From a virus: a stretch of DNA of 27,619 nt. The stretch covers positions 1-27,619 of IMG/VR virus record IMGVR_UViG_3300010157_000206. One strand, written 5' to 3'. The notes below the pieces were generated by a model. That model worked only from the letters and a program-made list of their open reading frames with translations. It was not told the origin of the DNA and did no database searches. Below, piece by piece: positions 1 to 27,619 of the stretch (its first letter is position 1; each line of letters opens with the position of its first letter). Both the position numbers and the translations under genes were made by a program.

Positions 1-231
1 TCGTTGATTCAAATCTGTTACCACCCTTTCGGGCGAGCCAATCATTTCTGCTGGCTTCTCATCCTTTTTCATTGATGATGAGTTCGGACTATATCTTCAT
101 CCTTATTTCTAAGGAGTTTCGCGTGTAGTCTCTACGGACTCTCTGCTTTCGCAGGTTGCCTCGGTATTGTCCCTTTTGTTTTCTTGAAGGAGTTTCACCG
201 ATATAGCGAAATTTTCAATTGGCGCTTACGC
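1..231 (-). ncRNA. Group I self-splicing intron in the major capsid gene (3' end outside window)
   Basis: On the minus strand the capsid frame meets TAA at 228-226, and the following bases fold like a group I intron. P1: TTGG (237-234) and TGC (232-230) pair with GCGCCAA (225-219) around a GTAA loop, with C233 bulged and a T232-G223 wobble that marks the 5' splice site between 232 and 231. P3: TCGGTG (201-196) with CAC-G-CGA (125-119). P5: CTGC-GAAA-GCAG (154-143). P7: GACTA (130-126) with TAGTC (91-87), inside the very conserved R (GAGACTACACG) and S (AAGATATAGTCC) elements. P8: CCTT/AAGG (114-101). P9 hairpins: CTCATC/GATGAG (82-58), AGCCA/TGGCT (56-36), and a GAAA-capped stem (35-22). The R/S pair is diagnostic of the family. 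No homing endonuclease frame is visible inside. The 3' splice site is not identifiable here and probably lies past the edge. Confidence 0.9.
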
Positions 232-681
232 AGCCAAAGACCCAATCGTGTTTAGGTAAATTGGTGGAACGAAATCTCCACCTGCTCCATCGGTGCGTGA
301 GATGTCGCGAGTTTCAACTGCGACTTCATGTTGGTGACGAGCTAAGCGATCCCATGAATCACGATCGTTGCGAAGTTGTGCGCCGATCATGTCGCGAACG
401 AAAGAGTTCTTTCCATCGCGGTCATAAGTCATTGCTTCGCGAGTTACAACAGCGCCGCCAAAGTTGGCAACCTTTGCTTCCTTGCGAGATTCTGCGATTG
501 CTGCTGTGCGTGCTTCTACCTTTTCGGCAGTTGCGATGCGCTCATCTAGGGCTGCAATATCATCTTGCGCCTTTGAAGCGGCATCAAGAGCATCTGCGGT
601 GACATCTTCTGCTGCCAAAGTTGTTTCAACCTCGGCAACAAGACCATCGCGCTGCTCCTTGAGTTTTGATGCTAGAGACAT
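226..681 (-). CDS. Major capsid protein, HK97 family, 5' exon (interrupted by group I intron)
   Basis: Builds the icosahedral shell. The ATG at 681 follows a strong GAGGAG ribosome site, 59 nt after the protease gene. Residues 1 to about 75 are charged and helical, like the scaffolding delta domain that the prohead protease removes in HK97-type capsids. Residues 133-142 (TDGAGGDFVP, continuing PIYL) are the motif that normally opens the mature capsid fold. The frame stops at 226, only 151 codons in, whereas family members are usually 300-420 residues. The real exon ends after codon 150 (GCT, base 232), exactly at a codon boundary, and the last codon plus stop belong to the intron. The remainder of the shell domain must be encoded beyond position 1. 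Position after terminase, portal and protease is the standard head order. Confidence 0.88.
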   Translation of the reverse strand: MSLASKLKEQRDGLVAEVETTLAAEDVTADALDAASKAQDDIAALDERIATAEKVEARTAAIAESRKEAKVANFGGAVVTREAMTYDRDGKNSFVRDMIGAQLRNDRDSWDRLARHQHEVAVETRDISRTDGAGGDFVPPIYLNTIGSLAA

Positions 682-740
682 TTCTGTCTCCTCTCTTGGA
701 TTGGATGTGTTGGAACCAGTCGGGGCAGGTGCGCCGAGGG

Positions 741-2936
741 TTATGCCTTGACCTTGCGAGTCAAGGAATACTGTTTGAACTTGAGCGACAACTTGCGCTT
801 TGCAAGATCGAGATCAAGTTCTTCTGCTGAACGCATTCCAACTGATGTGGAATCGTAGGCAGGGAGTGTGACAACTGAAACTTCATAGAGTCGCTCGATG
901 TCATTGATTGTGCGAAGACCAGCATCGCGAGTCTGTCCTTCAGGAGAGACTGTGAATGCGAAACTCATCTTGTCCATATCGCCTCGGCGAAGTGCTGATG
1001 AAAGTTCTTGCGCCTTTGGATTTGCTGGATCAAGAGTTGCTTCCATATAAAGTCCGGTGGTGTCTTGGCGAAGTTTCAAAGTTCCAGATTGAGTTGAAGC
1101 CAATGGAATTCCTTCCATGTCATGATTGACAAGGAGGAAGACTGGGTCATCAGAAGCAAGTGCGCGAGTGAATGCTCCAGGAGCGATAACTTCGCGGAAG
1201 TTCAAGCCACTGGCTTCAGAGTTGAAGGTTGCGGCATAGCCACCAATCTTCAATGAGCCATCATCGGTTGCAACTGCACGAACTTCAGCAACCATTGTGA
1301 TGCGTTCGGCTTGAGCCATTGCAGTTTTGCGAGCTTCAATCATTTCAATATCCTCCGAGCGTGGGGCAGGTAGGGCGGTGATTACTGTCAGAATGTCTGA
1401 TCTGTGAACGACTGTGACATCGCTTGGAATCCAACCATTTCCCTGTTCCTTGTAGATACGAATAAGGAATGCTGGTTGATCTGGAGTTGTTTCCAAGACA
1501 TAGCCTTCAGAAGACTTTGCTTGCCCCTTGGTGACAACTTTTTCAACCTTACCCTTGGCGCGACCATTTGAAGTGTTCCAAGATACGAATGAACCTTCGC
1601 CGATACGAGCTGCGGAAGCGCGACCCTCGAAAGGAGCCTTGATTGAATCGTCATTGAATTCTTTTGATAGTCGCGCATAGTAAGCCGCAACCTTGTCTTT
1701 GATTTCCATTGCATCAGAATCAGGAATGTTCACTCCGCCGCGAGCGCCATTCAAGACACCAGCAACAGCAAAGATTCCTTTTGGAACTGCAACAAGTGAG
1801 CCATCGATGACATCAGCGAATTGCAATTTGTAAGATCCAAGAAGTTCTTTGTTTGTTTCGTCAACATAGAAGAATGCTTTTCCGTATTTAGCCCAATCCA
1901 TGTTGTCTTTTCCGCCAGCATATTCTTGAACACGCTTATCGGCAGCAGCAGCATCCCATGCGGTATCGCGTGGAGCGATTGGAAGATCAGAAGCGCCAGA
2001 AGCCATGCGAGGCATGATCATCATTGGATAAGTTGCGCCTTCTGTCTGTTCTTCAACATCATCTTCATCGACACCTTGAGCATCGACTGGATCTGGGGAA
2101 GGTTGTGTGACTTCTTGACCAAGGGAAGCGGTCAATTGCCATTTCCAGAATTGATGTTGATCGATGCGACCAGCGATGAAGTTTGCAACACCTTGCTGAT
2201 TGTAATTTGTAGCGCAATCGAAGACATCTGAAAGTTCATCAAGAATCATGTCATTTGCTGCAAGCAAGTCATTGGCAAGAGCGATTGGATCTTGCAAGAT
2301 TGCTGGAGCATCATCAAGGCATCGAAGCGCTAAGAATGAACCAAGTGTGAATGGAGCGATTGAACCAAGTTTGCGAAGGTTCTCGGCGATTGGATCGATT
2401 GACTCATAAACATCTTCATAAATTTTCAAGAACAGTTTGTGATATTCGCTGAAGTCAGCACCCTTCACATTCCAATGAGCGCCATGCGCCCGGAAATAGA
2501 AGCTCACAACATCTGCGAGAAGTTCAGTCAGTTCCTCGTTTAGATCAGGAACTTGATTCATGTCAGCCATGTCACCCTCCTCGGATGCCATCAGGGAAAG
2601 CGCTCGTGCGCTTTTCGAGATTTGATTTCTGATTCTTGTTGACCAAGTGAAGCCAGCATCGCCACCCCAGGCTGACCATGCAACTCTTCCAGGAGATGGA
2701 AAGCCATCTTCTCCAGAATTGAATCCCTCTGCTTGCTTGTCGATCTCATGTCTTTTGAAGAATGAATACATTCTCAAGATTGTTTCGGCGCTTACTGGAT
2801 GACCAGCAGCCAAATCACTTGCTCGTTTTTTGCCAACTGCGGTGAAGCCACCACCAGCATGACCATCAGCAATCCAAGCCAAAGCCTTTTTCGCTTCATC
2901 TTGAACTCCATTTGGAACTCTGAAAGTTTCAGCCAT
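741..2936 (-). CDS. Multidomain prohead protease polyprotein with Dps/ferritin-like domain
   Basis: A 731-residue protein, against roughly 200 for a simple HK97-type protease. Seen in order: (a) 1-102, a phage domain with the run SPGRVAWSAWGGDAG; (b) 127-273, a Dps-like four-helix domain with H154-W-N-V-K-G, H166, D181 and E185, spaced +12, +27 and +31 as in the Dps ferroxidase site, although the usual Asp at +16 is Leu170; (c) 317-437, a phage domain with LGSYKLQFADVIDG; (d) 447-520, a DUF2945/HVA1-type small beta domain (VSWNTSNGRAKGKV); (e) 546-700, a U35 prohead protease with H605 in VNHD and S658 in MSFAF as the likely nucleophile pair. It should cleave the capsid delta domain and perhaps itself. 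It abuts the portal gene (shared base 2936) and precedes the capsid gene. The role of the Dps part is unknown; iron or DNA binding inside the head is a guess. Confidence 0.9.
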   Translation of the reverse strand: MAETFRVPNGVQDEAKKALAWIADGHAGGGFTAVGKKRASDLAAGHPVSAETILRMYSFFKRHEIDKQAEGFNSGEDGFPSPGRVAWSAWGGDAGFTWSTRIRNQISKSARALSLMASEEGDMADMNQVPDLNEELTELLADVVSFYFRAHGAHWNVKGADFSEYHKLFLKIYEDVYESIDPIAENLRKLGSIAPFTLGSFLALRCLDDAPAILQDPIALANDLLAANDMILDELSDVFDCATNYNQQGVANFIAGRIDQHQFWKWQLTASLGQEVTQPSPDPVDAQGVDEDDVEEQTEGATYPMMIMPRMASGASDLPIAPRDTAWDAAAADKRVQEYAGGKDNMDWAKYGKAFFYVDETNKELLGSYKLQFADVIDGSLVAVPKGIFAVAGVLNGARGGVNIPDSDAMEIKDKVAAYYARLSKEFNDDSIKAPFEGRASAARIGEGSFVSWNTSNGRAKGKVEKVVTKGQAKSSEGYVLETTPDQPAFLIRIYKEQGNGWIPSDVTVVHRSDILTVITALPAPRSEDIEMIEARKTAMAQAERITMVAEVRAVATDDGSLKIGGYAATFNSEASGLNFREVIAPGAFTRALASDDPVFLLVNHDMEGIPLASTQSGTLKLRQDTTGLYMEATLDPANPKAQELSSALRRGDMDKMSFAFTVSPEGQTRDAGLRTINDIERLYEVSVVTLPAYDSTSVGMRSAEELDLDLAKRKLSLKFKQYSLTRKVKA

Positions 2937-4165
2937 TATTCCAACACTCCCATGATCGGTGCTGAAGGATCAGCATCTTCACCGAGCGAAGGATTGACTC
3001 CTCCTGCTGTCACATTGCCAGCAAGTGCCTGGTTGAACTTGTCTCCGCCCTCGTAAGGTTCCATGCCTTCGATCTGACGAACTTCATTTGGAGTGCGAGC
3101 GCCCATTGACACATTGATCATGTTCACGCGAGCGCGAGTGATTGCATCAACTCGAAGAAGTGTTGAAGTATCGAATGCGACATCATCGCCTTGATCAAGA
3201 ATGTTCGACAATGCTGTTTCAATTCTACGAATCCAAGGAGCGATTGTGTGTGTAAGGAAATTCAATGAGGCTTGTTCGACATTCTGGTAAGTCTGATTAT
3301 CGCCAGAAGCAAGAATGAGATGGCTTGGGATGCGGAAGATGCGAGCGATGTCGCGAATCAACTGCTCACGAGTCTTGATCATTTCAGCATCAGCAGCAGA
3401 AGTTGTGATTGGTCGGAACTTGAGACCATCTGAGAGAACTGCTGGCTTGCGATGGCGGCGATGGGTTGCTTCCCATGTTGCCTGGATGACACGAGCCTGT
3501 TCCAAGTTCAACTTCTGATCTGTTTCAAGAATTCCTGAAGGAGTTCCACCTTCGCCATAGAACTGAGCCAAGTGGCGATCCATAGCGATGGAAAGTCCAA
3601 TGAGATTTCGAGCCTGGTTCAATGGTGATATTCCAACTAAAGATTGAGGCGGTGTGAACCAGCGAAGATGCAAGATGTCTTCACGATTCATTTCATTTCC
3701 TAGGTGAAGGTATCTGCGACCGGTCATGTCACCAGTTGGAAGAACCTGCATCTGATAAGGGTGCAAAGGCACAAGACCAATCATGTTGCCAAGGCGATCT
3801 CTGTCGATCTTCACATAAGCATTTCCATGCAAAGCCATTGAGGCAACAATTTGATGAATCAATTCATAAGTGTTTGATTCTGGATCAGGGTCGGCAAGAA
3901 CATCTGGCAAAGGTCGCATGACTCTCTGACCATCTTTTTCGATTCTATAAGCACGAAGCGGCATTGAAGCAACTGAATCAGCAAGAAGTGAAACAGCGCC
4001 AAGCACTGCTGAAACTCCAAGAGCAGTCCATTCATCGATGCGCTCGCCAGCAGCAGAAGTCATTGATGTCTGACCATAGAGTTGGCTCAATGGTGAAACA
4101 TAGTTGTTGAACTGAGGGTAGCGACCTACTGTGAAAGATTGAATGCCACGACTGAAGATGCTCAC
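2936..4165 (-). CDS. Portal protein, HK97 family
   Basis: Forms the dodecameric ring at one capsid vertex through which DNA is packaged and where the tail attaches. The 409-residue length is typical for HK97-type portals. Family-like stretches include the N-terminal helix with LADSVASMPLRAYR (about 60-75), the LHPYQMQVL region, and a C-terminal stem/crown with IRDIARIFRIPSHLI and NFLTHTIAPWIRRIE. The ATG at 4165 overlaps the stop of the upstream 51-residue membrane protein (ATGA), and the stop touches the start of the protease gene, so the three are translationally coupled. Position between large terminase and protease is canonical. Confidence 0.95.
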   Translation of the reverse strand: MSIFSRGIQSFTVGRYPQFNNYVSPLSQLYGQTSMTSAAGERIDEWTALGVSAVLGAVSLLADSVASMPLRAYRIEKDGQRVMRPLPDVLADPDPESNTYELIHQIVASMALHGNAYVKIDRDRLGNMIGLVPLHPYQMQVLPTGDMTGRRYLHLGNEMNREDILHLRWFTPPQSLVGISPLNQARNLIGLSIAMDRHLAQFYGEGGTPSGILETDQKLNLEQARVIQATWEATHRRHRKPAVLSDGLKFRPITTSAADAEMIKTREQLIRDIARIFRIPSHLILASGDNQTYQNVEQASLNFLTHTIAPWIRRIETALSNILDQGDDVAFDTSTLLRVDAITRARVNMINVSMGARTPNEVRQIEGMEPYEGGDKFNQALAGNVTAGGVNPSLGEDADPSAPIMGVLE

Positions 4166-4317
4166 TTATTGCCTCCAAAGTCTGCCAATATCGAACCAAC
4201 TAGAATCAAGATTCCTCCTGTGAGAAGAGCAGCCCCAAGTCCAAAAATTATGCCAAGACCAACGGAAATCATTGTTGCGCCAATCAACTCTGTGACTGTT
4301 GTGATCTGATCACGCAT
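4162..4317 (-). CDS. Small membrane protein between terminase and portal
   Basis: A 51-residue protein starting at the ATG at 4317 (MRDQITTVTEL), which overlaps the terminase stop by 8 nt. The frame stays open further upstream, but that part lies within terminase codons and is unlikely to be used. Residues 13-45 are almost entirely hydrophobic (runs of I, L, V, G, A), enough for one long or two short transmembrane helices with a Gly-Gly turn near LLTGG. No family is recognised with certainty. Tiny membrane proteins at this position occur in related actinophages. A holin or membrane-anchor role is possible but unsupported, because the endolysin is 14 kb away. Confidence 0.7.
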   Translation of the reverse strand: MRDQITTVTELIGATMISVGLGIIFGLGAALLTGGILILVGSILADFGGNK

Positions 4318-5875
4318 CTGGAACCTCCATTGAGAATGGGTCGAAAATTTGTGGCAACGAGCCACCTTGAGATTGCCACCAACTAGCGCGTTCCAAAGCC
4401 ATCACCGATGAAACAGCCAAGTCAATTCGGCGCTTTGAGCCTTTTGCTTCTTTGGCAAGTCTTGATCCGCGATTGTCTGTGCGAAGTTGAGCATTGGAGA
4501 TGTGCCTTGCAAGGCGAGCATCACCATTGTGAGTGATTGTCTTATTCACAACAGCTTCGAAGAATCGAGTTGTTGCTGGGGTCATGCGAGATGCGGTCTG
4601 TGGGAAAGTCACCACTGGAAGACCTTCATCATCAAGAATCTGGAATGTTCGCGCCCATCGATAAGGGTCGCAAGCAATTTCCAAGACTTGAAATCTGGTG
4701 GCGGCGGCGCGAATGGCATCTTCAACTTCAAGCACCGGAATTTGCCAGTTCGCATCAGCCTCATCTGGCTTCTCCCAGACTGCGACAGGCATGATGTGAG
4801 GAATCTCGCCAACCGAAACTGCCACGATCGCTGTGCAGTCACCATTGAAGGATCCATCGAAGCCGAGAACGACATCAGAGCCGTCAGGAATTTCATGATC
4901 GTCAGCAAGAACATCCCAAGCGCCATGTGGTAGCCAAGTGTCTGATGTTGATGACCAGATGTTCAGTCGTTTAGTCTTGAATTCCGCCTCTGGAGTTCGA
5001 AGTATTGCTGAAGAGAAATCATCAGCAGCAACAATGTCATCAAAGCCAGGGTTCGCTTCTTTCCAAGCCAATGGATCACGATAATCCCCTTCGTTATTTG
5101 CTTCCCACCATGCAAAGAAGAATGAAGGATCATCAACTTCGCCAAGTGCGACTCGCTTGCCGTATTCGTAAAGACTGAAACAGATTGAATCTTTGCCACT
5201 GTTGTCAGTTTTGACTCCAGCAGTAGTGATTGCAACCAACATTGGTTCTATGCGAGCGCCCATTGCCAGCGACATAACATCGAAGAGTTCGCGATTAGGT
5301 TGCGCGTGAAGCTCATCGAAGCAGACAAGTGTCGGGTTCAATCCTTCTTTGGAGAAGGCATCGCTTGAAAGTGCGCGATACACCGATCCAGTTTTCGGAT
5401 TGTGAATTGTGTCTTTATAAACAGTCAGTAGTTCGGAAAGTTCCGGGTGAAGTCGAACCATTTCCTTTGCTGTGTTGAAAACAATCTTTGCTTGTTCCTT
5501 CTCAGCAGCGCAAGAATAAATCTCGCCGCCTTGCGCTCCAAGAACTAGCGATTCAAGAGCGACTGCCGAGAGCCAGGCTGACTTTCCATTCTTGCGAGGA
5601 AGTCCAACCAAGCCGACACGATGACGAAAGGTTCCATCTACCTTGACTGCGAAAAGTTGTTTTGTGAGTTCGCGTTGCCAAGGTCTGAAGACTAGATCTT
5701 CGCCAGCATGACCAGCGATGGAATCTTTTGTTATTTTGCAAAGAGCCTCTGCAAAGTCTGCGATGTCTTCCCCGCGCGATCTCTTGAGATCGGCTGCTGG
5801 AACTTTTGAGAGCCAGCGTGGAGGGAATCCATCAATTCCTGTTTTGCCTCTTTTCGAGGAGTTTGTCGATTGCAC
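4310..5875 (-). CDS. Terminase large subunit
   Basis: The packaging motor: an N-terminal ATPase drives DNA through the portal and a C-terminal RNase H-like nuclease cuts the concatemer. At 521 residues it is the usual length for the phage terminase_1-type family. Walker A is G91-LPRKNGKS, Walker B is LVCFDE at 183-188, and the coupling motif AITTAG follows at 215-220. The nuclease domain opens with VLGFDGSFNGD (D340 and D346 being likely metal ligands). The start is a GTG at 5875 inside the end of the small terminase gene (44 nt overlap), with an AAGG about 6 nt upstream. No ATG gives a better N-terminus. Confidence 0.96.
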   Translation of the reverse strand: MQSTNSSKRGKTGIDGFPPRWLSKVPAADLKRSRGEDIADFAEALCKITKDSIAGHAGEDLVFRPWQRELTKQLFAVKVDGTFRHRVGLVGLPRKNGKSAWLSAVALESLVLGAQGGEIYSCAAEKEQAKIVFNTAKEMVRLHPELSELLTVYKDTIHNPKTGSVYRALSSDAFSKEGLNPTLVCFDELHAQPNRELFDVMSLAMGARIEPMLVAITTAGVKTDNSGKDSICFSLYEYGKRVALGEVDDPSFFFAWWEANNEGDYRDPLAWKEANPGFDDIVAADDFSSAILRTPEAEFKTKRLNIWSSTSDTWLPHGAWDVLADDHEIPDGSDVVLGFDGSFNGDCTAIVAVSVGEIPHIMPVAVWEKPDEADANWQIPVLEVEDAIRAAATRFQVLEIACDPYRWARTFQILDDEGLPVVTFPQTASRMTPATTRFFEAVVNKTITHNGDARLARHISNAQLRTDNRGSRLAKEAKGSKRRIDLAVSSVMALERASWWQSQGGSLPQIFDPFSMEVPDA

Positions 5876-6281
5876 TAATTGCCTTCACTTCCGCCACCCC
5901 TAAGCGGCTGCGAGATGTTGGATCAAAGCCAAGTGAGGAAAGAGAATCCACGAACGCTTTGTTGATATGAACCAACAATCGACCATCTGCTGGATCGAGT
6001 GTTGCACGATACTTCTTGCGAACTGCTGCAAGGTCATCGGCGAGCATTGCCGCATTCTCAATCGCTCGGAAATCGCTTTGTGGGGAAAGCCAAGTGATCG
6101 CCATATCCCACGCCTGGTTCCAAAGAGCTAGTCCATCCTCACCAAGATTGATTGGAGCATCTGGAATCTTGTGAGCCATTGGCAAAGTTGTGATCACGCT
6201 CAACTCTGGCAACTTTCGCTTGCCTGGATTGCCTGTGATGCGCTTTATTTCGGCAGGTTTCGGCGGTCTTCCAGCGGTCAT
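5832..6281 (-). CDS. Terminase small subunit, P27 family
   Basis: Recognises the packaging site and recruits the large subunit. The signature is at the N-terminus (GRPPKPAEIKRITGNPGKR), an Arg/Lys-rich DNA-binding segment typical of P27-type small terminases, followed by a helical core (W-x-W-x-W-L, LADDLAAVRKKY). I place the start at the ATG at 6281, giving 149 residues. A further in-frame ATG lies at 6296, but the bases just after it (GGAGG) form the Shine-Dalgarno of the 6281 ATG with 8 nt spacing, so 6281 fits better. The gene overlaps the large terminase by 44 nt. Confidence 0.9.
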   Translation of the reverse strand: MTAGRPPKPAEIKRITGNPGKRKLPELSVITTLPMAHKIPDAPINLGEDGLALWNQAWDMAITWLSPQSDFRAIENAAMLADDLAAVRKKYRATLDPADGRLLVHINKAFVDSLSSLGFDPTSRSRLGVAEVKAISAIDKLLEKRQNRN

Positions 6282-6296
6282 GCGCGGAACCTCCAT

Positions 6297-6411
6297 GTTA
6301 TTTGCCGAACTTGTAATTTCGCGAACATAAAAAGAAAACGGGGGGGCTGGGTCTATGCGTAATTCCCAGAAAAAACAAAAAAAGTTTTGAATTCAAATCT
6401 TTGTGTGTGTG
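6297..6411 (-). other. Intergenic gap between HNH nuclease and small terminase; candidate cos/packaging region
   Basis: About 115 bases with no gene. The composition is unlike its surroundings: two long T runs on the minus strand (complement of 6369-6383), a run of seven C (complement of 6340-6346), a 10-bp palindrome TTGAATTCAA (6387-6396) and a (CA)n tract. An HNH nuclease next to small terminase is the arrangement known from cos phages whose HNH protein helps cut the packaging site, so a cohesive-end site here is plausible. No terminal overhang can be proven from the sequence. Confidence 0.3.
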
Positions 6412-6738
6412 TCAGCGATTCTTCTTGGATGAGTTGCAACTTCTGCACATCGCTTGCAGGTTTGATAATTCCAATCTTGAGCCACCACGATCCAGGGAGT
6501 GGATGTGGTCAACTGTGGCATCGGAGCCAACAAGTTTCTTGTTACATCTCAAGCAAGTCCAATTGTCTCTTCGTAAAATAATTACTCTTACCCTTTGCCA
6601 CTCTGCATCGTAGCCTCGGAGGGATGAGGTAGGTCTCTCTCGCTTTGGTTGACTTGCCTCTCGTATTGCAAAGCATTCATCACATCTTGATCTTGCTGTT
6701 GGAATTCCACAATCAAGGCAGGACAATTTGGGCGGCAT
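6412..6738 (-). CDS. HNH endonuclease associated with terminase
   Basis: A 108-residue nuclease. It has an N-terminal zinc knuckle (C7-x2-C10 ... C19-x2-C22), then a canonical HNH module: C62-x2-C65, the VDHIHSLDRGG core with H78 as general base, N93 in LSNLQ, and a second C98-x2-C101. Bases before the ATG at 6738 encode an unrelated-looking extension, and that ATG begins the conserved zinc knuckle, so I use it. No strong ribosome site precedes it, and it lies 14 nt after the Ntn hydrolase stop, so it may depend on coupling. Directly upstream of small terminase, it probably assists genome cleavage during packaging, as shown for HK97 gp74-type proteins. It is not a clear homing enzyme. Confidence 0.88.
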   Translation of the reverse strand: MPPKLSCLDCGIPTARSRCDECFAIREASQPKRERPTSSLRGYDAEWQRVRVIILRRDNWTCLRCNKKLVGSDATVDHIHSLDRGGSRLELSNLQAMCRSCNSSKKNR

Positions 6739-6752
6739 TATTTTATGGAACT

Positions 6753-7325
6753 TTATTTTCTTTTGATAATTGTTGTTATCTTGCCGCCGGTATATGAATC
6801 CCACTTGGATGCAATTGCAATTGCATCGCGAATGATTTCCTCTGCATGATCAGCATCATCAATGTTGAATGATAAATCTTTCAATGCGTAACTCATTGCG
6901 CCGAGTGCTAATGCTTCGCCACTTCCAGCAACATAGACATTCTCTTCACAGCGTTCCCATGAGTAATCATCTTCAATGCGATATAAGTTGCAATCAATTA
7001 CAACAAGGAAGATGTTGCCATGTGTTACTGCTGAGTCATCCTTCTTTGTTTCATAACCAGCATCAACGAATGCTTTGCGAATGGAAGGGATTAGAGTTCG
7101 TGTGATATATCTGTCGGGATTTGATCGACCGACTTTTGGTGCGCTCCATGTATGTTGGAGAATGTTGATGCCACGAACATCGCCCGCGCCACCAATGATG
7201 ATGCCGTTGTTCTCGAATATCTTTCCGCCCGGAATGTTGATCTTGAATCCATCTTGATCAGAAGATTGTGAATCGCCTCCAATAACAATCCAATCATCTC
7301 CTTGAATAGCAGCAAGAGTTGTCAT
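6753..7325 (-). CDS. Proteasome beta/HslV-like Ntn hydrolase
   Basis: A 190-residue threonine-type N-terminal-nucleophile hydrolase. It begins Met-Thr-Thr, so removal of Met exposes Thr1. D18 of the precursor (mature D17) sits in VIGGDSQ, and K35 (mature K34) in GGKIF matches the catalytic Lys33 region. A GSGEALALGA loop at 134-143 and the helix AEEIIRDAIAIASKWD follow in the order seen in HslV and proteasome beta subunits. There is no propeptide, which is like HslV rather than actinobacterial beta subunits. Actinobacteria carry a 20S proteasome, so it might mimic or modify that machine or act alone as a ring peptidase in particle maturation. No unfoldase partner is visible. The ATG at 7325 overlaps the preceding stop (ATGA). 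Confidence 0.85.
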   Translation of the reverse strand: MTTLAAIQGDDWIVIGGDSQSSDQDGFKINIPGGKIFENNGIIIGGAGDVRGINILQHTWSAPKVGRSNPDRYITRTLIPSIRKAFVDAGYETKKDDSAVTHGNIFLVVIDCNLYRIEDDYSWERCEENVYVAGSGEALALGAMSYALKDLSFNIDDADHAEEIIRDAIAIASKWDSYTGGKITTIIKRK

Positions 7326-7525
7326 TGATTCATCCCCAATTTTGCATCAAGCATTTGATCGACAAGCTCCATGAGATGTTGTTTTCTGAAATCACCAGCA
7401 TGACGAATTCCATCAGCGAGATGCGAAAGCGCCTCATTGATTTCTTCAACTGTCTCATCATGAACGATCATGATTGAAAGGATACTCGCAAGCCTTTGGA
7501 CAACCATTGTCTGTGGATAGGACAC
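7322..7525 (-). CDS. Small helical protein of unknown function
   Basis: At most 67 residues from a GTG at 7525, or 61 from an ATG at 7507; neither has a clear ribosome site. The sequence is mainly helical with charged faces (DETVEEINEALSHLADGI, then HLMELVDQMLDAK). I do not recognise a family. Its stop overlaps the Ntn hydrolase start (ATGA), so the two are translationally coupled, and it could be a partner or regulator of that enzyme; that is inference from adjacency only. Confidence 0.6.
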   Translation of the reverse strand: MSYPQTMVVQRLASILSIMIVHDETVEEINEALSHLADGIRHAGDFRKQHLMELVDQMLDAKLGMNQ

Positions 7526-7572
7526 ACCGACACGCTGAGTGTAGCAGAAGTGATGGACATGATTTTGTCAAG
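7526..7572 (-). promoter_or_regulatory. Short gap with possible promoter ahead of the Ntn hydrolase/packaging genes
   Basis: Minus-strand bases 7576-7566 contain overlapping TTGACT and TTGACA boxes, and TACACT lies at 7543-7538. The boxes look like sigma70-type elements, but the 22-nt spacing from TTGACA to TACACT is too long for a standard promoter. The gap is unusual here because most neighbouring genes overlap. Low confidence. Confidence 0.25.
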
Positions 7573-8337
7573 TCAAGCCTGTTTTGCTTGTGCCTCGATC
7601 ATGGCGTGGGCTTCATACAATTCGCCTCGCTTTGGAAGTTTGAACTTCTGAGCCAATCGCCTGACATGGCGCTCGCTGATTCCCATCCATTTGGCAAGTG
7701 CTTCAGCATCAAGCCAGATCGCTCGCTTATCGCTCATGGCAACTGCAATCAATCGAAGTGTTGTCCACTGAGATTTGCATTTGCGACAATCAAAGATTTC
7801 CAATGGATCATCCTGATTGATCTTGAGCAGGTTGCCACAACTGCCTTGACCTGTTTCGGCTGGACATGGAATCTTGCGGGTCTTCTCAACGAACTTCCTG
7901 GCTGCTGCCATTCCTTGAGAATGAATCTCTCGAAGTTCCTTGAAGAAGTCATCGATCCAATCTTGAGTTCCTGACCAAGTGAGATTGACTTGAGCGAACT
8001 TGATGGCATCGGCAATCTCCTCGCCAATGCTCGCTGGCTTCTTGACGAATGCTGGCTTTGTCAGACTTCGATCCTCTCGAATCAACTTCTCCCATTCGTG
8101 AAGGAAGCCGAGAATGTCGTGACCTGCGATGAATGAAAGAGCTGCGACATTCAAGCCGATGGTTCGCTCGCTGCTTCGCCCGCCTGAGCCAGTTCGACCG
8201 GGCAGAAGTTCGTCATGAGCCGCCGACCAGAATTCGCCAAGATCATCGAGTTGCTGATGAATCCTGCCTTGGCATCTGGCGCATAAGCCGAAAGCCTGAG
8301 TTGTGTGATTGCAGAGGGTGCAGGTTGTCTGGGTCAT
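7573..8337 (-). CDS. Zinc-finger/helix-turn-helix DNA-binding protein
   Basis: 254 residues. The N-terminus has a zinc ribbon of the form C6-x2-C9 ... C19-x2-C22 (CTLCNH, CARCQG). The middle has a second metal-binding cluster (CPAETGQGSC ... CRKCKSQW). The C-terminus has a helix-turn-helix, EALAKWMGISERHVRRLAQK, typical of excisionase/MerR-like DNA recognition. Proteins of this layout are common in actinophages downstream of replication genes and are annotated as HTH DNA-binding proteins. It overlaps the upstream gene by a TGATG. A transcriptional regulator or replication accessory protein is likely; its target is unknown, but the repeat cluster at 8641-8797 is close. Confidence 0.75.
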   Translation of the reverse strand: MTQTTCTLCNHTTQAFGLCARCQGRIHQQLDDLGEFWSAAHDELLPGRTGSGGRSSERTIGLNVAALSFIAGHDILGFLHEWEKLIREDRSLTKPAFVKKPASIGEEIADAIKFAQVNLTWSGTQDWIDDFFKELREIHSQGMAAARKFVEKTRKIPCPAETGQGSCGNLLKINQDDPLEIFDCRKCKSQWTTLRLIAVAMSDKRAIWLDAEALAKWMGISERHVRRLAQKFKLPKRGELYEAHAMIEAQAKQA

Positions 8338-8678
8338 CAGAATGGGATTCCTTCACTTTTGGATTGAGTCGGTTTTTCATCAAGTGGGGATGGCTCGAAG
8401 TAGGTCGGAGTCTGGCAACTATGGCTTGCGAATACCTTTGCCCTAGGGTCGGACTTTTCTATATGCCAAGTGGTTCTTGGCATCAATGTCGAGTTGCTGA
8501 TTTCAACAGTCTGGAAGATCCTGCGACCTTCAAGCCTCATCGCCAACTCTTCTGACAAGTTGAGTGGATTTGGCTCAACCTTGGTTTCCCAGCCATTGAC
8601 ATGGCATTGATATATCCAACCAGTGCATTTTCGGCACTGAGACGAGGTTAGTTGGGAATTGATGAATGAATCGGTCAT
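8337..8678 (-). CDS. Conserved phage protein with Cys/His metal-binding pattern
   Basis: 113 residues from the ATG at 8678. An N-terminal CRKCTGWIYQCHVNGW and a late SHSCQT suggest a zinc site. The central LSEELAMRLEGRRIFQTVE and WHIEKSDPRA segments resemble a conserved actinophage protein usually found beside the HTH protein that follows. No function is established. Its promoter-proximal bases overlap the iteron-like repeats, so expression could be affected by proteins bound there. It is coupled to the downstream gene by a TGATG overlap. Confidence 0.65.
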   Translation of the reverse strand: MTDSFINSQLTSSQCRKCTGWIYQCHVNGWETKVEPNPLNLSEELAMRLEGRRIFQTVEISNSTLMPRTTWHIEKSDPRAKVFASHSCQTPTYFEPSPLDEKPTQSKSEGIPF

Positions 8679-8797
8679 TTACGCTCACCACCCTGACCTC
8701 GTCCTCGTCCCCTCCTAGAGAGGGGACAGAGGGACGAAGTCGATTGAGGGGGTGGCACTTCGTCTGGGACGAGGTCGGGACGAGGTGGGACGAGGTC
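8641..8797. repeat. Iteron-like cluster, candidate replication origin
   Basis: Three tandem direct copies of GGGACGAGGT(C) lie at 8766-8776, 8777-8786 and 8787-8797. Related copies occur at 8639-8648 (GAGACGAGGT) and 8731-8740 (GGGACGAAGT), and inverted copies at 8696-8704 (ACCTCGTCC), 8703-8712 (CCTCGTCCCC) and 8757-8764 (ACTTCGTC). Two perfect hairpins are present: GTCCCCTC/GAGGGGAC (8707-8714 with 8720-8727, 5-nt loop) and GACGAAGT/ACTTCGTC (8733-8740 with 8757-8764). The cluster fills the gap after the primase-helicase gene. Repeats of this kind next to a replicative helicase gene are typical of initiator-binding origins; an operator for the nearby HTH protein is the alternative. Confidence 0.55.
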
Positions 8798-10922
8798 AAG
8801 CATTGTCGGCTTCTTGGTAATCAAAGGATGCAATTCCAGAAGATCCATCATCATCTTCTCGGTAAGGTCGAAGCGATTTGAGGTTCAAAGAGTTGCGAGC
8901 GCCGTTCTGAATGCCCACGAACTTTTCGTCAATAAGAATTTGAATGGCAATTCTGACCCATTCTGCTTTTCCCTTGATCGCCTTTTCAACTGCATTCTTT
9001 GACAGTGGAGCCATCGCCGCTTCTAGGGTTTTGCTGACCTGCTCCATCAAGTGAGTTGGTCGAGTTCGGTCTCCTGAAGCCATCTGAGGGCTGTCAATCG
9101 TCATTGTGACCATTCCTTCAGCCGTTGATTTCAACTGAACTGTGCCAGCAAATTTCGCCTCTTTGGAGTGTTCGCGAACTGCGCCCGGTCGATCTTTTGT
9201 CACCTTCAGATTCAATTCGCCGTTCATGCCCCGACCGAATGGCAATGTGACTTCCACCGAGATGGCAGCGCCATTGATGTCAGCTCGCTTCGCCTGAGCG
9301 CCGATGGCATAGTTCCCGCGATTGTCCTTGGACTTGGGAACATGGTCGATGGTGATGACACACGCTCCTGACGATGCCAGGGGCTTGAGCAATTGCTGGC
9401 TGAAGAATGTGGCATCGCGATTGCTGGTCAATTCCAGGTTGAGCAAAGTCATCGCCGCATTCACGCCATCGACAATGATCAATTCAGGCACAATCTCAGC
9501 TAGGGCATCGACCAAATCAATGCGTTCTTCCAGTGTGAGATTCTGATCTGGATTGGCATAGGTGAAATTCGCAAAGTGACGATCTTCCAGACCAAGTGCG
9601 CGAAGTCTGCTGAGAATGCCTTTGCCTGAATCCTCGAAATCTAGGTAAATCACCTTCTGCTGAATTTCCAGCGCTTGCTTGACTGCGAGCAATGCAACCC
9701 AAGTTTTGCCAGATTCTGATTCACCCAGAAGTGCGTTGATCTTGCCTTTGTAGAACAATCGATGACCATCGCTCCTCGCCAAGAACTCTGGAACGAGTTC
9801 TTCAATGGCTCCTTCCAAATCCAATGGCTTTGGATACCAGGATGAGCGCTCGCGAATAACTTCGACATGATCTGCATCAATATCTGGAACCACAGTCAAC
9901 GCTGGCTTTGCTGCTGCCACCTGCAATTCGCCCAAAGAAGGCAGGGAAGAAGAACCAGGAGTCTGGGAGCCGTAGCCTTTGCTCCTTAGATCGCGAGCTG
10001 CTGCCGAGAAGTCATCGCCATGTTCCAAGTGAGCGAATGCTGCGAATTTCGAATAAGGCTTTTCCTGCTCGAATGTTGTTGATGATGTGAAGACGAAGAA
10101 GTTGTCTCCATCATTGCGACCGGAAGTGGCGCTGATGCCTTGATCTTTACCTGGTCTGCGCCAATAGGTTACGCCATTGTTTGTGAAGACAATTCGCCAT
10201 CCCTTTGGCTCCAAGATTTCTTTCCAAGTTGCTCGCTTGTTGAAATCATCTCCTGGCTTGTCTTGATTTGATGCTGGATGCGCCGATAGTGAATTCACAA
10301 TTTGTTCGCGTTCTGGCATTGAGTCAATTGATTTGAAGACACTGACGATCGCTTCGCGCTCTTCCCAAGATAGCATCGGAATTGTTGCTGGCGATCCAAC
10401 AAGCAATTGCCAAGGTTGACCAGATGGATGAACTGTTCCACTCGATGGCGCTGTCACCACGAATCCGCCTTCACCTCTGCTTTCCGCGTAGACCAGAACT
10501 GAATCATTCTCTCCTGGTCGGCGAGCGAATTTGGTGTTTCCTGGAACTGGTTCATCTGCAATTCTCCAAAGGAAGTGGATTCCACCTGATGGAGTTCGCT
10601 CGACATAACCAGTTGAGATAATTGTCCAAAGATCGCCAAGTCCAGAATTGATTGCAACTTCTCGGATTTCATCCAGACAACCTTCTGCAACTGCTCTGCC
10701 TTCGAGTTCAACCATCTCAAGATTGCCTGAAACTTTGCCAGTGACAATTCCAATTCCTGTTGCGCCGCCATTGAACCAGTTCACCAATTGCTCATGATCT
10801 GCTGGCGCGAGTTGATACTTCTTCCAGGATCCAATTGGCGCTTTTGAGCCATCCATCGATGCTGGAACAACTGAGATTCCTGCATCTGCGAATGCGAGCG
10901 CTGCTTGAAGAACTGGATTCAT
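8796..10922 (-). CDS. Bifunctional primase-polymerase/RepA-like helicase
   Basis: 708 residues from the ATG at 10922, which overlaps the preceding stop (ATGA); the open frame upstream of it is in an unused part. Residues 1-190 are a primase-polymerase (Prim-Pol) domain with SMDGSKAPIGSW, GIGIVTGKVSG, MVELEG (70-75, where a D-x-D is more usual) and SGGIHFLW (112-119). Residues 365-585 are a RecA-fold ATPase of RepA/AAA_25 type: Walker A GESESGKT at 400-407, Walker B LIIVDG at 481-486, and TIDHVPK at 524-530. Residues 615-690 look like a winged helix. The protein should prime and unwind phage DNA. The iteron-like cluster directly follows it. Confidence 0.92.
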   Translation of the reverse strand: MNPVLQAALAFADAGISVVPASMDGSKAPIGSWKKYQLAPADHEQLVNWFNGGATGIGIVTGKVSGNLEMVELEGRAVAEGCLDEIREVAINSGLGDLWTIISTGYVERTPSGGIHFLWRIADEPVPGNTKFARRPGENDSVLVYAESRGEGGFVVTAPSSGTVHPSGQPWQLLVGSPATIPMLSWEEREAIVSVFKSIDSMPEREQIVNSLSAHPASNQDKPGDDFNKRATWKEILEPKGWRIVFTNNGVTYWRRPGKDQGISATSGRNDGDNFFVFTSSTTFEQEKPYSKFAAFAHLEHGDDFSAAARDLRSKGYGSQTPGSSSLPSLGELQVAAAKPALTVVPDIDADHVEVIRERSSWYPKPLDLEGAIEELVPEFLARSDGHRLFYKGKINALLGESESGKTWVALLAVKQALEIQQKVIYLDFEDSGKGILSRLRALGLEDRHFANFTYANPDQNLTLEERIDLVDALAEIVPELIIVDGVNAAMTLLNLELTSNRDATFFSQQLLKPLASSGACVITIDHVPKSKDNRGNYAIGAQAKRADINGAAISVEVTLPFGRGMNGELNLKVTKDRPGAVREHSKEAKFAGTVQLKSTAEGMVTMTIDSPQMASGDRTRPTHLMEQVSKTLEAAMAPLSKNAVEKAIKGKAEWVRIAIQILIDEKFVGIQNGARNSLNLKSLRPYREDDDGSSGIASFDYQEADNA

Positions 10923-11131
10923 TCTGTTTCCCCGATCCAAAGACTTTCCTGGTAGATGGTGTGATACCCGCAAAGACTGGTCATCTTCACAAGTTTGTTG
11001 TTGCCGTAATAGATGCCATGTTCTGCATCCGCATCGCATTGTTCGAGTTCGCCATAACCAACATCGATGATGAAATTGCACTGCTTAGAGAATGGCGTGG
11101 ATCTTTTGAATCTGAGTGGTGCTTTTGCCAT
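10919..11131 (-). CDS. Small Cys/His-containing phage protein
   Basis: 70 residues from the ATG at 11131, which has a good GGGAG ribosome site; the longer open frame would run into the structured RNA region and is not favoured. It has C, C and C-G-Y-H positions (CNFII, EQCDAD, SLCGYH) that could bind one zinc. A short aromatic C-terminus (TIYQESLW) precedes an ATGA overlap with the primase-helicase. No family is recognised. Its position suggests a replication accessory protein. Confidence 0.65.
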   Translation of the reverse strand: MAKAPLRFKRSTPFSKQCNFIIDVGYGELEQCDADAEHGIYYGNNKLVKMTSLCGYHTIYQESLWIGETE

Positions 11132-11157
11132 TGTTCTCCCTGTTGTCGATTGTTGTT

Positions 11158-11252
11158 GCCCATTGCTCGGAATTGAACCGAGTGGCGGGAAGGTCATTCG
11201 CCCGCGAACCTGCCAATGGCTTCGCTGATAGCACCCTGATCAGTCAGCGAAT
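11158..11252 (-). ncRNA. Structured intergenic RNA with a tRNA-like T-arm (candidate)
   Basis: In the gap between the ssDNA-binding-like gene and the 70-residue gene, the minus strand can form several helices: TTCGCTGA/TCAGCGAA (11250-11243 with 11227-11220, 15-nt loop); an outer CCATTG/CAATGG stem (11218-11213 with 11164-11159); and, inside it, GCGGG/CCCGC plus CTCGG-TTCAATT-CCGAG. The last is a perfect tRNA T-arm with a consensus seven-base loop. Only about 31 nt separate the outer stem from the T-arm, too few for D and anticodon arms, so it is not a normal tRNA. It could be a tRNA relic, an attachment-site-like remnant or a regulatory leader. Confidence 0.4.
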
Positions 11253-11262
11253 AATTGTGGAA

Positions 11263-11721
11263 CTAGAAGGGTTTCGCACCCAACTTGTCCATCAATGCTT
11301 GCACTTCAGGTGTTACTTCAACGCCATTGACAACAGGATTTCCTGCTGCTGGAGCTGAGATTGAACCTGCAAGATAAGCAGTTGCCTTTGCTACCGCATC
11401 GGCATCAGTTGTTGCATCGATAAGAATCCAAGGAGCCGACTTGCCTGGCTTGGCAACGCCTTGTCCGATTCGTGCGAGAACTGATTTGCCAATGTTTGGC
11501 TTGAGTGCGCCGCGAAGCGCGATGTTGAAAAACAACACTGATGAATGAGTTGTGTTTGTGTCAAGGTCAACAAGGTCAACCTCGATTGCTTCTGCCTCGC
11601 CCAGAGTTGTTTGAATGCCTGTCTTGTATTCAACAGGCTTGATGATTAGGAGATGTCCTTGCAGATCTGCTGGCTTTACTGAATCACCAGATGTTGCTGG
11701 TGATGTGAATGGACTTGTCAT
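11263..11721 (-). CDS. Probable ssDNA-binding-like (OB-fold) phage protein
   Basis: 152 residues from the ATG at 11721, preceded by AAAGGAGAA. The N-terminus MTSPFTSPATSGDSVKPADL is followed by a beta-rich core (GHLLIIKPVEYKTGIQTTLGE ... SVLFFNIALRGALKP ... SVLARIGQG) and a Gly/Ala/Pro-rich tail. The core resembles a protein conserved in actinophages and placed with replication genes. Its beta content and position between exonuclease and primase suggest single-stranded DNA binding, but I see no decisive motif. The stop of the upstream 40-residue gene lies 1 nt before this start, so they are co-translated. Confidence 0.55.
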   Translation of the reverse strand: MTSPFTSPATSGDSVKPADLQGHLLIIKPVEYKTGIQTTLGEAEAIEVDLVDLDTNTTHSSVLFFNIALRGALKPNIGKSVLARIGQGVAKPGKSAPWILIDATTDADAVAKATAYLAGSISAPAAGNPVVNGVEVTPEVQALMDKLGAKPF

Positions 11722-11722
11722 C

Positions 11723-11845
11723 TCATTCTCCTTTTGTTGGTGTTTGGGGTGGTGCATCGACTTCGAATGAAGCCAATTCTGTTTTGATGAAATCAGTCAA
11801 CGCCTCGCAACGATTGATGAGTTCGATGATGAAATCTTGATTCAT
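11723..11845 (-). CDS. 40-residue acidic helical peptide
   Basis: This frame runs from an ATG at 11845 that overlaps the upstream stop (ATGA) to a TGA at 11725-11723. The peptide begins MNQDFIIELINRCEAL and ends PPQTPTKGE: one amphipathic helix plus a Pro-rich tail. The codons just before its stop contain the ribosome site of the ssDNA-binding-like gene. Gapless coupling on both sides supports a real gene; its function is unknown. Confidence 0.5.
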   Translation of the reverse strand: MNQDFIIELINRCEALTDFIKTELASFEVDAPPQTPTKGE

Positions 11846-11961
11846 TTTGTCTTGACTACCTTTGAATAACATTCATCGCAATAAGGTTCCTTGCCAAGAA
11901 TGTGTTGAATTGCTTTTGAAACTTTGCAGAGATGACACTGAGTTTCCCACCGGAATGTCAT
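11842..11961 (-). CDS. 39-residue zinc-ribbon peptide
   Basis: Starts at an ATG at 11961, overlapping the upstream stop as TGATG. The peptide is essentially one zinc ribbon: CHLC near residue 8 and CDEC near residue 29, separated by VSKAIQHILGKEPY, with a basic end (KVVKTK). A longer in-frame extension upstream lies inside the FmdB-like gene and is not favoured. Treble-clef peptides of this size in actinophage early regions have no established role; nucleic-acid or protein binding is likely. Confidence 0.6.
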   Translation of the reverse strand: MTFRWETQCHLCKVSKAIQHILGKEPYCDECYSKVVKTK

Positions 11962-12146
11962 CAGTTCCCCTTGTCTGTCGAATAGAACCCAGAGCCTTTG
12001 AAGTGGACTGGGGAGGATGAAAATACTCTCTCCATCGACTGACAGCAATCTCCGCACATCGGCGCTGGCGAGTCTTCTTCATAGCCTCGAACCTGCTCGA
12101 TGGTTGTGCCACATCTTGGACATCTGAAATCATAGCGTGGACTCAT
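11961..12146 (-). CDS. FmdB-family zinc-ribbon protein
   Basis: 61 residues from the ATG at 12146, which has an AGGAG ribosome site. The pattern YDFRCPRCGTTIE, then MCGDC, then MERVFSSSPVHFKGSGFYSTD matches the FmdB/Zn-ribbon regulatory family, where two CxxC knuckles bind one zinc and the KGSGFY motif closes the domain. The family is linked to transcriptional regulation of amidase and formamidase genes in bacteria; in phages the role is unknown. It overlaps the small membrane gene upstream by 17 nt and the next zinc ribbon by a TGATG. Confidence 0.75.
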   Translation of the reverse strand: MSPRYDFRCPRCGTTIEQVRGYEEDSPAPMCGDCCQSMERVFSSSPVHFKGSGFYSTDKGN

Positions 12147-12252
12147 GGTGGCTCCTTTTGGCATCGATGAAGAGATAAGCAATCAGCGCCCAGCCGATCA
12201 TCATGTTGATTGAAACAATGGTTAGGATCAAGAAAAGAAGGATTCCACTCAT
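12130..12252 (-). CDS. 40-residue single-pass membrane peptide
   Basis: Starts at the ATG at 12252, overlapping the Cas4-like stop as ATGA. Residues 3-29 (MSGILLFLILTIVSINMMIG and following) form one transmembrane helix, followed by a short basic cytoplasmic end (DAKRSHHESTL). Longer upstream frames are inside the exonuclease gene. Unknown function; it may act at the host membrane early in infection. Confidence 0.55.
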   Translation of the reverse strand: MSGILLFLILTIVSINMMIGWALIAYLFIDAKRSHHESTL

Positions 12253-12992
12253 GCGGCATTCTCCTCTCCTGGACAACCCTTGGAGCCATCTTTTGAGAAT
12301 GGCAGGAACCATGGACAATAACTGCAAGAGCGAGTTGGCGTTGTCGGAATCAAATCCCAGTTCTTTGGATTAGCTTCAGGATCAAGTTGCCAGAGTAGAA
12401 CTTGCGTGTCTTCCAAGCGCTGAATGGCATCAAGTGCCAATTGGCGATTGTAAGGTTCAACGATTGTGTGAAGTCCATCCAAGCGACCGCCGAGTGGATA
12501 GAACGCCAGCGCCACCTTCTTGACCGAACCAATGCCAAATTCATTCTCGATGCCCAGACCATAGAGATTGATCTGGATTCTCTGTTGGTAAGTCATGCCA
12601 TCCTTCTTGCGTGATCGCATAGAAGTTGCGCCAACGCATTTGTGATCGATGACAGTTTTGTTCGCCTTGTCGAATAGATCCATCGTGCCACCAAGTTGAT
12701 CGGTGACCTTGACTGGATGCTCGACCAAATACAGGTCAGGAAATTCACCAAAGGCATCGGCGAGCCAGGCATGAATTGCCGTTCCGCTTATTGATGCCCA
12801 AGGATCGGTCGCTGGATTAGTTCTCGCCCAATCGAGCATCTTGTAAGAAGTCTTCCTGACACATACTTCGCCAACCTCGCTCAAGCCAATGGCTCGCTGT
12901 TGAGAGCGTGGCGCATTGGCTGAACGATTGTTGACAACTGATTTGATGCGATCAGCAAGATTGCTGGCATCATCTCCAAGTGGTGTGAACAT
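12249..12992 (-). CDS. Cas4/RecB-like exonuclease with Fe-S cluster (PD-(D/E)XK)
   Basis: 247 residues. The nuclease core shows H74 (TAIHAWL), D105 (GTMDLF), then D116-H-K118 (VIDHK) as the D-x-K pair, followed by the QxxxY-type motif YQQRIQINLYG at 135-145. Four cysteines, C44 in VCVRKTSY and C223, C226, C240 at the C-terminus (CSYCPWF ... GCPG), reproduce the [4Fe-4S] ligands of Cas4/AddB-type nucleases. It probably resects phage or host DNA for recombination or replication. There is no CRISPR array or cas1/cas2, so it is not part of an adaptation module. It is coupled to the preceding 104-residue gene (shared base 12992). Confidence 0.88.
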   Translation of the reverse strand: MFTPLGDDASNLADRIKSVVNNRSANAPRSQQRAIGLSEVGEVCVRKTSYKMLDWARTNPATDPWASISGTAIHAWLADAFGEFPDLYLVEHPVKVTDQLGGTMDLFDKANKTVIDHKCVGATSMRSRKKDGMTYQQRIQINLYGLGIENEFGIGSVKKVALAFYPLGGRLDGLHTIVEPYNRQLALDAIQRLEDTQVLLWQLDPEANPKNWDLIPTTPTRSCSYCPWFLPFSKDGSKGCPGEENAA

Positions 12993-13306
12993 TAGTCCTC
13001 ATCCACGATTGAGAATCGGCGAGTGATTGTTGTTGTTTCCAACTTCTCCACCATTTCCGGTGGAAGCATTTCGCGAATTCGCTTGGTATCGATGCGATGA
13101 GTTTCAACTGTTGTCCAGCGAACTGCTTCGCGACCATTGACCAATGCGATCTCACATTCGCCCATCGCTGCCTCAACTTGCTGGCGAGCGATGTCGGCTT
13201 TTTCTGACCATTCCTTCATCTTGGCTTTTGCCTCAATGTAAGCAGCCAAGAATGCTGAAGCTGCTGGATCGAGATCAACCATTTGTGCATTGATTTGTGT
13301 TGACAT
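12992..13306 (-). CDS. Exonuclease-associated helical phage protein
   Basis: 104 residues. A long amphipathic helix (ASAFLAAYIEAKAKMKEWSEKADIARQQVEAAMG, about 16-49) is followed by a beta element and a C-terminal segment ETHRIDTKRIREMLPPEMVEKLETTTITRRFSI. That end resembles small proteins found next to RecB/Cas4-like or YqaJ nucleases in many phages. It sits immediately upstream of the Cas4-like gene and shares a base with it. It may be a nuclease partner or inhibitor; the biochemical role is unknown. Confidence 0.65.
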   Translation of the reverse strand: MSTQINAQMVDLDPAASAFLAAYIEAKAKMKEWSEKADIARQQVEAAMGECEIALVNGREAVRWTTVETHRIDTKRIREMLPPEMVEKLETTTITRRFSIVDED

Positions 13307-13324
13307 TTCCCCTGTTTCCTTTTC

Positions 13325-13762
13325 TTAGTAGTAAGAGTGCTTCTGCCAGAATGACTTGGCAGCGCATGCGCCGTCTGAGCCATAGTGTCTGGAGATGTAG
13401 GCAATCGATGCGACTACCTGAGCGAGTGGATCGGCTGAATGCTTCAAGCCGATGTTGCGATATGTGGATTCCAATAGTTGTCCGACTCCTCTGGCTGAGG
13501 AACTGGGGTTCTTGGCATTCGGATTGATGTGACTTTCCTTGTTGAAAATCCACAACAAGCACGAAGCCTGGCGCTGATTCATCAGCTCGTTGACGAACAA
13601 GCCGACCTTGGTTTGATCATCAAGAACGATGGCATCTTGAACTCGGATGACATTGGCTGGCTGAGTTCGATAGACCAGACCATTTGAGATCAATGCCATG
13701 AGCAGAATTGAGATTGCAAGAATTGCAATCAATGTGTTTGAAAATCTTTGCTGTTGAGTCAT
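13325..13762 (-). CDS. Membrane-anchored lytic transglycosylase-like protein
   Basis: 145 residues. Residues 9-31 form an N-terminal signal/anchor helix. The C-terminal 80 residues look like a goose-lysozyme/SLT fold: E76 in NKESHINPNAKNPSSSARGVGQL, with GVGQL as the usual follow-up, and ASIAYISRHYG as the third motif. C68 and C133 could form a disulfide outside the membrane. It should cut peptidoglycan glycan strands. It lies among early/replication genes, 12 kb from the tail genes, beside WhiB (shared base 13762), so a role in host wall remodelling or superinfection exclusion is as likely as lysis. No holin is adjacent. Confidence 0.8.
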   Translation of the reverse strand: MTQQQRFSNTLIAILAISILLMALISNGLVYRTQPANVIRVQDAIVLDDQTKVGLFVNELMNQRQASCLLWIFNKESHINPNAKNPSSSARGVGQLLESTYRNIGLKHSADPLAQVVASIAYISRHYGSDGACAAKSFWQKHSYY

Positions 13763-14154
13763 TAGATAAATCCTTTTCTTTTGGCTCGATCCAAAGTCCG
13801 GTCAATTGAAGCAATTTGAATCTTCAACATTTTTGAGACTTCTTCCTTGGTAAAGCCTTGTGAGAGGTATTCCTGAATTTCCCTGAACCTTCTGGTTCCA
13901 GCCTCCTTTTTCTTTGTGAGTTTGTTCCTTTGTTCTGGAGTCATTCCTCCCCAGAAGCCGTTGGTTTCGTGATTGTTGATTGCGAATGAAAGGCAAGCAG
14001 TTCGATGAATACAACTGCCGCAAAGTTCCTGAAGGCGCGGAAGGCGCTGCTCCAATTCTACCTGAGAGACTGGAAAGAAGAAATCCAGATCAGGCTCATC
14101 GGCGCATTTGGCATCAGGAAAGGATGGTGCGTTGAGTAGTGCAAGCAGACTCAT
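13762..14154 (-). CDS. WhiB-family iron-sulfur transcription factor
   Basis: 130 residues. It has all four cluster cysteines in the family pattern: C17, C45, C48 and C54 (C-x27-C-x2-C-x5-C), followed by the G66-F-W-G-G beta-turn that contacts sigma factor, then basic residues (NKLTKKKEAGTRR). WhiB proteins occur only in Actinobacteria and their phages and act by binding the main sigma factor. Unlike most, this one continues with a helical tail (FTKEEVSKMLKIQIASIDRTLDRAKRK) that resembles a helix-turn-helix. It overlaps the resolvase-like gene (ATGA). It probably redirects host transcription early in infection. Confidence 0.95.
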   Translation of the reverse strand: MSLLALLNAPSFPDAKCADEPDLDFFFPVSQVELEQRLPRLQELCGSCIHRTACLSFAINNHETNGFWGGMTPEQRNKLTKKKEAGTRRFREIQEYLSQGFTKEEVSKMLKIQIASIDRTLDRAKRKGFI

Positions 14155-14519
14155 TTCGGATCTCCATATCCTGCTTCACGCAAGAGATCCATCATCATCT
14201 GCATCGGCATGATGCCCCACCATTGACCAACTTTGTCTGGGGTCATGCCAATTCCATTTGGCTTGACAACCAAGATGCCAAAGTCTGCCTTGGCATTCTG
14301 GCGTTCAATTTCAGTTTCCTTGAGCCAAGCAGGGATTTTGTAGGTCGCGTGATTCTTGACCTCCATGCAAAGTGCAGGAATTCCGGTGATGTCACCGAGA
14401 TCCTCACCAGCACTGCCACCGCCCAGCGCTCGCCTTTCGGCTCCAGGAAAGCCCTGTCCCTGAAGGAATCGAACGAGCGCTGTTTCAGCAGCAGTTCCCT
14501 TTTGCTTGGCTTTTGACAC
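14151..14519 (-). CDS. Holliday-junction-resolvase-like PD-(D/E)XK nuclease
   Basis: 122 residues. The layout E12 (AAETALVRFLQGQGF), a Gly-rich loop (RRALGGGSAGEDLGD with D43), and E53-V-K55 (CMEVKNH) fits Hjc-type or restriction-fold resolvases, which cut four-way DNA junctions. It should trim recombination or replication intermediates before packaging. It is coupled to WhiB downstream (ATGA) and shares a base with the membrane gene upstream. Confidence 0.82.
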   Translation of the reverse strand: MSKAKQKGTAAETALVRFLQGQGFPGAERRALGGGSAGEDLGDITGIPALCMEVKNHATYKIPAWLKETEIERQNAKADFGILVVKPNGIGMTPDKVGQWWGIMPMQMMMDLLREAGYGDPK

Positions 14520-14719
14520 TATCCACGAACCTGACGGATTGGCAGGGAACTGTTGTGGATGTGCTCGCGAAGTTCTTCATTCTCCAGGTAGGCAGCTTGA
14601 AGATCGGCGCGAAGTCTTTTGTTTGATAACTTCCAAGCATCTCGCTCGGAATAGGTTCCAAGATAGAAGCCAGCAGTTGTAAAAAATAACATGATGAGTG
14701 CCAAGATATTCCAAGCCAT
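14519..14719 (-). CDS. 66-residue membrane protein with coiled-coil tail
   Basis: Starts at the ATG at 14719 (MAWNILALIM), which overlaps the preceding stop as TAATG; a longer open frame upstream lies in the previous gene. One transmembrane helix (residues 3-20) is followed by a charged heptad-like helix (DAWKLSNKRLRADLQAAYLENEELREHI). The layout is reminiscent of spanin or Rz-like and phage inner-membrane proteins, but location and sequence do not support a named family. Confidence 0.6.
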   Translation of the reverse strand: MAWNILALIMLFFTTAGFYLGTYSERDAWKLSNKRLRADLQAAYLENEELREHIHNSSLPIRQVRG

Positions 14720-14862
14720 TATTTGTCCCCTAGTGCTTTGCGAAAATTGTGCCAATCTTCGACTGATTGAAATTCCTCTTGAGTGATTGATCGTTCATCA
14801 AGCCACAAGAAGAATGGCAACAAGATGATGGTGATTGCGATGATTGCAAGAATTGTGAGCAT
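14719..14862 (-). CDS. 47-residue membrane peptide
   Basis: The frame is ATG at 14862 to TAA at 14721-14719, with TAATG overlaps to both neighbours. Residues 2-20 form a very hydrophobic helix (LTILAIIAITIILLPFFLW), followed by an acidic tail (LDERSITQEEFQSVEDWHNF). Perfect head-to-tail packing supports it as a real gene. Function unknown; it may pair with the next membrane protein. Confidence 0.6.
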   Translation of the reverse strand: MLTILAIIAITIILLPFFLWLDERSITQEEFQSVEDWHNFRKALGDK

Positions 14863-15143
14863 TAGAACTCCTCATTGCAGATGATGACATAAGGATCAAT
14901 TCCATCTGCGTTGTCGAGCAGAATCTGAAAGTCTGCTTTGATGGATGTGAGATAAACGCGGAAGATCATTGCTGATGTCCAGTCTGGAAGCCAGTAAGCG
15001 TTGGCAAGATTGAAGTCAATTGCTTCGCCTTTTATATTTTCAAAGCGATCAGATTGAGTTGACCAATCGTTTGAATTCCATTCCATCTTTGCAACATAAA
15101 GGAATGAGAGATCCTCGCGGATGATGTCGAGTGTGATTGGCAT
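14862..15143 (-). CDS. Hypothetical protein, 93 residues
   Basis: No recognised domain. The sequence is rich in aromatic and acidic residues (MEWNSNDWSTQSDRF, NAYWLPDWTSAMIFRVYL) and ends in ICNEEF. It looks like a compact soluble alpha/beta protein. It shares one base with the 73-residue gene before it and overlaps the 47-residue membrane peptide after it. It is the second gene after the presumed early promoter, so a host-takeover role is plausible but unproven. Confidence 0.6.
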   Translation of the reverse strand: MPITLDIIREDLSFLYVAKMEWNSNDWSTQSDRFENIKGEAIDFNLANAYWLPDWTSAMIFRVYLTSIKADFQILLDNADGIDPYVIICNEEF

Positions 15144-15364
15144 TATGCAACCGCCTTCATCTTTGCAACTGCTTCATCGTAAGTTGGAGCATGATCAACT
15201 GCAAAGAACCAGCCATTGCCACGATTTTTTGAAACTATCCAAGCACTTTTGCCGCCCTTGAATGACATGTGCTGAATGCGAAATTGTTGGTTGTAAGTGA
15301 TAAAAGTTGAACGATTGACCGCAACCAATTTCATTGGATGGACTTCATAAGTTGTTGTTGCCAT
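15143..15364 (-). CDS. Hypothetical protein, first gene of the early region
   Basis: 73 residues from the ATG at 15364, with a clear GAGGAG ribosome site. It is basic and beta-rich (VHPMKLVAVNRSTFITY, SFKGGKSAWIVSKNRGNGWFFAVDHA), ending in a short helix (YDEAVAKMKAVA). The pattern resembles small single-domain proteins encoded first in phage early operons. No family is recognised. It lies directly downstream of the only large regulatory gap. Confidence 0.6.
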   Translation of the reverse strand: MATTTYEVHPMKLVAVNRSTFITYNQQFRIQHMSFKGGKSAWIVSKNRGNGWFFAVDHAPTYDEAVAKMKAVA

Positions 15365-15410
15365 TTGTTTGACTCCTCGTCTTAGTGAAGGATCCTTGTT
15401 CCTTCTCTTG

Positions 15411-15437
15411 GTAGAAATACTACACCCGACAAGTCAA
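15411..15437 (-). promoter_or_regulatory. Possible early promoter/operator
   Basis: In the 197-base gap between the first early gene and the epimerase, the minus strand shows TTGACT at 15437-15432, a good -35 match. The palindrome GTAG-AAATA-CTAC (15411-15423) could be an operator. A -10 box at ideal spacing is not convincing; TAGTAT at 15422-15417 is too close. The location, just after a terminator and upstream of the first early gene, supports a promoter in this gap, but exact boxes are tentative. Confidence 0.4.
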
Positions 15438-15489
15438 ATTGGGAACAACTGCAACCACCTATTCCCTGCGTGTTGTTCACCACAATGCG

Positions 15490-15527
15490 AAAAGACCCCC
15501 ACCAGCCGTAGCCGATAGGGGTCTTTT
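15490..15527 (-). terminator. Rho-independent terminator
   Basis: A perfect 10-bp stem, AAAAGACCCC (15490-15499) with GGGGTCTTTT (15518-15527), encloses an 18-nt loop. It lies 35 bases past the epimerase stop in the minus direction. The A4/T4 ends make it usable on both strands, but no plus-strand genes exist. It should end the late/tail/sugar gene transcript. Confidence 0.85.
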
Positions 15528-15534
15528 CTCTTAT

Positions 15535-15573
15535 GCTGGCGAGCGCCTAGCGAGGTTGGCGCTACGAGCCAGC
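15535..15573 (-). terminator. Second hairpin straddling the epimerase stop
   Basis: GCTGGC (15535-15540) pairs with GCCAGC (15568-15573), and AGCGCC (15542-15547) with GGCGCT (15558-15563), leaving a 10-nt loop and a small internal bulge. The helix includes the TAG of the epimerase gene. No T run follows, so it is probably a stabilising or auxiliary element to the terminator just downstream rather than a terminator by itself. Confidence 0.5.
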
Positions 15574-16431
15574 AAAGGCGCGTTCTATGCCTTCTAAGAG
15601 GCTGATTTGAGGCTTGTAGAAGGTTTCCATGAAGGTCGGATCTCCGACCCTGTAATGGACTCCTACGGGCTCTGAAGGCAGATGCTCAATGGCTGGGGAG
15701 TAGCCAGCGACCTTGGAGACCAAGGCAGCCAAGTCATTGAATGAAGTCGGGATTCCAGTGCAGAGATTGGCAGTTTCAATGTCAGCCACGCATCCAGCCA
15801 AGGTTGCATCAACAATGTCATCAATGTGAATGAAATCTCGAACTTGAGTGCCATCGCCCCAAATTTGGAATGGATCTGATTTGTCGATGCCTCGCTTGAT
15901 GAATGATGGGAATGGATAGTCCAAAGCCTGGTCGCTTCCATAACCTGAGAATGGTCGATAAGTGTGAACAGTCAATCCTTCTCGCCTTGCATGATGCGCC
16001 AGCATCTCCCCGGTCAACTTTGCCCAGCCATAGGAAAGGTCAGGAGTGGCGATGCGCGAGAGATGGATGTCAGTCTCTTCCAGTTTCCTTGCAGCTTCAT
16101 TGCGCCGTTGCAATTCGATTGGATAAGCCGCCGATGATGAAAAGTAAGTTACGCAACCAGGATCGGTTCTAAGCGCCCAACCGAACATCTCGGCATCAAT
16201 TGAGAGATCAACTGCGAGCGCTAGTGGTGAGCCTTCGATCATCTTGCGACCGCCGACAACTGCCGCCAAGTGAATGACCTTGTCGAAGTAAGTGTTATCA
16301 GTTCGGAAGAAGTCTCTGGCATCTTTGCCGTTGACAATATCAACGCCAACAATCTGATGACCTTGCGATTCGAACTTCTTGCGGAATGCTCGACCTACGA
16401 AGCCAGCATCTCCAGTGATAAGAATTTTCAT
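15562..16431 (-). CDS. NAD-dependent sugar-nucleotide epimerase/dehydratase (extended SDR)
   Basis: 289 residues. The Rossmann motif G7-D-A-G-F-V-G13 binds NAD. The catalytic set is S99/S100 in YFSSSAAYP, with Y134 and K138 in SYGWAKLTGE. RPFSGYG and VRDFIHIDDIVDA are typical of GDP- or NDP-sugar epimerases and dehydratases (GMER/GalE-like). It converts a nucleotide sugar; the exact substrate is unknown. It overlaps the glycosyltransferase by ATGA, so the two probably work together to decorate a virion protein, phage DNA or the host surface. It is the last gene before the terminator. Confidence 0.9.
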   Translation of the reverse strand: MKILITGDAGFVGRAFRKKFESQGHQIVGVDIVNGKDARDFFRTDNTYFDKVIHLAAVVGGRKMIEGSPLALAVDLSIDAEMFGWALRTDPGCVTYFSSSAAYPIELQRRNEAARKLEETDIHLSRIATPDLSYGWAKLTGEMLAHHARREGLTVHTYRPFSGYGSDQALDYPFPSFIKRGIDKSDPFQIWGDGTQVRDFIHIDDIVDATLAGCVADIETANLCTGIPTSFNDLAALVSKVAGYSPAIEHLPSEPVGVHYRVGDPTFMETFYKPQISLLEGIERAFAGS

Positions 16432-17093
16432 CGAAGCGCCGCCAATAGTTCGGAATAGGCATCACTCGCCAGGTAATCATCGAGCGCCTTCTTGTCTGCT
16501 GAATAAACTTCTTCAGCATTGACTGATTGATAACCTTCATCCCATTCGGCTTTGCCAGCAATCGGATGCAGATGTTCGAGGACAACTTCTGGGATATAGC
16601 GGAGAGCATTCAAGTCTTTGCCGAGTGTCATCCAGAAGTTGTCGAGATATAAGTGAATCATATCTGGTGGAACCATGCCACCCAAAGCATTCACAATGTT
16701 TCCAGTCATGCCGACTGCTGTTGCCAAGTTCTCGCCTTGAAGTAAGTCGTTTCCATAAACCAAGCCTGTGCCTAATTCATCAAGCGCATTGATGAAGTGA
16801 AGATCCCAGTTCTTGGTGCGTGGTCTGTGATCATCACCTAGGAATGCGAAGTGGCGATATTTGTGAGCAAAGTGGCGAGCTGCAAAGTTCAATGGCTTCG
16901 CCATTCCTTTGCCACGCTTCTCCACCATGAAGACATCGCAACCGAGTTGAAGATAAGCATCCATCTGTGGCTCATCATCATCAACAATCACGATCAAATC
17001 TGATTCGGTCTCTGTCTCATCGAATGACTTGATTAGATCCGCAATGTTTTGTGGTCTGTTCCTACTTGGAACAAGAACAACGAGATTTCTCAT
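16428..17093 (-). CDS. Glycosyltransferase (GT-A fold, family 2-like)
   Basis: 221 residues from the ATG at 17093, preceded by AGGGGGAAG. The fold is visible as VVLVPSRNRPQNIADLI (6-22), a D-D-D cluster at 38-40 (VIVDDDEP), and FLGDDHRPR near 84-92, the D-x-D-type site that binds the sugar-nucleotide metal. Later segments (TGNIVNALGG, DNFWMTLGKDL) resemble phage GT-A proteins. It transfers a sugar to an unknown acceptor, probably using the product of the epimerase encoded next to it. It overlaps the DUF6378-like gene by 32 nt. Confidence 0.85.
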   Translation of the reverse strand: MRNLVVLVPSRNRPQNIADLIKSFDETETESDLIVIVDDDEPQMDAYLQLGCDVFMVEKRGKGMAKPLNFAARHFAHKYRHFAFLGDDHRPRTKNWDLHFINALDELGTGLVYGNDLLQGENLATAVGMTGNIVNALGGMVPPDMIHLYLDNFWMTLGKDLNALRYIPEVVLEHLHPIAGKAEWDEGYQSVNAEEVYSADKKALDDYLASDAYSELLAALR

Positions 17094-17361
17094 CTGCTTC
17101 CCCCTTGTTGACGATTTCCCCTGCGATTGCCAAATAAGCAGCGCCATCAATGAATGAATCATCAAGTGGATTGAATGCTAGGCGAGCGAGTTTCAAGCCA
17201 GCCATGCACAATGCGACTTGGTAAGGAGCAATCTCTTGATTGAGAACAACTGACCAAATCTTTGCAATTCTCTGATGATTCTCGAAAGAATCACCATTTT
17301 GTTCATTACGATCGCCCATTGTCAGGTCAATCGCTTGTTGCAGTATTTCCTCGCGATTCAT
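17062..17361 (-). CDS. DUF6378-like phage protein
   Basis: 99 residues from the ATG at 17361; a TTG seven codons earlier is possible but less likely. The segments DRNEQNGDSFENHQRIAKIWS, IAPYQVALCMAGLKLARLA and DDSFIDGAAYLAIAGE match a small all-helical domain common in phages (DUF6378), whose acidic helices recall MazG-type nucleotide hydrolases. Function is not established; nucleotide housekeeping is a guess. It overlaps the nuclease gene upstream by 35 nt and the glycosyltransferase downstream by 32 nt. Confidence 0.75.
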   Translation of the reverse strand: MNREEILQQAIDLTMGDRNEQNGDSFENHQRIAKIWSVVLNQEIAPYQVALCMAGLKLARLAFNPLDDSFIDGAAYLAIAGEIVNKGEADEKSRCSCSK

Positions 17362-17890
17362 GCAATTTTCCCATCTCTTCAACTGGATTCAGTTGTGATG
17401 GATCGAGCTGATAGTTCCTGACCTCGCGACCTGGATCTCCAGTCATGATCGGTGACATCCCCTCGAAGATGCTCACTTCACACCATCCCCTGAATTTGAC
17501 TTTTGGTGTCTCGGATTCTACTTCATCAACTGAGAGCCAGAAGATGAAATCTGCTTTCCGCTTGATGGAAGCATACTGCGAAACTGACACACATCGACCC
17601 CATTGATCCCAATAGCGCTCGCTCCATGTCTTGACTTCGATGCGCCCGACATTGGTGAAGATGTCTGGATCTCGATCTTTTGCTGGGTCGGAGAAGGCTG
17701 CCTCTGGCTCAAAGCCGTTATCTCGAAGCCAGATGAATGCAGCAAATTCGCCGAGATGACCAACAAGATGGCTGTTCGCTGTGTTCCTGTAATGTCCAGG
17801 GTTGTTGCGATAGCGCTCGAAAGTCTTCTCGGCGAGAAGGAATGCTGCTTGCTTGGCTTCAGGGTTGAGGATCAAGCCCTGAATGTTCAA
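17327..17890 (-). CDS. PD-(D/E)XK nuclease-like protein
   Basis: 187 residues from a TTG at 17890; no ATG precedes the conserved region. Residues HLVGHLGEFAA (E48), DRDPDIF (D76) and RIEVKTW (E85-V-K87) give the E...D...E-x-K constellation of restriction-enzyme-fold nucleases. An aromatic segment (YWDQWGRCVSVSQY) follows. It could cut host DNA, act as a nicking or recombination enzyme, or protect against other phages. It is in the late region just after the lysis genes, not with the replication genes, which is unusual for a recombination enzyme. Confidence 0.75.
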   Translation of the reverse strand: MNIQGLILNPEAKQAAFLLAEKTFERYRNNPGHYRNTANSHLVGHLGEFAAFIWLRDNGFEPEAAFSDPAKDRDPDIFTNVGRIEVKTWSERYWDQWGRCVSVSQYASIKRKADFIFWLSVDEVESETPKVKFRGWCEVSIFEGMSPIMTGDPGREVRNYQLDPSQLNPVEEMGKLHESRGNTATSD

Positions 17891-17893
17891 TTG

Positions 17894-18142
17894 TTATGCC
17901 TTGGATTTTTTCTGCTTGGCGAGTTCTGCATCAATCTCACTCTTTGCAACTGCAAGAAGATTGAGAGTGAATGGATCATTTGGATTTGCTTGACGAGCGA
18001 TCACCGGAATCAAGCCAGAGAGGAATGAAAGAACTTTGACCAATCCACTTGCATTCATTGCAAAGACTGCTGTTGCGACTGGAAGTGTCAGCGCTCCATA
18101 GGTCAGCACCAATGCTTTGATTTTCTTTGTGTCTAGTTTCAT
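17894..18142 (-). CDS. Small membrane protein, candidate holin
   Basis: 82 residues. A basic N-terminus (MKLDTKKIK) precedes two hydrophobic stretches (ALVLTYGALTLPVATAVFAM and GLVKVLSFLSGLIPVIA), then a charged helix ending KKSKA. The layout (short basic ends, two membrane helices) fits class II holins, and the gene directly follows the endolysin by 10 nt. Such proteins occur at this position in actinophages. Holin activity is inferred; the 93-residue membrane protein on the other side is the alternative candidate. Confidence 0.6.
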   Translation of the reverse strand: MKLDTKKIKALVLTYGALTLPVATAVFAMNASGLVKVLSFLSGLIPVIARQANPNDPFTLNLLAVAKSEIDAELAKQKKSKA

Positions 18143-18152
18143 TTTCTTTTCC

Positions 18153-18692
18153 TTACTTTGATGGAGCGATGGTTAGCCACGCTGGTCGCGCGACTGCGAT
18201 GATTGTTTTGCCGAGATAGCGCTTGCGTTGATACACGCCACCGCCATTTTGTTGACTTGCGCCGATTGCGCCTTCTGGAGATGTGTTGCCTTCAATAGTC
18301 ATGAGATAGGAATTGGCTGCATGGTTCTCGGTAACGATGCCGACATGATCGGCAACGCCAGTGCCAGCCCAATCGAAGAAAATGATGTCTCCTGGTTGAG
18401 CCGTCTTTGGGTCAACCAATTGCTTCTTCTTCTTGAAATAGTTCACGCCATCTGGACAATAAATAAATCCAGCAGGAGCCTTTGCCGCAACAAGTGAGGA
18501 AGCATGGAGTTGATCAAAACACCAACTGACGAAACAAGCGCACCAACTGGAGCCTTGATCATTTTGTCCGGTCTTTGCCTTCCACCAATCCCAGAATGGA
18601 ACTAGATTTCCAGACTTGCCGTTTTTGCCACCCTTTTCGACAGTGCCGATCTTGCCTTGAGCAATCTTGACGAGATCAGCGCCAGTGGTCAT
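18153..18692 (-). CDS. Endolysin with CHAP domain
   Basis: 179 residues. The CHAP (cysteine, histidine-dependent amidohydrolase/peptidase) signature is clear: C51 in SSWCACFVSWCF, H116 in VADHVGIVT, and E134/N136 in TIEGN. It hydrolyses peptidoglycan peptide bonds at the end of infection. The domain fills the protein, and no separate wall-binding domain is obvious in the about 25 residues after it. The ATG at 18692 overlaps the stop of the 93-residue membrane gene (ATGA), and a second small membrane gene follows, so this is the lysis module. Confidence 0.93.
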   Translation of the reverse strand: MTTGADLVKIAQGKIGTVEKGGKNGKSGNLVPFWDWWKAKTGQNDQGSSWCACFVSWCFDQLHASSLVAAKAPAGFIYCPDGVNYFKKKKQLVDPKTAQPGDIIFFDWAGTGVADHVGIVTENHAANSYLMTIEGNTSPEGAIGASQQNGGGVYQRKRYLGKTIIAVARPAWLTIAPSK

Positions 18693-18970
18693 TTGGAACT
18701 TCTTGAGCGAGATGGCTTGGATTCAGACATTGCCTTCATCACTTCAACATCGATCTTGATGCTGTTTTGATTCTCGATGAGCTGATCAACCTTGTTGATC
18801 AAGCCAGTCTGACCATCATTGAAAAGAGCGTATTCAATCCGCGCCAATTTGTCTTCGATCGCTTCAGTATGCTTCTTGATTGTGGCTTTGGCAATGAAAC
18901 CTAAACCAGCAAGAATTCCACCAGTGACGAAGAAATACGAATAAACGATGGTGGCTGTGTCTGAAGTCAT
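18689..18970 (-). CDS. Small membrane protein with coiled-coil tail (lysis module)
   Basis: 93 residues from the ATG at 18970, which overlaps the preceding stop (ATGA); the open frame extends further but inside the upstream gene. One transmembrane helix (residues 7-27: IVYSYFFVTGGILAGLGFIA) is followed by a helical charged tail (KKHTEAIEDKLARIEYALF ... INKVDQLIENQNSIKIDVEVMKAM) and a basic Ser/Arg end. The layout resembles XhlA/hemolysin-type phage proteins that accompany holins. Its position just ahead of the endolysin supports a lysis role. Confidence 0.65.
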   Translation of the reverse strand: MTSDTATIVYSYFFVTGGILAGLGFIAKATIKKHTEAIEDKLARIEYALFNDGQTGLINKVDQLIENQNSIKIDVEVMKAMSESKPSRSRSSK

Positions 18971-19218
18971 TTGGTGATTATGAGAACCGAAATTGACGAA
19001 GCTGATGCTGAAACTGCCCAAATCTCACCTTCATGGTTGGCAAGGGAAATCTTGTCATTGATGTCTAATTTGTAACCAGTAGTCGATGAAACTGTTGAGT
19101 CTCCAAGATAAGCAATTGCAGTTTCACTGTGAACATAGACCATTTCAGCAGCAATGTCGGCGCTGACGATCTTTGTTGGTGATGTTGTGACTGCATATTG
19201 TGCAGATGTAACTGCCAT
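18967..19218 (-). CDS. Small beta-rich virion-associated protein
   Basis: 83 residues. Alternating hydrophobic residues and Ser/Thr give a short beta-sandwich-like protein (YAVTTSPTKIVSADIAAEMVYVHSE, AYLGDSTVSSTTGYKLDINDKISL, GEIWAVSASASSISVLIITK). Phages often encode such a single-domain protein near the tail tip genes. No named family. It lies between tail tip genes and the lysis group. Confidence 0.6.
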   Translation of the reverse strand: MAVTSAQYAVTTSPTKIVSADIAAEMVYVHSETAIAYLGDSTVSSTTGYKLDINDKISLANHEGEIWAVSASASSISVLIITK

Positions 19219-19249
19219 TTGTATCTCCTAGGGTTGAAGGGGTTGGGAA

Positions 19250-19444
19250 TTATTTTGTTGCTGGTTCAACAACTGGTGCTGGAAATATAAAATTGATTCC
19301 ATCCCATGTGATACCAATTCCAACATTTTCCAAATCAGTGCAATCAATGCAAATTGCATTTGTTGCTTCTTCAGCAATTTTTTTGTTTTCTGCAATGATT
19401 ATGTTTGACACTGTTTGATTTTGAATGACTGCGAACCTTGCCAT
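19250..19444 (-). CDS. Short tail-associated protein (MARFAVI... type)
   Basis: 64 residues. The N-terminus MARFAVIQNQTVSNIIIAENKK and the ITWDGINFIFPAP end resemble short proteins found after tail fibre genes in marine and freshwater phages. The family has no experimental function; tail fibre assembly has been suggested from position. Note the conserved CIDC pair in the middle. A T-rich leader separates it from the glycine-rich gene upstream. Confidence 0.6.
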   Translation of the reverse strand: MARFAVIQNQTVSNIIIAENKKIAEEATNAICIDCTDLENVGIGITWDGINFIFPAPVVEPATK

Positions 19445-19453
19445 TTTTTCTCC

Positions 19454-20266
19454 TTAGTAATAAATCAGAACTGCGCCGTTGCCACCTGTGCCGCCGTTAG
19501 TGCTTGGCGATGAAGCACCACCACCACCACCGCCGCCACCAGAACCGCCAGCACCACCAACAGCACCATTGCCACCATTGCCACCAACAGCAAGAAAACC
19601 GCCACCGCCGCCGCCAGAACCACCAACTGTTGTTGCTGTGCCACCTGTTCCGCCAGCAAATAATCCAGCGCCACCAGCACCACCACCTGCGGTTCCGTTA
19701 CCACCAGAACCCCCACCACCAACGAAAATTCCTGCACCACCAACTGCTCCTGCTTGGTTTGCGTTACTAGTTCCATTTCCTGCGCCACCGCCTGAAATTC
19801 CTGGTTCTCCAGCAGCAAGAGTGGAAGTATCTCCACCAGCGCCACCAAAGCCGTTGAGATAGTTGCTTCCAGTTCCTTGTGTGGAACCACCACTTCCCAT
19901 GATTCCATTGGCGTTATGAGTTGCGAAAGCAGATCTGCTAGAACCACCACCGCCAGCAATCAATGAAATTTGCAAAGCATCTGATGTGTAAGTGTTGCCA
20001 CCTCTGTTGTTGAAAGTTCCACCAGCACCAATGGTCACTGTGGTTGGAGACTGAATCCAACCTTGAGTTACTCCACCACCACCGCCACCGCCAGAAGCGC
20101 CAACTATTCCGCCACCGCCACCGCCAATGACAATTGCATAAACTTGAGAGACTGGAAAAGTAAGCGAGGAAGTTGTTGATGTGTAAGTGTTGCGAAGAGT
20201 TAGACCAGGCGGAATTCCCATTGAAATTGTTTGATTTGTTGATTGCGGAACTATTGTTGAAGCCAT
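19454..20266 (-). CDS. Glycine-rich tail adhesin-like protein
   Basis: 270 residues. The N-terminal 55 residues are ordinary beta-type sequence; almost all the rest is glycine-rich (runs of GGGGG broken by small residues), as in polyglycine-II tips of phage receptor-binding proteins such as the gp38-type adhesins. It ends AVLIYY, a typical closing strand. It probably sits at the fibre or tail tip and binds the host. DNA from about 19490 to 20130 is a CCA/CCG/CCT-rich low-complexity stretch, so this gene is expected to vary in length between relatives. Confidence 0.75.
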   Translation of the reverse strand: MASTIVPQSTNQTISMGIPPGLTLRNTYTSTTSSLTFPVSQVYAIVIGGGGGGIVGASGGGGGGGVTQGWIQSPTTVTIGAGGTFNNRGGNTYTSDALQISLIAGGGGSSRSAFATHNANGIMGSGGSTQGTGSNYLNGFGGAGGDTSTLAAGEPGISGGGAGNGTSNANQAGAVGGAGIFVGGGGSGGNGTAGGGAGGAGLFAGGTGGTATTVGGSGGGGGGFLAVGGNGGNGAVGGAGGSGGGGGGGGASSPSTNGGTGGNGAVLIYY

Positions 20267-20277
20267 AATCTAACTCC

Positions 20278-20595
20278 TTACGCTAGGGCAATGCCTGAGA
20301 TGTGAAAGTTGACTGTTGTTGCGGATGCGCCGCCAGTGATCGTGTTGGTTGTTGCCAATACTTGCTTGAGATCAACATAAATTGTTGAGTTCGCTGGAAC
20401 TGTTGAAGTTGTTGCAATTGCAGTGTTTGCGCCAGCAGTTCCCATGCCAAGAGTAAAAGTTCCAGGAGCAGATGCAGTGTTTGCAACTGCAATGTTGGTC
20501 ACAATCCAAGTGGTTGAGGCAGGAACAGTTGCAAGAACTGTTGTTGTGGTTGTTGTCGCTGCCCCTCGAAAGAAGTTTGTTGGTGTTGTTGCCAT
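20278..20595 (-). CDS. Small beta-rich tail/virion protein
   Basis: 105 residues, very rich in Thr, Ala and Val with no charged core: ATTTTTTVLATVPASTTWIVTNIAVANTA, then GTFTLGMG, then STIYVDLKQVL. This is like the single-domain beta-sandwich proteins of phage tail tips. No family name can be given with confidence. It stands 12 nt upstream of the glycine-rich gene and 17 nt after its neighbour, in the tail tip group. Confidence 0.65.
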   Translation of the reverse strand: MATTPTNFFRGAATTTTTTVLATVPASTTWIVTNIAVANTASAPGTFTLGMGTAGANTAIATTSTVPANSTIYVDLKQVLATTNTITGGASATTVNFHISGIALA

Positions 20596-20611
20596 TGTCT
20601 GTTCCTTTTCC

Positions 20612-21043
20612 CTAGATTGCTTGCATGATTGTCAGAAGTGCCATGTCATCGCCCCATCGCGATCCTGCTGTTTGTGCTGGGTCAGGAAGAAGGTTCTGGG
20701 GAATGTTACCAACTGCGCCGTTGCCAATGCTCAGGTTGGTCGTGGTTCCAGAGCCAGTTCCAAGAACTAAATCACCCTTTGCGGCAATTCCAAGAGTGCT
20801 TCCAGTCAGCGCCCATTTGGTTCCAGTAGCTTGAGTTGAATCTGCGACCAGAATGTAATTGTTGGTTCCCACGCTGAGTTTTGTGTAAGTGTTAGCGGCT
20901 GATCCAACGAATAGATCACCCTTTGCAGTTGGTGCAATTAGGTTGAGAGTTCCACCAAGATCATTGAGGTCGGATGCTGGCAAAGCATTGCCATTGACGA
21001 AAAGGGTTCCGCCTGTTCCTTTTGCTGGAAATCCTGCTGCCAT
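20612..21043 (-). CDS. Tail fibre-like protein with GDL repeats
   Basis: 143 residues. Two related beta repeats are visible: AKGDLFVGSAANTYTKLSVGTNNYIL and AKGDLVLGTGSGTTTNLSIGN. Each has the pattern x-KGDL-x-x-G...T-x-L-S-x-G known from phage tail fibre and collar-like proteins. The C-terminus includes GSRWGDDMALL. It probably contributes to the fibre shaft or tip; short for a whole fibre, it likely acts with the neighbouring small proteins. Confidence 0.7.
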   Translation of the reverse strand: MAAGFPAKGTGGTLFVNGNALPASDLNDLGGTLNLIAPTAKGDLFVGSAANTYTKLSVGTNNYILVADSTQATGTKWALTGSTLGIAAKGDLVLGTGSGTTTNLSIGNGAVGNIPQNLLPDPAQTAGSRWGDDMALLTIMQAI

Positions 21044-21053
21044 TTCTGACTCC

Positions 21054-22244
21054 TTAGAAGTTAGTTGGTGATAAGTCTAAGCCAATGCGCCATGAATTTG
21101 GCGTAATGTCGTGAGATATTGATTCGATGGCGTTCACGAAATTCAAGGTTCGACCATCAACAGTGTTTCGAATAACTGTCACCTGATCTCCCAAATCGGT
21201 TGGCAAGACACTTGCCCAAAGGGTTGAAAGTCCGAGAGCATCGTATTCAACTCGATCAACACGAAGGAGAGGATAAGCAGTTCGGTTGGCGTAATAGCCA
21301 GCCATCGTGACTGCATCCGCATCAACAAGCAGTGGAGCATTCACATTTCTTGTGTAAGTTCCAAATCTGGCTGCCGCCAATGAATTCAATGAAGTTTGAG
21401 TGTAACCAGTGTATTGAGTCAGAACTGCCTTGTTGATCATGTATCTTGCGCCAGGATCAGTGACGATGTTGTCATACTCAATGGTCGAGGCTGCGCGAGT
21501 ATCCGAAAGGGTATATTGAAGAGTTGTGGTCTTGAGATTCTCGTAAGGAATAAGAACGACAGTTCCGGTGCGATCAACATGGAATCTTCCGAACTCACAA
21601 GCGGCAGCATCTTCGCACAAGGAAAGAACTGTGGTTCCATAAGTGGTTGGCTGCATAGTCCGAGAACCAGTCAAAGAGAGTGGAAAGGATCCTGGATAGG
21701 TTGCTGAGAGAGCGTTGATGACTCTTGTGATTCTTGCCGATGTGGTATCACCAGAATAAGAACTTGAAATTGTGTCCAAGGTATTTGCACCAAAGATTGC
21801 CAAAGCATCTGTGGCAGTAAAGGTCACAATTGGATCAAGACTTTGATCAGGGTTGACTTGCTCAAGATAACCATTGAAAAGATATTCAGTGGTCGCTCCA
21901 TAAGTTGCCGAAACTCGGATCTTCATTCCGCGAGTGAGGACTGAATAACTGTTCCAAATATAAGTTGAAGATGGATTGGCTGGATCATAATTTCCCAAAA
22001 GATTATCAACCACCAAAGTCAATTGACCGGGCTGATTTGTCTGATCCTCGCGAGTACGACCTCGGCGAATTGAAATTGAACGAATGTCTGTGGATGCAAT
22101 TGCTTGCCAGTTTGTTCCAGCAGTTCCACCAAGAACATCTGTTGAACTGTTTATTGGTGAAATTCCAATGGTGAAGATATTTCTCCAGCCAAAGTCAAAT
22201 TCAACAAGAATGGTCGGAGCATTCGATCCGTCAAGAAGTGCCAT
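21054..22244 (-). CDS. Minor tail protein
   Basis: 396 residues, directly after the tape measure (3-nt gap). The N-terminus (LVEFDFG, then a Ser/Arg-rich strand ISIRRGRTREDQTNQPGQLT, then VVDNLLGNYDP) is typical of actinophage minor tail proteins forming the distal tail or baseplate hub. The middle (ATYGATTEYLFNGYLE, VTFTATDALAIFG) matches the same family. It probably forms part of the tail tip ring. No enzymatic motif is seen. Confidence 0.8.
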   Translation of the reverse strand: MALLDGSNAPTILVEFDFGWRNIFTIGISPINSSTDVLGGTAGTNWQAIASTDIRSISIRRGRTREDQTNQPGQLTLVVDNLLGNYDPANPSSTYIWNSYSVLTRGMKIRVSATYGATTEYLFNGYLEQVNPDQSLDPIVTFTATDALAIFGANTLDTISSSYSGDTTSARITRVINALSATYPGSFPLSLTGSRTMQPTTYGTTVLSLCEDAAACEFGRFHVDRTGTVVLIPYENLKTTTLQYTLSDTRAASTIEYDNIVTDPGARYMINKAVLTQYTGYTQTSLNSLAAARFGTYTRNVNAPLLVDADAVTMAGYYANRTAYPLLRVDRVEYDALGLSTLWASVLPTDLGDQVTVIRNTVDGRTLNFVNAIESISHDITPNSWRIGLDLSPTNF

Positions 22245-22247
22245 TTA

Positions 22248-24032
22248 TTAGACCCCCAGAATTGATGGATTCAATCCGCGCCGCCTCATCAACTGGGCAA
22301 TGCCATCGCGAACAGTGACCGCAAGGTCTTGTTCTTTGATAACCGATCCCTGAACATTGATGACAACATTGATTCCGCCGCCCATGTTGCTCATCTTAGA
22401 GAGAGGAATGATTGCTTCAGTGCCAGCCTCTCCGACCATCGCGAGAGTTGGCTTTGTAACAATTCCACCTTCAGCGAGCAAAGGAATGGTTGGGATATTG
22501 AATCCGATTGTTCCCATTCCGAATGGAAGAGTCACATGGATGGCATCGATTGCTTGAATTGCTTTGTTGACCAATGAAATCAAGCCATTGATTTCAGCCT
22601 TGATCAAGCCAATCATGCCTCTGATGCCACTGCCAATTGTGTTGATAATTCCCTCAATAAATTTCCAAGCACCTGAAGTGACATCTTTGATGCCATTCCA
22701 AATTTCTTTCCAATGATCAGCAAGGAAGCCAAGAGCAATTCCGAGAGGAGAAGAGACTGTGAAAAGGTTCCAGATCCAGTCAATCTTTTCCTTGATCCAA
22801 TCCCAAGCCACTTTGGTGACTTCTTTGATGCCATTCCAAATTTCTGACCAATGAGTTCCAAGATAAACAACTGCTGCAACAAGTAAGCCAATCGCAAGAA
22901 CCATTCCGCCAGTTGCAAGATTTGCTGCAATTCCAGCAGCAGTTGCTTCAGCGGCTGATGCAGTAGCAGCAGCGCCAGTGGCAACCCATCCAGCAATCAT
23001 CTTGGCAAAGTTGATTGCAGATTCAATGGCTCCCCTGGCAAGGGTTACCAGATAAGCGCTGATTGCAGCAACAAGAACTGTGCCAATCACAATGCCAACT
23101 GCTTCTGCAATTGCCTTGTGCTTAGTGAACCAATCAACAACATCTTTGATTGCAGTCATCAATTTTTCAAGAATAGGAATCAAAGCCATGCCGATGTTCT
23201 TTGCAACATCTTCAGATTGAGCCTTGAGCGCTTGCATCTTGCCAGAGAATGTTTCAGCAGATGCAGCAGCTTGTCCACCGATGGCATCAGACAAGCCTTT
23301 CATGATTTCTTTGCCAGCATCGCTGACTGAGTTCACCTTTTGTTGAGCATCCGAAACTTTGCCAAGCAATTTTTCATAAGCATCATGAGATTTGCTTGAA
23401 GTATCTGTGGCATCAGAATGAGCCTTGAGGAAGGTGGAAGCCTCATCAGTTGCCTTGGAAAGTGCTTTGTGTGCTGCTTCAAGTTTTGCTGCTCCAGCGC
23501 CAGCAATTGGAAGATCAATTCCAAGTTGCTTCAGTGCGCGAAGGTTTCCTTCTTGAGCGCGAGCAACAGCAGTGGCGGCAGTAGCCAAATCAATGTGCTT
23601 GAACTTTGCCAAATCTGCTGCGAGGGAAAGATCGTCAAGAGCCTTTTGTGGATCCTTGAGAGCAGTGGTCAGATTTCCAAGCGCTTCTTGAGTTTGAGCG
23701 TTGGTGAATCCGTATTGCTCCATTTGCTTCTGTGCTTTGCCAATTGGCTCGGCAAATTTTTCAAAACTTGTTCCAGCGTTCTTGAGCGCTGTTTCCAACT
23801 TGGCATGAGAAGCCTCGAACTTGTCTGCCATCTCCACGCCAAGAACGCCAACGCCAACAGCGGCAGCGCCTAAGCCAAAGAGTGCAGCCTTGCCAAAGCC
23901 AGCAAGTTTGTCGAATGATGACATTCCCTTGGCTTCTGTTGCGGACATCTCGGTTCGAGCCTCGCCCATTGCGGCGGTAAATTCAGAGACATTTGCCTTG
24001 AGTTCAACGAATACTGGTGGAAGCATTGACAT
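22248..24032 (-). CDS. Tail tape measure protein
   Basis: 594 residues, the longest tail gene. It has a helical N-terminus with hydrophobic stretches near 45-67, then Ala-rich coiled helices to about 300. Further membrane-like stretches lie near 308-330 and 376-392. Two tryptophan repeats (HWSEIWNGIKEVTKVAWDW at 394 and HWKEIWNGIKDVTSGAWKF at 440) follow, and the family end motif LAEGGIVTKPTLAMVGEAG is at 519-537. At about 1.5 A per residue the tail would be near 90 nm. The start overlaps the upstream stop as TGATG. The protein sets tail length and probably leaves the tail during DNA injection. Confidence 0.93.
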   Translation of the reverse strand: MSMLPPVFVELKANVSEFTAAMGEARTEMSATEAKGMSSFDKLAGFGKAALFGLGAAAVGVGVLGVEMADKFEASHAKLETALKNAGTSFEKFAEPIGKAQKQMEQYGFTNAQTQEALGNLTTALKDPQKALDDLSLAADLAKFKHIDLATAATAVARAQEGNLRALKQLGIDLPIAGAGAAKLEAAHKALSKATDEASTFLKAHSDATDTSSKSHDAYEKLLGKVSDAQQKVNSVSDAGKEIMKGLSDAIGGQAAASAETFSGKMQALKAQSEDVAKNIGMALIPILEKLMTAIKDVVDWFTKHKAIAEAVGIVIGTVLVAAISAYLVTLARGAIESAINFAKMIAGWVATGAAATASAAEATAAGIAANLATGGMVLAIGLLVAAVVYLGTHWSEIWNGIKEVTKVAWDWIKEKIDWIWNLFTVSSPLGIALGFLADHWKEIWNGIKDVTSGAWKFIEGIINTIGSGIRGMIGLIKAEINGLISLVNKAIQAIDAIHVTLPFGMGTIGFNIPTIPLLAEGGIVTKPTLAMVGEAGTEAIIPLSKMSNMGGGINVVINVQGSVIKEQDLAVTVRDGIAQLMRRRGLNPSILGV

Positions 24033-24523
24033 CAGATGATTCCTCCCATTCGATCAACGGCGGCTGTCCAGCCTTTTTCATAATTTGCAAGCATTGTTGG
24101 TTCTACTGCTTCAACTGCTGGTCTGAAGTAAGGAAACTTTGCTTCGAGTGGTCGCTTCTTGACATTGTTAGGAGCAGCACCAATTCCAACGCCACCAGTC
24201 CAAGTGTTGCCAACCAGTCTTGGCTTTGCAGAACCGACTCCAGCATAAAGAACGCCAGTCATCTTTCCTGGAGCGCCAGATCTTGCTGAATGATGTTGCC
24301 CGGTCGTTCCTGGCACTTGATAATTCTTGCCAGTAATTTTGTTGGCTCCCTTTTGTGTCCAGCGAGGAGCGCCACGAAGATTCTTGCGAACAGCAGTTTT
24401 CAATTTGTTTTGATTGACTCGAAGAGCTGCCAGAGTTGCTTTGTCCACTCTGGCTTCTATCTCTTCAGTGACAGCCTTGAATTCCTTGACTCCATGCCAG
24501 ACTGCTGTGATTGCTGTTGGCAT
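24032..24523 (-). CDS. HK97-gp10-like minor tail/head-tail protein
   Basis: 163 residues from the ATG at 24523, which overlaps the frameshift extension stop as TGATG. Basic throughout, with AVWHGVKEFKAV, an internal RKNLRGAPRWTQKG, and the end region APNNVKKRPLEAKFPYFRPAVEAVEPTMLANYEKGW. That last part is the signature of HK97-gp10-family proteins (tail completion type). Its usual place is before the tail tube gene; here it is between the tail assembly chaperone and the tape measure, which is unusual. It may be a tail component rather than a connector. Confidence 0.65.
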   Translation of the reverse strand: MPTAITAVWHGVKEFKAVTEEIEARVDKATLAALRVNQNKLKTAVRKNLRGAPRWTQKGANKITGKNYQVPGTTGQHHSARSGAPGKMTGVLYAGVGSAKPRLVGNTWTGGVGIGAAPNNVKKRPLEAKFPYFRPAVEAVEPTMLANYEKGWTAAVDRMGGII

Positions 24524-24735
24524 CAAGCATCTCCATTCCGCATCTTGTTTTCCGTAACAATGAAAACTTCGTCAATGGCAAGAAGCCAGTCTAGCGTTGC
24601 CGCCGACTCTTCTTCGAGTTGCGATGGAGTGCAGGAAAGCATCTTGCAGAGCCGATAAATTTTCAGTTGATCAGGTAAGGGTTCCCGAACTGTTCCTCCC
24701 TCAAGCGCTCGACCTATGCGTCTGAGGGCTGAGTG
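24523..24735 (-). CDS. Tail assembly chaperone -1 frameshift extension (gpT-like)
   Basis: No start codon of its own is needed. The -1 frame is open from the slippery run to a TGA at 24525-24523. It adds about 70 residues (beginning HSALRRIGRAL, ending TENKMRNGDA) with an acidic helical core typical of gpT-type domains (QLEEESAATLDWLLAID). The shift site is TTCCCCCA (24741-24734 on the minus strand), read TCC-CCC in the zero frame; a peptidyl-tRNA(Pro) on CCC can move back one base to another CCC. The fusion would be about 195 residues, of which 125 come from the zero frame. A lambda G/GT-type product between tail tube and tape measure is expected. Confidence 0.75.
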   Translation of the reverse strand, partial: HSALRRIGRALEGGTVREPLPDQLKIYRLCKMLSCTPSQLEEESAATLDWLLAIDEVFIVTENKMRNGDA

Positions 24736-25109
24736 GGGGAACTTGGATCATTACTCAATCCAAAGTTTGGAACCATTGATGTGACATTCTCGGCTGAAAT
24801 CTTTTGGAGTAGCGCATAATCTTCCTGGACAAGTTCACCCAATGAATCAACGCTGATTGGCAATTCGAATGACCAAGATTCAACGCGAGCAACAATGAGC
24901 AAGTCATTGAGTTCATAAAATTGATCAACGATTTCTGAATTCATACCTGCTGCGACATCGGCAGGATCTTGATTCAGAGCCGCCTTTGCTTGTCCTCGAC
25001 CAATAGCCATAAGAGCCTTTTCAACTGGTCGGCGCAACTTGACTGAAACTGCGGCTGGATCCCGAAGGATTGCCCAGCCGCCATTTGCGAGTTCAACTTT
25101 TTGTGACAT
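24714..25109 (-). CDS. Tail assembly chaperone (gpG-like)
   Basis: 131 residues, starting at ATG 25109. An N-terminal beta segment (MSQKVELANGGWAILRDPAAVSVKLRRP) is followed by helices, as in actinophage tail assembly chaperones, which hold the tape measure protein in shape while the tube polymerises. The tail YALLQKISAENVTSMVPNF is followed by a flexible Ser/Pro end that overlaps the frameshift site. It lies directly between tube and tape measure genes, the expected position. Confidence 0.8.
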   Translation of the reverse strand: MSQKVELANGGWAILRDPAAVSVKLRRPVEKALMAIGRGQAKAALNQDPADVAAGMNSEIVDQFYELNDLLIVARVESWSFELPISVDSLGELVQEDYALLQKISAENVTSMVPNFGLSNDPSSPTQPSDA

Positions 25110-25129
25110 TGTTTTCCCCTGTTCTTAGA

Positions 25130-26107
25130 TTAGAGAGCAGAATCTGCTGTCTGATAAACGATTGTAAGTGGTTGGTTTGTGCCGTCATCATAAGCCTCGA
25201 AAGTCATTCCAAGATCAATGACACCAGGACCAGGAACATTTGGTGTGTCGGCATTGAATTTCGCTGCTGGGATTGTGATTGTCAACTTCTCTGCCTGACC
25301 ATTAGCAATTGTTGCACCAGTGAAAGTGAGAACAAGAGCTGTGGTTGTATCGGCAAGATAAGCAGCAAGGAGTGTTGTATCTGTGAACTCTGCTGTCATC
25401 TTTCCTGAAATCTTGCGGAAGCCGTTGATGACTTGTTCTGCCTTGATTCCAGCAGATCCAAGATTGTAACGATCTCCCTTGAGAGTGTTTCCAACTGTCA
25501 ATGTGAAATCCTTGATGTTGGCAACAGATGAGCCAGCAACAGTGATTGCACCTTGAGCGAAGTGGAACAAGTTGGAGATTGGTGAATAAGAAGCAGTTGC
25601 AAGTGAAGTTGAAGTTGTGAATGAAGCAGCATCAACTGTGAATTTTCCAGTTGCGATTCCACCAACTGCAACGCCTAATTCGAAGCCTTGAATCTTTGCT
25701 CCACCGATTGTCTTTGGGGTAACTGTTCCGCCGTATTGAGGAACGCCCACTTGAGCAGTGAAGGATCGAGTGTAGACATCGCCGAGGGTGAATGTGTAGG
25801 AATAAACACCTGTTGTCACTGTTGTTGGTGATGGTGAAGTTCCCATTGCTTGTCCGAGCAGTAATCCAAGCCCACGAGTTGGAAGATCAAGAACGATGTC
25901 ACCAGTGACATCAGTTGTGGTCACAACGCGGCGCTGAGAGCGTGGAAGTTGTCCACCAGCACGAAGACCCATTCCAACTGCAACCTTCTTGTTGTAGTTG
26001 AGGTTCTCTGATGTGAATTCATAAAAGCGAGTTACTGTGACTGGTGTGTTGAATGTTGTTTCGGCTGCAATCCCTAGTTGCGAACCAATACCTGAGCCGA
26101 TTGCCAT
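25130..26107 (-). CDS. Major tail tube protein
   Basis: 325 residues, beta-rich. The start MAIGSGIGSQLGIAAETTFNTPVTVTRFYEF and VVTTTDVTGDIVLDLPTRGLGLLLGQAMG match the actinophage major tail protein family; later segments (KIQGFELGVAVGGIATGKFTV, GNTLKGDRYNLG) fit the same fold. It polymerises into the tube lumen around the tape measure. The preceding small gene is 10 nt away and the chaperone follows after 20 nt, so high expression through strong local ribosome sites is expected. Confidence 0.9.
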   Translation of the reverse strand: MAIGSGIGSQLGIAAETTFNTPVTVTRFYEFTSENLNYNKKVAVGMGLRAGGQLPRSQRRVVTTTDVTGDIVLDLPTRGLGLLLGQAMGTSPSPTTVTTGVYSYTFTLGDVYTRSFTAQVGVPQYGGTVTPKTIGGAKIQGFELGVAVGGIATGKFTVDAASFTTSTSLATASYSPISNLFHFAQGAITVAGSSVANIKDFTLTVGNTLKGDRYNLGSAGIKAEQVINGFRKISGKMTAEFTDTTLLAAYLADTTTALVLTFTGATIANGQAEKLTITIPAAKFNADTPNVPGPGVIDLGMTFEAYDDGTNQPLTIVYQTADSAL

Positions 26108-26117
26108 TGTTTATCTC

Positions 26118-26342
26118 CTAGTTACTGGCAGCAGGGATTGAATCTGCTGGTGAGGTTGGTGGGGTTGGAGTTACTGAAGCAGACTTGACACCCTTGGCGG
26201 ATGTCCAATTGCTTGTCTGTTCCAAGAGAGATGCTGCTGCCTCTTTAGAGACTTCAGCACTCTCGCCAGCCTTCACAACAAGATTGTTGAGGGCTGGAAT
26301 AACCAGATCGCCAAGTGGCGAGATGTTTGTGATTGTTGCCAT
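26118..26342 (-). CDS. Small protein before tail tube
   Basis: 74 residues, with a GGGAG ribosome site followed by seven A. N-terminus (ITNISPLGDLVIPALNNLVVKAGESAEVS) beta-type, then a short helix (AAASLLEQTSNW) and a Pro/Ser/Thr-rich tail. Genes of this size and position occur in many siphophages between tail terminator and tube and are thought to be minor structural proteins. No named family is recognised. Confidence 0.65.
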   Translation of the reverse strand: MATITNISPLGDLVIPALNNLVVKAGESAEVSKEAAASLLEQTSNWTSAKGVKSASVTPTPPTSPADSIPAASN

Positions 26343-26354
26343 TTTTTTTGCTCC

Positions 26355-26816
26355 CTAGATTCTGGACTGATAGGTAATTGTAAAGAGAATTCCGACACCA
26401 ACGCCGTTGGTTGTTTGACGATAGCGAATTTCGCCTTGTTCCATTGCTGAAAATTGAACCAGACCAGCAAAGGAGACATCAGTGCGAATTACTGATTCAA
26501 CATTTCCAAGAAGTGTGAAAGCCTGAGTTCTGCGAGTGGCGATGTCTGAGGTTCCATTTGCTGACCATAGGAAGCAACTGAGAGAACCATGTTCGAACTT
26601 GCTGATTGCTCCGAGTGGTCGATATTCCTGACGAATTGATGAAGCTGCAACTTCATCTCCATCAAGATTTCCATCATGACCAACAGCGATTGCATCGCCT
26701 GGATAACTCATGTCAATTTCAATGCCATCGAAGATTCGAATTCCGGAAAGTGAAGAAGCGCCTTTGAGAGCATTGACAACAGCAGTGGTGAATGCTGGCA
26801 TCGTTGAGGTTGCCAT
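26355..26816 (-). CDS. Tail terminator-like protein
   Basis: 153 residues. N-terminal helix (TAVVNALKGASSLSGI) followed by beta strands (RIFDGIEIDM, DAIAVGHDG, FEHGSLSCFLWSANG) and a C-terminal strand (GILFTITYQSRI) give the alpha/beta layout of proteins that cap the tail tube at the head-proximal end (lambda gpU-like). It is placed between head-tail connector and tail tube genes, as in siphophages. The assignment is by position and layout, with no diagnostic residue. Confidence 0.65.
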   Translation of the reverse strand: MATSTMPAFTTAVVNALKGASSLSGIRIFDGIEIDMSYPGDAIAVGHDGNLDGDEVAASSIRQEYRPLGAISKFEHGSLSCFLWSANGTSDIATRRTQAFTLLGNVESVIRTDVSFAGLVQFSAMEQGEIRYRQTTNGVGVGILFTITYQSRI

Positions 26817-26819
26817 GAA

Positions 26820-27619
26820 TTACGCCATCCCTGGGAAGGAAGTTGGATCCAAGAGTTCCATTGCTCGGCGAGGCAGAGAATAAGTTGGGGTTGAATAAAG
26901 TTCATCACCAGATTGAGTTCTGCTCATGACATTGATCGCTCCACGCTGGGTCTGCCATAAGTGACGAATGATTTCCAAGACACCTTGCTTGGCGCTCATT
27001 GGTGGGTTCACATATCCTGCAACATAAGTGATGGAAACATTGTTCATGCCTTGTGTCCAGTAGCCATAAGAGTTGGTCGCATAGAGCGTTCCAGAGCCGA
27101 TGCGGTATAGGCGCTGCCCTGTGTAGTCGAGAACATAGTTTGAAGATGGAACAGTGATTCCATTCTCGGTCACTGAAGTGATGCTGATTGCCTTTGGATT
27201 GCGGATGCGGATGAATTCAGTGCCGCCATCGTAAAGTTCGTTCGAATAAGTTCTGCGACCCAGAACTTGCCCGACATAGGCTTCGGCAAGATCAGAGGAA
27301 GCATCGATGAAGGATCGAAGTTCTTCATCTTGAGAAATATCGCTGGCTGGGATATTGAGATATTCCTTTGCCTCAGATAATCCAACAATTCCCAATTCGT
27401 TGAAATCGCGCACCATGAAATCATCGGAGTAAGCGCTGGCATTTGTACCAGTAGCCGACCACTTGACTGCATGTCTTCCTGTTTGAGAAGGTTGAAAGTC
27501 GCAGTTGTAAAGCCCAGTTGATGGGTTAGTTACTGAGCCTGTTGAAGTTGTGCCATCTGGCAAAGTAATTGTGCAAGAAACCGCCGAAGCGTTTGCATTT
27601 GCGCCTGTTGAATCAGTAA
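26820..27619 (-). CDS. Head-tail connector (gp6-like), partial at right edge
   Basis: The frame remains open to the end of the window, so the true start lies beyond 27619; a TTG at 27563 is not a convincing start. The visible N-terminal part (about 70 residues, with SCTITLPDGT, STGLYNCDFQPSQTGRHAVKW) looks like a small immunoglobulin-like beta domain. It is followed by a typical gp6-like connector region: LSEAKEYLNIPASDISQDEEL, FIDASSDLAEAYVGQVLGRR, and the later SAKQGVLEIIRHLWQTQRG. The connector ring joins the portal to the tail. It is followed by a 3-nt gap and the tail terminator gene. Confidence 0.82.
   Translation of the reverse strand, partial: TDSTGANANASAVSCTITLPDGTTSTGSVTNPSTGLYNCDFQPSQTGRHAVKWSATGTNASAYSDDFMVRDFNELGIVGLSEAKEYLNIPASDISQDEELRSFIDASSDLAEAYVGQVLGRRTYSNELYDGGTEFIRIRNPKAISITSVTENGITVPSSNYVLDYTGQRLYRIGSGTLYATNSYGYWTQGMNNVSITYVAGYVNPPMSAKQGVLEIIRHLWQTQRGAINVMSRTQSGDELYSTPTYSLPRRAMELLDPTSFPGMA

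Follow-up and report, generated by a model that had tools for sequence, protein, structure and literature searches.

A 244-nt group I intron within codon 143 of the major capsid gene of an uncultured phage, and the Ala-Ala ends of the read-through products of its lineage

Why does the frame of a phage major capsid gene close after 151 codons, when complete uninterrupted homologues from IMG/VR relatives are 449 aa long, and what lies at the break? The window, that is, the whole stretch analyzed here, is a viral contig of 27,619 bases, in which the capsid frame occupies positions 681..229 (-), starts at 681, and ends, as the preliminary description stated, after 151 codons at a TAA (228-226 (-)). 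This frame matched the phage major head protein profile phrog_10 (E 2e-6), and genes encoding a Peptidase_S78 protease and a portal protein were found upstream of it; the assignment to the HK97-type major capsid proteins is based on this match and on the order portal–protease–capsid. The closest cultured capsid relatives were mycobacteriophages of the Omega/LittleE group and their neighbours (39-41% identity). A scan of host-genome contigs revealed a single capsid relative, in an Actinomycetota MAG (54% identity across the whole protein); the host of this uncultured freshwater phage is probably actinobacterial, with which the MAG relative is consistent, without being proof. The protease frame (741-2936 (-), 731 aa) contained ferritin/Dps-like and TUDOR-like domains upstream of Peptidase_S78, an unusual fusion, and a nucleotide-sugar epimerase gene (15562-16431 (-)) was present in this small phage genome.

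The covariance-model search suggested in the preliminary description yielded a match of the Rfam group I model RF00028 to positions 263-66 (65.2 bits against a gathering score of 50, E 1.3e-15). The borders were set by comparison with intronless loci, for which the 5' exon was used as the query and 80 homologous loci were identified in IMG/VR. In 76 of them the gene was uninterrupted at codon 143 (...VPPIYL|INEY...), with the site reading L-I/T/L-N-E/D-Y-A-E-F and the nucleotides CTN ATC AAC GAA, and the similarity between the window and these relatives stopped at codon 143. The remaining four contained the same intron: L004, L005, and L006 had the full 5' exon, a 244-nt intron with one or two base differences from that of the window, and then AATCAACGAATACGCTGAG, whereas L002 terminated within the intron. 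Thus, the 5' exon (254..681 (-)) includes codons 1-142 and the CT of Leu143, as supported by the phrog_10 match and by the 80 loci, which match codons 1-143, and the intron (10..253 (-); 244 nt, no ORF) is delimited by RF00028, the empty sites, the complete copies, and a core model scoring 136 bits. The intron closes with G10, and the 3' exon opens with AATCAACGA (9..1 (-)), which completes Leu143 and continues I-N-E/D, with an identical junction and a continuing capsid frame in L004, L005, and L006. Consequently, the insertion lies inside the Leu codon (CT|A), i.e., in phase 2. Both a U.G pair at the 5' splice site (U254.G243) and a terminal G were found at the borders given by the empty sites, and the cut is placed at 254|253 because the U.G pair of P1 is 254.243.

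It had been supposed at the outset that splicing takes place at base 232, exactly between codons, and a hairpin with a U-G juxtaposition is indeed present there. However, the homologues diverge after codon 143 and not after codon 150, continuing INEY, and Rfam sets P1 at 257-240, so that the hairpin at 232 is P2. A cut at 232, extremely improbable in our estimate, is ruled out by the empty sites; the actual cut is 22 bases upstream. The preliminary description had also advised looking for the 3' exon beyond position 1; its first nine bases are inside the window, and the sequence of the remainder, off the contig, was taken from relatives.

It should be noted that a head-tail adaptor gene (26820..27617 (-); phrog_442, E 1e-32) is open at the other end of the contig. 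The gene order in L036 and L055 is capsid, small genes, adaptor; since the adaptor homologue comes after the capsid gene in relatives, the contig was evidently opened at the intron. Its left end (1) falls within the 3' exon, after nine of its bases, and its right end (27617) lies within the gene that follows the capsid gene in relatives. Judging from relatives, the stretch missing between the two ends is estimated to be shorter than 2 kb. Contig L002, which was near-identical and came from a different sample, likewise ended inside the intron.

The elements of the group I fold were assigned as follows. P1 (240..257 (-)) is formed by exon and intron bases 257-252 with the guide 245-240 and holds U254.G243 at the splice site; it was read from the sequence, and the guide is re-matched to the exon at each site of insertion considered below (A, B, C, and LittleE). 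At the site of the window, the guide pairs with four exon bases only. Bases 247-244 can form P10 with bases 9-6 of the 3' exon. The P2 hairpin, also a sequence reading (219..237 (-), GUAA loop), reads in frame Leu-Ala-Ala-stop, the stop being 228-226. The catalytic core (86..215 (-)) comprises P3 (211-206/122-117), P4 (201-197/165-161), P6a (154-151/146-143), P7 (132,130-126/91-86), and P8 (115-111/104-100), and the positions given in the preliminary description for the R and S strings and for P7 (130-126 paired with 91-87) were confirmed. In 23 non-redundant related cores, the pairs of P3, P4, P6a, P7, and P8 were formed in 97.6% of cells, two-sided changes were found in 13 of the 26 core pairs, and the covariation score was reached by none of 500 shuffles. 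The 3' peripheral hairpins (22..82 (-)), namely, P9 (82-77/63-58), 56-52/40-36, and 35-31/26-22, were read directly from the sequence. That the major capsid gene is interrupted by a group I intron, as originally described, is strongly supported by the Rfam match, the covariation, the empty sites, and the whole exon–intron–exon copies.

Two introns with proven splicing are related to that of the window. For the capsid intron of mycobacteriophage LittleE, the proof came from RT-PCR, the size of the protein, and N-terminal sequencing; for the minor-tail intron of mycobacteriophage Baka, it came from RT-PCR (PMC3706429). The core model, which was built without LittleE or Baka, matched both introns (75 and 74 bits, respectively, each with E 6e-14); membership in one lineage is thus seen in core homology, but not in insertion position. 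The capsid protein of LittleE (gp13; Cluster J) is homologous to that of the window, which shows about 39% identity to the proteins of this phage group, and the intron cores are homologous as well, with the same P2 GCTGCGTAAG, a U.G at the cut, and a read-through product ending in Ala-Ala; however, the LittleE intron measures about 820 nt and contains an endonuclease gene, compared with 244 nt and no ORF in the window, and its cut (~GG|YAVPP) is about seven codons upstream. The Baka intron is ORF-less (265 nt), with a homologous core and the read-through end DDLAAAAA, but it interrupts a minor-tail gene. In the Lactococcus phage Tuc2009, a group I intron is also present in the major head gene (mp4), whereas its core is weakly similar (24 bits), it carries an HNH gene, and its read-through product ends FPAWS. 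Comparison of the intron with named phages by blastn revealed short core matches only. Because of the LittleE, Baka, and Tuc2009 precedents, the intron type is considered already known and the window an added member of it, by which the LittleE/Baka kind is shown to occur in freshwater phages as well.

The lack of an endonuclease gene would be in accordance with a decayed, non-splicing insertion that has broken the capsid gene. This is very unlikely: the core is intact and covarying, the L004-L006 copies are only one or two bases off with the capsid frame kept on both sides, and the homologues in LittleE and Baka splice (PMC3706429). The intron is real, well delimited, and almost certainly functional, and we infer splicing in the phage of the window. 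As a whole, the observations are very probably best explained by a group I intron of 244 nt that is inserted at codon 143, splices, has spread horizontally, and belongs to the LittleE/Baka lineage. The pre-mRNA would fold into the ribozyme, guanosine would attack after U254, held as a U.G pair in P1, and the exon thus released would attack downstream of G10. Ligation of CU to AAUCAACGA would re-establish a capsid frame of roughly 449 aa; with the 3' exon of L005, the predicted ligated junction is TACCT|AATCAACGAA.

Comparison of the exons suggests how the intron arrived. Relative to the nearest intronless relative, L003, the identity of the window exon was 98-99% at 200-428 nt from the insertion and 78-88% nearer to it. 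Relative to the carriers L004 and L005, it was 100% in the 24 nt beside the site and 70% at 300-428 nt, with 73% identity in the upstream gene, while the introns were one base apart. Exon identity falling away from the site, together with the reverse profile against L003, is characteristic of transfer with co-conversion of flanks and shows that the intron has moved horizontally between phage lineages. Spread would proceed by recombination at an intronless site between related phages, with co-conversion of the flanks. No endonuclease gene, and no ORF at all, was found in the 244 nt, so that the intron does not bear this mark of homing itself, and the recombination was likely started by an endonuclease acting in trans. 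An HNH endonuclease gene (6412-6804 (-)) adjoins the small terminase gene of the contig; it was considered as the trans homing enzyme and rejected, as no link to the intron was found and it had four close relatives only.

Further introns were found in the same capsid gene. The covariance search of the 80 capsid loci revealed introns in exactly eight, namely, L002 and L004-L006 at the site of the window (site A) and four at a second site (B), where a related intron of 244-246 nt follows ...RTISG (L036, L055, L074, and L075). At a third site (C), an intron follows ...LPAG in L104 and L122. At all three sites, the guide fits its own exon, with a U.G at the cut, and at site B a compensatory change was observed (TCGGGT/GCCCGA in some strains versus TCAGGT/GCCTGG in another). 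When the cores were placed in a quick tree, the introns from the three sites were scattered among introns of other genes and did not group; a single origin of A, B, and C via local hopping is therefore not claimed. Thus, related introns are now known at three positions of one capsid gene.

Beyond this gene, a core-pattern scan recovered at least 119 contigs, and the exon families among the matches listed were mostly major head proteins (phrog_10, 2263, 1357, and 617) and the major tail protein phrog_4574, the other exon class being HNH genes. The trend was the same for a broader group I pattern (phrog_1357, 267, 1328, and others), and a third core variant was found mostly in HNH genes and in few head genes. 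About half of the sampled intron relatives (L082-L200, e.g., L153, L149, and L082) were in one major tail gene, phrog_4574; these carriers were other freshwater phages with the read-through ends CPLAA or CPVAA. Since the tallies refer to pattern-selected, partly related contigs from viral collections that favour structural genes, the occurrence of the lineage mostly in major capsid and tail genes is a descriptive trend only. Among the sampled introns, major head genes were the commonest home besides endonuclease genes, which is at variance with the customary list of intron-bearing genes in phages; with this and the LittleE and Tuc2009 precedents, the novelty initially ascribed to an intron in a capsid gene was overstated. 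Capsid genes with such introns are ended early by gene callers.

The 3' end of the unspliced frame has a recurrent form. The unspliced protein of the window terminates ...NTIGSLAA, and the read-through products end ...CPIAA or ...CLVAA at site B, ...CRIAA at site C, ...VATAAA (SVATAAA) in LittleE, and ...DLAAAAA in Baka. Within the lineage, Ala-Ala closed 30 of the 56 distinct exon-frame ends, those of LittleE and Baka among them, versus 4 of the 149 other-frame ends (Fisher p 2e-16, with rows that are not independent), and the four latter ends were, by inspection, exon-frame ends misassigned under the longest-frame rule. Of 62 occurrences of GCNGCN followed by a stop, 57 were in the exon frame, and four of the remaining five were judged misassignments of this sort. 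The distance from splice site to stop was 25 nt at site A (phase 2) and 27, 24, and 27 nt at sites B and C and in LittleE, respectively (phase 0); the frame of the stop was kept although this distance varied. The stop lies 13-22 nt before P3 in the lineage and about 14 nt before it in the window, a position that would keep ribosomes off the core: those entering unspliced RNA may halt at the UAA of P2, leaving the core free to fold. This explains the frame, but not by itself the Ala-Ala.

Ala-Ala may nevertheless be a by-product: the stop would be selected to shield the core, and Ala-Ala would arise from P2 bases or from a guide complementary to Gly codons, with no degron. This reading is on balance probable. 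In-frame stops shortly after the 5' junction are a known intron feature (PMC3073962), where P2 instead encodes an LSA or VIA end, the opposite strand is changed to match, GCC GCC overlaps the guide in GC-rich relatives, and many relatives are without terminal Ala-Ala. On the other hand, Ala-Ala comes from different RNA parts and precedes UAA, UGA, or UAG in various contexts; all four bases occur at the third position of the penultimate Ala codon, often as mismatches in P2; and the more distant introns L234, L240, and L279 also terminate CLAA, CLAA, and ALAA, respectively.

For ClpXP, the decisive part of the ssrA tag is its terminal Ala-Ala (PMC7652416), and proteins bearing LAA tags are broken down in mycobacteria (PMC3613350), while the degradation of GFP by ClpXP requires a tag longer than LAA alone (PMC7652416). 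The end of the read-through product (-SLAA in the window) resembles such a C-degron, as do the (L/V/I/M/A)AA termini of the lineage; unlike the tmRNA tag, it is intron-encoded and reached by ordinary termination with no tmRNA, and the degradation is putative. It is tentatively proposed, at somewhat less than an even chance, that the introns carry a built-in degradation tag, in which Ala-Ala preceded by a hydrophobic residue or by Ala marks the truncated structural protein for ClpXP. Selection for Ala-Ala is unproven, as these bases are at the same time part of P2 or of the guide, and no published intron-encoded degradation tags were found in the literature searched. If the proposal is true, partial shell or tail subunits would be prevented from poisoning virion assembly, and the tag may let the lineage inhabit the most heavily expressed genes of the phage; a true degron of this kind would represent a novel means by which a self-splicing element limits the damage done to the gene it occupies.
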